NCBI RefSeq assembly: GCF_900473965.1
Contig: NZ_UCNJ01000002.1
Location: 124,001 to 188,000, forward strand
Origin: Synechococcus sp. UW179A
Lineage (GTDB): Bacteria > Cyanobacteriota > Cyanobacteriia > PCC-6307 > Cyanobiaceae
Reading direction: 5' to 3'
DNA: 64,000 nucleotides
Both the position numbers and the translations under genes were made by a program. Shown piece by piece: positions 1-64,000 of this stretch (position 1 is its first letter; each line of letters opens with the position of its first letter). The notes under the pieces were generated by a model. It was not told the DNA's origin and ran no database searches. It saw nothing but the letters and a program-made list of their open reading frames with translations.

Positions 1-1833
1 CTGGGCAGTGGAATCCGCGACACCTATCTCCGTGGTCGAGGCAGCATTCCGATGCGCGGCGTCGCCCATGTGGAGGAGGTGCAGCCAGGAAAAGGCAAAC
101 ACAAGCGCAACGCGGTCATTGTCACTGAGCTGCCCTATCAACTCAGCAAGGCTGGCTGGATCGAAAAGCTTGCTGAACAGGTCAACGACGGAAAGATCGG
201 TGGCATTGCCGACATTCGCGATGAAAGCGACCGCGAAGGCATGCGAATTGTGGTGGAACTGAGGCGAGACGCCGAGACGGACACCGTTCTGAAAGACCTG
301 CAACGCCGCACGTCCCTGCAAAGCAATTTCGGGGCGATCCTGCTGGCACTGGTGGATGGGCAACCACGGCAACTATCACTGCGGCGAATGCTGCAGACCT
401 TCCTGGAATATCGGGAACTGACGCTGATTCGTCGGACCAGCCATGCCCTGCGCAAAACAGAAGACCGGCTCGAGGTCGTGGAGGGCCTGATCACAGCGCT
501 GGCTTCCTTGCAGAAGGTCATCGCCATGATTCAGGAGGCGCGCGATGCATCCACAGCACGAGCGAGCCTGATGGTGCAGCTGGATTTGAGCGAGCGGCAG
601 GCTGACGCGGTTCTGGCCATGCCATTGCGGCGGCTGACGGGCCTGGAGCAGGAGAGCCTGCGCCAGGAAGCTGAGGAACTGCGAGCTGAACGGCAGAGAC
701 TGAGGCTCTTACTGGACAATCGTGAGCAGCTGCTGGATGCCCTGGTTCAGGAGCTCCGCCAACTGAAAAAACGTTTTGCCACTCCACGCCGAACACGTCT
801 GGTGGAAGGAGGCGATCACCTGCTGGCGGAACGAGCTGCAAACCAGCGCCCCAATGCCGAACTGCAACGCCGTCAAGCCCTTGACGCCCTGCCACCTGAA
901 TCGCGAATCCTGATCCAAACCGACGGTCAGGTGAAGGTCGTGAGCCCCCAGCTGCTCGGCCGCTTGCATCTGAACGAACCGGTTGGTTTGGGCGATGAAC
1001 CTTCTCCGGCACGCCTGATCCTGCCGATCAACCCTGCACCGAGACTGCTTGCACTCACCACCAGTGGTCGCATTGCCCTTGTGCGCTGGGAGTTTGCAGG
1101 TCAGCAACCTGGTGGACTGGAGCGTTTCCTGCCCACCGCGCTGGAAGGCGAAACAGTGATCAACCTGCTTCGCCTTCCCCAAGTCGATGACAAAGACACC
1201 AACAGCCGCATGTCTCTCGGTCTGCTGACCACGGATGGCCGTTTCAAGAGACTTCCTTTGGATGAGATTCAGGAGCTCTCAGGTCGCGCCGCCACCATCC
1301 TGAAACTGAAGGAAGGCGTATCTCTGCTTTCAGCAGCCATCTGCGAGCAAGGCGGAACGGTGGCTGTGGTGAGTGACATCGGTCGAATTCTCTGCCTACC
1401 GGTTGAAGAGCAATGCCTGCCCTTGATGGGAAAGTTGGCCCAGGGTCCCATGACCATGCGCATGCTCCCCGGAGAAAACCTTGTGGGAGCCGTTAGCCAA
1501 CCGGCCGCAAGCAGCAGCTCCGAATCAACCAACAGCGGAGAAGTGCTGATCGGAACCAACAACGGAGATCTAATTCGCCTCTCCCTCAGTGACCTGCGCC
1601 GATGCAAACGCGGGGATCTTGGGGAGATCGCTGTGAAGGTCAATGGCGACGGCAAGGAAAATGTTCGCCTTGTCTCAGTCTGTGAAAGCGCGGATCTGGT
1701 CGGTGTGGTCACCAACAAAGGACGGCATGCCCGGATCCAGAACACAACAATCAGCACAGATTGCAATCAACCCACGCAGCTAACCTTCAAAGGAGACGAA
1801 ACACTGGTCCAGCTTGTTCCGCTTCTAAGTTGA
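1..1833 (+). CDS. DNA gyrase/topoisomerase IV subunit A-like protein, 3' part
   Basis: The frame is open from base 1, so the gene begins outside the window; 610 residues are visible. The family A subunit cuts and rejoins DNA in a type IIA topoisomerase. The N-terminal winged-helix domain and catalytic Tyr are not in view. The visible part covers the end of the breakage-reunion domain (PYQLSKAGWIEKLAE near residues 45-60), a long coiled coil rich in Arg, Glu and Leu (about 150-260), and a C-terminal beta-pinwheel from about residue 290. In the pinwheel I find no Q-R-x-G-G-x-G GyrA box; the matching place reads LSGRAATILKLKEG. That favours a ParC-like or diverged GyrA paralogue over a true supercoiling GyrA. 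It converges on purF with a 44-base gap and no clear terminator. The family call is secure; the gyrase versus topo IV role is inferred. Confidence 0.93.
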   Translation: MGSGIRDTYLRGRGSIPMRGVAHVEEVQPGKGKHKRNAVIVTELPYQLSKAGWIEKLAEQVNDGKIGGIADIRDESDREGMRIVVELRRDAETDTVLKDLQRRTSLQSNFGAILLALVDGQPRQLSLRRMLQTFLEYRELTLIRRTSHALRKTEDRLEVVEGLITALASLQKVIAMIQEARDASTARASLMVQLDLSERQADAVLAMPLRRLTGLEQESLRQEAEELRAERQRLRLLLDNREQLLDALVQELRQLKKRFATPRRTRLVEGGDHLLAERAANQRPNAELQRRQALDALPPESRILIQTDGQVKVVSPQLLGRLHLNEPVGLGDEPSPARLILPINPAPRLLALTTSGRIALVRWEFAGQQPGGLERFLPTALEGETVINLLRLPQVDDKDTNSRMSLGLLTTDGRFKRLPLDEIQELSGRAATILKLKEGVSLLSAAICEQGGTVAVVSDIGRILCLPVEEQCLPLMGKLAQGPMTMRMLPGENLVGAVSQPAASSSSESTNSGEVLIGTNNGDLIRLSLSDLRRCKRGDLGEIAVKVNGDGKENVRLVSVCESADLVGVVTNKGRHARIQNTTISTDCNQPTQLTFKGDETLVQLVPLLS

Positions 1834-1877
1834 ATTCCTTTAGGACCGAAACTCAGAGCTGAAATTAAATTTCTATT

Positions 1878-3335
1878 TCAGGAACTGCAGTTTCCTTCCA
1901 ACCACTTGAAGTAGGTTTCATCAATATCTCCAGTCACATAGTAACCGTCAAAACAGGACATCTCAAGATCCTCGATATTAGTACCTTGAACAATACTTTT
2001 CTTGAGATTATCAACGCTCTGATAAACAACATGGTCCGCAGCAAGCACATCTGCAATTTGATCGATCGTACGACCATGGGCCAAGAGTTCACCTCTTGTG
2101 GGCATGTTGATTCCATACACGTTGGGAAAGCGAACAGGGGGTGCAGCCGATGTGAACGTGACCTGATTCGCTCCAGCATCTCGTGCCATCTGCACAATTT
2201 CCCTCGAGGTCGTGCCACGAACAATTGAATCGTCCACGATTAGAACATTTTTTCCTGCGAATTCAGTACCTAATGCATTCAGTTTTTGACGCACTGATTT
2301 TTTCCTTTCTGCCTGTCCTGGCATGATGAATGTACGACCCACATAGCGGTTTTTGTAAAATCCTTCTCGATATTCAATACCAAGCTGTTTAGCAACCTGC
2401 ATCGCAGAAGGCCTTGCTGAATCTGGTATAGGCATTACAACATCAATATCACCAGCTGGTAATGCATCAGATATTGTTTTTGCAAGCAGATCACCCATAC
2501 GCAAACGAGTTTCGTAAACAGAAATTCCGTTCATAACGGAATCTGGCCTTGCCAGATAAACGTATTCAAAAGCACAGGGAACAAGCTGGGAAGACCGAGC
2601 ACACTGACGTTGATGGAGATTAAAATCAAAATCAATAAAGATCGCTTCTCCAGGTTCAACATCACGAACAATTTCATAACCACTGTTTTCGATCACGAGT
2701 GATTCACTCGCGACAATCCATTCATCCCGTCCGTTTTTTGCAGACCTACGACCAAGAATCAAAGGTCTGATTCCAAAAGGATCACGAAAAGCAAGAAGGC
2801 CGCGGCCTGAAATCAAAGCAATCGCTGCGTATGAGCCTTTCACCCTGCGATGCAGAGATGACACTGCATCAAAAAGCTGATCTGGGGAAAGATCAGGACC
2901 AGTGAGATGGGATTGGATCTCAGTAGCAAGAACATTCACCAACATCTCCGTGTCGCTGGAAGAGTTGGTATGTCGTCGATCAATCTTGAAAAGGTCTTGC
3001 TCGAGCTGACTTGTGTTGGTCAGATTGCCATTATGAACAAAGGTAATTCCATAGGGTGCGTTGACATAAAAAGGCTGAACTTCATCTTCAGCTGCAGCTG
3101 CACCACTGGTGGCGTAGCGAACATGTCCAATGCCAACATTCCCAAGAAGTTTTCGCATGTCGCGCGTTCGGAATGCTTCACGAACCCTGCCACGTTGTTT
3201 GTGAACATGAAATGTATAATTATCCATCGTGACGATCCCCGCAGAATCCTGTCCACGATGCTGAAGAAGAAGAAGATTGTCATAGATCTGCTGATTAACA
3301 GAATCAGCAGAAAACACTCCAATAATTCCACACAT
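1878..3335 (-). CDS. purF: Amidophosphoribosyltransferase
   Basis: This enzyme catalyses the first step of de novo purine synthesis, from PRPP and glutamine to phosphoribosylamine, in the cytoplasm. The protein has 485 residues, usual for the family. It begins MCGIIGVF, so Cys2 is the expected N-terminal nucleophile of the glutaminase domain once Met is removed. HRGQDSAGI follows near residue 26, and the PRPP-binding loop VLIVDDSIVRGTTS lies near residue 360. The start is fixed by the need for Cys2. It follows purL on the same strand after 139 bases. The gene and the gap upstream are clearly richer in A and T than purL and the topoisomerase gene on either side, with many AAT, ATT and AAA codons, which is odd for a core gene. 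Confidence 0.97.
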   Translation of the reverse strand: MCGIIGVFSADSVNQQIYDNLLLLQHRGQDSAGIVTMDNYTFHVHKQRGRVREAFRTRDMRKLLGNVGIGHVRYATSGAAAAEDEVQPFYVNAPYGITFVHNGNLTNTSQLEQDLFKIDRRHTNSSSDTEMLVNVLATEIQSHLTGPDLSPDQLFDAVSSLHRRVKGSYAAIALISGRGLLAFRDPFGIRPLILGRRSAKNGRDEWIVASESLVIENSGYEIVRDVEPGEAIFIDFDFNLHQRQCARSSQLVPCAFEYVYLARPDSVMNGISVYETRLRMGDLLAKTISDALPAGDIDVVMPIPDSARPSAMQVAKQLGIEYREGFYKNRYVGRTFIMPGQAERKKSVRQKLNALGTEFAGKNVLIVDDSIVRGTTSREIVQMARDAGANQVTFTSAAPPVRFPNVYGINMPTRGELLAHGRTIDQIADVLAADHVVYQSVDNLKKSIVQGTNIEDLEMSCFDGYYVTGDIDETYFKWLEGNCSS

Positions 3336-3474
3336 AACTACGCCCCGCCAACCAAGTTATTAAATGAATCCAATCCATCCGTTGAACTCATATCTAAATG
3401 ATTAATATGCTCGCCGGAAAAGACAAACAAGACGACAAACAAAACCTTTTTAATATTAGCAAAGTGGCAGATGA

Positions 3475-5823
3475 TCATTCACTAACCTCCGCGATGCCAT
3501 CAATTCGCCGAGATAGTGCACTGTTGAAGGCATGACGACATTGCTCAATCTCCAGATTCAGGCAAGGGTCCTGATCAACACAAACCTGCATCTCAGGCTG
3601 TTGTGTCACAACACCAATCCGAGTAATTGGCAGATCGTCCGTCTCAGCTAACAGCGCTTCCCAATGCCCAATGCGATCTGCCTGCACCGACACCACGATC
3701 CGACTCCCGCCTTCGGCAAAGAGAACGCGATCGATACGCAGACCCTGAACACTCAGGTCAATCTTGATTCCGAGACCCGAAGCAATCGAAGACTCCGCCA
3801 AAGCCACACCGAGACCGCCATCGCTGCAGTCATGGGCTGAACCCAGCAGGCCGCGAGTGATGGCCTCACGCACAAGGCGGCCAACCTTGGCTTCCATCTG
3901 AAGATCCGTCAGAGGTGGGCGACCTGCCAAGGAGCCTGTCATCAGTTGTTGATAGGCACTACCTGCCAGGCCCAGGCAAAGGGACTCGGCATCATCAGGG
4001 CCAACACCAATCAGGTAAATGGGATCCTGTGCCTGTCGCCATCCCAGGCCAATCACGGTCGCAATGTCGTTAACACCACCCACCATGCCGATCACGGGTG
4101 TGGGGTGAATCGGCTGAAGGGTGCCATCCTCTTTTTTGATCTCGTTGTAGAGCGAGACATTGCCACCGGTCACGGGAGTGTTGAGAGCCCTGCAGGCATC
4201 CGAGATACCGCAACATGCCTTGGCCAGCTGCCAGTAGCCCTTAGGGGTTTCAGGAGAAGGGAAATTGAGATTGTCGGTGACTGCAAGAGGTTCAGCACCA
4301 ACACAGCTCAGATTGCGTGCTGCTTCGGCAACAGCTGCCTGAGCACCCCGTTCAGGATCCAGTGCCACCCAACGGTTGGGACAATCCACCGTTGCAGCCA
4401 CTCCCTTGGTTGAGGCATCCAGTGAGCCTTCACCCTGCTGCGGACGGAGTCTGACGACTGCTGCGTCTGCAGATCCAGAAGACACCACGGTGTTCGCCAA
4501 AACCTGCTGGTCGTACTGACGATGCACCCAGCGTTTGCTCGCAATCGTGGGATCATCCAACAAACCCAGAAGACTCTGACTCCAGTCATGGCCTTGGCTT
4601 GGGAGGGGAAGATCCGCTTCCGACCACCGCCATAGCTCCTGAATCTCAGCAGGCGGCTCACTGAGCAAATCATGGTGATTGATCGGCGTGTCTTCCGCCA
4701 AAGCCCTCGAAGGGACCTCAGCAGCCACAACGCCTGCTTGAAGAACCCGAACCACAGGGTCAGCCAGGACGCGACCCACCACAGCCGCCTGTAAACCCCA
4801 GCGGCGGAAACGCTCCATCAGAGGCTCTTCGCGGCCAGCACGCACCACGAAAAGCATGCGCTCCTGCGATTCAGACAACAGGTATTCGTAAGCGGTCATG
4901 CCCTGCTCACGCGCAGGCACTTTGTCGAGATCAAGCTCGATGCCCAGATCTCCTTTGGCTGCCATCTCCGAACAGCTACAGGTGAGGCCAGCAGCGCCCA
5001 TGTCCTGAGCAGCAACCACGTCACCGCTCTGAAACGCCTCCAAACAGGCTTCAATCAACCCCTTTTCCAGAAAGGGATCTCCTACCTGCACAGCTGGACG
5101 ATCATCCAGAGAGGCGGAACTCAGCTCAGCACTGGCAAAACTGGCTCCACCCATGCCATCACGACCGGTGGTGCTGCCCACGTAAACCACGGGATTACCA
5201 ACCCCAGAAGCCCCGGATTTCACAATGTCGTCGGTCTCCATCAAACCGAGAGCCATCGCATTGACCAGAGGATTTCCGCTATAGGAGGGATCAAAAGCCA
5301 CTTCACCACCCACGGTGGGAACACCCACGCAATTGCCGTAATGGGCAATGCCAGCAACCACGCCCTGCATCAGTCCAACGTTGGCGGGATCATCCAGGGG
5401 GCCGAAACGCAAAGCATTCAGCAGAGCAATCGGACGAGCACCCATGGTGAAGATGTCGCGAAGAATTCCACCAACACCTGTTGCTGCTCCTTGAAAGGGC
5501 TCCACGGCTGAGGGATGGTTGTGGCTCTCGATCTTGAAGGCAAGCCGATGGCCTCCGCCAAGATCGACCACGCCAGCATTCTCACCAGGCCCCACCAGGA
5601 TGCGAGGCCCCTCCGTTGGGAAACCACTCAGCAGCGGTCTGGAGTTGCGATAACAGCAGTGCTCTGACCACATCACACCGAACATGCCGAGTTCAGCCCT
5701 GTTGGGGTCCCGCCCCAGCCGACGTTGAATCTCGACGTAATCCTGCTGCGTGAGCCCTTCTTGGCGGAGGGCAGCCGCGACATCAAACGTCTCAGCCACA
5801 GAAGAAGACTGGACCACAGTCAA
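3475..5823 (-). CDS. purL: Phosphoribosylformylglycinamidine synthase, PurL subunit
   Basis: This is the ATP-dependent synthetase subunit that makes FGAM from FGAR in purine synthesis. At 782 residues it is the small bacterial PurL that works with separate PurQ and PurS, neither of which is in the window. Visible motifs are [15 protein letters not shown] near residue 50, [14 protein letters not shown] near residue 98 and the paired AIR-synthase-like halves with GGVNDIA and [12 protein letters not shown] in the second half. It lies between purF downstream and the PRC-barrel gene and dnaN upstream, all on the minus strand, an order I recall from marine picocyanobacteria. Confidence 0.97.
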
Positions 5824-5868
5824 CAGGTCATCTGCTCCCAGTGTTGCCGACAGCCCGACCTCACCAGT

Positions 5869-6639
5869 TCAGATCCAGGGATCACCATCTGATTCCACAG
5901 GCCGTCGGTTTCGCATGGCCGGCTCGCGATCGATCCAGTCATCATCATCCCAATCCTGCAGTGGATCTGAATCTGCGGCTTGGGAGCGAACATCAGGCTG
6001 ATCCAGATCACGCCGAGAGGGGTGTTCATCCCAAGGAGGTTCCTCAAGCCAACCCTCGAGCCGTTCACCAGCACGATCACCGAGGTGCTGCAACTGCTCG
6101 CGCCAGTGACGGGACCTGCGGACGAGATCCTGACGAACACTGGCGCGAGCCTCGGGAAGATCATCTAAATCACGGAGACCCGTGGAGACCAGTCCTGGCT
6201 GCTGATCAACGATGCGATCAGGCGTCAACCGCCAGCGGCTGCTTCCTGGCAGACGCGGATCGCTGCGAGACACCAGGTAATGAAGAATCTCACCGGTTGA
6301 GGGCACAAAAGCAAGGTCTGCAACCTGGCCAAGGCGCTCTCCATCGGCATCAAGCAAGTCAGCATCAAGCAGGGTAGGAAGCCGCTCAAGGGTGAGCTGA
6401 TCAATTTCTGAAGGTGCCCCCTTGACGAACACCTGCTGATCATCAAGACCACGACACTGGTCCAGTCTCCAGACCGTGCGCGAGTTGCGCAGAGCGGAAG
6501 GACGGCTGACCCAACCCAACAGGCGATGCACCGGAGGATGCATCCAAGCCATTACTCCAATGCCGTGATCAAGTCCCTGATCACAGCGCACACGGTGTCT
6601 CAGCAGATCACTGAGCAGCAGTGGATCAGGCAGCGTCAA
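5869..6639 (-). CDS. PRC-barrel domain protein
   Basis: This 256-residue protein has no assigned enzymatic role. Residues about 85-160 look like a PRC-barrel: DADLLDADGERLGQVADLAF, then STGEILHYLVSRSDPRLPGSSRW. A similar fold-like stretch may lie at 5-80 (LRHRVRCDQGLDHGIGVMAWMHPPVHRLLGWV). The C-terminal 90 residues are charged and rich in Arg, Asp and Trp, with no membrane segment. The gene starts 2 bases after the dnaN stop and ends 46 bases before purL, so it is probably cotranscribed with both. PRC-barrels occur in RNA-processing and photosynthetic proteins; neither role can be assigned here. Confidence 0.85.
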   Translation of the reverse strand: MTLPDPLLLSDLLRHRVRCDQGLDHGIGVMAWMHPPVHRLLGWVSRPSALRNSRTVWRLDQCRGLDDQQVFVKGAPSEIDQLTLERLPTLLDADLLDADGERLGQVADLAFVPSTGEILHYLVSRSDPRLPGSSRWRLTPDRIVDQQPGLVSTGLRDLDDLPEARASVRQDLVRRSRHWREQLQHLGDRAGERLEGWLEEPPWDEHPSRRDLDQPDVRSQAADSDPLQDWDDDDWIDREPAMRNRRPVESDGDPWI

Positions 6640-6641
6640 GG

Positions 6642-7808
6642 TCAGGAGCGAATCTGAACAGGCATCACCAGATAGGTGAGTCCAGATGCATCATCGGACG
6701 GTGAAAGGATGGCTGGGGTTGTTGGGGCGTTGCACTGCAGGCGAATACGTTCCGAATCCATCGCTTTCAGACCATCCAGCACGTAACGCACATTGAATGC
6801 GATCTGAACGGGGTCACCATCGATTTGGGCCGATAGGGACTCCGAACCACTGCCAACGTCCTGAGCATCGGCACTGATCTGTACCAGACCCTTTTCGGGA
6901 TCGCTGCCGATGCGAACAACATTGTTGTGTTGATCAGCCAAGACGGCAATGCGTTCGAGTGCAGCCACGAAAGCCCGACGGTCAAGATCAAGCGTGCGGT
7001 TAAACGAATCAGGAATCAGCTGGCGGTAATTGGGATACGTGCCCTCGAGCGTGCGACTGGTCACCATCTGATCTGCGGCCAGAACCACCACCTGACCGCT
7101 TTCGCAAAACAAACTCACAGAGTCAGTTCCTTTCCATCCCGCCATCAGACGTTCCACTTCCCGTAGAGAGCGAGCCGGCAGGGTGACAGCGAGGCCAGGC
7201 TCTTCGGAAGCTTCCTTGTCGGAAAGGGCAAGAGGATCCTGAAGTGCATCATCAACGCTGAGCACGGCTAGACGATGACCATCAGTGGAAGCCGCCTCCA
7301 GGCTGGTGCGATCAAAACGCAGATGCACCCCGGTGAGCAACTGCTTGGCTTCGTCGGAACTGCTGGCAAACAGCGTGCTACGCAATGCTTTGACAAGAGC
7401 TGCTGGATCCAGCTTGAGCGCTGTGCCGTTCTCAACCAGAGGCAGCTCCGGAAAATCATCAGCAGGCATTCCCCGCATCTGATAGCTGCCACTCAAGCTG
7501 GTGAGTTCCACCTGTTCTCCAACTTCGTCAGTGACCAGGGTGATGGGTGAATCACTCGAAAGACGGGACACGATTTCGCCGAAAAGACGTGCCGGCAGGG
7601 TCACCGCACCACTGGTTTCAACAGTCGCGGCCAGAGACGTCTGAATGCCCAGATTGAGGTCAAAGCCAGTGAGACTCAACCGATCAGTTCCCGCATCAGC
7701 GGTCAGCAGCACGTTGGCAAGCACCGGATGGGTCGGTCGTGCTGCAACCGCTCTGCTGACCAGTTGCAGGGCAGCGTTGAGTTCCGTTTGGGAACAAACC
7801 AGTTTCAT
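6642..7808 (-). CDS. dnaN: DNA polymerase III beta sliding clamp
   Basis: This is the ring-shaped processivity clamp of the replicative polymerase. I place the start at the ATG of MKLVCSQTELNAALQ, giving 388 residues, the usual clamp length. The frame stays open 24 codons further up to another ATG at 7880, but that extension (MDHCASCVPVKPW) does not resemble a clamp N-terminus. Three clamp-fold repeats fit, and the C-terminus ends in the family-typical LTYLVMPVQIRS. It is followed at once by the PRC-barrel gene, purL and purF. The gap upstream carries DnaA-box-like repeats, so the gene probably lies beside the replication origin. Confidence 0.97.
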   Translation of the reverse strand: MKLVCSQTELNAALQLVSRAVAARPTHPVLANVLLTADAGTDRLSLTGFDLNLGIQTSLAATVETSGAVTLPARLFGEIVSRLSSDSPITLVTDEVGEQVELTSLSGSYQMRGMPADDFPELPLVENGTALKLDPAALVKALRSTLFASSSDEAKQLLTGVHLRFDRTSLEAASTDGHRLAVLSVDDALQDPLALSDKEASEEPGLAVTLPARSLREVERLMAGWKGTDSVSLFCESGQVVVLAADQMVTSRTLEGTYPNYRQLIPDSFNRTLDLDRRAFVAALERIAVLADQHNNVVRIGSDPEKGLVQISADAQDVGSGSESLSAQIDGDPVQIAFNVRYVLDGLKAMDSERIRLQCNAPTTPAILSPSDDASGLTYLVMPVQIRS

Positions 7809-8208
7809 GGCGACGTTGTCCGCTGCAAGGCCTGAGGTCACCCACGGTTTCACAGGCACGCAGGAAGCGCAATGGTCCAAACCAACATGCCGTGCTTGCT
7901 GCTTACTGGCTGTTTAGATTTTTTAGAACAAACAACTAAAACAGCCGTAGTAGGTGCTGTGGAAACCGTGGAAAACCATTCAAACCAAGCTCTACCAGCG
8001 CTTTTCTGATCGCACAGCCCTGGGGAATCTTTATTTGCTGATGAGGAGAAACTGCTGTTTCTCACAGATTTAACAGTCTGTGGAAAGTCGAAAGCTTGTT
8101 GAGGAGGTCTGTTCTATCTGTCTCTCCACAGCTTGTAGGCCTGGTTTTCTGCGAGCTTCCCCAGGCAGTTCGTCATCTGGTTGGTCGTCCGCTTCTGTTT
8201 GCGGACAT
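7809..8208. other. Candidate replication origin region with DnaA-box-like repeats
   Basis: This gap between dnaN and thrC holds no convincing gene. It contains several copies of a DnaA-box-like motif (cyanobacterial form TTTTCCACA). On the minus strand these are GTTTCCACA at 7958-7966 and, directly next to it, TTTTCCACG at 7967-7975, then CTTTCCACA at 8079-8087. On the plus strand there is CTCTCCACA at 8122-8130. A T-rich stretch lies at 7913-7924. Clustered boxes beside dnaN are what an origin would show, and marine picocyanobacterial genomes are conventionally numbered from dnaN. Origin function is inferred; a GC-skew switch here would support it. Confidence 0.5.
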
Positions 8209-8235
8209 TGAAAAAGCCCCTTCATGGAAGGGGCC
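8209..8235 (-). terminator. Rho-independent terminator after thrC
   Basis: A perfect 8-base stem, GCCCCTTC (8216-8223) and GAAGGGGC (8227-8234), encloses a 3-base loop. On the minus strand it is followed by five T (8211-8215). It lies 38 bases past the thrC stop and points away from thrC. Confidence 0.85.
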
Positions 8236-8272
8236 GTTTCGAGATTGAGGCGATGTTCGACGGGGTGATGAC

Positions 8273-9379
8273 TCAAAACCCCATCACTTTGGCCACTGTG
8301 CCCAGATCAGGATCAAGATCAGTATGGAAGGCAGCGTCGTTGTTATTGATGGCGCAATCGGGGTCCTTCAATCCGTTGCCGGTGAGGACGCAGACCACCG
8401 TGGCTCCAGCAGGAACTTCGTCTTTGCGTTTGAGCAGGCCAGCTACAGAAGCAGCGCTGGCTGGTTCGCAGAACACGCCTTCCTGTCCTCCCAGCAGCTT
8501 GTAGGCCAGGATGATTTCCTCATCTGTGACATCCAGGAAGGCGCCGTTGCTTGCTGCCCGTGCGGCGATAGCTTTCTCCCTGTTCACAGGATTGCCGATG
8601 CGGATGGCCGTGGCGATCGTTTCTGGATCGGTCACGGTGGTCTCGTTGACCAACGGAGCTGATCCACTGGCCTGGAAACCCATCATCCTGGGCAAAATGC
8701 GGCTTCGGCCCGCCTGGTGATATTCCTGGAATCCCATCCAGTAGGCGGTGATGTTGCCGGCGTTGCCCATGGGGATGCATAACCAATCAGGGGCTTCCCC
8801 CAGGGCATCAATCAGTTCGAATGCCGCTGTTTTCTGGCCCTGCAGGCGATACGGGTTCACCGAATTCACCAGGGTAACTGGGTACTGATCCGACACCTCA
8901 CGAACGATGTCGAGTGCTTTGTCGAAGTTGCCGCGGATGGCGAGCACTTCGGCGCCGTAGACCAGGGCCTGTGCCAACTTTCCTTGGGCGACATACCCAT
9001 CGGGGATCAGCACAAAGGCACGCATCCCTGCTCGTCGTGCATAGGCCGCGGCCGCCGCTGATGTGTTGCCGGTACTGGCACAGATCACAGCTTCGCAACC
9101 AGCTTCCTTGGCCTTGCTGATGGCCATGGTCATGCCACGGTCCTTGAACGAACCGGTCGGATTCAACCCGTCGTATTTCACGTAGACCTTGACCCCCTTG
9201 CCGATCCGTTCAGCGATCGAAGGCACGGGGATCAACGGTGTTGCGCCTTCTCTCAGGGTCACCACCGGAGTGGAGTTGCTCACTGGTAACCAGGTTCTGT
9301 AAGCCTCAATCAGCCCAGGCCAGTCCTGCATGACAGGGGCCGGGGAGAAGCGGCGACGGAAGCTGTTGAGCAGTGACAC
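8273..9379 (-). CDS. thrC: Threonine synthase
   Basis: This PLP enzyme converts O-phosphohomoserine to threonine. The protein has 368 residues. NPTGSFKDRGMT near residue 76 carries the PLP-binding Lys, and ICASTGNTSAAAAAYA near residue 101 and the phosphate-binding GNAGNITAYWMG near residue 209 are typical of the short bacterial form. The start used, MSLLNSFRRRF, could be replaced by the downstream MQDWPGLIEAY at residue 17, where family similarity begins. It ends just before a good terminator. It is an orphan threonine gene here; thrA and thrB are not in the window. Confidence 0.96.
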   Translation of the reverse strand: MSLLNSFRRRFSPAPVMQDWPGLIEAYRTWLPVSNSTPVVTLREGATPLIPVPSIAERIGKGVKVYVKYDGLNPTGSFKDRGMTMAISKAKEAGCEAVICASTGNTSAAAAAYARRAGMRAFVLIPDGYVAQGKLAQALVYGAEVLAIRGNFDKALDIVREVSDQYPVTLVNSVNPYRLQGQKTAAFELIDALGEAPDWLCIPMGNAGNITAYWMGFQEYHQAGRSRILPRMMGFQASGSAPLVNETTVTDPETIATAIRIGNPVNREKAIAARAASNGAFLDVTDEEIILAYKLLGGQEGVFCEPASAASVAGLLKRKDEVPAGATVVCVLTGNGLKDPDCAINNNDAAFHTDLDPDLGTVAKVMGF

Positions 9380-9432
9380 CTGCGCAGGGCAATGATCCTC
9401 AGGAATCTATGTGGCAGGCACTGCAGCTTGGT

Positions 9433-10017
9433 TCAGTTGCTGCCGTCCTTCAGACCGTCCAAGGGGGAATCTGAAAAGAACTGCACCAGGCCCGCGATTG
9501 ATTCTGCTTTTTCGATCACGGCGATCAATGCCGGAATATTCACCTCCATCACCTCTGATGGATAGGCCTCAAGAAATTTGATAGCAGTCAAACCGCCTTC
9601 GCCGATCTGAAGTCCGTTGATCACTCCAGCGCGGAGGGCTGGAACACTGACGGATGGAGCGGGCACTTTCAGTGGATAGATGATCCGAGCCACTCTGGTC
9701 AGAATCACGTCTCCGATCCTTGTGGACATCAGCCTGCTGGTCAGCACTAGTGGCAGATTCAGTTCCTGATTGAGCAGTTTTGCCACGTCCTCAGGATCCT
9801 GACGGCTGAGCTTCAGGAGGTCGGCCAGCACTCCACGGGCTTTGCCTGTTTCTGCCAGGTAGGCCAGGTCTGCAACACTGATCGAACGGATGAAAGCGCC
9901 ACTCACCAAGGCAACATCCTTGGCAGCGTGAACGGGTTGGAAACTACTCAGCAGGCTTAGAGCCATCGCCGAACCTGTTGCCAGAGCGTGCCTGCGAAGG
10001 CGTGATCGTGCAGACAT
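9433..10017 (-). CDS. Exported DUF1400-domain protein
   Basis: This 194-residue protein begins with a likely signal peptide: Arg-rich MSARSRLRRHALATG, a hydrophobic core, then VHAA near residue 32. The mature part has the DUF1400 pattern, a helical domain seen in cyanobacteria: SGAFIRSISVADLAYLAETGKARGVLADLLKL and later LEAYPSEVMEVNI. DUF1400 is usually fused in front of an alpha/beta hydrolase, as in the gene at 16694 in this window. Here it stands alone, so any enzymatic role is doubtful and a periplasmic binding or partner role is possible. It sits between thrC and the ABC1 kinase gene on the same strand, with only 23 bases to the latter. Confidence 0.82.
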   Translation of the reverse strand: MSARSRLRRHALATGSAMALSLLSSFQPVHAAKDVALVSGAFIRSISVADLAYLAETGKARGVLADLLKLSRQDPEDVAKLLNQELNLPLVLTSRLMSTRIGDVILTRVARIIYPLKVPAPSVSVPALRAGVINGLQIGEGGLTAIKFLEAYPSEVMEVNIPALIAVIEKAESIAGLVQFFSDSPLDGLKDGSN

Positions 10018-10040
10018 GGGCAGATCGAGGTGACCGGAAT

Positions 10041-12011
10041 CTAGGGGGAGACTCCAGCTGCTGCTTTGACCAGTCGGACAACTCCGCGTTCGGCCAGACC
10101 CTGTGCAAGTTCAACTCCCATCCGACGGGCGTCGGGTTCACGTATCAATCTGGGCAAGCGACTGAACAGCAGATCCGGACTGAATCCAGGCAGCTGCTGC
10201 AGGACTTGGATGAGTTGACGGACCGGCTCAAGGTCCATGTAAAAGTCTTGATCCAATTCGGCTTCTGATGTGATCAGGCGGGAGGGTTGCAACTGACGAG
10301 GCAGACGCCGACCAATGCGCTGCAGGGTCATCCATCCCAGTGAATCGATGCGATCGGCTGCGGTTTCAACGAGCTGATGGCGCAACATGCCCCCATGGGT
10401 TGACACCAGGAAATCCAAAACTTGATCCAGCAGGGCTTCCAGGTCCAGCTGGTCTTGACTGGCTGCACTGGCCACCAGATTTTCCATCCGGGTCCAGCTG
10501 AAGATATCGCCGTCGAACAACATCTCCTTCAGGCTCTGCCGAAGCTGTGGATCTGGATCCTCCATTAGCCGGCGGGCGAAGTAGGGATAGGCAGCTCCGA
10601 GAATCTTGAAGTCGGAATCCACGCTCAGGGCAATCCCCTCCAGGGTTACCAATGAGCGGATGATCAGTGCGTAGTAGGGCGGAACTCTGAACGGGAACTT
10701 GTACATCACCCCAGAGAGATCATCGGTGACCGCTTTGAAATCCATGCGGCTGACGCCTGCTTCCAGCGCCTGACTGAACACGGTTTCAAACGCCGGAACA
10801 ATTGGCTCCAGATTCACGTCTTCTGCGAGGAAACCAAGGTTCACGAAATCCTTGGACAATTTGCCGAAATTACGGTTCACGAGGTGAACCACGGCTTGGA
10901 TCAATCCGGTGCGTGATTCCCTCGAGACCTCGCTCATCATTCCGAAATCCAGATAGCAGAGCCGTCCATCCGCGAGGGCCAGCAGATTGCCTGGGTGCGG
11001 GTCGGCGTGAAAAAAGCCGTGTTCAAGCAGCTGTTGCAGGCTGCAGTTCACACCCACGGAGACCATGTCGTCGGGGTCGATGCCCATGTCTCTCACCGCC
11101 TCAAGGTTGGTGAGCTTGACGCCGTCGATCCATTCCATCGTGAGAACCCTTCGACTGGTGGCTTCTCGATAGATTTTCGGAACGGCTATTCGGGGATTCT
11201 GTTGATGCAGCTCACTGAATTTCTCCGCATTCGAAGCTTCATTCAGGTAATCCATCTCTTCGAACACACGACTGCCCAATTCATCAATTAGAGCAACTAA
11301 GTCACTGCGGATAAGACCGATATTGCTGTTTAGCCAGGCGGCGATATTGCGCACGATGTAGAGATCCAGCGTGATCTGTTCGCGCAGACCCGGTCGCTGC
11401 ACTTTCACGGCAACGCGTTGACCATCGTGCAACGTCCCGCGATGCACCTGGCCGAGCGAGGCGGCAGAGATCGGTTCGCGTTCCAGTTCCGCATAAATGT
11501 TGTCGACGGGAGCTCCAAGGTCCTCTTCAATGCAGGCCATGGCCAGAGCGCTGTCGAAACCTGGAAGCTGGTCCTGCAGCTGGGCAAGTTCCTCCAGAAG
11601 CACAGGAGGCACGATGTCTGGCCGTGTGGAGAGCGCTTGTCCAGCTTTGATGAAAGCCGGGCCGAGCTTCACCAGCAGTTCCGCGCATTCCTTGGCTCTG
11701 CTTCGTGCCCGCTTTGGATCCTTGAGCAACTGGAAGATCCAGTCGAAACCGATGCCGATCAGCAGCATTCCAATCGGTACCAACGTCTGCCACAGACGTC
11801 GCAACAGGCGCTGGGGATGACCCGCGTAGATGCGGGTGATGGCTGCCGGGTCATACGTGAGTAGACCGGCGGCTTCGATGAAATCTCCGAGTTCTTGAGG
11901 GGCCACTGGCCTCAATGCCAAGTGCACCCCTTCTAAACGAGCTGAGCCGCCGCTACGGTCTGCTCCAACACCGGAGTCTGCTGTGCTAACCGGTCTGCGA
12001 CTCGAGAACAT
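10041..12011 (-). CDS. ABC1/UbiB-family atypical kinase
   Basis: The protein has 656 residues and belongs to the ABC1 (ADCK/UbiB) protein-kinase-like family, linked to quinone or prenyl-lipid metabolism in bacteria and plastids. Visible hallmarks are the KxGQ motif in PAFIKAGQALSTRPD near residue 117, the nucleotide-binding Lys in RVAVKVQRPG near residue 180, HADPHPGNLL near residue 315 and the metal-binding LDFGM near residue 333. The C-terminal third is a helical extension. A hydrophobic stretch near residue 80 (LVPIGMLLIGIGF) may touch the membrane. The start is uncertain: the ATG overlaps recN by 29 bases on the other strand, and a later GTG at about residue 29 (VHLALRPVAPQEL) would avoid this. 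The substrate is unknown. Confidence 0.9.
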   Translation of the reverse strand: MFSSRRPVSTADSGVGADRSGGSARLEGVHLALRPVAPQELGDFIEAAGLLTYDPAAITRIYAGHPQRLLRRLWQTLVPIGMLLIGIGFDWIFQLLKDPKRARSRAKECAELLVKLGPAFIKAGQALSTRPDIVPPVLLEELAQLQDQLPGFDSALAMACIEEDLGAPVDNIYAELEREPISAASLGQVHRGTLHDGQRVAVKVQRPGLREQITLDLYIVRNIAAWLNSNIGLIRSDLVALIDELGSRVFEEMDYLNEASNAEKFSELHQQNPRIAVPKIYREATSRRVLTMEWIDGVKLTNLEAVRDMGIDPDDMVSVGVNCSLQQLLEHGFFHADPHPGNLLALADGRLCYLDFGMMSEVSRESRTGLIQAVVHLVNRNFGKLSKDFVNLGFLAEDVNLEPIVPAFETVFSQALEAGVSRMDFKAVTDDLSGVMYKFPFRVPPYYALIIRSLVTLEGIALSVDSDFKILGAAYPYFARRLMEDPDPQLRQSLKEMLFDGDIFSWTRMENLVASAASQDQLDLEALLDQVLDFLVSTHGGMLRHQLVETAADRIDSLGWMTLQRIGRRLPRQLQPSRLITSEAELDQDFYMDLEPVRQLIQVLQQLPGFSPDLLFSRLPRLIREPDARRMGVELAQGLAERGVVRLVKAAAGVSP

Positions 12012-13671
12012 TGCCCTAATTGACCGCCTTGATCTGGCATTTGATCAGGGTTTTTCTGTGCTGACTGGCGAGACAGGCGCAGGAAAGTCGATCCTTCTTG
12101 ATGCTCTGGATGCAGTGCTTGGAGGTCTGCAAACAGGACCAGGTGCGCGCTTATTGCGTTCCGGCTGTGACCGTGGTGTGATCGAGGCCAGTTTTCGTCC
12201 TGGTGCAGCCGCCAGCCGCTGGCTGCTTGAGCAGGAGATCAGCGATGGTGAGGAAGACTTGGTGGTGAGCCGCGAATGGCGGCGTCAGGAGGAACGTCTC
12301 AGTAGTCGCTCAAGGCTGAACGGCGTGATGGTGAATCGTCAGCAACTGTTGGTGTTGCGTCCCCTGCTGATCGATCTCACTGTTCAGGGGCAGACCCAGC
12401 AGCTTGCTCGCCCGGGTCAGCAGAAACGTTGGCTTGACCGTCTAGGGGGATCCTCTCTCGATGCCGAGCTCCGTCAGGTTCGTCGTCACTGGAGCGACTG
12501 GCTTCGTTGCCAGAGCGAACTTGAGCGGGCTGAAAACGATCGGCTCCGATTGGATCAACAGCGAGAGGAATTAGCACTGCTGTTGGCTGAACTCGATCGA
12601 GCAGAGCTTGATGACCCTGAGGAAGTTGATCAGCTCGAACGTGAACAGGACCGTCTTGTTCATGGTGTGCGCCTGCAGGAGGGTCTGAGCCTGTTGATTG
12701 GGCGTCTTCAGGACGGTGCTGATCAGGCACCCTCAACGCTTGATCATCTGCAGGCCTGTAGCCATGAATTACGGCAGATGCAGGGTCTCGACCCATCGCT
12801 GCAGTCTGTAAGCGAACGATGTCTAGATCTTGAATCAGCTGTTCAGGATCTGATCCGGGAGCTCGAGGGTTACGGAGCCTCTTTGGACAGTGATCCTCAT
12901 CGTCTGTCAGTTCTTCAGGATCGTCTGGCAGAGCTCAAGCGCTTGGAACGCCGACATGGTCAGGATCTGATCGATCTGATCAAGCGCCGCGATGAATTGC
13001 GTGACCGTCAGCAGTCTGGTGGTGCTGATGCACTGCTTGAGCAGTTGCGCAGCCAGGAGCGGGCGGCTTGTGTCATCCGTGATCGCAGCAATGCCTCGCT
13101 GCGTTCAAAGCGATTGATGGTTGCGGCGGAGCTTCAAGAGCGGTTGATGGCCCATCTCAGGCCCATGGGATTGGCCAACGTACGTTTCGAGGTTGCTGTT
13201 GAGCCGTCCGAACCTGGCGAGAGCGGGGCGGATTCTGTGTGCTTCTTGTTTTCTGCGAATCCAGGTCAGCCACTGGCACCGCTCGCTGAAGTGGCTTCCG
13301 GTGGTGAGATGTCGCGCTTTTTGCTGGCTCTCAAAACCTGCCTTGCGGAGGTGGATGGATCCAGCACCCTGCTTTTCGATGAAATCGACACAGGAGTGAG
13401 CGGCCGTGTCAGTGGTGCCATGGCCGATTTGCTGCGCATGTTGTCGCGCCATCGACAGGTGTTCTGTGTCACCCATCAGCCGCTTGTGGCCGCAGCGGCT
13501 GATCATCATTTCCGCGTCAGTAAAGACGTTTGCGATGGGGTCACCCATTCGCGAGTGTCCCATCTGCGGGACACTCAGGAGCGTCAGCATGAGCTGGCTG
13601 AACTGGCTGGGGGTGATCGCCGCGAAGCTGAGGCTTATGCAGCCAGCCTTCTGGATCAGAAAGCAGCGTGA
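11983..13671 (+). CDS. recN: DNA repair protein RecN
   Basis: RecN is an SMC-like ATPase acting in double-strand break repair. The start is a GTG giving MLTGLRLENIALIDRLDL, the usual RecN opening. Walker A is GETGAGKS at residues 29-36. Long coiled-coil arms span roughly 150-360. The C-terminal ATPase half has ASGGEMSRFLLALK near residue 437, the signature motif, and LLFDEIDTGVSG near residue 463, Walker B. At 562 residues the length is normal. It is divergent from and slightly overlaps the ABC1 gene, and is followed by uvrA on the same strand, forming a small repair group. Confidence 0.96.
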   Translation: MLTGLRLENIALIDRLDLAFDQGFSVLTGETGAGKSILLDALDAVLGGLQTGPGARLLRSGCDRGVIEASFRPGAAASRWLLEQEISDGEEDLVVSREWRRQEERLSSRSRLNGVMVNRQQLLVLRPLLIDLTVQGQTQQLARPGQQKRWLDRLGGSSLDAELRQVRRHWSDWLRCQSELERAENDRLRLDQQREELALLLAELDRAELDDPEEVDQLEREQDRLVHGVRLQEGLSLLIGRLQDGADQAPSTLDHLQACSHELRQMQGLDPSLQSVSERCLDLESAVQDLIRELEGYGASLDSDPHRLSVLQDRLAELKRLERRHGQDLIDLIKRRDELRDRQQSGGADALLEQLRSQERAACVIRDRSNASLRSKRLMVAAELQERLMAHLRPMGLANVRFEVAVEPSEPGESGADSVCFLFSANPGQPLAPLAEVASGGEMSRFLLALKTCLAEVDGSSTLLFDEIDTGVSGRVSGAMADLLRMLSRHRQVFCVTHQPLVAAAADHHFRVSKDVCDGVTHSRVSHLRDTQERQHELAELAGGDRREAEAYAASLLDQKAA

Positions 13672-13718
13672 GCATCATCTGATCTCAGTAGAATCATCAG
13701 CTCCCGAGATCCAGCCGT

Positions 13719-16697
13719 ATGGGGCGAACCGCTCCCAAGTCAAAGGCCTCGTCTCCGGCAGAGCCGGTGAAACTCACGATTGGATCTGAAGAGGACGTGA
13801 TCCGCGTTCGTGGTGCCCGTCAGCACAATCTCAAGAACGTTGACCTCACCATCCCTCGCAACAAGATGGTGGTGTTCACCGGGGTCAGCGGTAGCGGTAA
13901 AAGCTCTCTGGCTTTCGACACGATTTTCGCTGAGGGACAGCGTCGCTACGTCGAGAGTCTTTCCGCCTATGCCCGTCAGTTTCTAGGTCAGGTCGACAAG
14001 CCTGATGTTGATGCCATCGAGGGACTCTCACCTGCGATCTCGATCGATCAAAAATCCACAAGCCACAACCCACGTTCGACCGTCGGAACCGTCACGGAGA
14101 TCCAGGATTATCTGCGCCTGTTGTTCGGTCGGGCCGGCGATCCGCATTGCCCGAAGTGTGATCGTCCGATCCGGCCGCAGACCATTGATGAAATGGTCGA
14201 TCAGATCCTCACCTTGCCTGAATCCACGCGCTATCAACTGCTTGCTCCGGTTGTGCGTGGAAAAAAGGGCACCCACGCCAAATTGATCAGCGGGTTGGCC
14301 GCTGAGGGTTTTGCCCGGGTGCGGATCGATGGAGAAGTGCGCGAGCTGGCCGATAACATCGAACTCGACAAGAACCAAAGCCACAACATTGAAGTGGTGG
14401 TGGATCGGCTTGTTGCTCGCGAGGGAATTCAAGAACGGCTCACCGACTCTTTGCGCACCTCCCTGAAGCGGGGAGATGGTTTAGCCATCGTTGAGGTGGT
14501 GCCCAAAAAGGACGAGCAACTTCCTGAGGGAGTTGACCGGGAGCGCTTGTATTCCGAGAATTTTGCCTGCCCCGAGCATGGGGCAATCATCGAAGAGCTT
14601 TCACCAAGACTGTTCTCTTTCAACAGTCCTTACGGAGCTTGCGAGGCCTGCCATGGCATCGGTCACCTGCGCAAGTTCACTCCGGAGCGGGTCGTTCCGG
14701 ATCCGTCACTGCCTGTTTATGCCGCAGTGGCTCCCTGGGCTGAGAAAGACAACTCTTACTACTTCTCCCTTCTTTTTTCAGTGGGGGAGGCGTTTGGCTT
14801 CGAGATCAAGACTCCCTGGAAGGAACTGACTGAAGACCAGCAGGATGTGCTGCTCAATGGCAGTCGCGAACCGATTCTGATTCAGGCTGATAGTCGTTAT
14901 CGCAAGGGAAATGGCGGATATCAGCGTCCGTTTGAGGGGATCCTGCCGATTCTTGAGCGGCAGTTGCGCGATGCCAGTGGCGAGGCCCAACGTCAGAAGC
15001 TGGAGAAATTTCTCGAATTAGTTCCCTGTTCCAGTTGTGCTGGCAAACGACTGCGGCCGGAAGCATTGGCAGTGCGCATGGGCTGCTTCCGAATCACGGA
15101 TCTCACTGCTGTGAGCGTGGGCCAGACCCTTGAACGGATTGAGCAGTTGATGGGCGTGGGCGCCTTTGAGAGCAGTGAACCACTGCTCACGAACCGTCAG
15201 ATGCAGATCGGAGATCTCGTTCTGAGGGAGATCCGCATGCGATTGCGTTTTTTGCTGGATGTCGGTCTGGACTATCTGAGCCTCGATCGGCCGGCGATGA
15301 CCTTGTCCGGCGGAGAAGCGCAGCGGATCCGTCTTGCGACTCAGATCGGAGCTGGGCTCACTGGGGTGCTCTACGTGCTCGATGAACCGAGCATCGGTTT
15401 GCATCAAAGGGATAATGACCGACTGCTGGCCACCCTTGAACGGCTGCGTGATCTAGGCAACACCCTGGTTGTGGTCGAACACGATGAGGACACGATCCGC
15501 GCAGCCGATCATCTCGTAGACATTGGTCCCGGAGCAGGGGTGCATGGCGGTCACATCGTGGCCGAGGGCTCTGTGCAAGATCTGCTCGATGCCGATCAAT
15601 CGATCACCGGTGCCTATCTGAGTGGAGAGCGCAGCATTCCCACTCCTTCGCAACGTCGCTCGGCAGGCACTCGCAGCCTCAAGTTGCTCAACTGCAATCG
15701 CAACAATCTCCAAGACCTGAGCGTGGAGTTTCCGCTTGGACGTCTTGTCTCGATCACTGGGGTGAGTGGCAGCGGCAAGAGCACGCTTGTAAATGAGTTG
15801 CTGCACCCTGCCCTGGAACATGGTCTCGGCCATAAGGTTCCATTCCCCAACGGTCTGGGGGAGCTGCGTGGCCTCAAGTCGATCGACAAGGTGATCGTGA
15901 TCGATCAGTCACCGATCGGCAGGACTCCCCGCTCCAACCCTGCCACCTATACCGGTGCGTTTGACCCGATCCGTCAGGTGTTTGCAGCCACGGTCGAAGC
16001 GAAGGCCCGTGGATATCAGGTGGGTCAGTTCAGTTTCAATGTCAAGGGCGGTCGCTGCGAAGCCTGTCGCGGACAGGGGGTCAACGTGATCGAAATGAAC
16101 TTCCTGCCGGATGTTTATGTGCAGTGCGATGTCTGCAAGGGCGCCCGATTCAATCGGGAGACTCTTCAGGTCACTTACAAGGGGCACACCATCGCCGAGG
16201 TTCTGGAGATGACCGTTGAGCAGGCGGCCGATGTGTTTTCTGCGATTCCGCAGGCGGCTGACCGATTGCGGACACTCGTGGATGTGGGTCTCGGTTACGT
16301 GAAGCTGGGTCAGCCGGCTCCCACGCTTTCCGGTGGTGAGGCGCAACGGGTGAAGTTGGCCACTGAACTGTCCCGCAGGGCCACCGGCAAGACGCTTTAC
16401 CTGATTGATGAGCCCACCACAGGCTTGAGTTTCTATGACGTGCACAAGCTGATGGATGTGATGCAGCGTCTTGTGGATAAGGGAAATTCGATCATCTGTA
16501 TCGAGCACAACCTTGATGTGATCCGTTGTTCCGACTGGTTGATCGATCTTGGTCCAGAGGGTGGTGATCGCGGTGGACAGTTGGTGGCCTGCGGAACACC
16601 AGAAGAGGTGGCCCAGCACCCAACCAGTCACACCGGTCGTTATCTCGCCAGGGTTTTGGAGCAGCATCCTCCTCAGGCGGTTCCTCTGGCGGCATGA
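13719..16697 (+). CDS. uvrA: Excinuclease ABC subunit A
   Basis: UvrA is the damage-recognition ATPase of nucleotide excision repair. The protein has 992 residues, slightly long because of a basic N-terminal tail (MGRTAPKSKASS). Two ABC modules are visible: Walker A TGVSGSGKSSLAFDT near residue 52 and TGVSGSGKSTLVNELL near residue 687. Signature motifs are LSGGEAQRIRLAT and LSGGEAQRVKLAT. Zinc-binding Cys pairs appear at CPKCDRPI, CEACHGIGH, CSSCAGK, CEACRGQG and CDVCKGARF. Its stop overlaps the next start in an ATGA arrangement at 16694-16697, suggesting coupled translation. Confidence 0.98.
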   Translation: MGRTAPKSKASSPAEPVKLTIGSEEDVIRVRGARQHNLKNVDLTIPRNKMVVFTGVSGSGKSSLAFDTIFAEGQRRYVESLSAYARQFLGQVDKPDVDAIEGLSPAISIDQKSTSHNPRSTVGTVTEIQDYLRLLFGRAGDPHCPKCDRPIRPQTIDEMVDQILTLPESTRYQLLAPVVRGKKGTHAKLISGLAAEGFARVRIDGEVRELADNIELDKNQSHNIEVVVDRLVAREGIQERLTDSLRTSLKRGDGLAIVEVVPKKDEQLPEGVDRERLYSENFACPEHGAIIEELSPRLFSFNSPYGACEACHGIGHLRKFTPERVVPDPSLPVYAAVAPWAEKDNSYYFSLLFSVGEAFGFEIKTPWKELTEDQQDVLLNGSREPILIQADSRYRKGNGGYQRPFEGILPILERQLRDASGEAQRQKLEKFLELVPCSSCAGKRLRPEALAVRMGCFRITDLTAVSVGQTLERIEQLMGVGAFESSEPLLTNRQMQIGDLVLREIRMRLRFLLDVGLDYLSLDRPAMTLSGGEAQRIRLATQIGAGLTGVLYVLDEPSIGLHQRDNDRLLATLERLRDLGNTLVVVEHDEDTIRAADHLVDIGPGAGVHGGHIVAEGSVQDLLDADQSITGAYLSGERSIPTPSQRRSAGTRSLKLLNCNRNNLQDLSVEFPLGRLVSITGVSGSGKSTLVNELLHPALEHGLGHKVPFPNGLGELRGLKSIDKVIVIDQSPIGRTPRSNPATYTGAFDPIRQVFAATVEAKARGYQVGQFSFNVKGGRCEACRGQGVNVIEMNFLPDVYVQCDVCKGARFNRETLQVTYKGHTIAEVLEMTVEQAADVFSAIPQAADRLRTLVDVGLGYVKLGQPAPTLSGGEAQRVKLATELSRRATGKTLYLIDEPTTGLSFYDVHKLMDVMQRLVDKGNSIICIEHNLDVIRCSDWLIDLGPEGGDRGGQLVACGTPEEVAQHPTSHTGRYLARVLEQHPPQAVPLAA

Positions 16698-18196
16698 CGT
16701 CCTTCCCGTGTTTCCGCTTCCCTGGCTTGGTTGCAATCGTGGCTTCGCTGCTGGTCGCTCAACCGGCGGCAGCAGTTGAGCGCCTTACCTTCACCTTGCC
16801 TTTGCTGGATGAGCGCATCAGCCTTGATTTGAGTCAGGCCACCAATGCGCAGGAGCTGATCGACTCCAATCCAGATCTTCAGGAGCTGGATTGGGCAGGC
16901 GATGGATCCGTGCAAAAGCTGATTGAAGCTTTACTGACAGCACCGCTCCCTGAAGAGACCAGCAGCATTGTTCGCCAATCCCTCGGGCATCCCCTGTTTG
17001 AGCAGCTTCTTCTCTCTGCCTCCGAATTGGTTGAGGTCAAGGGTCTTCCGGTCGACACCAGCGGGCGCATGGTGTCTGAGGCTTTGGCCGCGGCCTATCG
17101 GGATGATGAGCCCCATCTGCTGGGATTCCTGCGTCATGTTCCGGGAGATGAGCTTTCGATCAATCTCCAGGAGCTCGCTTTTTACGCCAAGAGACTCAGA
17201 GGCAACCAGGACGATGCAAGGGCCTTGGTGCAAAAGGGCACCGCAGCCAAGCCCGTTGCTTCAACAATCGTCGCTGCGGCGGCATCCGGCTGGACCCGCC
17301 GACAAAGCTCCGTTGCGGTGAACCACCGTCCGCAGCCCCTGCAGGTCACAGTGATCTCCCCGACCGGTTTGTCCAATGGTCGACTGGTAGTGATTTCCCA
17401 TGGGCTTTGGGATGCACCGTCCAGTTTCGAGGGCTGGGCCCATCTGCTCGCTGCCCATGGTTATTCCGTGGTGCTTCCAGGTCACCCGGGTAGTGATTCC
17501 AAGCAGCAGCAGTCACTGCTTCAGGGCAAACAGCCACCGCCGGCATCCGAGGAATTGCGCTTGCGTCCCATGGACGTCACTGCCGTGATTGATGCGGTCG
17601 AAGCGGGCAGCTTGCTCTCTGGTTCATCAGTTCAAACCGATTCAGTGGCTGTTGTCGGTCATTCCTGGGGTGCTACTGCGGCGCTGCAGTTAGGTGGTCT
17701 TCAGACCACGAGCCGGAAGCTGAGCTCCCGTTGTCAGGATCCTCGTGATCCAGACCGCAACCTGAGCTGGGTGTTGCAGTGCAGCTGGCTCAAAGGTGCT
17801 GATCAGGGATCGCTGGGTGACACGAGAGTTCGATCCGTGGTTGTGGTCAGTCCGCCTCTGCGTCTGTTGTTTGATGAATCCAGTGGTCCTTCGATGCATG
17901 CCAAGGCGCTGCTGGTGAGCGGCACCCGTGATTGGGTTGTGCCATCGGACCCTGAAGCGGTGGTCCCACTTCGCAATGGTCAGCCTCTGGCCAATGGCCA
18001 TCGCCTTGTATTGGCCTCAGGCGGTGATCACTTCAATCTCTGGGCTCCAGTGGGTGCAGAACAACCACCGGTGCTGGGGCCCCTGATTCTTGCCTGGATC
18101 AATGACCATCTAGGAATTACCGATTCGCTCAGCTTCAAGGGCGGCGGTTGGGGCAATCAACGTGTGCCACTCTTCGATGTCACTGGCCAATTATGA
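16694..18196 (+). CDS. DUF1400/alpha-beta hydrolase family exported protein
   Basis: This 500-residue protein starts with a likely signal peptide (hydrophobic core LVAIVASLLVAQPAAA). Residues about 30-170 match the DUF1400 helical domain, and an alpha/beta hydrolase domain follows. The nucleophile elbow is GHSWGA with Ser324. Asp413 (GTRDWVV) and His446 (GGDHFNLW) complete a plausible catalytic triad, and HGLWDAP near residue 236 would give the oxyanion region. Esterase, lipase or peptidase activity cannot be told apart. It shares the ATGA overlap with uvrA, which may only reflect compaction. It is the full-length relative of the truncated DUF1400 protein at 9433-10017. Confidence 0.88.
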   Translation: MTSFPCFRFPGLVAIVASLLVAQPAAAVERLTFTLPLLDERISLDLSQATNAQELIDSNPDLQELDWAGDGSVQKLIEALLTAPLPEETSSIVRQSLGHPLFEQLLLSASELVEVKGLPVDTSGRMVSEALAAAYRDDEPHLLGFLRHVPGDELSINLQELAFYAKRLRGNQDDARALVQKGTAAKPVASTIVAAAASGWTRRQSSVAVNHRPQPLQVTVISPTGLSNGRLVVISHGLWDAPSSFEGWAHLLAAHGYSVVLPGHPGSDSKQQQSLLQGKQPPPASEELRLRPMDVTAVIDAVEAGSLLSGSSVQTDSVAVVGHSWGATAALQLGGLQTTSRKLSSRCQDPRDPDRNLSWVLQCSWLKGADQGSLGDTRVRSVVVVSPPLRLLFDESSGPSMHAKALLVSGTRDWVVPSDPEAVVPLRNGQPLANGHRLVLASGGDHFNLWAPVGAEQPPVLGPLILAWINDHLGITDSLSFKGGGWGNQRVPLFDVTGQL

Positions 18197-18298
18197 AAAT
18201 TCTTTACGGCATGTCGCTGTTGTAAACAAGCCAATTTTGTCCGCATTTCTTCATCCAAAAAAATCAAAAGTAGCAGTCCTGGTCTGGCTTAAACCCTG

Positions 18299-18326
18299 TT
18301 GAAGTCAAGCGATCTGGGCATGCTAT
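18299..18326 (+). promoter_or_regulatory. Possible sigma-70-type promoter for spsA
   Basis: In the 238-base gap before spsA, TTGAAG (18299-18304) and TGCTAT (18321-18326) are separated by 16 bases, a weak match to -35 and -10 elements. It lies about 110 bases before the spsA start. Transcript start data would be needed to trust it. Confidence 0.25.
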
Positions 18327-18434
18327 CGAGGTGAGCTTTCTCAGTTATCAGATTGTTTTCATCTTTTCGAAGTTCTATTTCACCTAACCCTTGATCGGAC
18401 ACCAGGACCTGTTCCTGATCGTGTTGGAGGTCTT

Positions 18435-20591
18435 GTGGGACTGAAGCTGCTGCATCTTCATCTCCACGGCTTGTTTCGCTCAAAGGATCTGGAGCTTGGC
18501 CGTGACGCAGACACCGGAGGTCAGACCCTCTATGTGTTGGAACTGGCCCGCAGCCTGGCCAACCGAGCCGAGGTGGATCATGTCGAGGTCGTCACGCGTC
18601 TGATTCAGGATCGGCGCGTGTCCCTCGACTATTCCAGACCTCTAGAGCCGATTGCACCTGGTGCATCAATCCGTCGGTTCAGTTTCGGACCGCGCCGATA
18701 TCTGCGTAAGGAACAGCTCTGGCCCTATCTCGATGAGCTGGCCGATCAGCTGGTTCGTCATTTTCGCGTCAGTGAAAATCGACCCGATTGGATTCACGCC
18801 CATTACGCCGACGCCGGCTATGTGGGGGCCCTGGTCAGTCGACGTTTGGGAATTCCCCTTGCCTACACAGGCCATTCCCTGGGACGTGAGAAATTGCGCC
18901 GTCTGCTTGCGGCTGGTGGAGAGCATGAACAGATCGAGCAGAATTATTCGATCAGTCGGCGCATCGATGCCGAAGAGCTGGCTCTTGCCCATGCCGATCT
19001 GGTGATCACCAGCACGCGACAGGAGCGTGATGAGCAATACGCCCGTTATGGATGCTTTAAGCCTGAGCATGCAGAGGTTGTGCCACCGGGTGTCGACAGC
19101 AGACGTTTCCACCCTCATGGCAACTCGGATGAATTCACCGAGGTTTCAGAGCTGCTGAGTTCGTTTTTGAGAGAGCCTGAACGTCAACCTCTGCTGGCCA
19201 TCTGCCGTGCGGATCGGCGCAAAAACATTCCTGCGCTGGTTGAAGCCTTTGGTCGATCTGCGGTCTTGCGGCAGCGCCACAACCTGGTGCTCGTGCTGGG
19301 CAATCGTGATGATTCCCGCCAGATGGACCGTCAGCAGCGGGAGGTGTTTCAACAGATCTTTGATCTGGTTGACCGTTATGACCTCTACGGCTTCGTTGCC
19401 TATCCCAAGCACCATCGCCGTGATCAGGTTCCCGCCATCTATCGCTGGGCAGCGGCCCAACGCGGCTTGTTCGTTAATCCAGCACTGACGGAGCCTTTCG
19501 GTCTCACGCTGCTGGAGGCTGCGGCCTCGGGTCTGCCGATGGTGGCCACGGATGACGGTGGTCCTCGAGAGATTCTCAGCCGTTGCGATAACGGCCTTGT
19601 GGTGGACGTGACCGACCGGGAATCGCTCCAGGATGGATTGGAGCGTGCCGGTGCTGATCGCGATCGTTGGCGGAGGTGGAGTGACAACGGCGTGGAGGCT
19701 GTTAGCCGTCACTACAGCTGGGATGCTCATGTCTGTAGTTACCTGGCGCTGATGCAAGAGCGTCTGAAGCGCTCGAGCACGGTGACTGTTTCCTCGCAGC
19801 TGCTGGCGACACCAGCGGGTCTGAGTCCTTTCGGTTCCCGTCTGCTGCTGCTGGATCTCGATAGCAGTCTTGAACAGCCGGATCTCAAGGATCTGCAGAA
19901 TCTGCGTCAACAGCTGATGGCACCTTCTGCCCAAGCTGCCCAGACAGGTTTCGGCATCGTGACCGGACGGCCTCTTGCTGCGGCCCGGCAGCGTTTCGCG
20001 GATCTGCATCTGCCTGACCCGCAGGTCTGGATCACCCAGGCGGGCACTCAGATTCACTACGGCCAGGAGGAGCAGGCGGATCGCTTCTGGCAGGCTCAAA
20101 TCAGTGTTGACTGGCAACGCGAATCTGTGGAGCGGACCCTCTCCGATCTTGGAGATCACATCAAACTGCAGAAATCTGAGCACCAGGGTCAGTTCAAGGT
20201 CAGCTATCTCCTGCAGCAACCGGGCCCTTCCGTGTTGCCATTGATTCGCCAGCGTTTGCGTCAGAGCGGTCTGCCTGCAAGGCCTCAACTGCGCTGCCAC
20301 TGGTTCCTAGATGTGCTGCCCATGCGGGCGTCTCGCAGTGAGGCGATTCGCTTTCTTTCGCTGCGTTGGGGTTTACCTCTGGAACACATTCTGGTGGTGG
20401 CCAGTCAGCAGGGCGATGTGGAGCTGCTCCGAGGACTGCCGGCGGCTGTTGTCACCGCCGATCATGACCCCTGCTTGGATGGTTGTCGTCATCAGCAGCG
20501 GGTTTATTTCGCCAATCGCTCCCGTCTAATGGGCGTGCTGGAGGGTCTGCAGCACTACCGCTTCCTCAGCGCACGCTCCCGACTGGATTAG
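18435..20591 (+). CDS. spsA: Sucrose-phosphate synthase with C-terminal phosphatase-like domain
   Basis: This enzyme makes sucrose 6-phosphate from a nucleotide-glucose and fructose 6-phosphate; sucrose is a compatible solute in cyanobacteria. The protein has 718 residues from a GTG start. The N-terminal GT4 glucosyltransferase part (about 1-455) shows LGRDADTGGQTLYVLELA, GHSLGREKLRRLL, VPPGVDSRRFHP and NPALTEPFGLTLLEA. The C-terminal 250 residues are HAD-like, with LLLLDLDSSLEQPD near residue 475. The motif reads DLDSS rather than DxDxT, so phosphatase activity may be reduced, as in other two-domain cyanobacterial enzymes. Its stop codon overlaps the convergent purT stop. Confidence 0.93.
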   Translation: MGLKLLHLHLHGLFRSKDLELGRDADTGGQTLYVLELARSLANRAEVDHVEVVTRLIQDRRVSLDYSRPLEPIAPGASIRRFSFGPRRYLRKEQLWPYLDELADQLVRHFRVSENRPDWIHAHYADAGYVGALVSRRLGIPLAYTGHSLGREKLRRLLAAGGEHEQIEQNYSISRRIDAEELALAHADLVITSTRQERDEQYARYGCFKPEHAEVVPPGVDSRRFHPHGNSDEFTEVSELLSSFLREPERQPLLAICRADRRKNIPALVEAFGRSAVLRQRHNLVLVLGNRDDSRQMDRQQREVFQQIFDLVDRYDLYGFVAYPKHHRRDQVPAIYRWAAAQRGLFVNPALTEPFGLTLLEAAASGLPMVATDDGGPREILSRCDNGLVVDVTDRESLQDGLERAGADRDRWRRWSDNGVEAVSRHYSWDAHVCSYLALMQERLKRSSTVTVSSQLLATPAGLSPFGSRLLLLDLDSSLEQPDLKDLQNLRQQLMAPSAQAAQTGFGIVTGRPLAAARQRFADLHLPDPQVWITQAGTQIHYGQEEQADRFWQAQISVDWQRESVERTLSDLGDHIKLQKSEHQGQFKVSYLLQQPGPSVLPLIRQRLRQSGLPARPQLRCHWFLDVLPMRASRSEAIRFLSLRWGLPLEHILVVASQQGDVELLRGLPAAVVTADHDPCLDGCRHQQRVYFANRSRLMGVLEGLQHYRFLSARSRLD

Positions 20592-21757
20592 TCGTTGATC
20601 TGAAGTGACACAGCACCAGCGCTGCGATCTGCTTTGGCCTGAGCATCAGCCCGTTGGTCGCCGCAAGCCAAAGCCACACCCATGCGCCGACCCGGTCGGG
20701 CCTCCTCTTTTCCGAACAACAACACCTTGGTGTCGGGTTCACTCAGGGCTGACTCCAGGCCGGTGTAACGCACCTGGCTGCCATGGCGGTCCGCGAGGAT
20801 CACTCTGCTGGCTGCGGCTGCGGCACAGCGGATCGTTGGGATGGGCAAACCAAGCACAGCTCTCAGGTGCAGTTCGAATTCACTGAGGTTCTGGCTGATC
20901 AGAGTGACCAGACCCGTGTCATGGGGACGAGGAGACAGCTCTGAAAAAATCACCTCGTCGCCGCAGAGAAAGAACTCCACCCCGAACAAACCTGTTCCTC
21001 CCAGGTTGTCTGTCACCGTGCGCGCCATGGTCTGGGCTCGCTGCAACTGTTCTCCACTCAGTTGGGCAGGCTGCCAGCTGCATTGATAGTCACCGTTGGC
21101 CTGTTCGTGTCCGATCGGTGGACAGAACAACGTTGACCCGTCTCGCTGGCGGATGGTGAGCAGTGTGATCTCCTGATCAAAGCGCAGGAACTCTTCCACA
21201 ATCACCTGGTTGGAGGTGCCACGTGCGTTGGCGATTGCTGCCTCCCAGGCCTGATCAAGATCCTTGGCGCTTTTCACAACGCTCTGCCCCTTTCCGGAGG
21301 AACTCATCACCGGTTTGACAACCACCGGCCAGCCCAATGGAGCTGCAGCTCGATGCAGGTCTTCGGCACTACCTGCGTAGGCGAAGCGAGCGGTGCGCAG
21401 CTTGAGCTCAGCTGATGCCAGGTCGCGGATTCGATCACGGTTCATGGTCACGGCAGTGGCACGGGCCGTTGGAATCACGGTGATGCCTTCCGCCTCCAGT
21501 TCGGCTAGGGCCTTCACGGCCAGAGCTTCAATCTCTGGTATCACCACGCTGGGTCTATGGCGACGCACCACTTCCAGCAGTGCCTCAGGCTCATTCATCG
21601 GCAGAACCTCCGCCACATCTGCCACCTGCATGGCCGGTGCCCCGGCATAGCGATCGCAGGCAATCACTCTGCAGCCCAGGCGCTGGGCGGCAATGGCCAC
21701 CTCTTTGCCCAGTTCACCACTGCCCAACAGCATCACGGTGGCGGGAAACGTCGTCAT
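20588..21757 (-). CDS. purT: Formate-dependent GAR transformylase
   Basis: PurT makes formyl-GAR from GAR, formate and ATP in purine synthesis. I choose the ATG of MTTFPATVMLLGSGELGKE, giving 389 residues; upstream ATGs at 21796 and 21811 would run into the divergent small gene at 21802. ATP-grasp features are MLLGSGELGKEVAIAAQRLG at the N-terminus, PVVVKPVMSSSGKGQSVV near residue 148, VEEFLRFDQEITLL and the C-terminal SELSPRPHDTGLVT. The window also has purU, which can supply formate from formyl-tetrahydrofolate, so the two may be linked in function. Confidence 0.96.
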   Translation of the reverse strand: MTTFPATVMLLGSGELGKEVAIAAQRLGCRVIACDRYAGAPAMQVADVAEVLPMNEPEALLEVVRRHRPSVVIPEIEALAVKALAELEAEGITVIPTARATAVTMNRDRIRDLASAELKLRTARFAYAGSAEDLHRAAAPLGWPVVVKPVMSSSGKGQSVVKSAKDLDQAWEAAIANARGTSNQVIVEEFLRFDQEITLLTIRQRDGSTLFCPPIGHEQANGDYQCSWQPAQLSGEQLQRAQTMARTVTDNLGGTGLFGVEFFLCGDEVIFSELSPRPHDTGLVTLISQNLSEFELHLRAVLGLPIPTIRCAAAAASRVILADRHGSQVRYTGLESALSEPDTKVLLFGKEEARPGRRMGVALACGDQRADAQAKADRSAGAVSLQIND

Positions 21758-21801
21758 GGCCTTTTTCAGGGCAGCATGGACTGATCCTCGCTCCATGCCT
21801 G

Positions 21802-21981
21802 ATGCTCTCATCCTTGAGCTTCACTCCCGTCGCATTCACGACGGCGGGAGATGCCGCTGATGGGCTGATCTTCGGCTGGGAGATCGCCACAGTGCAGAAA
21901 TGGGCCTTGATCTATCTGGGTGCGTCGCTGCTGGCGTTTGTCATCGTCTGGTTGGTTGGAGCCTTGCGCACGAGGGTCTGA
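21802..21981 (+). CDS. Small single-span membrane protein
   Basis: This 59-residue ORF starts MLSSLSFTPVAF and contains one clear membrane helix (ALIYLGASLLAFVIVWLVGAL) followed by RTRV at the C-terminus. A short acidic segment precedes the helix (DAADGLIFGWEIATVQ). It is divergent from purT, ends 12 bases before the convergent gene at 21994, and reads well as protein. I do not recognise the family. The size and topology resemble accessory subunits of photosynthetic complexes, but this is only a resemblance. Confidence 0.65.
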   Translation: MLSSLSFTPVAFTTAGDAADGLIFGWEIATVQKWALIYLGASLLAFVIVWLVGALRTRV

Positions 21982-21993
21982 GATCCATCAGCC

Positions 21994-22242
21994 TCACGGT
22001 TCGAGATCGTGCATCAGGGTCAGTTGGCGCTCTGCTGGCTCCTCATTCACAAATCCCCACGACTGGAAGATGTCGGCATCCGTGTGGGTGATGTGTTGTG
22101 CGCCATTGCGTTGTTCCAGCACGAATCCTCTGTCGGCCATGCGGCGCATCAGGCTGGCGGCCTCTTCGAAACGCGAGGCCATCGCCTCAAGGCTGGAGCA
22201 GTCGGAGGTCAGACCTGCTTCCTTCCAGGTGAAATAACTCAT
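21994..22242 (-). CDS. Conserved-looking hypothetical protein, 82 residues
   Basis: I start this ORF at the ATG of MSYFTWKEAGLTSDC, 11 bases past the mraY stop, so it is probably the last gene of an mraY operon. It is a soluble, mostly helical protein with SSLEAMASRFEEAASLMRRMADRGFVLEQRNG and then a region that may form a beta hairpin (QHITHTDADIFQSWGFVNEE). The frame extends upstream into mraY without a better start. The function is unknown to me. Confidence 0.75.
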   Translation of the reverse strand: MSYFTWKEAGLTSDCSSLEAMASRFEEAASLMRRMADRGFVLEQRNGAQHITHTDADIFQSWGFVNEEPAERQLTLMHDLEP

Positions 22243-22253
22243 TGGTGGCCGGC

Positions 22254-23351
22254 TCAGGTGGGGCGGAGAACGATACCAAGAATGACCAGCCCTGCTGTTG
22301 CAAGCCAGAACATCGGCACCACAATCTGCTCGGATGTTCCAGCCAGTTCGAAATGGTGATGGAGTGGGGCCATGCGGAACACCCTGCGTCCCACACCATC
22401 CCGCCCTTTGGTCGCTTTGAACACCCACACCTGGATGATCACCGACAGTGATTCAGCGAGGAACACGCCACCCATCACCAATAGGGGCCAAAGGCTGTTG
22501 GACAGCAAGGCCACGGCACTGAGTGACGCGCCCATCGCCAGGGAGCCCGTATCTCCCATGAACACCCTTGCCGGGTTGCGGTTGTGAATCAGAAAGCCGA
22601 GCCAGCAACCGGCCATCGCCATGCAGAACGCTGCCAACGCAGGGTCACCCTCGTTGCCGCGCAGGATTAATTGCAGTCCCAGGCCCGTGAACACAAGGGC
22701 GCCACAGCCTGAGGCCAGGCCGTCCAGTCCATCGGTGAGATTGGTGGCATTGCTTTCCGCGAGGAAAACGAACAACCCCAGTGGCCAGATCAGTAAGCCG
22801 AAAGGAATGGCCATCCCGAGGGGCAGAACGACCGCCTCAGGGATCCACCCCTGCCAGGCTGACCAACCCAGAAACAGCATGGCCGCAGCACTCTGCAGCA
22901 CAATTTTTCCTCTGGGTTTCAGGCCTGTGTTGGTGCGTTTGGTCAGGCTGCTCCAGTCATCAATGCCACCGATCACCATGTAGGCCAGCGTGACCAGTCC
23001 AACAGCCAGCAGTTGATCGGCGCTGCGTCCTTCCCAGCTGATCAGGCATCCCGCAATCACTCCAACGGGGACGACGAGAAGGCCACCCATGGTTGGAGTG
23101 CCAGATTTACTTTGATGCGCTTCAGGACCCTCTGTTCGGATCACCTGGCCCATCTTCAGAGCTCGCAGCCGCGGTGCTCCCCACCAGGTCACAACGGCAG
23201 AAATCAGCGTGGCCGTGAGCAGGGGCAGGCTCAGCAGGCTGTTGGGGATCCAGCGGTCTGACGCAAAGGCCACCATCACCACCACTGTGATCAACACAGC
23301 AGCGGCAACCCGGCCGTCGAGATGGGTGGATTGGTCCGCAGAAGCGCTCAA
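22254..23351 (-). CDS. mraY: Phospho-N-acetylmuramoyl-pentapeptide transferase
   Basis: MraY makes lipid I in peptidoglycan synthesis in the inner membrane. The protein has 365 residues and about ten hydrophobic helices. Conserved motifs are [16 protein letters not shown] near residue 79, the Asp pair in [15 protein letters not shown] near residue 127, [14 protein letters not shown] near residue 203 and the magnesium-site region [16 protein letters not shown] near residue 325. The start is the first in-frame Met. It is followed closely by the 82-residue gene. Confidence 0.97.
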
Positions 23352-23381
23352 GTCCCGAAGACGAATCGCAGGGACACTAGG

Positions 23382-23708
23382 TCAGTCTTCCCAGTTTTCT
23401 TCGTTCTCTTCGTCAGCCTTGTAGTCCTCTTTTTCACCCATCAGCGCGGAGAGTTCCTCTTCTTCCACCGTGCTCACCTCGGGTGAATTGGACTCTTCGT
23501 CCTCCACCAGCCGACCACTGGTTTCAAGCCAGCTCAGCAGATCGGGCTCCTCGCGAAGCGGAAGCACCGGTGCAGGCTCCTTGCGTCCGTAGCGGGTGAG
23601 GGCCGGGTTGACGTTGTCGAGGGCGCTCAAGTCCGTGAGAGCTAAGGACAAAATCTTCAGAGCCAATCCTTCATCATAGAAGACCGCGCATTTCCAGTTC
23701 TTGAACAA
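23382..23708 (-). CDS. DUF3134-family protein
   Basis: The core (DNVNPALTRYGRKEPAPVLPLREEPDLLSWLETSGRLVEDEE) matches the short cyanobacterial DUF3134 family, whose role is unknown. The C-terminal 45 residues are strongly acidic (repeats of Glu, Asp and Asn). The start is uncertain: the ATG at 23708 gives 108 residues, but the first 20 look unlike the family. A TTG at 23651 (product beginning SLALTDLSALD) is likely. It overlaps the divergent small membrane protein gene by a few bases if the long start is used. Confidence 0.78.
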   Translation of the reverse strand: MFKNWKCAVFYDEGLALKILSLALTDLSALDNVNPALTRYGRKEPAPVLPLREEPDLLSWLETSGRLVEDEESNSPEVSTVEEEELSALMGEKEDYKADEENEENWED

Positions 23709-23898
23709 AGCGGCACTTTTCGCTTCTGTCTGGGGAATCTCTCTACTGATCAGTGCGTTGCTGCGATTTTGGGGACAGCAACATCCTCAGCCTCTTGAGC
23801 CCAGTGCCATTCCAATCCTGGTTCTGCTGTTGATGCCTTCAGGACTGATGGCGGGATGGCTGCTGTGGTCGTCCCGCGGGAGTGGAGAATCGGAATAG
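23701..23898 (+). CDS. Small two-span membrane protein upstream of argG
   Basis: This 65-residue ORF starts at a TTG. It has two hydrophobic segments (FASVWGISLLISALLRFW and AIPILVLLLMPSGLMAGWLL), joined by a Pro- and Gln-rich loop, and ends SSRGSGESE. Gene order and composition suggest a real gene read towards argG with a 27-base gap. I do not recognise its family. Confidence 0.6.
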   Translation: MNKAALFASVWGISLLISALLRFWGQQHPQPLEPSAIPILVLLLMPSGLMAGWLLWSSRGSGESE

Positions 23899-23912
23899 TT
23901 CCGATACAGATC

Positions 23913-23917
23913 AGGAG
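23913..23917 (+). promoter_or_regulatory. Ribosome binding site deciding the argG start
   Basis: AGGAG lies 8 bases before the ATG at 23926. A TTG three bases earlier is also in frame, but the spacing and codon favour the ATG. Confidence 0.65.
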
Positions 23918-23925
23918 TCCGCTTG

Positions 23926-25131
23926 ATGGGACGCGCCAAGAAGGTTGTGCTCGCGTATTCCGGAGGTGTGGATACCAGTGTCTGCATTCCCTACCTCAAG
24001 CAGGAGTGGGGTGTCGACGAGGTGATCACCTTTGCTGCAGACCTCGGTCAGGGCGATGAGTTGGAGCCGATTCGTCTCAAGGCTCTGGACGCTGGTGCAA
24101 GTCAGTCCCTGGTTGGTGACCTGATTCAACCCTTCATCGAGGAGTTCGCTTTTCCAGCGATCCGGGCCAATGCTTTGTACGAGGGTCGTTATCCACTGTC
24201 CACAGCATTGGCGCGTCCGCTGATTGCCCGACGTCTGGTGGAGGTGGCACGGGAGGTTGGCGCCGATGCCGTGGCTCATGGCTGCACTGGCAAGGGAAAC
24301 GATCAGGTGCGATTTGACGTGGCGATCGCTGCCTTGGCTCCTGATCTGAAGGTGCTCACACCTGCCCGTGAATGGGGAATGAGCCGTGAGCAAACGATTG
24401 CCTATGGCGAGCGTTGCGGGGTTCCCGCTCCAGTGAGTAAGAAGTCTCCCTATTCAATCGACCTCAACCTGCTGGGCCGCAGCGTTGAAGCGGGTCCGCT
24501 TGAGGATCCAATGGTTGCACCTCCCGAAGAAGTGTTTGCGATGAGCGTGTCCGTGGATGCGGCACCGTCTCAGGCTCAGGAGATTGAAATCGGCTTCGAG
24601 GCTGGTAATCCGGTGAGCATTGATGGCGTGCGGCTGGCACCGGTTGAGCTGATCCGTGAAGCCAACCGACTGGCTGGAATGCATGGCATCGGCAGGCTCG
24701 ACATGATCGAGAACCGAGTGGTCGGCATCAAGAGCCGTGAGATCTATGAAACCCCCGGTCTGCTGCTGCTGATCCAGGCCCATCAGGAACTGGAGAGCCT
24801 CACCCTGGCAGCCGATGTGCTTCGCACCAAGCGTCAGCTGGAGATGCAGTGGGCTGACCTGGTGTATCAGGGCCTCTGGTTCGGACCGCTCAAGGAAGCG
24901 CTCGATGGATTCATGGATCGCACCCAGACCCACGTCAATGGCAGGGTCCGCCTTCGTCTGCACAAGGGCAATGCCATCGTCACGGGGCGCAGTTCCGGCG
25001 ACAGCAGCCTCTACGTTCCTGAGATGGCCTCCTACGGCAGCGAGGATCAATTTGATCACCGCGCAGCAGAGGGTTTCATCTACATCTGGGGATTGCCCAT
25101 CCGGATCTGGTCGGCAGCCCGACGCCGTTAG
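23926..25131 (+). CDS. argG: Argininosuccinate synthase
   Basis: This enzyme joins citrulline and aspartate with ATP to make argininosuccinate, a step in arginine synthesis. The protein has 401 residues. The ATP-binding P-loop is [12 protein letters not shown] near residue 8. Further motifs are [13 protein letters not shown] near residue 115 and [16 protein letters not shown] near residue 170. The C-terminus ends [13 protein letters not shown]. An AGGAG sits 8 bases before the chosen ATG. A 20-base perfect palindrome follows 29 bases after the stop and could end the transcript. Confidence 0.97.
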
Positions 25132-25154
25132 CAGTCAGGCAGTTGCCGGCTGAA

Positions 25155-25538
25155 TCAGGCGGCGGTCCGATCGGACCGCCTTCGATTGTTGTGTCTTGTG
25201 CTGCGCCAGCGTTCCAGAAGGGGAATGGGGATCTCTGGCAGCGGCTTCGAGGGCTCTTCAATCAGGGGCAGAGCAGGTTCGCCCAGGATCTGTTGAGCTC
25301 GTGCCAGCAGGCGGTAACGCTCCATCAGTGGTTCCAGGCGTTGCTGAAACTTGCGCTCAAACAGGTCTGGGAGCTCGCTCAGCAGTGCTTCATAGTGATC
25401 AACCATCTCTTCAAGTTCAACGATGCGCGCTCGCAGAGCATCGTTGTCGTCTTGTTGATGTGGATCAGCCTCAACCGGCTCCGGTGATGGATCCCAGAGA
25501 GGTAATGGTGCCTGATGGTTGGCGTCGGGAGGCTGCAT
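25155..25538 (-). CDS. Hypothetical protein with central coiled coil
   Basis: The 127-residue product has a Pro- and Asp-rich N-terminus, a central heptad-like helix (DALRARIVELEEMVDHYEAL followed by LFERKFQQRLEPLMERYRLL) and a basic C-terminal tail (RWRSTRHNNRRRSDR). The composition is that of a real protein. It lies downstream of rpsF on the same strand with a 45-base gap that contains a hairpin. The family is not recognised. A scaffold or nucleic-acid-binding role would be a guess. Confidence 0.7.
   Translation of the reverse strand: MQPPDANHQAPLPLWDPSPEPVEADPHQQDDNDALRARIVELEEMVDHYEALLSELPDLFERKFQQRLEPLMERYRLLARAQQILGEPALPLIEEPSKPLPEIPIPLLERWRSTRHNNRRRSDRTAA
25161..25180. terminator. Perfect 20-base palindrome at the argG 3' end
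   Basis: GGCGGTCC-GATC-GGACCGCC reads the same on both strands and lies 29 bases after argG. It also falls inside the last codons of the convergent gene. On the plus strand it is followed by a loosely T-rich stretch (TTCGATTGTTGTGTCTTG), so it may work as an argG terminator, though the T run is weak. Confidence 0.4.
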
Positions 25539-25560
25539 GACCGAACGCTATCGCTCGGTC
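25539..25560. repeat. Hairpin between rpsF and the downstream gene
   Basis: GACCGAACG and CGCTCGGTC form a nine-pair stem with one A-C mismatch and a four-base loop. It lies immediately upstream of the start codon of the gene at 25538. There is no T run, so attenuation or RNA processing between rpsF and its neighbour is more likely than simple termination. Confidence 0.3.
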
Positions 25561-25583
25561 AGCAGTTGAACAATGCCTTGGAT

Positions 25584-25952
25584 TTAGGCGGAAGCTTCGG
25601 CTGTTTCGGGCTGTGCTGCGGGTTCAGTGCCTGGAGCCACGCGGGGAGCCGGCAGAGGTCCATCTTGCTTGACGGTGAGATAGCGGATGACGTCTTCGCT
25701 GAGGCGCATCGCCTTCTCAAGAACAGCAACCTGCTGTCCATCACCGTTGTGGCTCAGCTGAACGTAGATGCCTTCTTTGTGCTTTGCGATCGGATAGGCG
25801 AGGCGACGCTTGCCGCGCATTTGGTTGTCCAGGACATCAGCACCGGTTTCCACCAGGATGTCGCGGTACTTGGTGAGATGAGACTCGACTTCCTCTTCCG
25901 GAATGTCCGGACGAAGGATGTACATGGTCTCGTAGTAAGGCGTCTGGGTCAT
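25584..25952 (-). CDS. rpsF: 30S ribosomal protein S6
   Basis: The 122-residue product shows the S6 fold pattern: [21 protein letters not shown] at the N-terminus, [20 protein letters not shown] near residue 47 and [15 protein letters not shown] near residue 84. The Pro- and Ala-rich C-terminal tail of about 25 residues is longer than in E. coli in the unstructured part. It is alone here, without the ssb and rpsR partners common elsewhere. Confidence 0.96.
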
Positions 25953-26031
25953 GGAGACAGATCCGACAGGGACTGAAGGCTCACTGCGTGAGCGACGGAT
26001 TTAACAGCCTATCTCCTTGGGGTTGACAGTC

Positions 26032-26496
26032 TCAGTAGAGCTGCATGCGAACGGCCTGGCTCAACCCGGGAAGATCGGGCTCTCTGCCGCGGATACATTC
26101 GATCCAAGCGAAGAGCACCACGGCCAGTACGGCCACCACCACCGTGCTCGAAAGAGTGCGCAGCATCAGCCCACTGCTGAGCGGTTGCAGCAGGATGCCA
26201 AAGGCGTAGCCGAGTAGCACCACGATGATGTCCACCAGCAGGGCCTGGAGTGTGTTGAAGCGCAGGAAGTAAGGCACGTTTGAATTGCGCACCACAGCTA
26301 GAAACAGCAGGAAGAACACCAGCAGATTTCCGAAGGGGATGCCCCGTTCGAGCAGCACCAGAGGCAATGCAGGCAGCGTGAGCCACTGCATCCAGGGGAA
26401 CTGACCCATCAGATGGCTACCGAAGGGAATTGCATCGCTCCAGGGCAGCACATACACCAGCAGACCCAGGAACCGTTGCCAGACGGGAATGGGCAT
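26032..26496 (-). CDS. Tic20-like integral membrane protein
   Basis: The 154-residue protein has about four hydrophobic segments. The opening PVWQRFLGLLVYVLPWSDAIPFG and the central RNSNVPYFLRFNTLQALLVDI match the cyanobacterial homologues of the chloroplast import protein Tic20. The bacterial role is not settled. It starts 51 bases downstream of aroE on the same strand. Confidence 0.85.
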   Translation of the reverse strand: MPIPVWQRFLGLLVYVLPWSDAIPFGSHLMGQFPWMQWLTLPALPLVLLERGIPFGNLLVFFLLFLAVVRNSNVPYFLRFNTLQALLVDIIVVLLGYAFGILLQPLSSGLMLRTLSSTVVVAVLAVVLFAWIECIRGREPDLPGLSQAVRMQLY

Positions 26497-26547
26497 CGCA
26501 GCCTCAACAGTGGCCTGAGCGTAGGTCGTGTGACTCAGAACGTTGAT

Positions 26548-27468
26548 TCAGTTCGTGGATCCTTCAGGTTGAGCCTGATGTGCATCGAGGCTTCGAAGAG
26601 CGCCTTCCCGCATCTGATCAACCGGCACATCCGTTCGACCTGACCATCGACGCAGGGCGGCAGCTCCCTGTTGAACCAGCATTTCCAGTCCATCGATGGT
26701 GCGGCATCCGCGCTGTTGACCCAGTGCAAGCCAAGGTGTTGATCGTGGCGTGTAGATCAGGTCGTAGAGGGTCACGGATGCATCAACACCTGCCCAGAGA
26801 TCACTGCCGAGAGGCATGGCGTTGTCATCTCCATGGCCCTGCATTCCCACAGGAGTGGTGTTCACTACAAGCTTCGAACGCTGCAAGACCCTGCTGAGCG
26901 CGTCCGGATCGAAGCTCATGGCGATCAACGGCGCGCTGTCGCTGCTCTGGCCTGCACGCAGGTCGTTCAGAAAGTCATCCAGCGCACCAGAGCGTCTGCC
27001 GGCGACATGGATTGCGGTCAGTGGAAGTTGCTGCAGCCCGGCCACCACGGCTCGGGCGCTGCCACCGCAGCCCAGCACGACTGCTTCGGCATCCTGCCAC
27101 TGCTCTGCTTGCATCTGTAGTGGCGCCAGAAAACCCTCCATATCAGTGTTGTGGCCATGCCAGCCGCCTTCTTTGAAGGGTGTGAGCGTGTTCACGGCAC
27201 CGAGTCGTTCAGCGAGGGGGCTCAGCTCTCGGCAGAGACCCACCACCTGCTGCTTGTGCGGAATGGTCACGTTCAGGCCGCGGCACCCCACGGCTTGCAG
27301 TCCGTTGAGCACTGTCTTCAGATCATCAGCCCTACAGGGCAACGCCAGGTAACGCCAATCGAGATCCATCGCCTTCAGCGCGGCGTTATGCATCACAGGT
27401 GACAGGGAATGGCTCACGGGCTGTCCGAGCAAGCCGATCAGTCCTGTGGTTCCGCTGATCATTGCCAT
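26548..27468 (-). CDS. aroE: Shikimate dehydrogenase
   Basis: AroE reduces 3-dehydroshikimate with NADPH in aromatic amino acid synthesis. I use the ATG of MAMISGTTGLIGLLG at 27468 (306 residues) because AGGA lies 8 bases upstream. The longer start at 27486 adds six residues. Motifs: GQPVSHSLSPVMHNAA (shikimate site), VTIPHKQQVV with the catalytic Lys, NTDMEGFLAPL, the NADP loop GCGGSARAVVAGL and the C-terminal GLEMLVQQGAAALRRWSG. It is divergent from dnaK. Confidence 0.95.
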   Translation of the reverse strand: MAMISGTTGLIGLLGQPVSHSLSPVMHNAALKAMDLDWRYLALPCRADDLKTVLNGLQAVGCRGLNVTIPHKQQVVGLCRELSPLAERLGAVNTLTPFKEGGWHGHNTDMEGFLAPLQMQAEQWQDAEAVVLGCGGSARAVVAGLQQLPLTAIHVAGRRSGALDDFLNDLRAGQSSDSAPLIAMSFDPDALSRVLQRSKLVVNTTPVGMQGHGDDNAMPLGSDLWAGVDASVTLYDLIYTPRSTPWLALGQQRGCRTIDGLEMLVQQGAAALRRWSGRTDVPVDQMREGALRSLDAHQAQPEGSTN

Positions 27469-27585
27469 TCGCGCAATCCTGCTCACCAGCCTGCTGCGTC
27501 ATCGGCCTGTTCGGGAACCACACCTCGCCTGGAGGCATTGCCTCTGCCGAAGATGCAGTGGATCTAATCAGTTACTAAGCGGAGC

Positions 27586-27592
27586 AAGGAGG
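27586..27592 (+). promoter_or_regulatory. Strong ribosome binding site of dnaK
   Basis: AAGGAGG lies 5 bases before the dnaK ATG. It is one of the best Shine-Dalgarno matches in the window, fitting a highly expressed chaperone. I see no CIRCE inverted repeat upstream. Confidence 0.8.
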
Positions 27593-27597
27593 CACGG

Positions 27598-29514
<1,917 letters not shown>

Positions 29515-29559
29515 TTCTTTAAGGCCAATCACACGTGGACTGAATCCTCGTGTTTTCTT

Positions 29560-29587
29560 CCCTGTCTGATCACAGACGGGGTTTTTT
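29560..29587 (+). terminator. Rho-independent terminator after dnaK
   Basis: CCCTGTCTG (29560-29568) pairs with CAGACGGGG (29573-29581) with one T-G pair and a four-base loop, followed by six T (29582-29587). Confidence 0.9.
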
Positions 29588-29595
29588 GTTGCATC

Positions 29596-29616
29596 AAAAA
29601 GGGAGCATTCGCTCCC
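29596..29616 (-). terminator. Rho-independent terminator after pstS
   Basis: GGGAGC (29601-29606) and GCTCCC (29611-29616) enclose a four-base loop. On the minus strand five T follow (29596-29600). It faces the dnaK terminator, so the convergent pair have separate terminators 9 bases apart. Confidence 0.85.
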
Positions 29617-29667
29617 TCTTGATTTGCAAGTTGGTCTAGACGCAGTTGATCGAGAGGCTGAGATCGT

Positions 29668-30669
29668 TCAGCTGATGGAATCGGCTGCGGCTTTGGATTG
29701 GTTCACCACATCAGGTGGCAATGAGACGTAGCCCAGCTCGGGAGCCTGCGACTGTGCTTCTTCGGACAGCATGTAGTTGAAGGTCTTCTTCAACATTGTC
29801 GTTTTGTCGTCGTTGCCAGTTTTGTAGGCCAGCACCCAGGTGAAGGTGACGATCGGATAGCCCCCTTTGGGATTGGGATTACCTCCGATCAGATCGGGGC
29901 CGAGGTCAATGGAACCCAGAGCTTCGCTAGCCGTGGCATTGGTGGGCTTCACCTGTTCACCCGAAGCGTTCTGCACCGCAGCGGCCTGCAGATCACCCTT
30001 CACATAGGCCAATTCCACATAACCGATGCCTCCAGCGATTTGGTTCAGCTGGGCGGAGACACCCTCATTGCCTTTGGCTCCAACACCGGTTGGCCATTTG
30101 ACCGATTTGTCGGCACCAACATCCTTTTTCCACTCAGGGCTAATGGCTTCTAGATGTTTCGTGAAGTTGTAGGTGGTGCCGGAGCCGTCGGAACGGTGAA
30201 CAACGTTGATCGCCTTGTCATCACATCCGAGTTCGTTGTAGTTCGTGATCTGCCCGAGAAAAATCCCTGCCAGTTGCTTTTGGGTGAGTGATAAATCGCA
30301 GCCGGGGTTGTAGTAAGCCACGGCGATCGCCCCGGCGGTCATTGGGATTTGCACCACACCGCGACTCACCTTGGCGATGGCTTCGGGCTTCATCGGCTTG
30401 TCGGATGCGCCGAAATCGACGGTTTCTGCGGTGAATTGACGGACACCAGCACCCGAACCCACTGACTGGTAATTGACATTCACACCTTGGGACGACAATC
30501 CCTGAAACCATCGCTGGTAAATGGCTGCAGGGAAGGAAGCGCCTGCTGCGGAGAGCTGGCCCTGGACTTTTTCATCACCACCACCACCTGTGGAGCAAGC
30601 AGCCAGGCTGAGTCCTGCGGCCACACCCGAGATGACAGTCAGCGTTCTCGTGAGAAAAGAGCGTTGCAT
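29668..30669 (-). CDS. pstS: Phosphate ABC transporter substrate-binding lipoprotein
   Basis: PstS binds phosphate in the periplasm for high-affinity uptake. The 333-residue protein starts with a signal peptide and lipobox LAAC, with Cys25 as the lipidation site. The mature protein has LSAAGASFPAAIYQRW, VGSGAGVRQF, FGASDKPM and the phosphate loop RSDGSGTTYNFT near residue 159. pstC, pstA and pstB are not in the window, so this is a solitary copy, as is common in picocyanobacteria. Three TTA triplets at 11-base spacing upstream could be a Pho box. Confidence 0.96.
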   Translation of the reverse strand: MQRSFLTRTLTVISGVAAGLSLAACSTGGGGDEKVQGQLSAAGASFPAAIYQRWFQGLSSQGVNVNYQSVGSGAGVRQFTAETVDFGASDKPMKPEAIAKVSRGVVQIPMTAGAIAVAYYNPGCDLSLTQKQLAGIFLGQITNYNELGCDDKAINVVHRSDGSGTTYNFTKHLEAISPEWKKDVGADKSVKWPTGVGAKGNEGVSAQLNQIAGGIGYVELAYVKGDLQAAAVQNASGEQVKPTNATASEALGSIDLGPDLIGGNPNPKGGYPIVTFTWVLAYKTGNDDKTTMLKKTFNYMLSEEAQSQAPELGYVSLPPDVVNQSKAAADSIS

Positions 30670-30743
30670 GAACTCTTCTAGAAAAATCGTTGGAGAGTGA
30701 AGAACACTCGGATTGAACTTATTGCAATGCGAGGAGACCCGAT

Positions 30744-30776
30744 TTAAGGGTTGGTTATCGATTGTTTATTAACGTG
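30744..30776 (-). promoter_or_regulatory. Possible Pho box upstream of pstS
   Basis: Three 11-base units starting TTA at 30744, 30755 and 30766 (TTAAGGGTTGG, TTATCGATTGT, TTATTAACGTG) lie 75-107 bases before the pstS start. The period fits tandem PhoB-type binding, but similarity between units is limited and the stretch also codes for the end of the upstream oxidoreductase. It is weak evidence. Confidence 0.25.
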
Positions 30777-31850
30777 TTGGCCAACCCATTCAGCGGTTGC
30801 GGGTGTCAGCAACACGCCGTTGCGGTAGTGCCCTGATGCCAGCAGCAGCCCAGGTTCGAGCTCTTCCAACAGTGGAGCAGGTCGTTCTCGTGGTCGTGCA
30901 CGCAAGCCATGCCATTGGCCGAGCAGCTGGGAGTCTTCCAGCCATGCCGGGGCTAGGTCGTTTAACCGTTTCATGGTCTCGATGGCTGCGCGATCCGCGT
31001 TCACGCCAGGCTCCAGCGTGGCTCCGATCCACAGGCGATCCTGTCCGTGCGGAATCAGATTGATGCCGCCGCAGGTGAGCACTGCTGGCCATCCTGACCA
31101 TGGCTTGGCTGGCTTGTTGAGCTGAAGTTCAAGCACCTGTCCGAGCACGGCATTCATGGGACGTTGATGCCCAAGGCTCTGCAGCAGTTTGGTGCTGCCC
31201 AAAGCAGAACAGATCACCACCCCATCGAAGTCGTCGATCCCTCCATCTGCAGTGAGGAGGCGCCACTGGCTCCGATCTGAGCTGCTTTGCCGCAGCAGTT
31301 CCACAACTTCTGTCGCTTGAAGTTCGATGTTGTGCTCAACAAGGCTTCGTCTCAGGGCCCGAAGCAGCTGCAGCGGATCGATCCGTCCATCACGTTTCGA
31401 CAGCATCGCCCCATGACCAGCCTGTGGCCATGGCGGATCAGCCTGCTCCAGCTTCTCGTTGGTGATGAACTGCAGTCCTGAATCGGGTCTTGCATCCGCA
31501 AGCTGTTGCATCCGCTGTGCCTCGTCGGCACTGCCTGCGAGTTGGATCAACGGAGTCTCCAGCTGCAGCGGCGACTCCGGATGATTCAGTTGCTCAACCC
31601 ACGACGGCCAAAGCATCATGCTGCGTTGACGCAGCCTCCAGGCCCGGCCGCTTGAACGGCGGAAGGCATGGCCCATCAGCACGCCCAGAGATGCGGTGCT
31701 GCCATTCAGATCACGATCAGCTGGCTTGGATGGGATCGGCCTGGCCAGCAATGGGTCCGCGAGCAAAACGCTGTGCCCTTGCCCAGCAAGATGCCAAGCG
31801 GTGCCGGTGCCGGTGACTCCAGCACCGATGACGGCGATGGAGGCGATCAG
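30744..31850 (-). CDS. FAD-dependent oxidoreductase, amino acid oxidase-like
   Basis: The protein resembles the DAO family of FAD oxidoreductases (glycine oxidase or D-amino acid dehydrogenase type). The dinucleotide-binding motif AVIGAGVTGTGTAWHLAGQG is encoded at about 31768-31830, upstream of the first standard start (TTG, 31766). Between that motif and the nearest upstream in-frame stop there is no ATG, GTG or TTG. I therefore place the start at CTG 31850, overlapping the psbQ stop as CTGA, which gives 368 residues. Later features are DGRIDPLQLLRALRR, a central VVICSALGSTKLL and the C-terminal GHYRNGVLLTPATAEWV. The substrate is unknown; thiamine-linked glycine oxidase is one possibility. 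The start is an inference. Confidence 0.8.
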   Translation of the reverse strand: MIASIAVIGAGVTGTGTAWHLAGQGHSVLLADPLLARPIPSKPADRDLNGSTASLGVLMGHAFRRSSGRAWRLRQRSMMLWPSWVEQLNHPESPLQLETPLIQLAGSADEAQRMQQLADARPDSGLQFITNEKLEQADPPWPQAGHGAMLSKRDGRIDPLQLLRALRRSLVEHNIELQATEVVELLRQSSSDRSQWRLLTADGGIDDFDGVVICSALGSTKLLQSLGHQRPMNAVLGQVLELQLNKPAKPWSGWPAVLTCGGINLIPHGQDRLWIGATLEPGVNADRAAIETMKRLNDLAPAWLEDSQLLGQWHGLRARPRERPAPLLEELEPGLLLASGHYRNGVLLTPATAEWVGQHVNKQSITNP

Positions 31851-32305
31851 CTCAAAGCCTGCTCGGGGATGACTGCTGCGTAATTGGTGAAGCCTGATTC
31901 CAGCTCGTCGAATGACTTCTGAAGTTTGCCGTCGTCCTGGAGACGAGCGGCTTCATCGAGATCAGCCATGGCGTCCTTCAGGGACGTCGCCAATTTGTTG
32001 GCTTCTGCTCTGTCCTGGGGAAGCAGCCGTTGATTGATGTACAGCATTTCGCGACCCACTTCCTGCATGGGGCCATGGATCAGGTTGCGTGTGAAGGTCC
32101 AGTCACGTTCGTCAACAAGCTTGGCCAGTTCAGGCAGTCGGTCCCTGGCAGCCGTGAAGCCTTCCACCTGCCGGCGGATCACAGCCATATCTTCAGGGCT
32201 GATGGTTGCTGGATTGGCATTGGCGCTGCCATCACAAGCTGCGAGGCCGAAACAGAGGGCGAGGCAGAGGCAGAAGGCGGCCAGGCGGCGCAGGGCACTC
32301 AGCAT
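31847..32305 (-). CDS. psbQ: Photosystem II lipoprotein PsbQ (CyanoQ)
   Basis: The 152-residue protein has a lipoprotein signal peptide with lipobox LAAC, Cys24 being modified. The mature part is a helical bundle: MAVIRRQVEGFTAARDRLPEL, DERDWTFTRNLIHGPMQEVGREM, then two more helices. This is the pattern of cyanobacterial PsbQ on the lumenal side of photosystem II near the oxygen-evolving centre. Its stop overlaps the proposed non-standard start of the downstream oxidoreductase. Confidence 0.88.
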   Translation of the reverse strand: MLSALRRLAAFCLCLALCFGLAACDGSANANPATISPEDMAVIRRQVEGFTAARDRLPELAKLVDERDWTFTRNLIHGPMQEVGREMLYINQRLLPQDRAEANKLATSLKDAMADLDEAARLQDDGKLQKSFDELESGFTNYAAVIPEQALS

Positions 32306-32461
32306 CGGAGTTCACAAGAATCGTGGCGACTGTAACCGCCATCTAAATTTGATTGAAACACCATCGTTACGAGTGCTCTCATGCGGGTGGACAGGGTGCC
32401 GTTGGCTTCCGTCCACAGACCTCCTAGCGATTTCTTGACGTAGATCAGGCTGAAAGCCCTG

Positions 32462-32623
32462 ATGGCCTCCATTCGTGAACAGGGATTGCACGAACCGATC
32501 GATCTCTTGGAGGTGGATGGTCAGCTCTTGGGATTCAATGACTGGCACAGGGTTGATGTCCCTGAACGTCTCGGACTGTCAACCAGCGTGCTCGGATCCG
32601 ACAAGCCAGCTCTAGGGACCTGA
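32462..32623 (+). CDS. Small hypothetical protein, 53 residues
   Basis: An ATG-started ORF encodes a soluble, acidic product beginning MASIREQGLHEPIDLLEVDG and continuing with GFNDWHRVDVPERLGL. The composition, with Asp, Glu, Trp and ordered hydrophobics, is protein-like. It lies 69 bases upstream of purU on the same strand, in a gap otherwise without a gene. Family unknown. Confidence 0.5.
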   Translation: MASIREQGLHEPIDLLEVDGQLLGFNDWHRVDVPERLGLSTSVLGSDKPALGT

Positions 32624-32692
32624 ACCTGCATCTTTGTTGACAGGTAAGCAACCATCCGGGCGCAGAATCAACGCTTCATCTTTCTCAGAGTC

Positions 32693-33547
32693 TTGTCCTC
32701 CGCTTCGGTCATCCTTCAGCTGATCTGTCCCGACCGTCCTGCACTCGTGAGTGAACTCGCCGGCTGGGTGGCTGCGAACGGGGGCAACATCCGCCATGCC
32801 GATCACCACACCGATTCTGGTGCCGGCCTGTTTCTCAGCAGGATTGAGTGGGATCTGGAGGGCTTCGGTCTACCGCGCCAGGCGATTGCACCAGCAGTGG
32901 AGTCACTGGCGCAACGGCTCGGGGGCGAGGCTCAGCTGCACTTCTCTGATGAACATCCCCGTGTGGCGATTCTGGTGAGCAAGCAAAGTCACTGCCTGCT
33001 TGATCTGCTCTGGCGGGCTCGCAGTGGAGAACTGCCCATGCAGGTTCCCATCGTGATTGCCAATCACCCTGATCTGGAGGGCAGCTGCAAAGAGTTCGGA
33101 GTCCCGTTTGTGCATGTGCCCGTGACTCGCGAGACCAAGGCTGAAGCTGAGCACACCATCCTTGAGCTGCTGATCGAACATCGGGTGGAGCTGGCGGTGC
33201 TGGCCAAATACATGCAGGTGCTCAGCGGTAGCTTTCTCGAGCAATTTCCCAATGTGATCAATATCCACCACTCATTTCTGCCCGCCTTCAAGGGTGCACA
33301 GCCCTATCACCGTGCCTGGGAACGGGGCGTGAAACTGATCGGTGCAACGTCCCATTACGTGACCGAGGAACTCGATGACGGCCCGATCATTGAGCAGACC
33401 ATCGCCCATGTGAGCCATCGCGATGAGGTGCAGGATCTGATCCGCAAGGGTCGTGACACCGAGCGACTCGCTTTGGCCAGGGCTCTGCGCCTTCACCTCT
33501 GCCGTCAGGTGATGGTCTATCGCGGTCGTACTGCAGTGTTCGCGTGA
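32693..33547 (+). CDS. purU: Formyltetrahydrofolate deformylase
   Basis: PurU hydrolyses 10-formyl-tetrahydrofolate to formate and tetrahydrofolate, supplying formate for PurT. The protein has 284 residues from a TTG start. The N-terminal ACT domain (VILQLICPDRPALVSELAGWV) is followed by a formyltransferase-like domain. Catalytic-site residues are seen in INIHHSFLPAFKGAQPYHRA near residue 189 and TSHYVTEELDDGPIIEQ near residue 220. Its stop overlaps the start of the next membrane gene, implying cotranscription. Confidence 0.95.
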   Translation: MSSASVILQLICPDRPALVSELAGWVAANGGNIRHADHHTDSGAGLFLSRIEWDLEGFGLPRQAIAPAVESLAQRLGGEAQLHFSDEHPRVAILVSKQSHCLLDLLWRARSGELPMQVPIVIANHPDLEGSCKEFGVPFVHVPVTRETKAEAEHTILELLIEHRVELAVLAKYMQVLSGSFLEQFPNVINIHHSFLPAFKGAQPYHRAWERGVKLIGATSHYVTEELDDGPIIEQTIAHVSHRDEVQDLIRKGRDTERLALARALRLHLCRQVMVYRGRTAVFA

Positions 33548-34803
33548 TGGTCTGGCTGGACCAGGGCCGACCGTCCCTGGCGTCTGCGCGTGGTTGGCGC
33601 TGTTTTCAGCTCGGTCTGTTTCTGCTGCCTTCGTCAGCTCTGCTGGGAAGTCTGTTGCTCTTTCCAGCGCTGTTGTTCGGCTGTTTTGGGCGTGATCGGC
33701 CCTTCTGGCGTGACCCCTGGAATGCTCCGCTGCTGCTGGCTGCAGGCCTGATGGTGCTTGGTTGCTTTGGGGCCTATGACAAGGGACTCGCCTGGGTGGG
33801 GCTGGCCAACTGGCTTCCATTTTTCTGGGGTTTCTGGGGATTTCAGCCCTATTTGATGAACCCTGAGTCCCGGCGCCGCTCAGCCCTCTGGTTGGTGGCC
33901 GGCAGTGTGCCTGTGGTGGTAACCGGTCTTGGTCAGCTGTGGTGGGGATGGCAGGGACCCTGGCAGTTGCTGGGTGGATTGATTGTGTGGTTCATGGCTG
34001 CAGGGGGTCGTCCTGAGGGGCGCCTTTCCGGTCTGTTTGATTACGCCAACATCGCTTCTGCCTGGTTGGCCCTGGTCTGGCCACTGACCCTGGCCGCCCT
34101 CGTGCAGCAGGGGTTGAACCGCTGGCGCCGTGTCGTGGTGGTGGTCCTGGCCGTGTTGGTGGTGGTTGCGTTGGTGCTCACGGAATCCCGCAATGGCTGG
34201 GGTTCATTGGTGTTGGTGGTGCCTCTTGTGCTGGGTCCACCCAGCTGGCCCTGGTTGATTCCTCTGCTGGCACTGGCACTTCTGCCTGTGCTGCTGTCCG
34301 TGCTTCCAGGGGTGCCGCTGATGTTTCAGGATCCCGCTCGGACTCTGGTGCCTGAAAGTCTCTGGGCGCGTCTCAATGACAGTCAGTACGGGGGGGAAAG
34401 GGTCCTGGCGTCCACGCGCATCAGTCAATGGAACGTTGCTGTGCAATTGATTGCTGAACGGCCTTGGCTGGGCTGGGGAGCGGCGGCGTTCTCTGTGATC
34501 TATCCCCTGCGCACCGGTCAGTGGCATGGCCATGCTCACAACCTGCCGCTGGAGCTGGCCATCAGCCATGGTCTGCCGGTGGCAGTGCTGCTGGTGGGTT
34601 TTGTCTTAGCCCTGTTGGTGGTCAGCCTGCGACGAGGACTCTCTGGCCTGTTCGACCGTGCCTGGTGGACGGCGCTGTTCGTGCTGATGGTTCTCCACGC
34701 CACAGATCTGCCCTTTTTTGACAGTCGGTTGAATATTGCCGGCTGGATTTTGTTGGCTGGGTTGCGTAGCAGCTTTAGTGAGCCGGTTAATTCAAAACAA
34801 TGA
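33547..34803 (+). CDS. O-antigen ligase/polymerase family membrane protein
   Basis: The 418-residue product has ten or more hydrophobic helices. Between them, ARLNDSQYGGERVLASTRISQW and ERPWLGWGAAAFSVIYPLR, then HGHAHNLPLELAISHGLP, match the Wzy_C/WaaL-type periplasmic loop with its conserved HN. In cyanobacteria related proteins have been labelled IctB-like, a name tied to bicarbonate, but the ligase fold fits polysaccharide assembly better. The ATG overlaps the purU stop (GTGATG); an in-frame GTG three bases earlier is the alternative. Confidence 0.85.
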   Translation: MVWLDQGRPSLASARGWRCFQLGLFLLPSSALLGSLLLFPALLFGCFGRDRPFWRDPWNAPLLLAAGLMVLGCFGAYDKGLAWVGLANWLPFFWGFWGFQPYLMNPESRRRSALWLVAGSVPVVVTGLGQLWWGWQGPWQLLGGLIVWFMAAGGRPEGRLSGLFDYANIASAWLALVWPLTLAALVQQGLNRWRRVVVVVLAVLVVVALVLTESRNGWGSLVLVVPLVLGPPSWPWLIPLLALALLPVLLSVLPGVPLMFQDPARTLVPESLWARLNDSQYGGERVLASTRISQWNVAVQLIAERPWLGWGAAAFSVIYPLRTGQWHGHAHNLPLELAISHGLPVAVLLVGFVLALLVVSLRRGLSGLFDRAWWTALFVLMVLHATDLPFFDSRLNIAGWILLAGLRSSFSEPVNSKQ

Positions 34804-34811
34804 CTCTTTCT

Positions 34812-34877
34812 GATTCATTCCACCTGGATGGAGTTCGCACATACAAGGAACATGGTGGAATGAGTCAATAGTTTTTT
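34812..34877 (+). terminator. Long-stem terminator after the ligase gene
   Basis: GATTCATTCCACC (34812-34824) pairs with GGTGGAATGAGTC (34854-34866), 13 pairs with one T-G pair, across a 29-base loop. Six T follow at 34872-34877. It starts 9 bases after the ligase stop and marks the left edge of the AT-rich calpain region. Confidence 0.6.
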
Positions 34878-34881
34878 GTCT

Positions 34882-37110
34882 TCAAGCCCAGCTCACGATG
34901 GGGTCGAGTCCATATGTGGCAAGTTCGCTCCAGCTGGCTGTGAATGTGTGATTACTACTGCCACTGCTTGATCCCCAAGGATTCACGATCGTGAATAATC
35001 CAGTGCTGGCGTTATAGGCGGTGATGGCAAAGGCATGTCCGGCCACAAAATTTCTTCGGCCGTTGCTTCCCCAGGTGTTACCGAATGATCCCAGCCACAA
35101 TGCTTTACCACCGTTAATTGCAGAAATTGCCTGAGTTTCGAATGCATTCCAGCTTGTTTGACTTCCCCAAGCGTTGGTCCAGCCATTCAGGCCTGTTCCA
35201 GAACCGCCAGTTCCTGTGTAGTTAAGAGAAACAGTTGTGGTCGTGTTTCCAGAGAGGTGTGTCAGAGCATCCATCCAACCTCCTTCTACAGCTGCATAAC
35301 TATTTTTGCTGCTGTTGCTTCCTCTCGCGAAAGCTCCTGTTTCATTGGCTTGTGCATAGCCTTTTTCAAGTAAGGCTACCCATTTCTCGCCTGTTAGGCC
35401 CCAAGACGCGTTGCCTGCAAGTGCTGTGCTGTAGCCGTTCGTACTTGGCACATAGGAATCAACTGTCACCCAAATTTCACTGAGGCTGTTGTCATAAAAA
35501 CGAACGCCGTAGGTGCCATCACCATTGTCTTTAAACATCTCTGTGATGATGCTTGAATCAGAGTCTGCATAGGAGCAAGCTGCAGCTAAGACGTAGCAGG
35601 TTCCTGCTTGTCCTTGTCTGACATCGTCAAAGTTAACTCCATCGACAAATAGATCACCCACCATTTCGTCGTAATCAAATGTCATCGCGCTTGCACTTGC
35701 GGCAGAGTCGCCCTGGACGAAGTTCGTGGGCCGATCAAGACCGCCGTACCACTTATCAACAAGTGAGTTGAGGTGAGCTTCAGTGGAGCCCTCATAGAGG
35801 TTGCCAAGACTGATACGGCTTGATTCGCCACCGGTCCACCACTGATTGGCACTGTTGCCATTGACGACTGCGTCGAAGATATAGCTTTGGTAGGAAGCGT
35901 CTGTCGCTGAAAGGTATCCACTGAGATTGGTTTCAATGGTTTGCAGGTCGCTCAGTTCTGTTGCCGTGACGCCTCCACTGGAAACATCAACCAGTAGTGA
36001 TTTGAGTTCCTGGTGGGTGAAGAGATCGTCGGTTAAAGAGATGTTGATGTTGTTTATGATTGAGCTGTTTGTGATGCCGCTGATTTTGTTTGTAATTCCA
36101 ATCTGACCATCAGCATTGAAATCTTGCCCAAAGTCAGATTCAGCTTGGTGGTATTCAGCTGAGTTGTAGGTGATGAAAGAATCACCTGTGAGATTCCAGT
36201 TTGAATTGAGCTGCCACCTGTAGAGGTCACCGTTTTGTCCCTGGTTGATGACTTCATTGATGCCGTTGATGGTTTCAGCAGCAGCAAGGGAGTGATCGTT
36301 CCAGGAGTCAGTGGTGATTTGATTGTTGTTGACAGTGATGCTGGATAGCGATTGAGAGGAAGAGTCTTTGGCAAAGAGATTTCCAGAAGAGTCTTTGACG
36401 AGGTGGATGGACCCAACTGTTTCAAGGTCAATGGTGGGTGATCCGGTTATGCCATCAGCATTGAAATCTTGCCCAAAGTCAGATTCAGCTTGATAAAGAG
36501 ATTCTCCCGTTAGCCAATCTCCATCAACGGGATCCCAATTGCTATCCATGTTGTATCTATAAAATGATTCATATAAAGAGTTTCCGAAGGCCAGTTGATT
36601 GACTTCGTTAACTTTTTCTGCGCCAATGATGCTCCAGCCGTTGGAGTCGGTGTAGTCAATGAAGTTGTACCCATCTTCGTCGTAGACATAATAATTGTCC
36701 CAGTAGTTGTAGAGGCTGGCGTTACCCTGTTCTTCAATCCATCCGTAAGAACTGTTGAATTGATTTTGTGCATTACCGCTCTGCTCTATGTTGCCGCCAT
36801 CAAATTGATGAGTTTTGCTTGTCTCAAATCCGTCCTCAGGTGTTGTTATGGAGTCGGTAATAGTTGAAGCAACTCCTCCACTATATTCTTTCTCTTCAAT
36901 CAAGTTTTGCTCATTTAGAGCCCCGTCTAGATTGATTTCAGTATCGCTGCTAATCAGGGGCAGTGCTGCATTGTTCTCTGAGTAATTGTTGATATCCTGT
37001 TCAAACCCATATCCCACATTCGAATGAATAGCTGCAGAAGACGAAGCGCTAATAATATCGTCTACTTTTCCGGAGGTCGAAGATAATTGAAGTGTATTGA
37101 GGTCTTCCAT
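34882..37110 (-). CDS. Calpain-like cysteine protease with two W_rich_C-like repeats
   Basis: The 742-residue protein has no signal peptide; the first 120 residues are Asn-, Ser- and Asp-rich and look disordered. Residues about 122-225 and 229-338 are two repeats of the W_rich_C type (GWSIIGAEKVNEVNQ, YRYNMDSNW, YRWQLNSNWNLTG), each ending in the identical AESDFGQDFNADG, an EF-hand-like calcium loop. The C-terminal domain (about 485-742) is calpain-like. Cys505 is in VRQGQAGTCYVLAA with Gln499 six residues earlier as in calpains, His692 is in AGHAFAITAYN and Asn710 is in IVNPWGSS. All three catalytic residues are present, so activity is plausible. The Asp-rich repeats suggest calcium-dependent folding and type I secretion, which is inference. 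The gene is AT-richer than its neighbours and lies alone, pointing to acquisition by transfer. Confidence 0.82.
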   Translation of the reverse strand: MEDLNTLQLSSTSGKVDDIISASSSAAIHSNVGYGFEQDINNYSENNAALPLISSDTEINLDGALNEQNLIEEKEYSGGVASTITDSITTPEDGFETSKTHQFDGGNIEQSGNAQNQFNSSYGWIEEQGNASLYNYWDNYYVYDEDGYNFIDYTDSNGWSIIGAEKVNEVNQLAFGNSLYESFYRYNMDSNWDPVDGDWLTGESLYQAESDFGQDFNADGITGSPTIDLETVGSIHLVKDSSGNLFAKDSSSQSLSSITVNNNQITTDSWNDHSLAAAETINGINEVINQGQNGDLYRWQLNSNWNLTGDSFITYNSAEYHQAESDFGQDFNADGQIGITNKISGITNSSIINNINISLTDDLFTHQELKSLLVDVSSGGVTATELSDLQTIETNLSGYLSATDASYQSYIFDAVVNGNSANQWWTGGESSRISLGNLYEGSTEAHLNSLVDKWYGGLDRPTNFVQGDSAASASAMTFDYDEMVGDLFVDGVNFDDVRQGQAGTCYVLAAACSYADSDSSIITEMFKDNGDGTYGVRFYDNSLSEIWVTVDSYVPSTNGYSTALAGNASWGLTGEKWVALLEKGYAQANETGAFARGSNSSKNSYAAVEGGWMDALTHLSGNTTTTVSLNYTGTGGSGTGLNGWTNAWGSQTSWNAFETQAISAINGGKALWLGSFGNTWGSNGRRNFVAGHAFAITAYNASTGLFTIVNPWGSSSGSSNHTFTASWSELATYGLDPIVSWA
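36107..36147. repeat. 41-base direct repeat, copy 1, inside the calpain-like gene
   Basis: This stretch is identical to 36452-36492. It encodes the end of the second W_rich_C-like repeat (QAESDFGQDFNADG). Full identity at the DNA level, including third positions, points to recent duplication or gene conversion between repeats. Confidence 0.9.
36452..36492. repeat. 41-base direct repeat, copy 2, inside the calpain-like gene
   Basis: It is identical to 36107-36147 with a 345-base offset, and encodes the end of the first W_rich_C-like repeat. Confidence 0.9.
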
Positions 37111-37462
37111 GGTTAAAAATCTATAGGTTCAATTTAATTCCATGCATTGACGATTGCATGCATTGAGTTTGACTTAATCTCAGGTTGTGATCTGTGACTG
37201 AGATCCACTACTCCTGTGATCTTGATCACAGATTTCAAATAACCGTTTTTAGTTTGCTGTCGGACTTCGCCCCTTGTGGAAGTGTTCTCTGTAATCAGCC
37301 TGAAAAAACGGTGAGAGGCTGATGGTCTTGGCTGAGATGTGCGACTGAATTGACCAGTTTTTGGGTGCCTTTCAAGGTGAAACTTTTGTCTTTTTAAATA
37401 CGGCATGACAATTGTAGTTTCAGATTTCATCAGGCTTCTAGGTGTTTTTACTTGTGCTTTTT
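37111..37462. other. AT-rich gap upstream of the calpain-like gene
   Basis: No convincing gene is present. The gap holds a CRP-type palindrome (37214-37231), a direct repeat CATGCATTGA at 37141-37150 and 37157-37166, and a hairpin TCAGCCT/AGGCTGA at about 37296-37322. A weak TATAGAT (minus strand, about 37123-37129) is close to the start codon. A 98-codon minus-strand frame at 37134-37430 looks like chance. Confidence 0.6.
37214..37231. promoter_or_regulatory. CRP-type binding site, perfect palindrome
   Basis: TGTGA-TCTTGA-TCACA at 37215-37230 is an exact match to the CRP consensus, and the symmetry extends by one more base on each side. It is centred about 112 bases upstream of the calpain-like start. 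Cyanobacterial cAMP receptor proteins (SYCRP1 type) bind this sequence. Regulation of the calpain-like gene by such a factor is inferred. Confidence 0.55.
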
Positions 37463-39058
37463 TTAACTGATCGACTTCTCTCGATCTTTAATCAGCCGCT
37501 CCTTGCTTAAAGGACCGTTGAGGTGCCCCCAAGGTAGCTCTGATTCGGTATCCCAAACGTCGTGCACGACATGTTCCCAGCTTGCGGGTAAAGGCAGAGT
37601 GACGCCCCCGCTCTGGGCTTTTGGAAGATCGCCTGCTAGCGCCGCTCTGTAGGCCTTCTTCCAACCCCCGAGGCTTTCCTGTGATCCTCGGACTGCGGCG
37701 ATGACTGGTGCCAGGCGGCGGTCACTGCGGGAGAGCAAAGCCTGGATCACACTCCAGCCGTAACTCTCGGGCCGCAGATCAATCCCCTTTGGCTTCAGGC
37801 GTTTGGCCAGTCGTTTGAGGCGTTTGTCGGCTTCCGGTCTCACGCCCTGCCATTGGAACGGGGTTTGAGCCTTAGGGACGAAAGTGCTGACGCCCAGGGT
37901 GAAACGCAAGCCAGGGGTGCTCTTCTTGAGCTGAAGCAACAGATCCGCGGTTGATTCCACATCCTCCTCCTGTTCACTGGGCAGCCCCACCATCCCGTAG
38001 AGCTTGAGGGAGCGGAGACCCCCGTCTTTGGCATGGCGCGCAGCGGCGCTGATCTCCTCGTTGCTGAGTTTTTTGTTCACCACCTGGCGCATGCGTTCGC
38101 TGCCGCTTTCGATGGCGATTGTGAGTGATTTGCTGCCGCGCCGGGCCAGTCCGCTGGCAAGCTCCGTGGTCACGGTGGCTGCGCGCACTGAACTCACACT
38201 CACCCGCACATCATCAAAACGGTCATGGCCCAGCCAGCGGAGCAGGTCTGCGAACTGTGGATGCTGAGTCACGGATGCACCTAGCAGTCCCAGCCTGCGC
38301 GTTGCCACCAGACCTTTTTCAACCGCCGGGATCAGGCCATCGTCTAGAGACGGTGTGCGGAAGGGAAGCGTGAGATAACTGGCCAGGCAGAAGCGGCACA
38401 GTTCCGGGCAGCTGCGGACCACCTCCACCATGTGGATATCGGGCCAGGCGGATTCGGGGGTGATCACCGTTGAATGGCTGAGGCTGTTACCGCGCCAGGT
38501 CTGCTTGGTGATCGTTGCTGGCAGATCTGCTTCGATCGGGTCGATGCTTTGCAGACTGCCGTCATTGCTGTAGCGGGGGGCGTAAAGCGATGGCACATAA
38601 ATCCCAGGCACCTGAGCCAACCGCCGCAGGCGCACGGATCGTGCTTCAGAACGCACCTCTTGAAGCGCGTCGATGAAGCTGGGCAGCAGTTCTTCGCCGT
38701 CGCCCAGCAGGATCACATCGAAAAAGGGAGCCAGCGGCTCAGGGTTTGCTGTGAGCACAGGACCGCCACCGAACACGATTGGATCCTGATCGGTGCGTTG
38801 TTCGCTCCAGATGGGAATCCGTTGCTGCTCCAGCAGATCCAGCAGCACCGGACCATCCAGTTCCCAGCTGAGGGAGAGTCCGAACAGATCGCAGTGTCGA
38901 TGCGGTGGATCGCACTGATCGGTGAACAGGCGACGCACATCCAGATCGGACCGCATGGCCAGAGTCGCCCAAACGATTTGATAGCCGAGGCTGGTGATCC
39001 CCACCGTGTATGTGCTGGGAAAGGCCATCACCGCGCGCAGGGCTCCGGCTTCCGGCAC
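37463..39058 (-). CDS. B12-binding-type radical SAM protein
   Basis: The 531-residue protein carries a cobalamin-binding-like N-terminal region (DLFGLSLSWELDGPVLLDLL and FDVILLGDGEELLPSFIDAL) and a radical SAM core with the 4Fe-4S motif CPELCRFC near residue 217. GSERMRQVVNKKLSNEEI and LYGMVGLPSEQEEDV follow. It matches cyanobacterial proteins related to the tRNA/rRNA-modifying and B12 radical SAM families; the substrate is unknown. The annotated GTG start may be short: family-like sequence (NQETLLFDPA) continues upstream in frame, but the only start there is CTG. Confidence 0.87.
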   Translation of the reverse strand: MPEAGALRAVMAFPSTYTVGITSLGYQIVWATLAMRSDLDVRRLFTDQCDPPHRHCDLFGLSLSWELDGPVLLDLLEQQRIPIWSEQRTDQDPIVFGGGPVLTANPEPLAPFFDVILLGDGEELLPSFIDALQEVRSEARSVRLRRLAQVPGIYVPSLYAPRYSNDGSLQSIDPIEADLPATITKQTWRGNSLSHSTVITPESAWPDIHMVEVVRSCPELCRFCLASYLTLPFRTPSLDDGLIPAVEKGLVATRRLGLLGASVTQHPQFADLLRWLGHDRFDDVRVSVSSVRAATVTTELASGLARRGSKSLTIAIESGSERMRQVVNKKLSNEEISAAARHAKDGGLRSLKLYGMVGLPSEQEEDVESTADLLLQLKKSTPGLRFTLGVSTFVPKAQTPFQWQGVRPEADKRLKRLAKRLKPKGIDLRPESYGWSVIQALLSRSDRRLAPVIAAVRGSQESLGGWKKAYRAALAGDLPKAQSGGVTLPLPASWEHVVHDVWDTESELPWGHLNGPLSKERLIKDREKSIS

Positions 39059-39087
39059 AGCCGGATCAAACAGCAGCGTTTCCTGGT

Positions 39088-39198
39088 TCAGGAGGGCCTG
39101 GACTTCAGATGATCATCTTCATCCTGAAGGATCAATGATTCAGAGGCTCCGGCCAAGGCCATCAATGCTTTTGCCCGGCGACGTGAAGAATTGCTCAT
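39088..39198 (-). CDS. Possible 36-residue protein upstream of the radical SAM gene
   Basis: An ATG ORF encodes MSNSSRRRAKALMALAGASE followed by an acidic stretch (LILQDEDDHLKSRPS). The basic helix then acidic tail is protein-like, and the ORF sits between the CLC gene and the radical SAM gene on the same strand. The ORF is short and there is no strong ribosome site, so the call is tentative. Confidence 0.3.
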   Translation of the reverse strand: MSNSSRRRAKALMALAGASESLILQDEDDHLKSRPS

Positions 39199-39264
39199 CA
39201 CCTGCGGCAGCGGACCTTTCGCAGACACTTGTTGTTGGTCTGAGCCATGAAATGAAGATTGCTC

Positions 39265-40758
39265 CTATGGATCAGGTTTTTTGGTTTTGCCCTTAGGAGG
39301 AGTTGATGGTTTGGGAGCGTCAAACTTTCTGCGCCGAATCGATCCCTCCCAAGCGTGGTGAATGCCACCCCGTCGTTCCCTGCGAGCATCCAGGTGATCC
39401 TCTTCCAGCAGCTCCATGCCCAGCTGGCGCTCATAGATCGAGCGGTCATCAAACAGACGCGCCACGAGGAAGCTGGCCAGGCAGGCCACCAGGATCGGCT
39501 TGAGGATCAGCAGATCTTTGGTGAGTGCGAAGGCCAGGAACATGGCCGTGATCGGTGTGCGCGAACAGCTGGCCACGAAGGCACCCATGCCGGCGAACAC
39601 GTAGGTGCTTGGCACGTGTCCGGTGAGCGCTTCCACCCAGATGCCGCAGGCCAGACCGATGGCGCCGCCAAGGGTGAGCATCGGGTAGAACAGTCCGCCT
39701 GGAGCTCCCGACGCTGCAGCCAGGCCGGTGCTGAAAAAGAGCACGATGAAGGTGCCAAGGGCCATGGGGATATCGGCCTTGCCATCAGCGATCAGGTGCT
39801 GCAGCCCCTCCAAGTTGTGAAAAGGTTCGGGCAGAAAGGCATACACGCACCCCAGCACTCCACCACTGATCACCATGCGCATCACCAGGTGATCGCCGAA
39901 CCAGGCGTTGCCCTTGCGTTGCATGGCGAGCACATAGCGGCAGTAAAGCTCCGCCAGCACCCCTACCACGACGCCAAGCCCGATCAGATAGCCCAGATCG
40001 ATCGGCAGGAAGTTCACCAGTGGTGTGTATTCCCGTTCCAGCTGGAATCCCTGCGTGGCATCGAGGCCCCCTCCACTGGAATTGAGGCCGGCCAGACCCA
40101 ACACGTCAGCCCAGGCATCGGCCCAGAAGGTGGTAACAATCACCAGCAGCAACACCACCGGTCTGGCGGAGTGCAGCAATTCCTCCACGGCATACACGAA
40201 GCCTCCGATGGGGGCACTGAACACCGCTGCGATACCGGCTCCGCCGCCGGCAGCAACGATCAAGCGGCGAAAGGCCACAGGTGCTTTCAGCCAGCGCGCC
40301 ATCTGCCATGCCACAGAGCCGCCCATCTGAACCGCAGGTCCTTCCGGGCCGAGCGGGAAGCCGCTGCCGATGGCCACGATCCCAGCCACCAGCTTCACCA
40401 GGCCCACCTGGAGCCCCATCGGCACCGCTCTGTGTTTCAGGAATCCCATGATGTGGGTGATGCCTGAGCCACCAGCGGCTGGGGCCAGGTAGGCCACCAT
40501 CAGCCCTGAAATCAGTCCGCCCATGGCTCCGAGTCCTGGCAAAACAGCCCAGGCCGGCAGATCTGCCAGCAGTTCCAGTCGCCAGCCGCCCAACACTTTG
40601 ATCCCGGCTTTGAACAGCACACCGGTCAGGGCAGCGCCCAGGCCCGTGAGCATCAGGGCCAGCACCACAACCCACCAGCGTCGCTCCAGCAGGCGTCGGA
40701 TGCTGCGGCTGGAACCGAGCTGGTGGCGGCGTTGTTTTAGTTCACTCAGAGCGACCAT
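39265..40758 (-). CDS. CLC-family chloride channel/transporter
   Basis: The 497-residue membrane protein shows the CLC selectivity motifs: GGSGITH near residue 95, GFPLGPEGPAVQMGG near residue 133 and GAPGGLFYPMLTLGG near residue 353. The gating Glu is in GPEGP. In the region where exchangers have a second conserved proton Glu, I see EELLHSARP near residue 192. The last 70 residues are a basic, charged cytoplasmic tail and there is no CBS domain. It probably moves chloride across the inner membrane; channel versus exchanger is undecided. Confidence 0.93.
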   Translation of the reverse strand: MVALSELKQRRHQLGSSRSIRRLLERRWWVVVLALMLTGLGAALTGVLFKAGIKVLGGWRLELLADLPAWAVLPGLGAMGGLISGLMVAYLAPAAGGSGITHIMGFLKHRAVPMGLQVGLVKLVAGIVAIGSGFPLGPEGPAVQMGGSVAWQMARWLKAPVAFRRLIVAAGGGAGIAAVFSAPIGGFVYAVEELLHSARPVVLLLVIVTTFWADAWADVLGLAGLNSSGGGLDATQGFQLEREYTPLVNFLPIDLGYLIGLGVVVGVLAELYCRYVLAMQRKGNAWFGDHLVMRMVISGGVLGCVYAFLPEPFHNLEGLQHLIADGKADIPMALGTFIVLFFSTGLAAASGAPGGLFYPMLTLGGAIGLACGIWVEALTGHVPSTYVFAGMGAFVASCSRTPITAMFLAFALTKDLLILKPILVACLASFLVARLFDDRSIYERQLGMELLEEDHLDARRERRGGIHHAWEGSIRRRKFDAPKPSTPPKGKTKKPDP

Positions 40759-40776
40759 TGCATTGCCTGTCCGGGG

Positions 40777-43359
40777 TCAGGCCCCGGCAAGCATCTGGGC
40801 CTCCTCATCCGCACTGAGAACCCGACCCTGATCTTCGAAGCCGCTGATCTGGTCAAAATTCAGATAGCGGTAGAGCTCGTCGGAAAGAGGATCGATCTTT
40901 TCGGCGGCGATGCTGCGGTATTCGTCCGCTGTGGGGATCCGGCCCAGCTGGGCACAGACTGCGGCCAGCTCGGCGCTGCCCAGGTACACCTGGGCGCCTT
41001 TGCCGAGGCGGTTGTTGAAGTTTCGGGTGCTGGTGGAGAACACGGTGGTGTCGTCCTCGACTCTGGCCTGGTTGCCCATGCACAGCGAGCAGCCCGGCAT
41101 CTCCATGCGTGAGCCGGCCGCTTCGAAGGTGGCGTAGTACCCCTCGGCCTTGAGGGTCTCTTCATCCATGCGGGTGGGGGGGCAGACCCAGAGCCGGGCC
41201 TTGTTTTCACCGGCTCCTTCGAGCACCTTGGCTGCGGCCCGGTAATGGCCGATGTTGGTCATGCAGGAGCCGATGAACACCTCCTGCACCGCATCTCCAG
41301 CCACCTCACTGAGCAGCTTCACGTTGTCGGGATCGTTCGGGCAGGCCACCACGGGTTCGCTGAGTTCATCGAGGTTGATCTCCAGCACCTCGGCGTACTC
41401 GGCATCTGTGTCAGCGCTGAGCAGCTGGGGATTGGACAGCCATGCCTCCATCTCCTTGATGCGGCGGGCCAGGGTGCGCGCATCGCTGTAGCCGCGCGCA
41501 ATCATGTTCTTGAGCAGGGCCACGTTGCTGCGCAGGTATTCGCTCACCGTTGCCTCAGAGAGCTTGATCGTGCAGCCGGCACAGGAGCGCTCGGCGCTGG
41601 CATCGGTGAGTTCAAAGGCCTGCTCGAGCTTCAGATCAGGGAGGCCTTCAATCTCCATGATCCGGCCATTGAACAGATTCTTTTTGTTGGCTTTCTCGAC
41701 CGTCAGCAGACCGCGTTGAATGGCGACCCAGGGAATGGCGTTCACCACATCGCGCAAGGTCACACCGGGCTGCAGAGAGCCGCTGAATCGGACCAGCACC
41801 GACTCAGGCATGTCGAGCGGCATGGCGCCAATGGCCGCAGCGAAGGCCACCAGGCCTGATCCAGCCGGGAAGGAGATGCCCAATGGAAAGCGGGTGTGGC
41901 TGTCACCACCGGTGCCCACCGTGTCGGGCAGCAGCATGCGGTTCAGCCAGCTGTGGATGATGCCATCGCCGGGCCGCAGGGCAACGCCGCCGCGCTGAGC
42001 GAAGAAATCGGGCAGGTCCTTCTGGGTCTGAAGATCCACAGGCTTGGGATAGGCCGCGGTGTGGCAGAAGCTCTGCATCACCAGGTCGGAGGAGAAGCCC
42101 AGACAGGCCAGCTCCTTCATTTCGTCCCGGGTCATCGGCCCGGTCGTGTCCTGGGATCCAACCGTGGTCATCAGCGGCTCGCAACTGGTGCCGGGGCGCA
42201 CACCCGTGAGGCCGCAGGCCTTGCCCACCATTTTCTGCGCGAGGGTGAATCCCTTGCCGGTGTCCTCCGGGGCGCTGGGGCGGATGAACAGTTCTGAAGG
42301 AGGCAAACCAAGCTTGGCGCGCACCTTGTCGGTGAGGGCCCGGCCGATCATCAGAGGAATGCGGCCACCGGCGCGCACCTCATCACTGATCGTGGCTGGC
42401 TTGAGTTCGAAGCGGCTTACCAGCTCACCATCCCGTTCGATCGTGCCTTGGTAGGGGCGAATGGTGATCACATCACCGGTGTTCAGACCGGTCACATCAC
42501 ATTCGATCGGCAGTGCTCCCGAGTCTTCCGCAGTGTTGAAGAAGATTGGGGCGATCTTGCCGCCCAGAATCACTCCGCCGGCCCGTTTGTTCGGCACATG
42601 GGGAATGTCCTCACCCGTATGCCAGAGCACCGAGTTGATGGCGCTCTTGCGTGAGCTTCCTGTGCCGACAACATCTCCTACGTAAACAACAGGATGCTCA
42701 CCCTGCTTCAGCGTTGTGATCGTCTGAAGGCCTTCAGGGTCTCGGGTCTCCAGCATCGCCAGGGCATGCATGGGAATGTCCGGACGGGTCGTGGCATGGG
42801 TTGCCGGAGACAGATCGTCGGTGTTGGTTTCGCCTTCGATCTTGAAGACCGTCACGGTGATCGATTCAGCCAGCTCCGGTTTGGAGGTGAACCACTCCGC
42901 TGCTGCCCAGCTGTCCACCACCTGTTTGGCGAAGCGGTTGTCTGCCGCCAGCTCCATCAGTTCGTTGAAGGCGTCGTACACGAGCAAGGTGCGGCTGAGG
43001 CCCTCAGCCGCACATTCAGCCAGCTCCTCATTGCTGTGTTTGAGCAGCTCGATCAGAGCAGCCACGTTGTAGCCCCCCACCATCGTTCCCAGCAGTCGGA
43101 TCGCTTCGAGCGGCGACACCAAGGGGCTGGTCGCTTCACCCTGTGCCACCGCGCTCAACCAGGTCGCTTTCACGTAGGCCGCTTCATCCACCCCAGGTGG
43201 AATGCGTTCACTCAGCAGATGCAGCAGTTCCTGCTCTTCTCCGGCAGGCGGGTCCTGCAGCAGCTCCGTGAGCGCTTGGGTCTGGCTGGCATCGAGTGGC
43301 AGCGCTGGGATCCCCTGGGCCAGGCGTTCTGCGGCGTTCTCGCGGTAAGTGCTCAGCAT
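40777..43359 (-). CDS. acnB: Aconitate hydratase B
   Basis: AcnB interconverts citrate and isocitrate. The 860-residue length fits the AcnB type, with a HEAT-like N-terminal domain (residues 1-160) then the swivel domain. The 4Fe-4S Cys ligands are in [10 protein letters not shown] near residue 696 and [15 protein letters not shown] near residue 756. Other motifs are [11 protein letters not shown] near residue 232, [15 protein letters not shown] near residue 400 and [13 protein letters not shown] near residue 485. It is upstream of the CLC gene on the same strand with an 18-base gap. Confidence 0.97.
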
Positions 43360-43473
43360 CGGAATCGGCGCAGGAACAGCAAATGCACTTCATTCTCCTG
43401 CGTCACCGTTCCGTGCTCACGCCATGCGCCCTGAACAAGCTTGCGTAACCTGAAGCCATTGATCACTCGTGGC

Positions 43474-44553
43474 ATGACCACCACTCACGATCTGCATGTG
43501 GTGGAGACCCGACCACTGGTCCCTCCCGCCTTGTTGCAGGGTGATTTACCCACGGATGCCAGGGCCACAGAAACCGTTGCCAGTGCCAGACATCGCATTC
43601 AGTCCATTCTCCGGGGACAGGACCATCGCTTACTAGTGGTTGTTGGGCCCTGTTCGGTGCACGACGTGGATGCGGCCCTGGATTACGCCCGCCAGCTCGC
43701 GCCCCTGAGGGCCCGTCATGCGGGGGAGCTTGAGATCGTGATGCGGGTGTACTTCGAGAAGCCTCGAACGACCGTGGGTTGGAAAGGATTGATCAACGAC
43801 CCCCATCTCGACGGTTCTTACGACATCAACACGGGTTTGCGTCTGGCGCGTTCACTGCTGCTGGATCTGGCTAGGGATGGCATGCCCACCGCGACTGAAC
43901 TGCTGGATCCAGTGGTGCCGCAATACATTGCCGACCTGATCAGCTGGGCTGCCATCGGTGCTCGCACCACAGAGAGTCAGACCCACAGAGAGATGGCCTC
44001 AGGTCTTTCCATGCCCGTGGGCTACAAGAACGGCACCGACGGCAGTGCCACCATCGCTATCAATGCGATGCAGTCAGCCTCGAGTCCCCATCATTTTCTG
44101 GGGATCAATTGTCAGGGGCATGCGTCCATTGTGAGCACCACCGGTAATCCGGATGGCCATCTGGTGTTGAGAGGAGGCAACAGCGGCAGCAACTATCACC
44201 TGGAGGCGATTCAGGAGGCATCCGCGGAACTGGCTGGAGCTGGCCTGCCGGATCGTTTGATGGTCGACTGCAGTCATGCCAATTCCAATAAGGACTATCG
44301 CCGCCAGGGCGAGGTTCTCAGGGCTGTGGCTACTCAAGTGCAGAAGGGATCAACCCATGTGATGGGTGTGATGCTGGAAAGCCACCTGGTGGAAGGCAAT
44401 CAGAAGATCAGTGCTGATCGCTCCTCACTCACCTACGGGCAGAGTGTCACCGATGCCTGCATCAGTATTGAATCAACGGCTGAGTTGCTGGCTGAGCTGG
44501 CTGAATCGGTGAAGAAAGCTGGCACTCCCGTATCCGGAATATCGGTGTCTTGA
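43474..44553 (+). CDS. 3-deoxy-7-phosphoheptulonate synthase (DAHP synthase)
   Basis: This enzyme condenses PEP and erythrose 4-phosphate, the first step of the shikimate pathway. I choose the ATG of MTTTHDLHVVETRPL (359 residues) over a TTG at 43441. Type I (AroF/G/H) motifs are LLVVVGPCSVHD near residue 55, YFEKPRTTVGWKGLINDPHLDG, PVGYKNGTDGS near residue 177 and MVDCSHANSNKDY near residue 257. It pairs functionally with aroE in this window. Which feedback amino acid controls it cannot be read from sequence. Confidence 0.95.
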   Translation: MTTTHDLHVVETRPLVPPALLQGDLPTDARATETVASARHRIQSILRGQDHRLLVVVGPCSVHDVDAALDYARQLAPLRARHAGELEIVMRVYFEKPRTTVGWKGLINDPHLDGSYDINTGLRLARSLLLDLARDGMPTATELLDPVVPQYIADLISWAAIGARTTESQTHREMASGLSMPVGYKNGTDGSATIAINAMQSASSPHHFLGINCQGHASIVSTTGNPDGHLVLRGGNSGSNYHLEAIQEASAELAGAGLPDRLMVDCSHANSNKDYRRQGEVLRAVATQVQKGSTHVMGVMLESHLVEGNQKISADRSSLTYGQSVTDACISIESTAELLAELAESVKKAGTPVSGISVS

Positions 44554-44576
44554 GCTCTGAGTAAGGTGGTGGCCGT

Positions 44577-45221
44577 TTAAACGGTCATCCAAGTCCAGCT
44601 CAGTCCTACCGCCATCGGCACACTGAGGTTGTCGATTCCCCAACGGCTCAATTGCTCCAGGCCGACGGCCAGAGCACAGACAGCGATCAGACGCAGTGGA
44701 TGCAAAGGACTCTGGCTGATCAGTACCAGCAGAAGCAACACCAATGCTGTGACCAAGCCCATCGTGAGGGTGCCAGCGACGGATTTGCTCTGTTGCCACA
44801 CGGTCCAGCTGGGAGATGTCATGCCTCGGCCAATAAGCCCTGCCAGCCCATCGGCAAAGGCCATCACCAGCACTCCAGCGCAAACGGCAATCGCTTGGTC
44901 GGGCCAGAACAGGAGCAGTAACAGACTGATCGCCAGTCCGTACGCCACGGTTCCGTAGCTGTTGCGGTCAATATCCTCAACTGCGGGTAGGAGTTGCAAG
45001 CGGCGATTGAGCGCTGTGATCACGGTGACGGTGAGTGACACTGGCACAGCAATCGATGCTGGGATTGCGAGCCACCACGCCATAACAACGATTGGGCCGG
45101 TACCGATGTGGACGATCTTGCGACTGAGTTCCTGTCGATCCGGCCAACGCTTTCGACAGATCACAGCTGCTGAGAGCACCAGCAGCATCCAGATGCCGAT
45201 GATCAGCAGGGACGAGAGCAA
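44577..45221 (-). CDS. Phytol/dolichol kinase-like membrane protein
   Basis: The 214-residue protein has six or seven hydrophobic helices. ELSRKIVHIGTGPIVVMAWW near residue 31 and VLVMAFADGLAGLIGRGM near residue 117 match the phytol kinase (VTE5)/dolichol kinase family, which salvages phytol for tocopherol and chlorophyll. It starts 4 bases past the sigma factor stop, so the two are probably cotranscribed. The exact prenol substrate is inferred. Confidence 0.8.
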   Translation of the reverse strand: MLSSLLIIGIWMLLVLSAAVICRKRWPDRQELSRKIVHIGTGPIVVMAWWLAIPASIAVPVSLTVTVITALNRRLQLLPAVEDIDRNSYGTVAYGLAISLLLLLFWPDQAIAVCAGVLVMAFADGLAGLIGRGMTSPSWTVWQQSKSVAGTLTMGLVTALVLLLLVLISQSPLHPLRLIAVCALAVGLEQLSRWGIDNLSVPMAVGLSWTWMTV

Positions 45222-45225
45222 AAAC

Positions 45226-46248
45226 TCAGGCCGCCTGTTGATGGTTGGTCATGACACGCAACTTCAAAATGGCCTTGGCTTCCAGCTGTCGCACCCGTTC
45301 CCGCGACACATTGATTTGACGTCCGATTTCGGCAAGTGTCAGTGGCTCGGCTCCGTCAAGTCCGAAGCGCAATTTGAGGATTTTTTGCTCACGCTCATTC
45401 AGCTGAGAGAGCCATCCGCCCAGGTGCTCCTTCTGAATGCTGCGATCCATTCCCTCCATTGGCTCAGCACCATTGGGATCCGGAATCAGTTCGCCGAGCG
45501 TGCTGCGATCTTCTTCACCACGGGCATGGGCATCAAGGGATGCGCACGGGGCGCTCTGGGCGATGAGGTCTTCGAGATCGCGTGGTTCGATTCCCATCGC
45601 ATTAGCCAGTTCCAGTCGATTCGGCTGACGACCAAAGCGGTGTGAGAGCTCACGCGTGATGCGGCGCATCTTGGAGAGCTTCTCGCTGATGTGAATTGGT
45701 AGGCGAATGGTGCGTGCGCTGTTGTCAATTGCGCGAGTCATGCCCTGGCGAATCCACCAGTAGGCATAGGTCGAAAACTTGTAGCCCATGGCTGGGTCGA
45801 ATTTGTCAACGGCCCGCTCCAGGCCGATGGCTCCTTCCTGAACCAGATCGAGCAGCTCTAGGCCCTGGTTCTGATACTTCTTGGCAACGCTCACGACCAG
45901 GCGGAGATTGGCGGCCATCATCCGATCCCGAGCACGCTTGCCCATGCGGATGCGGTGACGTTGCCTGGGAGTTCGATCCGCTTCGGCAATCTCGAGCAGC
46001 TCCTTCATGGCCTGCACATGATGTGCAAGCTCGATTTCCTCGGCCGCAGTGAGCAATGGAACTCGTCCAATGCTGCTCAAGTAATAGCCAATCGAGTCGG
46101 TCGCTAAGCGCCCGCCCTGACGTGTTGAACGATTGGAAGTTGAGCGAGAACGTGCACTGCTGTCACGACGACCAGTGGTCGGCAACACAGGCTCTGAAGA
46201 AGCAACTTTTTGAGTTACTGCCTCAGATTCCAGAGGGATCCCCATCAC
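45226..46248 (-). CDS. RNA polymerase sigma factor, group 2 (RpoD-like)
   Basis: The 340-residue product (GTG at 46248, or 339 from the ATG at 46245) has regions 1.2 to 4.2 and lacks the long N-terminal domain of the primary factor. Region 1.2 is DSIGYYLSSIGRVPLL, region 2 has LRLVVSVAKKYQNQGLELLD and AYWWIRQGMTRAIDN, and region 4.2 ends with the helix-turn-helix LTLAEIGRQINVSRERVRQLE. AGGAGG at 46254-46259 serves either start. The N-terminal 45 residues are Ser- and Arg-rich. Group 2 factors in cyanobacteria respond to light, carbon and nitrogen shifts; which one this is cannot be told. Confidence 0.94.
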   Translation of the reverse strand: MMGIPLESEAVTQKVASSEPVLPTTGRRDSSARSRSTSNRSTRQGGRLATDSIGYYLSSIGRVPLLTAAEEIELAHHVQAMKELLEIAEADRTPRQRHRIRMGKRARDRMMAANLRLVVSVAKKYQNQGLELLDLVQEGAIGLERAVDKFDPAMGYKFSTYAYWWIRQGMTRAIDNSARTIRLPIHISEKLSKMRRITRELSHRFGRQPNRLELANAMGIEPRDLEDLIAQSAPCASLDAHARGEEDRSTLGELIPDPNGAEPMEGMDRSIQKEHLGGWLSQLNEREQKILKLRFGLDGAEPLTLAEIGRQINVSRERVRQLEAKAILKLRVMTNHQQAA

Positions 46249-46423
46249 CCTGGCCTCCTGAAAATTAGATTTGCGAAAAATTTAGCACCCACAGCAAAGA
46301 GTGAGCTGATTAAATCGAAAGTTTTTACGAATCAATGATGCAGTGTTAAGTCTCGTGGATTGAATATGAAATAAAGACAAAAGGCACGATTTCGCTGTAT
46401 CGATCAACACGGGTCTCGATGGA

Positions 46424-48559
46424 TCAGTTTTTCGCGACCAGCCCTTTTCTCCAGGTTTCAATCAGGCTCAGCTGAGAATTAAGCTCCTCGCTTTCCGGAT
46501 GGCGCTGGCTGAAGGATCCATCGGCCTGCATATCAAATGATCCACGGTTGTCATCGAGATAGATCTGCATCAAACGTTCAAGTTGCTCGCGAAGTGCAGG
46601 TTCTTCAACTGGTGTTACTGCCTCAACGCGTCGGTCCAGATTTCTGGGCATCCAATCAGCGCTGCCGATGTAAACCTCAGGCTCGTCGTGATTGGCGAAC
46701 CAGAACAGGCGTGAGTGTTCAAGGAAGCGACCGATGATGCTCACCACGCTGATGTTGTCGCTGACGCCCTCGCGCCCGGGGTACAGGCAACACATCCCGC
46801 GCACGATCAGTTCGATTTTCACACCTGCCTGTGAGGCTTCATACAGCAGGGCGATGATGCTTGGATCCACCAGAGAATTCATCTTGGCCCGGATATGGCC
46901 GCCACGGTCGTTCTGTGCGTGCTCGATCTCTCGGCGAATCAGATGTTCCATGCCTTTACGCAGTGAAACCGGTGCCACCAGCAACTTTCGGAACTCCTGC
47001 TGTTTGGAGAATCCGGTGAGGTAATTGAACAGCTCAACCAGATCCTGGCCGAGTTCGGGCCGGGCCGAAAGCAAGCCAAGATCGGTGTAAAGACGTGACG
47101 TTTTCGAGTTGTAGTTGCCGGTGCCGATATGGACATAACTACGGAGACGTTCCTTTTCCTTACGGACCACCAGCACGATCTTGGTGTGAGTTTTGAGACC
47201 CAAAACTCCATAGACGACATGCACTCCTGAGCTCTCGAGGTGTTTGGCCCACTGGATGTTGTTGTCTTCATCGAAGCGTGCCTTGAGTTCCACCAGTGCC
47301 ATCACCTGCTTGCCGTTTTCTGCAGCGCGGATTAACGCGGCGATGATCGGTGAATCCTTGGAGGTGCGATAGAGCGTCATCTTGATCCCCATCACCAGCG
47401 GATCGTCGGCGGCCTGGTTGATGAATTCCTCCACGGATGTGGAAAAGAGGTCATAGGGGTGGTGCAGCAGCACATCGCGGCGGCGGACCACCGAGAAAAT
47501 GCTTTCAAATTCCTCCTCTTTGATGGAGCCGTCTTCGAGCATGTTGCGTTGGGCGCGACGCAAAACCGATGGTGTCTGGCCTGAGTGGGACTCGTTTTTG
47601 AGATTGGGCAATGGGATTCCCATCAGACCAAACAGATCGTCGAGGCCCAGAGGACCGTTAACTCTGTAGAGATCAGCTTCTTCAACGGACATGCCATCCA
47701 TCAGCATCTCGACAACGTCCTGCGGCATTCCATCGGCAACCTCGAGCCGCACCACTTCGCCACCCATACGCCGCTTACGTAGGCCCTGCTCGATGGCGAT
47801 CATCAGATCGTCGGCTTCCAAGTCGCGCAGTTCCAGATCCGCATCTCGTGTTACCCGGAAGAAGTAGTGCCCTTCGATGCTCATGCCCGGGAAGAGAAGG
47901 CCGAGGTTGAAGGCCACCACCTGTTCCAGAGGAACAGCCGTATGTACAGGCTCTGATTGTTCACCTGCGAGGTCGATTGGGATGGTGACAAATCGGGGCA
48001 GGATGGTCTGAGGCACCTTGACGCGGGCGAGCAGTCTTTGACTGGTTTCCGGGTCATCAATCAGTGCTGCCACATTCAGGCTGAGGTTGCTCACGAATGG
48101 AAATGGATGAGCGGGATCCACTGCCAGGGGGGTCAGCACTGGGAAAATCGCTGTCTGGAAGAAGTTGTCAACCCAAAGTCGCTGGCGTTCGTTGAGCTGC
48201 TCGTAATCGAGCAGATGGGCGCCATGGCTGAGTAGTTCACACCTGAGTTGCCTGCGGTAATGCTCTTGCTGACGTTCAAGCAGAGGTGTGAGACGGTCTC
48301 GTATCGCCTGCAGTTGTTCCAGTGGGGTGCGGCCGTCTTCACTGCGTTTTTCAATGCCTGCCTCCACCTGGGCCTTGAGGGAGGCCACCCTCACCATGAA
48401 AAATTCATCGAGGTTGTTGCTGAAGATGGCGCTGAATTTGGCCTGCTCCAGCAGAGGGGTCCGTTCATCCAGCGCTTGAATCAGCACCCGCTCGTTGAAG
48501 GCGATCCAGCTGAGCTCTCGGTTGATGTAGAGGTCGGTGGAAAGAACGTTGTCACTCAT
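46424..48559 (-). CDS. ppk: Polyphosphate kinase
   Basis: Ppk1 makes inorganic polyphosphate from ATP. The 711-residue length is normal. The N-terminal domain opens LYINRELSWIAFNERVLIQA. The two catalytic phospholipase-D-like domains carry the autophosphorylated His in LGLKTHTKIVLVVR near residue 450, RTSKDSPIIAALIRAAENGK near residue 390 and YIGSADWMPRNLDRRVEA near residue 640. The sigma factor gene lies 175 bases upstream on the same strand in coordinate terms but is read after it. Confidence 0.96.
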   Translation of the reverse strand: MSDNVLSTDLYINRELSWIAFNERVLIQALDERTPLLEQAKFSAIFSNNLDEFFMVRVASLKAQVEAGIEKRSEDGRTPLEQLQAIRDRLTPLLERQQEHYRRQLRCELLSHGAHLLDYEQLNERQRLWVDNFFQTAIFPVLTPLAVDPAHPFPFVSNLSLNVAALIDDPETSQRLLARVKVPQTILPRFVTIPIDLAGEQSEPVHTAVPLEQVVAFNLGLLFPGMSIEGHYFFRVTRDADLELRDLEADDLMIAIEQGLRKRRMGGEVVRLEVADGMPQDVVEMLMDGMSVEEADLYRVNGPLGLDDLFGLMGIPLPNLKNESHSGQTPSVLRRAQRNMLEDGSIKEEEFESIFSVVRRRDVLLHHPYDLFSTSVEEFINQAADDPLVMGIKMTLYRTSKDSPIIAALIRAAENGKQVMALVELKARFDEDNNIQWAKHLESSGVHVVYGVLGLKTHTKIVLVVRKEKERLRSYVHIGTGNYNSKTSRLYTDLGLLSARPELGQDLVELFNYLTGFSKQQEFRKLLVAPVSLRKGMEHLIRREIEHAQNDRGGHIRAKMNSLVDPSIIALLYEASQAGVKIELIVRGMCCLYPGREGVSDNISVVSIIGRFLEHSRLFWFANHDEPEVYIGSADWMPRNLDRRVEAVTPVEEPALREQLERLMQIYLDDNRGSFDMQADGSFSQRHPESEELNSQLSLIETWRKGLVAKN

Positions 48560-48652
48560 CGGGTGACCAGCTGAGCATGAACCGACTCGCGAAACGTAGC
48601 AATCGTCCAGAGGCAGGACTGCAGTCCGCTCGATGTGGCGCAGCTGTTTCAG

Positions 48653-49924
48653 TCATTGCGTTCTGGAGGGCAGCGGGCTGCCTCCCACCAGCAGCATCAC
48701 CATGATCAGCAGGCAGGCACTGCCAACGAAGGGACTGATCTGTCCCAAGAGGTCGTAACTCAGTCCTGCTAAGGGTGGTCCTAGGAAACTTCCCAGGCTC
48801 TGCAGTGCTTGAAGACTGCCCAGTGCCGTGCCTTGTCCCTCGGAGTCAAGCCGACGTGACACAAGGCTGCGCAAGCTAGGGGTGACCAGGCCAGTACCAG
48901 TGGCCAGGATTGCCACGGAGCTGAACACACCGGCCTGGGCCTGTTGAGGATCTGTCGAGGGAATCAGCAGACATCCGAGGATCACCAAGCCCAGACCGAT
49001 CAAGGTCAGTTTCCATTCTCCGAGTCGTTTCACCAGGGGACCGATCAGGCCTCCCTGCACCACGGTGGCCACCACGCCCACAATCAGGAAGGCGGTTGTG
49101 GCCAGCTCTGGGCCCCAGTTGAAGCGCTGTTTGAAATAGAGCACCAGGATGGCGGTGAAGCCGTTGAAGGCCAGAAAGAACAGGAAAAAGCTGAGACAGA
49201 GTCGCCCGACAGCGGGGTTGCCAATCACCTTGGCGATCTGGGCGAAGGGGTTGAGGTCCCGTTTGCGCGGCATGGCTTGGCGGGCTGTGCGGGGATGGGT
49301 CTCCGGCAGTAAACCCAGCACCACCAGCAGGTTCACCAGGGCGAAACCGGTGGCCACCCAGATCGGCACCGTCACGTTGATACGGGCCAGTTGTCCTCCA
49401 ACGAATGGTCCAATGATGAAACCGAGACCGAAGGCCACTCCGATCAGACCGAAGGCGCGTGCCCGCTGTTCCTCTGGAGTGATATCAGCCAGCACGGCTC
49501 CAGCGGTGGCGGCGGTTCCGCCGCTCACACCATCGATCAGTCGAGCGCCGAACAGCAGCATCAGCGGCAGGATGGCCCCCTTTGGCCAGTCCAGGCTCAC
49601 TGTGAGTGCGAATAGGCCCAGACCCAGCACCGACCCAGCAACGCAGGTAGCGATTACTGGCCGGCGGCCAAATCGATCACTCAGGGCTCCGATCAGGGGA
49701 GTGGCTGCAAATTGTGCGAGTGCATAGCTGCCGGCAAGCAGACCTAGTGTGCGCCCGTCGGCGTTGAAGCTCGCCAACAGGAAGGGCAGTAGTGGGAAGA
49801 CGATGCTTTCGCTGAGTCGGTCATTCAGCAGCGTCAGAAAGGCGCTGAGCAGGGTGGGAATGCGTGGTCGCTGCAAGGCAGCCGCTGGGCAGGTGAGACT
49901 CACATTCCCATAGGCATCGGCCAT
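48653..49924 (-). CDS. Major facilitator superfamily transporter
   Basis: The 423-residue protein has about twelve hydrophobic helices and the MFS loop motif GALSDRFGRRPVIATCVAGS near residue 98. DGVSGGTAATAGAVLADITPEEQRA is typical of the TCR/TetA-like drug or metabolite exporters (DHA1). The substrate is unknown. Its ATG overlaps that of the divergent acetyltransferase by sharing CATG, so one of the starts may in reality be further in. Confidence 0.88.
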   Translation of the reverse strand: MADAYGNVSLTCPAAALQRPRIPTLLSAFLTLLNDRLSESIVFPLLPFLLASFNADGRTLGLLAGSYALAQFAATPLIGALSDRFGRRPVIATCVAGSVLGLGLFALTVSLDWPKGAILPLMLLFGARLIDGVSGGTAATAGAVLADITPEEQRARAFGLIGVAFGLGFIIGPFVGGQLARINVTVPIWVATGFALVNLLVVLGLLPETHPRTARQAMPRKRDLNPFAQIAKVIGNPAVGRLCLSFFLFFLAFNGFTAILVLYFKQRFNWGPELATTAFLIVGVVATVVQGGLIGPLVKRLGEWKLTLIGLGLVILGCLLIPSTDPQQAQAGVFSSVAILATGTGLVTPSLRSLVSRRLDSEGQGTALGSLQALQSLGSFLGPPLAGLSYDLLGQISPFVGSACLLIMVMLLVGGSPLPSRTQ

Positions 49925-50390
49925 GGTCCTGCGTTTGATCGTTCCAGCTGATGAGATTCTCCTGCGGGAGATCTATGCCGATGCCATTGAGAGTCAGGCT
50001 CCCCAGTTGTATTCGGACCAGCAAGTGAAGTCCTGGGCTGCACTCGCCTGGTTGCCGGGAGTGTTGGATCAAACCCTGAAGGAGGGATCCGGCTGGATCA
50101 GTGGCGAGGATGCCGCCTTTGCGATCCGCTATCCGCTGGACAGGCTTGCTCTTCTGTATTGCCGAGGGCGTTCGGCGCGTCAGGGCCACGGCAAAGCACT
50201 CCTAGCGAGGATTGAAGCCGATGCGATCGCGGATGGAGTTACATCTCTGCGCACTGAAGCCAGTCAGTTCAGTCGCCCGTTGTTCGAGCGCTATGGCTGG
50301 AGGCTTGTCGCTCCTGAAACGATCACGATCGCCGGAGTGCCCTTTGAGCGCTATCGGATGCACAAAGTACTGGACAAGCTGCGCAGCTGA
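49923..50390 (+). CDS. GNAT-family N-acetyltransferase
   Basis: The 155-residue protein has the GNAT pattern: LRLIVPADEILLREIYADAI at the start, a central strand ALLYCRGRSARQGHGKALLARIE, where RQGHGKALL resembles the acetyl-CoA loop, and ASQFSRPLFERYGWRLV near the end. The acceptor is unknown. The start overlaps the MFS start and the 3' end overlaps the convergent trpD-like gene by 40 bases. Confidence 0.82.
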   Translation: MVLRLIVPADEILLREIYADAIESQAPQLYSDQQVKSWAALAWLPGVLDQTLKEGSGWISGEDAAFAIRYPLDRLALLYCRGRSARQGHGKALLARIEADAIADGVTSLRTEASQFSRPLFERYGWRLVAPETITIAGVPFERYRMHKVLDKLRS

Positions 50391-51463
50391 TCAAGCTGAT
50401 CCAGTGCTCGACCCTGATCGAGCACTGCGGTGGCCATCTCAATGCCCGAGTCAAGACTGTCGCTCAGGCCAGCGTTCCAGAGATAGGCACCTGCATTCCA
50501 GCGCAGAGCTTCGCTGAGGGGGCCATGGTTTCTGAGTGCCTCGAATGCCTGGCTCTGCCAGGTGCTTTCCGATGTCCATTCCACATCTGCGTTGTGGCAT
50601 CCGTGGTCGCGCGGATGAAGGATCATGCGTTCTGCTTTTCCATTGCGGACACGGGCCGTGATGCAGGCTCGGCCGATGGGCAGATCCGTCCCGCCTTCGA
50701 GGCCTTTCACTGTGAGCAGGTCGGTTTCGCCGGCGAGCCTGAGCGCTTCCCAGGCCCGGCTTTCGGTTGGAGGGTGCACAAATCCACTCACCAGGAGGTG
50801 CGCACCCTGGTGGGCCGTCCACATGAGCTCAAGGCTGGCAAGCGGAGGTCGCTTCCCCAGCTGCTCCCGGTAATCAATCAGGGTTTCCGCGATACGGAAG
50901 TGATCAGGCTGGTGGATCAGAGCGAAGCCATGCGTGTTGAACCCTTCCTGAACAGTGCTCAGCGGCAGTCCACTCAGATTGAGATCCAGAAGGCGGAATA
51001 GATCGACGGCTGTGATGCCGTATTTGATCGGCATCCGGTCACCTCCCTGCAGGACGACCGGTTGACCGCAGGCCACCAATACCAGGCTGGTCAGGGGGTA
51101 GATGGGCGCAGTTCTTGTCCGACCGTCAAACGGCATGCCGAAGCAGAGTGGCCTTTTCTGATCAGCAGGACTGTGAAGAACGGGCCCCATCGTTCTGTAG
51201 GTGTCGAGCATGCCGGTGAGCTCCTGGGGCTCAGGCCGGCGGATGCGGTGAGCAATCAGAAAAGCGCCAATTTGTGCCGGCGTGGCTTCCTCCCTGAGCA
51301 TGAGTTCCAAAGCATCGGCAGCTTCCTCGCGACTCAAGCCCTTGCTGGTGTGTTCGCCGCTCCCGACTTTGCGCAGGTGCTGCTTAAAGCGTTCACGACC
51401 GCCATAGACAGTGCTTGTCAAGGTCGTAACTCCACTGGATGCAGTGTTCTGCAGCGGGGTCAC
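50351..51463 (-). CDS. Anthranilate phosphoribosyltransferase-like protein (TrpD2 type)
   Basis: The 370-residue protein resembles TrpD, with an N-terminal helical domain (GLSREEAADALELMLREEATPAQIGAFLIAHRI) and a nucleoside-phosphorylase-like core. The TrpD PRPP loop (GTGGD) is not seen; the matching area reads FGMPFDGRTRTAPI near residue 107. This suggests the YbiB/TrpD2 group, which binds nucleic acid and may not be an enzyme of tryptophan synthesis. The catalytic role is therefore doubtful. Confidence 0.8.
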   Translation of the reverse strand: MTPLQNTASSGVTTLTSTVYGGRERFKQHLRKVGSGEHTSKGLSREEAADALELMLREEATPAQIGAFLIAHRIRRPEPQELTGMLDTYRTMGPVLHSPADQKRPLCFGMPFDGRTRTAPIYPLTSLVLVACGQPVVLQGGDRMPIKYGITAVDLFRLLDLNLSGLPLSTVQEGFNTHGFALIHQPDHFRIAETLIDYREQLGKRPPLASLELMWTAHQGAHLLVSGFVHPPTESRAWEALRLAGETDLLTVKGLEGGTDLPIGRACITARVRNGKAERMILHPRDHGCHNADVEWTSESTWQSQAFEALRNHGPLSEALRWNAGAYLWNAGLSDSLDSGIEMATAVLDQGRALDQLDQLRSLSSTLCIR

Positions 51464-51493
51464 TCTAAGGGGTAGCGTTTGCTACCAATTGAT

Positions 51494-51658
51494 TTAGGTC
51501 AGCAGCGAGAGACCATCGAAACGTCCATGTTGAGGATGGCTTGGGTTGTGGCGGCCATCGGCGTAATAGAGGCGCTCGAGCACCAAGCTTGTGGTGACGC
51601 TGGGGTTGTGTTGTTGGCTATTCAGAAGCGTGGTGAGTGTGCGGAGAAGATTGTTCAT
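51494..51658 (-). CDS. Small hypothetical protein, 54 residues
   Basis: The ORF starts MNNLLRTLTTLLNSQQ and continues TTSLVLERLYYADGRHNPSH, ending HGRFDGLSLLT. The acidic and aromatic composition and the LERLYY-DGR-HP-HG-F-GL pattern look like a structured small protein. It lies between the trpD-like gene and cynS and is divergent from cynS. I have a vague memory of similar short picocyanobacterial proteins but cannot name one. A plus-strand frame over the same DNA reads less well. Confidence 0.5.
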   Translation of the reverse strand: MNNLLRTLTTLLNSQQHNPSVTTSLVLERLYYADGRHNPSHPQHGRFDGLSLLT

Positions 51659-51805
51659 CGATCACACGTTTAATGAATGTAATAGAGCATTTGTGAATCT
51701 GTAAAGATGTAGTCAATGCATCCAAATTAGGATTTGATTTTGGTTGTCTTTGTAGCTGTTTTCTAGTGGGAGGCCTGACGCTGGTCTTTGCGTTTCAGTA
51801 ATTTT
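51659..51805. other. Upstream region of cynS
   Basis: This AT-rich 147-base stretch separates the 54-residue ORF from cynS. It should carry the cynS promoter, but I find no clear GTA-N8-TAC NtcA site. A poor partial (GTA followed by N8 and ATC) is near 51707. Confidence 0.3.
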
Positions 51806-52287
51806 ATGACTATTTCGTCCATCTCAACGCCATCTTTGACAGCTCCTTCGCCAACCACATTGACCGCTTCATTGATGGCTGCAAAAAAAGCGAAAGGGAT
51901 GAGTTTCGCGGATCTTGTGGCAGCTCTTGGGCTTGACGAAGTGTGGATTGCATCTCTGTTTTATGGACAGTCCACAGCCTCTGCCGATGAGGCGGAAAAG
52001 TTGGCGTCCTTGCTGTCGTTGGACCCTGCGGTCACAGCCGCGATTCAAGAGTTTCCGACCAAAGGCAGCCTGGAACCTGTGATTCCAACTGATCCTCTGA
52101 TTTATCGGTTTTACGAGATTATGCAGGTTTATGGAATGCCGTTGAAGGATGTGATTCAGGAAAAGTTCGGAGATGGAATCATGAGTGCTATCGATTCACG
52201 CTTGATGTGGATAAAATTGAAGATTCCAACGGCGATCGTGTTCAGATCACGATGTGCGGAAAGTTCCTTCCATGCAAAAAGTGGTGA
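51806..52287 (+). pseudogene. cynS: Cyanate hydratase (cyanase), frameshifted near the 3' end
   Basis: Cyanase splits cyanate with bicarbonate into ammonium and CO2. From the ATG at 51806 the frame matches cyanase through SLIYRFYE-like [14 protein letters not shown] (Arg101, Glu104) and [11 protein letters not shown] (Ser127, the last of the catalytic trio). After Asp130 the frame goes wrong: the DNA reads GATTCACG where GATTTCACG would continue the protein. With one T restored near 52195, the product goes on [14 protein letters not shown] and [13 protein letters not shown] to a TGA at 52285-52287, 160 residues in all. As sequenced, translation runs to 52309 with an unrelated tail (167 residues). 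The tail is part of the cyanase dimer fold, so the shifted protein may be inactive. A sequencing error is equally possible. Confidence 0.88.
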
Positions 52288-52360
52288 TTCAATGGTTTCT
52301 TTTCACTGAAGTATTTGCGATAAATTTTTCAAGACCGGCATCTGTCGGGCTTTTGTTTGC

Positions 52361-53092
52361 TCAGGTTCGAAACTGCTGTTGCAATTGTTGGCAGGCAAGT
52401 CGTTTGCGTGATTCACTCCTAAGTGTTTCACTGAGCTCCTTTAGGCAACCTTGACTGATCGGGGTTGCGATGCAGCCCAGGGCTCTGAAAGCTGCGGCAG
52501 CCACATCATCGGATCCGGTTTTGCATAGATCCGACAAGCGTTCACTGATGCTGGCGCCATCTCTGCGCTGCAATACCCGAATGGTGGCAATCACCACCGG
52601 ATCCCTAAAGTCACTCAGTGGTTCAGTGCACAACTTGAGCAATGCGTCGTCGCTCAGGCTGTGAGAGCGGAAACCCAGTAACTGCAAGCCCGCCAAGCGA
52701 TGATGTTGACCGGGATGCTCTAAACACTCCTGCACCACATCTTCTGGAACATCTGCACCCCAGCAAGACAATGCCTCAAGGATGCAGAGGTTGACCTCAG
52801 CTAATCCGGAGCTGTTTCTCAGTTGATCAAGCAGCCAGTCCCTTGCACCTGGTTGGTGGCAGAGTCCAGCGGCATGCACCAGATCGGGCAGGGGGCCATG
52901 CCGCTGAATTAATTGTTCAATGATTGGCCAGCCGCGTTCAGCCAGCATTCCAATTTTTTCGCAGAGAGCACGACGCAGCTCAACTGAAACGCTGGGAGAG
53001 TAAACCTCCTCCAGCCATTCGGGCTCCAATGGAGCTCGTCGTGATTTTGAAAGCCGTTCCCAGAGAACGGATTCATTCACGGGTTGAGACAC
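52361..53092 (-). CDS. HEAT-repeat-like protein in the nitrogen cluster
   Basis: The 243-residue protein is all helical with HEAT-like repeats of about 35 residues, for example EVNLCILEALSCWGADVPEDV and SDFRDPVVIATIRVLQRRDG. It is soluble and has no catalytic motif. It lies 10 bases downstream of focA on the same strand, so it is probably the last gene of the nirA-focA transcript, and it converges on cynS. HEAT proteins in cyanobacteria include bilin-lyase-related factors; a link to nitrite assimilation is inferred only from position. Confidence 0.75.
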   Translation of the reverse strand: MSQPVNESVLWERLSKSRRAPLEPEWLEEVYSPSVSVELRRALCEKIGMLAERGWPIIEQLIQRHGPLPDLVHAAGLCHQPGARDWLLDQLRNSSGLAEVNLCILEALSCWGADVPEDVVQECLEHPGQHHRLAGLQLLGFRSHSLSDDALLKLCTEPLSDFRDPVVIATIRVLQRRDGASISERLSDLCKTGSDDVAAAAFRALGCIATPISQGCLKELSETLRSESRKRLACQQLQQQFRT

Positions 53093-53102
53093 AGAATGTC
53101 AA

Positions 53103-54014
53103 TTAGCGGGCGCCGAGCTCAGCGGCTAGTTCGCGTTCCAGTTTGTCATCGTGCTCGCCGGGCAGCACGTTGCCAATGTTGGTGCGGTGGGTGCTGTAAA
53201 AGAGCATTCCGATAAACACCATGCCACCAATGATGTTGCCAATGGTGACGGGTAGGAAGTTCCAGAAAATGCATTTCCAAAAGGGAACTCCAGAACCGAG
53301 GATTGGCCCTGCAGTGTGCAGAAATTGATTCACCACAATGTGCTCCATGCCCATCGATTGGAAGGCTGTGATTGGCAGCCAGCAAGCCAGAATCTTTCCA
53401 GGAACGCTTTTACTGACCAGGGCCATCGTCACACCCAGGCAAACTAGCCAGTTGGCAATCAAACCCCGGACGATGGCTAGGAAGAAACCAAGAGATTGAA
53501 GATTCTCATATTTAACAACCACGTTGGTTTTATTTAACGCGATGATTTTTGCAGCCACCTGTTGCCACATCGCACCTCCTTCAGCAGCTGATGCGGGGTC
53601 AACAGTTCCTCCACTGGTGAGGCTGATGGCCATCAGAATTGCCACCACGGCAGTTCCGATCCAGTTGCCGAGCCAAACCCAGCCCCAATTACGGAAGGTT
53701 GCCCCCCAGGTGCTTTTGCCTGCCCAGGTGGCCATCGGCAGAAGGGCAAAGTTGCCTGTCACCAATTCCATGCCAAACAGAACGATGCTGGCGAAACCGA
53801 ATGGGAAGAGAAGTGAGCCTAGCCAGGGTTGACCGCTTTTCAGACCCACTGTGAGCGCAAGGATCACGGCCAGGCCAAGGATTGCTCCTGAATAAAATCC
53901 TCTGATTAAGAGATTTTTGACGCTGACGGTGGATTTTTTGCCGCCAGCACCGATCATGCCGTCGACAAGTTCGTTGGGTAAGACATAGTCCATCTGAGAA
54001 GCAGTCACATTCAT
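53103..54014 (-). CDS. focA: Formate/nitrite transporter family channel (nitrite uptake)
   Basis: The 303-residue protein has six hydrophobic segments and FNT motifs: FASIVLFGMELVTGNFALLP near residue 74, NWLVCLGVTMALVSKS near residue 189 and GNIIGGMVFIGMLFYS near residue 258. Its position downstream of nirA suggests nitrite as substrate, as described for picocyanobacterial FocA/NirC. The C-terminus is charged (DDKLERELAAELGAR). Confidence 0.92.
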   Translation of the reverse strand: MNVTASQMDYVLPNELVDGMIGAGGKKSTVSVKNLLIRGFYSGAILGLAVILALTVGLKSGQPWLGSLLFPFGFASIVLFGMELVTGNFALLPMATWAGKSTWGATFRNWGWVWLGNWIGTAVVAILMAISLTSGGTVDPASAAEGGAMWQQVAAKIIALNKTNVVVKYENLQSLGFFLAIVRGLIANWLVCLGVTMALVSKSVPGKILACWLPITAFQSMGMEHIVVNQFLHTAGPILGSGVPFWKCIFWNFLPVTIGNIIGGMVFIGMLFYSTHRTNIGNVLPGEHDDKLERELAAELGAR

Positions 54015-54069
54015 GATTTCAATGTGAATAATTGGGGATTAGTGGTAAACGCTCTACTGCGATCAACAA

Positions 54070-54204
54070 TTAACTGCTGATCATGTCCATCAATTTGGAA
54101 AATGGATCCGGTTGATGTTCTGCTCGTGAAATGGGCTGTTTGTCCTTTTCAGCTTTTGTACACCTGTTGATCAGTCTTGAGTAGAAATCATTGTTCCTAG
54201 ACAT
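54070..54204 (-). CDS. 44-residue small protein between nirA and focA
   Basis: The ORF starts MSRNNDFYSRLINRCTKAEK and ends with FSKLMDMISS. It is preceded by AGGAGG (54211-54216) six bases before the ATG, a better ribosome site than most genes here. It is on the nirA strand, 89 bases after nirA and 55 bases before focA. The product is polar, with a basic N-terminal helix, and has no membrane segment. Family unknown. Confidence 0.6.
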   Translation of the reverse strand: MSRNNDFYSRLINRCTKAEKDKQPISRAEHQPDPFSKLMDMISS

Positions 54205-54210
54205 CAAGAA

Positions 54211-54216
54211 CCTCCT
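54211..54216 (-). promoter_or_regulatory. Shine-Dalgarno of the 44-residue ORF
   Basis: AGGAGG on the minus strand with six-base spacing to the ATG at 54204. It is the main evidence that this short frame is translated. Confidence 0.65.
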
Positions 54217-54293
54217 ACACGTTTGCAATCAGATCAGTGATCCGTGGTGGTCTCAAAAAGTCAGCACCAACACTGGCGTAGTTCCTGATCTAA

Positions 54294-55850
54294 TTATCTG
54301 TTCGACATTTCACGCCGTGGCTTTGCCCCGAAGCGTTCGATCAGAACTTCCTTTAGAACTTCTTTGATGTTTTCCGCAGGAATTGCTTTCTGATGTAATT
54401 CACCCACTGTTGGATTAGGTCCCTGGGACCCTCCAAGTGTCATCGTGTATCCGTCATCTGTTTTGCCCTCACTGTTTTTGGCCTTGGCCCCCGTTAGACC
54501 GATTGCCCCCATGTAGGCCTGTCCGCAACTGTTGGGACATCCGGTCCAGTGAATTTTCAATTCTTCAGGTAGTTCTAGCTCTTGATCGAGTTCCTTTGCG
54601 GCGGCCAGAGCCTGATCCTTGGTGTTGGTCAGTGCAAAACCGCAGTAGGTGCTGCCTGTGCATGACACGGTGCCAGCTGAAATCGCGCCGGGTTCTAATG
54701 GAAATCTTTCGAGCAGAGGATCACTTTCAAAGGATTCGACCTGTGCTTGTGGCAGTCCAACGATGATGACGTTCTGATCCTCGGTCAAACGCACTTCTCC
54801 GCCTCCATAGGTGATGCTCGCAGTGGCCAGATCATGCAGATCCTGTGCTGTCAGGCGGCCTACCGGCACGTGAAGACCTGCAAAAACAAATCCCTCTTGT
54901 TTTTGCGGGTGAATGCCGTAATGCGATCGGGGTGTGGTGTCGAAGACAGACCCGGGATCGGGCGTAAGCGGCCCAAAAAGTTCTTCAACCTGATTGCGGA
55001 AGTTGTCGTGGCCAACTTCATCGAGATACATTCTGAATCGGCCTTTCGGACGCTTGTTGCGCTCGCCGTTATCCCTCCAGAGGCGGATCACCGTATCGGT
55101 CATTCGACAAATTTCATCTGGTCTGACCCAGGCATTTAGGGGGATTGCATAGGCATTCATCTGTGATGAGAGAATGCCACCAATCCAGACACCGAAGCCC
55201 AACACCCCATCCTTTTCAACAGGGTGGAATGCAATGTCGTTGTGAAGCAGGAAGTTGTCTTTTGCACCAGCGACTGCTGTATTCCACTTTCGTGGCAAAT
55301 TGGAATACTCAGAATTTCCTTTGCGATTATTTGTTAAAAACTGTTCCAGTTCATCTGTGTACGGTCTGGTGTCGACGATTTCATTCGGATCAATTCCAGC
55401 GATTGGATTTCCTGTAACATTACGAGGGTTATCGAAACCCGATTGGATCGTACTAAGGCCAGCTTCCTCTAGCCGCTTAAGAATTTCTGGCAGGTCACCA
55501 AGAAGAACTCCCCTTAGCTGCAGGTTTTGTCTTGTAGTGATGTCGCAGCTACCGTTATCTCCGTAGCGTTCAACAATGGATCCGACGACCCGCAATTGTT
55601 GAGCTGAGAGAACACCGTTGGGGACTCGCAGGCGCAACATAAATTTGCCTGGAGTTTTTGGCCGCCAAAACATTCCATACCACTTGAGGCGAAGTTGAAG
55701 GTCAGTTTCATCAACCTGCTCCCAACCCATTTCGGCAAATTTATCGATTTCACTACCAACTAGAAGTCCATCTTTTGCCGACTTATTCTGTTCAATCCTA
55801 TTCAGCTTCTTGCCATCCAGATAGGGTCTGGAAGGAGAGCTAATCGTCAT
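54294..55850 (-). CDS. nirA: Ferredoxin-nitrite reductase
   Basis: NirA reduces nitrite to ammonium using ferredoxin, with a 4Fe-4S cluster and siroheme. The 518-residue length is usual. The cluster Cys ligands are in TVSCTGSTYCGFALTNTK near residue 396 and HWTGCPNSCGQAYMG near residue 440. The substrate-site region SCDITTRQNLQLRGV lies near residue 101. It leads a minus-strand run with the 44-residue ORF, focA and the HEAT-like gene. A GTG-N8-TAC NtcA-like site lies about 200 bases upstream. Confidence 0.97.
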   Translation of the reverse strand: MTISSPSRPYLDGKKLNRIEQNKSAKDGLLVGSEIDKFAEMGWEQVDETDLQLRLKWYGMFWRPKTPGKFMLRLRVPNGVLSAQQLRVVGSIVERYGDNGSCDITTRQNLQLRGVLLGDLPEILKRLEEAGLSTIQSGFDNPRNVTGNPIAGIDPNEIVDTRPYTDELEQFLTNNRKGNSEYSNLPRKWNTAVAGAKDNFLLHNDIAFHPVEKDGVLGFGVWIGGILSSQMNAYAIPLNAWVRPDEICRMTDTVIRLWRDNGERNKRPKGRFRMYLDEVGHDNFRNQVEELFGPLTPDPGSVFDTTPRSHYGIHPQKQEGFVFAGLHVPVGRLTAQDLHDLATASITYGGGEVRLTEDQNVIIVGLPQAQVESFESDPLLERFPLEPGAISAGTVSCTGSTYCGFALTNTKDQALAAAKELDQELELPEELKIHWTGCPNSCGQAYMGAIGLTGAKAKNSEGKTDDGYTMTLGGSQGPNPTVGELHQKAIPAENIKEVLKEVLIERFGAKPRREMSNR

Positions 55851-56102
55851 GATCTTGTTGAGCGAGGGGCGAGTGATTGGTCATGAAATGGTGCTGATCA
55901 ATCAGAGTGGCCAAAAGACCTGCGCTTCAAAAAGAAAGGGAGCGCTGCAGCAGCAGCAGTTAAGAGGCTTGTCAGTGGGCTGTCCGTAGTGGATCGAACA
56001 ATTTCCCCTGCTGACGCTTGAAATCAATGGGATGGGCGAATTGGTGACTGTGACTACATCTGATCCGCCTGGCTGAGCCCTAGAAGGCAGCCTTTAGCAG
56101 AC
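55851..56102. other. Upstream region of nirA
   Basis: Apart from the NtcA-like site at 56044-56057, I see no gene here. It is the only sizeable promoter space for nirA. Confidence 0.5.
56044..56057. promoter_or_regulatory. NtcA-like site upstream of nirA
   Basis: GTG-ACTGTGAC-TAC matches the NtcA consensus GTA-N8-TAC with one mismatch; on the minus strand it reads GTA-N8-CAC preceded by T. It lies 194-207 bases before the nirA start. No good TAnnnT box is visible 22 bases downstream, so confidence is modest. Confidence 0.35.
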
Positions 56103-56401
56103 TCAGTATTGACGTCCAATTTCGCCGACCATTCGGATGGCTCCGTAGCGAAGCATCTGCCAGACGCGTTTCATGGCGGCGAAATCCCTGTCAAGTTCGC
56201 TTCTGAGTTGCCCATCTCCCCGAAGCGTTCTGGGTCTGCCATCGGCAGGCCAATGCCGGTCACTTCTCCTCGAGCGATAGCTTTGAACGGTCGTGTCGCG
56301 CTGGTATCGACCTTCAAAGACAGTGCGATCGATAGATCGATGGCGCGACATGGCAGCAGGGGTAATGATGAACCATCGATGACAACAGCCAGCTCGGCCA
56401 T
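56103..56401 (-). CDS. Possible frameshifted or overlapping small gene(s)
   Basis: Two minus-strand frames look coding. The first (56171-56401, 76 residues) opens MAELAVVIDGSSLPLLPC and includes KAIARGEVTGIGLPMADPER. The second ends with AAMKRVWQMLRYGAIRMVGE before a stop at 56103. The first frame's TGA overlaps an ATG of the second as ATGA at 56171-56174. Either a coupled pair, or one gene of about 100 residues broken by a frameshift near 56190, would explain this. The opposite strand has a Ser-, Pro- and Arg-rich frame typical of an antisense shadow. Family not recognised. Confidence 0.35.
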
Positions 56402-57038
56402 CGATCCGTGGCCATTGCTACGGAATAGTGATTTGGGTGGTCAGCGGGCGATCAGGTTGGTTGTGCATGGGCGTTCTGGTGGTGTTGTGCCTGAATCATT
56501 GATCGAATTGCGCCGGGCACTTCAGCAGCGTCGTCAGGCTCCTGTGCAGCTGGAGGTGCTCACTGCCGACTCGCCACCAGAGTGTCCTGAGCAGGCGAGT
56601 TGGTTGGTTCCTCTTTTGCTCTGGCCGGGATCCCATGCGCGTGCGGATGTGCCTGAGATCAGAAATCGTATGCAGCGTGAAGGTGCGGACGTTGAGTTGC
56701 TTCCTTTTCTCGGCTCCTGGCAATGTTGGTGGGCTCTTGTGGCTGAAGCGCTTCAGCCTTTTGCTACTAAGGGCTCGGTTCTTGTTCATCACCCCTTGAG
56801 TTCTGAGGAGGCGGATCGTTTTCTCTTGGGGTTGTCCGCTCGAATGGGGCTACCGCTGCTGTCTTTCGACTATTGGTTTGATTATCAGAAGAGCCACCCG
56901 GAGGCGCACCCACTGATGCTTGCGCTCGCCCCCAACCGCATGACGGAGGCACTGAGCGAGGCTGGGAGTCTTCCACCGCTTCTTGACCTTGCCCTGATTC
57001 GTCAGGGCCTGATCGACTTGCTTGCCGCTCTGCCGTGA
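56379..57038 (+). CDS. Sirohydrochlorin chelatase-like protein (CbiX/SirB type)
   Basis: I start at the ATG of MTTASSAIDPWPLLRN (219 residues); the frame is open 90 codons further up, but that part looks non-coding. IRLVVHGRSGG has His30 and LVPLLLWPGSHARADVPEIR has His86. These two His and the spacing match the metal site of CbiX/SirB chelatases. It overlaps cobA as GTGA, so the two are probably coupled: CobA makes precorrin-2 and this protein would insert iron to finish siroheme for NirA. Iron specificity is inferred. No precorrin-2 oxidase is in view. Confidence 0.72.
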   Translation: MTTASSAIDPWPLLRNSDLGGQRAIRLVVHGRSGGVVPESLIELRRALQQRRQAPVQLEVLTADSPPECPEQASWLVPLLLWPGSHARADVPEIRNRMQREGADVELLPFLGSWQCWWALVAEALQPFATKGSVLVHHPLSSEEADRFLLGLSARMGLPLLSFDYWFDYQKSHPEAHPLMLALAPNRMTEALSEAGSLPPLLDLALIRQGLIDLLAALP

Positions 57039-57823
57039 AGACTGCCGAACTCATTGGAACCGTTTACCTCGTTGGTGCAGGCCCTGGAGACCCCGATTTA
57101 CTCACGGTGAGGGCCCACCGGCTTTTGGGTCGCTGTGATGCACTGGTTTACGACTCTCTGGTTCCTCGAGAGGTTCTTGATCTGGTGCCTGAGAACTGCG
57201 AGCGCCATTTCGTTGGCAAGCGTCGTGGGCATCATTCCGTGCCGCAGCCAAGCACTAACGCGGTTTTAGTGCAGTTGGCAGCTCGGTACCGCTGCATTGT
57301 TCGTTTGAAGGGCGGGGATCCTTTTCTGTTCGGACGCGGTGGTGAGGAGGCGGCGCATCTGGTCAAACATGGCGTGTCGGTTCAGGTGGTGCCTGGGGTC
57401 ACCGCCGGAATCGCTGCACCTGCCTACGCAGGGATTCCAGTGACCCATCGTCGCGCTGGTTCTTCCGTCACCTTTGTGACCGGTCATGAAGAGATCGACA
57501 AACGGCGCCCCACGGTGAATTGGCGGTCTCTGGCAACAGCCAGTGATGGGCTGGTGATTTATATGGGCCTTCACAACCTGCCGAAGATCGCTGCTGAGCT
57601 TGAGGCAGGAGGTCTCAGTGCCGAGACCCCAGTGGCTGTGATTCAGCAGGGAACCGTGGCCGGACAACGTTGTCTCAAGGCGACCCTCTCCGATGTGGCC
57701 GCACGCACCCTTAGTGAAGGCTTTGCTTCCCCCTCTGTGATTGTGGTGGGAGATGTGGTTAACCAACAGGTGGAGTCCTGTGCGCCCCGGCCAGCGGATG
57801 TCACGATGCCGATCCCGTTCTGA
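57035..57823 (+). CDS. cobA: Uroporphyrinogen-III C-methyltransferase
   Basis: This SAM-dependent enzyme methylates uroporphyrinogen III twice to precorrin-2, the branch point to siroheme and B12. The 262-residue protein has YLVGAGPGDPDLLTVRA at the N-terminus, YDSLVPREVL, RLKGGDPFLFGRGGEEA near residue 89, PGVTAGIAAPAYAGIPVTHR near residue 121 and FVTGHE. It is the single-domain CobA, not the CysG fusion. The GTG start overlaps the preceding stop. Confidence 0.96.
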   Translation: MKTAELIGTVYLVGAGPGDPDLLTVRAHRLLGRCDALVYDSLVPREVLDLVPENCERHFVGKRRGHHSVPQPSTNAVLVQLAARYRCIVRLKGGDPFLFGRGGEEAAHLVKHGVSVQVVPGVTAGIAAPAYAGIPVTHRRAGSSVTFVTGHEEIDKRRPTVNWRSLATASDGLVIYMGLHNLPKIAAELEAGGLSAETPVAVIQQGTVAGQRCLKATLSDVAARTLSEGFASPSVIVVGDVVNQQVESCAPRPADVTMPIPF

Positions 57824-57826
57824 CGA

Positions 57827-58342
57827 TCAGATTGCCGGCCTGTCTGCGGATTCCTTCAGCCGCGATTTGAGCTGCGCCAGGTTGCAGGGGCGTGTCTCGG
57901 TGTTCAGCTGGGCTGAGATCAGTTGTTCCCAGGCTGTGGTGACGGCATCCTGCGATCCAGGCAGAACGAAGATGAACGTGCCATTGGCCACTCCGGCAAG
58001 GCAGCGACTCTGCAGGCTGCTCGTGCCGATGGTCTGGAAAGAGAGCATCCGGAACAGTTCGCCAAACCCATCGATGGTCTTGTCCAGTAACGGGGCGATC
58101 GCTTCAGGGCTGCCGTCGCGTCCAGTCAGGCCTGTGCCGCCTGTGGTGATCACCACGTCAACAGCTGAATCGACGATCCATTGGCTGATGAGCGCTCGAA
58201 TCCGGTAGCGGTCGTCGGGACAGATTGCACGAGTCTGCAATTGATGACCGGCATCGATCAGTCGTTGTTGAAGCAGATCTCCGCTTGGATCGTTCTCCAG
58301 GGTCCGACTGTCTGAAATCGTCAGCAGAGCAATGGACAGCAC
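57827..58342 (-). CDS. moaB: Molybdenum cofactor biosynthesis protein MoaB/MogA-like
   Basis: The 171-residue protein, from a GTG start, shows ISDSRTLENDPSGDLLQQRL at the N-terminus, VVITTGGTGLTGRDGSPEAI near residue 64 and FVLPGSQDAVTTAWEQLI near residue 125, the MoaB/Mog fold that binds molybdopterin and activates it with ATP. It converges on cobA 3 bases away and is divergent from moaD. Confidence 0.93.
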   Translation of the reverse strand: MLSIALLTISDSRTLENDPSGDLLQQRLIDAGHQLQTRAICPDDRYRIRALISQWIVDSAVDVVITTGGTGLTGRDGSPEAIAPLLDKTIDGFGELFRMLSFQTIGTSSLQSRCLAGVANGTFIFVLPGSQDAVTTAWEQLISAQLNTETRPCNLAQLKSRLKESADRPAI

Positions 58343-58402
58343 GCAGCGTTGATTGAGGTGTGAGCGGCAACGCTAGAACCGTGATGGTTTCGGATGGCAT
58401 GA

Positions 58403-58666
58403 ATGAAAGGCAGGCAGTCCGATCCGGCTGATTCGGTCAAAGTGCTGCTGTTTGCCTCACTGCGGGACCAGGCTGGCTGGTCTGATCGTTATATCCCACT
58501 GAATTCTTCAGTTGTGCAGACAGCTAGAGAGATCTGGAATCAGCTTGAACTTGGTGACTTACCTCGAGTGGTGCTTGTTGCCATTAACCAGGAGATCGTC
58601 AGCGCCGATCATCTGGTGCACGCGGGTGATGAATTGGCTTTCCTGCCACCATTCACTGGAGGTTGA
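58403..58666 (+). CDS. moaD: Molybdopterin synthase small subunit
   Basis: MoaD is a ubiquitin-like sulfur carrier. The 87-residue product has VKVLLFASLRDQAGW and ends LAFLPPFTGG, the Gly-Gly tail that is thiocarboxylated. Its stop overlaps the moaE start (TTGA), so the two synthase subunits are coupled. Confidence 0.94.
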   Translation: MKGRQSDPADSVKVLLFASLRDQAGWSDRYIPLNSSVVQTAREIWNQLELGDLPRVVLVAINQEIVSADHLVHAGDELAFLPPFTGG

Positions 58667-59121
58667 TCGTGGTGTCGAAGCCGGTCGACTTGGAGATTGT
58701 CATTCTTGACCAACCCACTTCGGGTGTTTTGGAGCTCGACGCTTGGTTGCGTTCTCAGATGGATGCCGCCACAGCGATATTCATCGGGCGCGTGCGCGAT
58801 GTCGCCATGGATGGACGAGCGCTGGAGGCCCTTGAGCTCAGTCACTACCCGGGTTTGTGTGAACGTTTGATTGAGACTTCTGCCCGCCAGCTGCTACAGC
58901 AACATGGTGTCCGTTCCGCGCTTGTGCTGCACCGTGTAGGCCGGTTGCTGCCCGGGGAGTTGATCGTTCTGGTGGCGATTGGTGCTGATCGGCGTGGACC
59001 TGCACAACGCTGCTGTGCCGCGCTGCTTGAGGTTCTCAAGCATGACGCTCCCTTCTGGAAGCGGGAATGGAGCGATGGCGATGGCGAGGGGACCTGGCTG
59101 TCGGAGAACACGCCGCTTTGA
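58663..59121 (+). CDS. moaE: Molybdopterin synthase large subunit
   Basis: MoaE transfers sulfur from MoaD to precursor Z. The 152-residue product starts at a TTG that overlaps the moaD stop; GTGs at 58669 and 58672 are alternatives. Motifs are AAIFIGRVRDVAMDGRALEA near residue 37, LELSHYPGLCERLI, VLHRVGRLLPGELIVLVAIG and the catalytic Lys region LKHDAPFWKRE near residue 128. It converges on moeA. Confidence 0.95.
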   Translation: MIVVSKPVDLEIVILDQPTSGVLELDAWLRSQMDAATAIFIGRVRDVAMDGRALEALELSHYPGLCERLIETSARQLLQQHGVRSALVLHRVGRLLPGELIVLVAIGADRRGPAQRCCAALLEVLKHDAPFWKREWSDGDGEGTWLSENTPL

Positions 59122-59135
59122 GCCCGAACGTTGGC

Positions 59136-60407
59136 TCAGAGGATTCGCCGTCGTAATAGCTGTGCCCAGAACTGATCACCAGATTCCAGTTCGTCTGATT
59201 CTGCGGGGATCTCCAACAGCAGATCCGCATTCTGGAGTGAGCCGATGCGTGAGGAGGCCTGGGATCCACCGATACAGGCACGCAGTTGTCCGTCGTCAGT
59301 GCAGATCAGCGAAGCCCTGGCCAGTTCCGGTCGTCCTGGCTTGCGCCGGTAAGGCGTTTCAAGGCTCACAAGCAATCGCGGTAAGAGCTCTGGTTCCTGC
59401 TGCCCCTCTAGCAGCTGTAGTGCTGGCCAGAGCAGTTGCAATGCCGTGATGGCTGCTGCAACGGGATTGCCTGGCAGGCCAAAGAACGGAAGCTGATTTC
59501 CCACATACCCAAAGGCGAAGGGCCGCCCTGGTTTGAGGAACAGTTTCCAGAAGTCCACTTGACCCAGCTCCTTCATCAACGGTCGGATCCAATCGCTGTC
59601 ACCGGCGGAAACACCTCCCGTACTCACCAACACATCGCAGCAAGCACTGAGTTCAAGGATTGTCTCTCGCAGTGCCTGCGGTTGATCGGCCACCACCCTG
59701 CAATCGCACGCTCGATAGCCCAGTTGCATCAGCAAGCCTTTGAGCAAGGTGCTATTGCTTTCCCAGATGGATCCCTCAGGGCGCTGTTCACCCGGAGGAA
59801 CAAGCTCATCGCCACTGATCAGCAGCCCAATTCGTGGTTGCCTATGCACACTGAGTTGCCTAACGCCACAGCTGGCAGCTTGGGCAAGATCTGCGAGTCC
59901 GAGGCGCTGGCCAGGGTGCAGCAAGGTGGATCCTTGACTGCATTCTTCGTTGGCCGGCCGGATCCATGGATTGGCAGAGGCCTCGTGTTTCAAGCAAAGA
60001 GTGTCGTTCAGCCTCTGCACCAGTTCCTGGGGGAGAACCCATTCAGCCCCCTCAGGCAAAGGTGCACCGGTGAGAATTCGGATGGCTTCACCGTGGGCGA
60101 GGACAGCGGGGTAGGGGGCGGCTGGCGCGGAGCGGCCCACCAACCTCCAGGTGTCATCAACGGCTGGTTGCACACTCTGGCCTAGGGCATAGCCATCCAT
60201 GATCGAGGCCCTGAAGCCGGGAATATCGGCTCTGGCCAGCACTGGGGCTGCGTTCACGCGTTCAAGAGCTTCTGCCAGTGGAACTGTCTCAGTCGACCCT
60301 TCAGCACGTTGAGCCTTGCCAGCCTGGATAGATGCCAGGACACGTTGTCGAGCATCTACAAGCTGCAGGCCCTCGCGGCCATAGGGGTCAGCAGCTCCAG
60401 CTGCCAT
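59136..60407 (-). CDS. moeA: Molybdopterin molybdenumtransferase
   Basis: MoeA inserts molybdate into molybdopterin. The 423-residue product shows [16 protein letters not shown] near residue 61, [18 protein letters not shown], the central [17 protein letters not shown] near residue 258, [13 protein letters not shown] near residue 306 and the C-terminal beta domain. Its start overlaps the moaC end by 20 bases. Confidence 0.96.
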
Positions 60408-60864
60408 GGCGACCTCCGTCTTTGTGCAGCAGCTGAATTCGGTTGATCGTCATGCCTGGTTCAATCGACTTCAACATGTCGTACAGAGTGACCAGCCCAA
60501 TGGAGACCCCTGTGATCGCCTCCATTTCAACGCCGGTCTGACCGGTTGTGCGACAGCTGACCTGCACAGTCAGACCAGGCAATGAGGAGTCCGGTTCAAT
60601 CGCTACGTCGATGCCACTCAGGGGTAAAGGATGGCAAAGAGGAATGAGCTCGGACGTACGCTTGGCCGCTTGAATGGCAGCAATGCGTGCCACGGCCATC
60701 AAGTCGCCTTTAGAAGTTTCGCCTTGCAGCACTAGCTCCAATGTGGATGTGCTCATCGCCAAAGAACCCATCGCGGTGGCTTCACGTTTGGTGATGGCAC
60801 GATCACCGACTTCAACCATGTGCACCTCACCCTGACTGGTGAGGTGCGAAAGCTGTTCAGACAT
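60388..60864 (-). CDS. moaC: Cyclic pyranopterin monophosphate synthase
   Basis: MoaC, with MoaA, turns GTP into cyclic pyranopterin monophosphate. The 158-residue product has [18 protein letters not shown] at the N-terminus, [19 protein letters not shown] near residue 64, [20 protein letters not shown] near residue 110 and [10 protein letters not shown] at the end with the conserved Lys. moaA is not in the window. It heads a moaC-moeA pair on the minus strand. Confidence 0.96.
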
Positions 60865-60901
60865 CGATGAATCGGGTGCTGACTCAGTTTGTCAGCGTGG
60901 A

Positions 60902-61117
60902 TCAGCGCTCAGCCAGCACTGACCACATAGCAGCCTGGGAAGTGATCACGGGCTCCACCTGGGTTGAAGTCCCTGATGTCGCGACTGGAGCGACTGCGGC
61001 ACGTTGGCTACGGACCATCTGAACGGCTAGAGAGGCCACGATGAAGGCTCCGATGAAACCTGCCGCAATCGTGATTGGGCTACGGCTCGAGCTGATTGTT
61101 GTGTAGGAGTTCGCCAT
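60902..61117 (-). CDS. Small single-span membrane protein
   Basis: I start at the ATG of MANSYTTISSSRSPIT (71 residues). One hydrophobic helix (ITIAAGFIGAFIVASLAVQMV) is followed by a basic turn and an Ala-, Thr- and Val-rich tail. An upstream ATG at 61138 adds seven residues. It lies 37 bases upstream of moaC on the same strand. The function is unknown. Confidence 0.6.
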   Translation of the reverse strand: MANSYTTISSSRSPITIAAGFIGAFIVASLAVQMVRSQRAAVAPVATSGTSTQVEPVITSQAAMWSVLAER

Positions 61118-61141
61118 TCGAAGATGGAAAATCTCCATCCA

Positions 61142-61333
61142 CTATGGATAAAAACTGTAAGAACCGCTACTGAACCCACTGAAACTTTGCAGGGAGGGCC
61201 TTTCCTGCTGGGAGTTGATCAGCAGCAGGCCGGAAGCGAGTCCCTCGGAGGCCAACCAGCCATGGGCCGAGCCGAAAAGTATTCCCAGAGAGAGGGCGAA
61301 ACGCATTGCAATGAACATCCTCGGATTGAGCAT
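61142..61333 (-). CDS. Possible small exported protein
   Basis: The frame from the ATG at 61333 encodes 63 residues opening MLNPRMFIAMRFALSLGILF, signal-peptide-like, then a Ser-, Phe- and Gly-rich tail. It lies between the 71-residue gene and narM. Composition is the only support. Confidence 0.35.
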   Translation of the reverse strand: MLNPRMFIAMRFALSLGILFGSAHGWLASEGLASGLLLINSQQERPSLQSFSGFSSGSYSFYP

Positions 61334-61412
61334 CTCTGCTTTGCGCCACGTCGTTGGTCGTTGTTGCCACTGTTTCCAGCTAAAGATGTGCAAAGCGTTG
61401 TTGTTACTACCA

Positions 61413-61880
61413 ATGCATCCGCAGCTGGATCAGTCGCGGCACTGTTTTGCCTTCGAGCAGGACTTCATCGGCTCCTGGCGATGTATCCCGTTATGTGTTC
61501 GCCGCAAACTTGATTTGGCAGGCATCAAGCTCAAGCTCAGTCACTGGTTGGCGATGAGTCATGAGCAGCGTCAAGGCTTGGTCGAATGGGGCGATTCACC
61601 CGAGCAGTTGGCTCAGATGCGCGAGCACCTGCGTGTCTGCACCGCTGCGATGGCTGATGGCATGGTCAAAGATTTGCCTCCTGCAGTGGAGGAGCCCTGG
61701 CAACTGCCGGCTCGGCCTCCGGATCAGCTTCTGGATGCAGCTCGACTGCGTGGCATCGACCTGACGTTCGAGGCCTGGATGAGGTTGCGGGAGCTGGATC
61801 GCTTCGCCCTCTGCAAGCTGGCTCGCCCGGGCCATGATCATCACAACCTTGAAGCTGCGTTCAGCGAAGTGCTGGGATGA
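61413..61880 (+). CDS. narM: Nitrate reductase-associated protein NarM
   Basis: NarM is needed to mature cyanobacterial nitrate reductase. I choose the ATG of MHPQLDQSRHCFAFEQDF (155 residues). FAFEQDFIGSWRCIPLCVRRKLDLAGIK-like sequence at the N-terminus, then LKLSHWLAMSHEQRQGLV, matches the nitrate-reductase-associated family. The frame is open upstream to 61215, but those codons look non-coding and oppose the small gene at 61142. The 3' end overlaps narB by 20 bases in convergent orientation, so the pair share their ends. Confidence 0.88.
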   Translation: MHPQLDQSRHCFAFEQDFIGSWRCIPLCVRRKLDLAGIKLKLSHWLAMSHEQRQGLVEWGDSPEQLAQMREHLRVCTAAMADGMVKDLPPAVEEPWQLPARPPDQLLDAARLRGIDLTFEAWMRLRELDRFALCKLARPGHDHHNLEAAFSEVLG

Positions 61881-64000
61881 GCATCCTGCGCAGCCTCTCC
61901 AGTCGTCCGCTTTGTTGTTCGAGCGGTTGCATTACCGAGACGGCAGGGGCAATAGCCACTGCCGTTGCCTTGAGTTCAGGTTGTTTGGAGATCGGGCAGG
62001 CCTGATCGTGCATCAGCGTGTTGGCCTCGCAGGCTTCGGATTGCGTGAAGCCCCAATGCATCGGCAGGAAGACTGATCCCCTGCGGATCCGATCAGTCAC
62101 GCTGACCCGTGCTGTGAGCGTGCCTCGCCTGGAGGTGATCGCTGCCACTCCCCGATCCTCGATGGCGAATTGCTCGGCATCGCTGGGATGAATTTCCAGG
62201 AGGGGTTCCGGATGCATACTATTAAGTCGCTTCACTTTTCCAGTGCGCGTCATCGTGTGCCACTGTCCGAGATAGCGACCAACGGTGAGCACCAACGGGT
62301 AGATCTCACAGGGTGGTTCCGCCAGTCCCAGAGGCGCATCCGCCTGAAATCGGGCGCGACCGCTGGCTGTTGGGAATCGCTTGCCGACGTACAGCCGTTT
62401 GGCTGATTGTGTCGGATCGTGGCCGAGGGGGAATGGCCATTGCTGGGGACCATGGGCCTCCAGTAGTTCGTGGCTCAGGCCTGACACGTCACAGACACGA
62501 CTCTTGGTGAGAGCGGCAAATTCTGCATACACCTCCGCTGATGTGTCATAACTGAACTGATCGACGAAACCTAGGCGACGTCCTAGCTCTGCGAAGACCT
62601 CCCAGTCGGGTCGGCTGTCGCCATGGCGGGGTCGAAATGCTGGACAGAGCGTCACGCGACGCTCTGAATTGGTCATTGCGCCTGATTTCTCGCTCCACTG
62701 CGATGCAGGCAGCAGGAGATGCGCGTAGTGAGACGTTTCTGTGTCGGCGTAGGCTTCGCTCACCACCACGAGAGGGCAGCGTTCCATAGCTGCTTTCACC
62801 CGCTCTAGATCAGGCATGCTCACAAGGGGGTTCGTGGCAGCGACCCACCAGAGATCCAGCTCACCCCGCTCCATCGCTTCCACTTGCTGCCAGGCGCTCA
62901 GCCCTGGTTTCGCAGCGATTGATCCCGATGCAAATCCCCAGGCCTGCTCCACTTCAGTGCGATGGTCCTGGTTGGTCACCAGCCTGTAGCCAGGAAGTAG
63001 GTGGGCCAGGCCTCCCGCTTCGCGGCCGCCCATGGCATTGGGCTGGCCTGTCAGTGAAAAGGGCCCAGCACCGGGTTTACCGATTTCACCGGTGAGCAAA
63101 TGCAGGTTGATCAATCCACTCACCACGGCCGTGCCTTCCCTGCGCTGGTTCACGCCCATGGACCAGAGGCTGAGGATCCCTTCTTTTCGGCTCCAGAGCC
63201 TGCCAACTTCTCGAAGTTGCTGTTCCGTGATCCCGCAGAGTTTGGCGGTCTCCTCAGCTGTCCAGGTATTGATGGTTTTGGCGTAGGCCGAGAATCCTTC
63301 TGTGGCGGCATCGATGAAATCGCTGTCGAAGCCGTTGTCTTCAATCACGAGTCGAGCCAGCCCGTGGAGTAGGGCGAGATCGGTGCCAGGGGCAATCGCT
63401 AGATGATGGTCGGCAACCTTGGCCGTGTCTGTGCAACGAGGGTCCACCACAACGATGCTGAGGCTCTTGGGATCACGTTTTTTGCGTTTGAGCAGGCGCT
63501 GGAACAGCACGGGATGGCATTCGGCGGTGTTCGTGCCGATCAGGAATGCCATGGAACAGTGATCGAGATCCTCGTAGCAACAGGGAGGACCGTCCGAGCC
63601 AAGGCTGCGGGTATACCCGGCAACGGCTGAACTCATGCAGAGGCGTGAATTGGCATCAAAATTGTTGGTGCCCAGAGCTCCTTTTAAAAACTTCTGGGCC
63701 ATGTAGTAGTCCTCGGTATGGAACTGGCCGGAGCCGTACATGGCGATGGCATCGGCACCTTTGCCACTGAGGGTGCTGCGAATCCGCCCTGCTAGTAGGT
63801 CAAAGGCACTGTCCCAGCTGATCGGTTGGAAATCATCATTGAATGTCGGCCGGTAGAGGGGCTGAGTGAGCCTTCCCTTAGCCAGGGTCTCTCCCACGGT
63901 GGCCCCTTTGATGCAGACCTGTCCCAGGTTCGATGGATGATGCTTGTTGCCACGCGCGGTCCACATCGGGTTACCTTCGCTATCCCGTTTTACGGATTTT
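61861..64000 (-). CDS. narB: Assimilatory nitrate reductase, 3' part
   Basis: NarB reduces nitrate to nitrite using ferredoxin, a 4Fe-4S cluster and molybdenum bis-MGD. The frame runs off the right end, with 712 residues visible; the first cluster Cys residues lie outside and the last is in LGQVCIKGATVGET. Mo-cofactor motifs seen are MYGSGQFHTEDYYMAQKFLK, NNFDANSRLCMSSAVAGY, IGTNTAECHPVLFQRL, GVNQRREGTAVVSGLINLHL and, near the end, VTDRIRRGSVFLPMHWG. The ORF's first Met (63966) is internal. It converges with narM and sits downstream of genes outside the window. Confidence 0.95.
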   Translation of the reverse strand, partial: KSVKRDSEGNPMWTARGNKHHPSNLGQVCIKGATVGETLAKGRLTQPLYRPTFNDDFQPISWDSAFDLLAGRIRSTLSGKGADAIAMYGSGQFHTEDYYMAQKFLKGALGTNNFDANSRLCMSSAVAGYTRSLGSDGPPCCYEDLDHCSMAFLIGTNTAECHPVLFQRLLKRKKRDPKSLSIVVVDPRCTDTAKVADHHLAIAPGTDLALLHGLARLVIEDNGFDSDFIDAATEGFSAYAKTINTWTAEETAKLCGITEQQLREVGRLWSRKEGILSLWSMGVNQRREGTAVVSGLINLHLLTGEIGKPGAGPFSLTGQPNAMGGREAGGLAHLLPGYRLVTNQDHRTEVEQAWGFASGSIAAKPGLSAWQQVEAMERGELDLWWVAATNPLVSMPDLERVKAAMERCPLVVVSEAYADTETSHYAHLLLPASQWSEKSGAMTNSERRVTLCPAFRPRHGDSRPDWEVFAELGRRLGFVDQFSYDTSAEVYAEFAALTKSRVCDVSGLSHELLEAHGPQQWPFPLGHDPTQSAKRLYVGKRFPTASGRARFQADAPLGLAEPPCEIYPLVLTVGRYLGQWHTMTRTGKVKRLNSMHPEPLLEIHPSDAEQFAIEDRGVAAITSRRGTLTARVSVTDRIRRGSVFLPMHWGFTQSEACEANTLMHDQACPISKQPELKATAVAIAPAVSVMQPLEQQSGRLERLRRMLIPALR

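Follow-up and report, generated by a model that had tools for sequence, protein, structure and literature searches.

What does a calpain-like protease do in a unicellular cyanobacterium, when its gene stands between two core genes in DNA of deviating base composition? Bacterial calpains have no known function according to the available text of PMC9380684, and the gene of Synechococcus sp. UW179A treated here, analysed within a stretch of 64,000 nucleotides (the window; Table 1), offers several lines of evidence on it. The reading that we favour, with a probability of about 0.6, is that the gene encodes a CRP-regulated, exported and calcium-dependent protease, in which export, activity and CRP binding are predictions.

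Table 1. Features of the calpain locus, in window coordinates
Feature	Position	Strand	Remarks
Insert between the convergent 3' ends of Wzy_C (33544-34803, +) and radical SAM (37463-39058, -)	34804..37462		
Calpain-family protease ORF, 742 aa	34882..37110	minus	ATG at 37110; stop codon ends at 34882
CysPc catalytic domain, residues 487-742	34885..35652	minus	Pfam 487-716, AF2 model and fold match
Catalytic Asn710 codon	34981..34983	minus	53/54 in A3
Catalytic His692 codon	35035..35037	minus	54/54 in A3
Glu575 codon, calpain calcium-site-1 side chain	35386..35388	minus	52/54 in A3
Catalytic Cys505 codon	35596..35598	minus	54/54 in A3
Oxyanion Gln499 codon	35614..35616	minus	54/54 in A3
Asp496 codon, calpain calcium-site-1 side chain	35623..35625	minus	53/54 in A3
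Unnamed conserved pre-domain, residues ~346-470	35701..36075	minus	helices, then N-[QA]-W-[WY]-T-G / LGNL / K-W stretch
W_rich_C repeat 2	36097..36408	minus	G000:C2:160097-160408
W_rich_C repeat 1	36442..36645	minus	Pfam profile positions 35-105; G000:C2:160442-160645; start probably further 5' than the Pfam match
Second promoter element	37195..37207	minus	fixed spacing; consensus TTGA-N6-TCA, here TGGA-N6-TCA; coordinates hand-counted
Perfect CRP-type palindrome TGTGATCAAGATCACA (TGTGAN6TCACA)	37215..37230	minus	104 bp upstream of ATG

The catalytic half and its calcium site

An earlier note on this DNA had recognised a calpain triad with its oxyanion glutamine and had proposed profile searches and a structure prediction as checks; it left the minus strand of the ORF unmentioned. 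Q499, C505, H692 and N710 are found exactly as it numbered them, the Cys-His-Asn triad and the Gln standing in the order of peptidase family C2. Both Pfam matches exceed their curated cut-offs: Peptidase_C2 (PF00648) at E 5.4e-14 over residues 487-716, and W_rich_C (PF07483) at E 1.8e-17 (63.7 bits) in two stretches. NCBIfam gave no match to the 742-aa protein at E up to 1. The profile of alignment A3, which joins the window protein to 53 of the 54 non-redundant rows of loci L010-L088 (L082, a contig-end fragment, was left out), matched m-calpain at E 3.3e-27. Structure prediction agrees: the AF2 model of the protease half (pLDDT 93.6, pTM 0.93), folded from inputs that excluded rows from the genome search, has 3bow_A as its best calpain core match (Z 22.2, rmsd 3.1, 243 aligned). 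Its VIA-align Z scores are 20.4-22.2 to 3bow, 3df0, 1kxr and 1mdw, which are titled calcium-bound, calcium-dependent or calpastatin-bound, and 13.4-14.9 to the m-calpain and mu-like calpain entries 1df0, 1kfu, 1kfx, 1u5i and 1qxp, which we take to be calcium-free structures. The N-terminal helices (model residues 1-63) fall outside most of these matches. Calpains again head the fold search with the full-length model (pLDDT 60.4), whose repeats and N-terminus are unreliable and carry no fold claim. Judged by sequence and model, the protein is a calpain-family (C2) cysteine endopeptidase, and proteolytic activity is predicted.

The enzyme had also been called calcium-activated, which is plausible, although on partly different grounds. 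Calcium site 1 is kept, Asp496 and Glu575 aligning with calpain Asp96 and Glu175 of the site list in the accessible part of PMC4631099, which also has this site retained in cyanobacterial calpains. Calcium site 2, judged on one of its four residues, is not: the Glu292 position is Ser716, and in A3 (54 rows) Glu is outside the eight commonest symbols there. The "EF-hand-like loops" of the W_rich_C repeats are DxNxDG loops that resemble calcium loops in sequence only, the first preceded by a helix predicted at residues 202-211 in the low-confidence full-length model. Calcium dependence would thus be better supported by CysPc site 1 (D496/E575) than by the W_rich_C loops. The classical calpain cores of human and rat have the CysPc fold, Cys-His-Asn, the oxyanion Gln and calcium site 1 in common with the window protein; unlike them, and besides the serine at the Glu292 position, it has no C2-like or penta-EF-hand domain that Pfam could match (EF-hand at E up to 1).

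The helical pre-domain stands ahead of CysPc in 19 of 27 calpain loci that had been identified independently of it (the best-scoring new matches of a phylum scan). Among the 38 pre-domains aligned in A5 (A3 less 16 of its 54 rows, proteobacterial or unlabelled), EF-hand_6 and EF-hand_1 each matched weakly in 3 (best E 0.0098), EF-hand_5 in 1 and NMB0537_N in 7 (best 0.022); the window's pre-domain matched none of these, and a PDB sequence search returned nothing under E 0.44.

The insertion site and the exchanged repeats

The flanking genes lie 16-58 bp apart in 25/28 genus genomes, and here they are separated by 2.66 kb, which bears out the proposed insertion into a core locus. Both neighbours are widely held: the radical SAM gene was matched in 31/31 genus genomes (29 at at least 80% identity, 2 only via a ~35% paralog) and the O-antigen ligase (Wzy_C) gene in 28/31. 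The suspected difference in base composition is equally real, with 46.7% GC in the calpain gene and 56.8% in the window, the 36001-37000 bin being the lowest among 64 bins (43.5%). That the gene stands alone between core genes is right for its coding neighbours; the conserved helical pre-domain, the exchange of a repeat and the CRP-type site in the promoter lay beyond what the note could see. A viral source was rejected, no relative being encoded in 600 IMG/VR stretches matching a pattern, as was plasmid carriage, for which PLSDB gave one record only, a Calothrix plasmid.

Such an insert at a variable site could be cargo, neutral or in decay, devoid of present function. Its presence at the site in 2/28 genus genomes and its AT-richness would fit, as would the one changed base in the promoter palindrome of G206, the closest ortholog, but the protease part (residues 471-742) compares with that ortholog at dN 0.063 and dS 0.451 (dN/dS ~0.14), and the catalytic residues are intact in both. 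Because dN is low against dS, the calpain ORF is more than a chance reading frame; the protease is, on this comparison, under purifying selection, and we regard the cargo explanation as highly improbable.

Against the ortholog, the 100-bp bins from 36100, 36200, 36300 and 36400 have identities of 0.59, 0.48, 0.49 and 0.69, which places an exchanged cassette at repeat 2 (~36100-36450); among the loci compared in genus genomes, the exchanged repeats have their nearest relatives on subtilase ORFs. By sequence comparison, then, W_rich_C repeat 2 was exchanged, the window's copy being closest to subtilase-borne repeats, and there appears to be an exchange of W_rich_C repeats with other proteases. 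An S8 subtilase is also present on 5/9 other W_rich_C ORFs scanned in the genus, and no protease match was found in the other 4/9 (the nine leave out G218, G202, G211, G215, G212 contig 12 and G169 contig 15). In the literature searched, as far as its accessible text goes, W_rich_C/PF07483 occurs in a single paper, with a subtilase. The W_rich_C subtilases of marine Synechococcus (YP_382882.1, PMC2605481; EAR17767.1, PMC4949707; both from partial text) carry the repeats on a multidomain protease, as here, with serine (and metallo) catalytic domains and not a calpain. In the same slot, G203 has a 1961-aa ORF with M10, S8, cadherin-like and five W_rich_C stretches that resembles the exoprotein EAR17767.1 in length and domains. 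This gene was rejected as the origin of the window gene: the repeats are only ~31% identical, and nucleotide matches reach only E 0.95.

A CRP-type promoter

The exact palindrome is found upstream of 11/15 kin calpain genes (8/12 genomes) and of 1/130 other ORFs, the single control ORF being divergent from the UW105 calpain. The corresponding Fisher value (1.6e-12) is descriptive only, since neither the tandem copies nor the pair of UW140 genes count as independent. Counted among the 15 promoters are neither L003 and L011, whose 5' ends are missing, nor L084 (start unclear), nor L007 and L086 (copies of counted genes); the 130 control ORFs were drawn from 18 stretches, without L231-L239, which had been chosen for their sites or the exporter. 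G064 (2 mismatches), L010 (3) and L085 (4; start codon uncertain) have a degraded palindrome or none; L010, like L079, is a cyanobacterial MAG. In the whole genome, exact sites number 12, versus 4 for a reversed control; one-mismatch palindromes within the window number 3 versus 2.82 by chance, i.e. no excess.

This type of promoter is common to the calpain, to subtilases and to a type IV pilin-like gene. Given that the exact palindrome is absent from 7/7 W_rich_C genes tested in other genomes, the G203 M10/S8 gene included, the shared promoter joins the calpains to W_rich_C-free subtilases and not to W_rich_C subtilases, whose ORFs (n=5 tested) lack the exact site, unlike the window gene. A CRP-family ORF and a CHASE2 adenylate cyclase lie ~7 kb apart, and in G056 calpain, CHAT, ShlB, cyclase and CRP-like ORF are all within ~9.3 kb. 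The candidate regulator, L242, has a PF13545 match, and its candidacy leans also on what we take to be the CRP recognition helix. The presence of a CRP-type switch ahead of most kin calpain genes suggests, from sequence, a controlled set of extracellular proteases. In the literature searched we found no paper joining calpain, cyanobacteria and cAMP receptor protein, and nothing combining three of Synechococcus, CRP regulon, adenylate cyclase and exoprotease. A cAMP/CRP regulon of exported proteases in picocyanobacteria, if true, would conflict with the published view that cyanobacteria without crp are mostly marine.

Location, role and lineage

No signal peptide was noticed by eye in the window calpain, and a cytosolic location of other cyanobacterial calpains is argued, in the accessible part of PMC9380684, from their lack of transmembrane helices; eukaryotic calpains are mostly intracellular according to the portion of PMC4631099 at hand. 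On this basis the protein could stay in the cytosol and trim proteins of its own cell, the role suggested for these other calpains, with its W_rich_C repeats binding an internal partner. We consider this unlikely: the protein, which is acidic (pI 4.05; 14 Lys and 9 Arg among 742 residues) and bears W_rich_C repeats, resembles a known exoprotein that probably has its counterpart in the G203 slot, and the promoter class is common to the pilin-like gene and subtilases. Moreover, chitinases exported without signal peptides are described in the available text of PMC4949707, where EAR17767.1 makes up 0.67% of the WH7805 exoproteome. Secretion of the window calpain is predicted by analogy and would fit the W_rich_C protease ORF of the G203 slot.

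In the exported, CRP-regulated protease that we favour, a cAMP-loaded CRP-family protein would switch the gene on along with subtilases, the type IV pilin-like gene and others, and the product would most likely leave the cell without a Sec signal, through a putative type I exporter. An HlyD/ABC pair is encoded at C2:230.9-235.2 kb of the genome, although the TIGR01842 and TIGR01843 matches there are under curated cut-offs. Outside the cell, plentiful calcium would fill site 1 and help to align the half-domains into an active papain-like cleft, while the W_rich_C repeats may anchor the enzyme at a surface or on a substrate. Exchange of these repeats could then shift the target as the catalytic core stays constrained, and the enzyme would cleave surface or neighbour proteins, whether to gain nutrients or to compete. 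A more specific role, as an attack enzyme released or displayed against competitors or grazers, with an arms race over target surfaces driving repeat exchange, is a minority possibility: PF00648 is patchily present (6/31 genus genomes), repeats are exchanged, calpain copies stand in tandem in G204 (3) and UW140 (2), the promoter is common to subtilases and the pilin-like gene, and protease-, adhesion- and haemolysin-like exoproteins of Synechococcus WH8102 are up in heterotroph co-culture (PMC4949707, partial text). However, no immunity-like gene was seen beside the window gene, which is flanked by core genes, and nutrient scavenging predicts the identical pattern.

More broadly, we tentatively propose, as possible though short of probable, that cAMP and CRP control a whole battery of exported proteases in picocyanobacteria. 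One promoter design would then serve both subtilases and calpains, the latter from two lineages acquired separately; one catalytic class could stand in for another, and W_rich_C targeting cassettes would pass among cysteine, serine and metallo proteases, so that an exoprotease could be re-aimed with its core untouched. If true, this would give a bacterial calpain a testable role (exported, calcium-dependent, CRP-induced) with a candidate regulator and co-regulated partners, an example of repeats moving across unrelated protease classes, and a place for cAMP signalling as controller of exoproteolysis in the unicellular cyanobacteria of this group.

How far the protein is unusual, as the earlier note held, has to be tempered: cyanobacterial calpains are already published (PMC9380684, PMC4631099; partial text), the 6/31 genomes above have PF00648, and W_rich_C is joined to a calpain also in the G206 ortholog and in the Prochlorococcus single-cell genome L011. 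The published PPC-calpains of Calothrix, Fischerella, Scytonema and others have, in the accessible text of both sources, a C-terminal C2 peptidase domain after accessory domains, a sparse distribution and calcium site 1, like the window protein, which carries W_rich_C where they have PPC. In the comparison with them, the helical pre-domain was present in 19/19 same-class loci tested, as in the window protein. In a tree of 77 rows, 22 of them from the genome search, the window calpain belongs to a lineage separate from the commoner calpain lineage of the genus, its catalytic half siding with Pseudomonadota and a few picocyanobacteria and not with filamentous cyanobacterial or other genus calpains. 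Over pre-domain and CysPc, the best segment of the Prochlorococcus AG-363-G03 calpain (L011, its 5' end cut off) is 50% identical; that of a lake-MAG calpain (L010, the gene whose nearest palindrome has 3 mismatches) is 56% identical, with three PPC stretches instead of W_rich_C.

Fold, active site and pre-domain of the window calpain

The most economical account of the window calpain is that it is exported, calcium-dependent and a member of a CRP-controlled set with other proteases; that it is exported, depends on calcium, is under a promoter bound by CRP and acts on particular targets is inferred. The earlier note had read a calpain joined to tryptophan-rich repeats, and the profiles agree: PF00648 (Peptidase_C2) matched residues 487-716 (Pfam E 5.4e-14) and W_rich_C two stretches (E 1.8e-17), while no NCBIfam profile matched. 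Its genome has no other PF00648 locus and no other W_rich_C gene at E up to 0.001. With a pI of 4.05 the protein is acidic; it contains two cysteines. The deviant base composition that had been claimed is borne out, the gene having 46.7% GC vs 56.8% for the whole window.

Structure prediction, proposed in the same note, yielded a predicted calpain fold: the AlphaFold2 model of residues 339-742, made from an alignment of 54 sequences, has a pLDDT of 93.6 and pTM of 0.93, and all 32 Foldseek matches in the PDB (E up to 0.001) are calpains. VIA-align places m-calpain with calpastatin first (3bow_A; Z 22.2, rmsd 3.1, 243 aligned), with Z of 21.9 to 1kxr and 3df0 and 20.4 to 1mdw, titled calcium-bound or calcium-dependent, vs 13.4-14.9 to 1df0, 1kfu, 1kfx, 1u5i and 1qxp, which we take to be calcium-free. 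Judged by the higher Z to the former entries, the model resembles the assembled arrangement more closely; one human calpain-9 catalytic domain (1ziv, Z 14.5) also falls in the lower group. The numbering claimed for Gln499, Cys505, His692 and Asn710 was exact, and these residues are conserved in 54, 54, 54 and 53 of 54 aligned rows. Asp496 (53/54) and Glu575 (52/54) align with Asp96 and Glu175 of calpain calcium site 1, and Glu292, the only site 2 residue mapped, corresponds to Ser716 (site residues as listed in the available part of PMC4631099).

About 125 residues ahead of CysPc are conserved in the window calpain and five relatives (the G064 row has a gap in the first part) and are named by neither Pfam nor NCBIfam; EF-hand models weakly match 3 of 38 members of this pre-domain. 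The contig-collection loci are unusable as a test because they were partly retrieved by a pattern inside it; the independent test is the 27 best-scoring new loci of the phylum scan, retrieved by PF00648 alone. The pre-domain is present in 19 of them, 19/19 from the window genome's class (four weakly, E 4e-6 to 2e-4) vs 0/8 outside it. The order W_rich_C, pre-domain, CysPc recurs in the ortholog of G206, the genome with the closest ortholog, and in Prochlorococcus AG-363-G03 (50% identity). A lake MAG calpain (L010, 56% identity) has PPC in place of W_rich_C, and a 2364-aa ORF (L012) carries the pre-domain/CysPc module near its N-terminus, followed by Calx-beta and RTX-type matches.

A CRP-type site at calpain promoters

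A perfect TGTGAN6TCACA palindrome, TGTGATCAAGATCACA, lies 104 bp upstream of the calpain ATG. This is the cyanobacterial CRP site in the accessible part of PMC2633013, where species without crp are mostly marine. The genome holds 12 exact sites vs 4 for the reversed control. Among 15 kin calpain genes, 11 have an exact site within 300 bp of the start, at 74-155 bp (window, three in G204, G207, G056, two in UW140, UW105, L036, L079); the site is imperfect in G206 (one mismatch), G064 (two), L010 (three) and L085 (four). Exact sites occur in both calpain lineages. As a control, 18 stretches comprising the window and loci from the same kin supplied 130 further ORFs of 150 aa or more; one has an exact site, and it is divergent from the UW105 calpain. 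Of seven W_rich_C genes tested in other genomes, five being subtilases, none has an exact site. The 74 contig-collection calpain loci gave four: L036, L062 and L086, all Synechococcus, and L079, a MAG grouping with Synechococcaceae in the tree. Nine such promoters, some of which may be mutual copies, share 18 further columns of at least 0.9 bits (shuffles: mean 1.1, maximum 5), including a TTGA-N6-TCA element. Tandem calpains, each with its own site, occur in G204 (three, L180) and UW140 (two, L185, both 668 aa). The putative 98-aa ORF upstream of the window calpain overlaps the site; in G206 this frame is likewise open and stops at the same point, but its residues vary.

The other sites of the genome are listed in the table. 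In L232 it is the two whole S8 ORFs that have the site upstream, the first of the three being cut by the contig start. A candidate regulator is a CRP-family ORF (PF13545) on contig C24, ~7 kb from the cyclase, with the helix ARETASRTLSKLR, presumably of the CRP kind. A stretch of ~9.3 kb in G056 contains the calpain, CHAT, ShlB and cyclase, plus an ORF judged CRP-like by eye. Outside the window on contig C2, an HlyD-like ORF adjoins a 978-aa ABC exporter with a cyclic-nucleotide-binding match at its N-terminus, possibly an exporter under nucleotide control. On C32, a stretch with two CRP-type sites contains two small ORFs that resemble Nif11-type leader peptides.

Features and CRP-type sites (distance upstream of the start)
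Feature	Location	Strand	CRP-type site (bp)
Window calpain ORF, 742 aa	window 34882-37110	minus	104
Putative 98-aa ORF	window 37134-37430	minus	
100-bp bins, identity to G206 0.59, 0.48, 0.49, 0.69	window, starts 36100, 36200, 36300, 36400		
1961-aa ORF, G203	L182:1909-7791	minus	
Three tandem S8 subtilase ORFs (site at the two whole ones)	L232:3-6627 (C9)		88
HlyD-like ORF and ABC exporter	L239:2989-7204 (C2)		
Two small ORFs	L238:1678-1917, 5021-5380 (C32)		
Pilin-like ORF (N_methyl)			91
217-aa ORF beside CHAT ORF and CHASE2-adenylate cyclase			88
ORFs of 150, 212, 269 aa			91-101
419-aa ORF, start uncertain			5
GST-like ORF			162
Site adjoined by short ORFs only			
Site within a gene			

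Lineages, chromosomal slot and repeat exchange

With the own genome counted, PF00648 exceeds its cut-off in 6/31 genomes of the genus, 5/201 of the family and 60/386 of the phylum (91/386 at E up to 0.001). In a 77-row tree with an arbitrary root, a branch with 100/100 support separates G206, L010, L011 (the Prochlorococcus), L036, G064, Pseudomonadota, one Nitrospinota and two unlabelled rows, on the window's side, from the other cyanobacterial calpains, those of G204, G207, UW105, UW140 and G056, and two Planctomycetota rows. The window's six-row group has support of 96/84, with its inner order unsettled and G064 on a long branch. The presence of two calpain lineages in one genus suggests transfer or, alternatively, an ancient duplication followed by loss. 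One calpain gene (L061, AP025019.1) is carried on a 384,612-bp Calothrix plasmid, in contrast to the available part of PMC4631099, which reports none on plasmids.

The slot was compared in 28 genus genomes (own included) with both neighbour genes on a single contig. The radical SAM and O-antigen ligase genes are convergent, with 16-58 bp between matches in 25 of the 28; the gap is 2665 bp in the own genome, 2676 bp in G206 (ortholog inside) and 6057 bp in G203, where a single ORF fills it, matching M10 metalloprotease, S8 subtilase, cadherin-like, five W_rich_C and P-domain models. By length and domains alone we take this ORF to be the same protein as, or at least one resembling, EAR17767.1 of Synechococcus WH7805 (1961 aa, 0.67% of the exoproteome; as many as three peptidase domains, plus two cadherin repeats and five domains rich in tryptophan, in the accessible part of PMC4949707). 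Because the slot holds a calpain in two genomes and an M10/S8 ORF in the third, it has received two unrelated W_rich_C proteases.

Apart from a mostly intergenic bin at 34800 (0.57) and the low-identity bins in the table, which coincide with W_rich_C repeat 2, DNA identity to the G206 ortholog is 0.78-0.98. In amino acids, repeat 2 is 63% identical to the repeats that a 2659-aa subtilase ORF carries elsewhere in G206 and 60% to those of a G169 subtilase ORF, but 42% to its positional counterpart in the G206 ortholog, whose own repeat 2 is nearest by nucleotides, among the loci compared, to a G101 subtilase ORF. Repeat 2 is an exchanged cassette. Besides the window's, nine W_rich_C-matching genus ORFs were scanned: four have no S8 match (L209, L211, L212, L213, of which L211 and L213 lie below the W_rich_C cut-off) and five do (L182, L206, L207, L208, L210). 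The protease part of the gene has dN 0.063 and dS 0.451 to the G206 ortholog.
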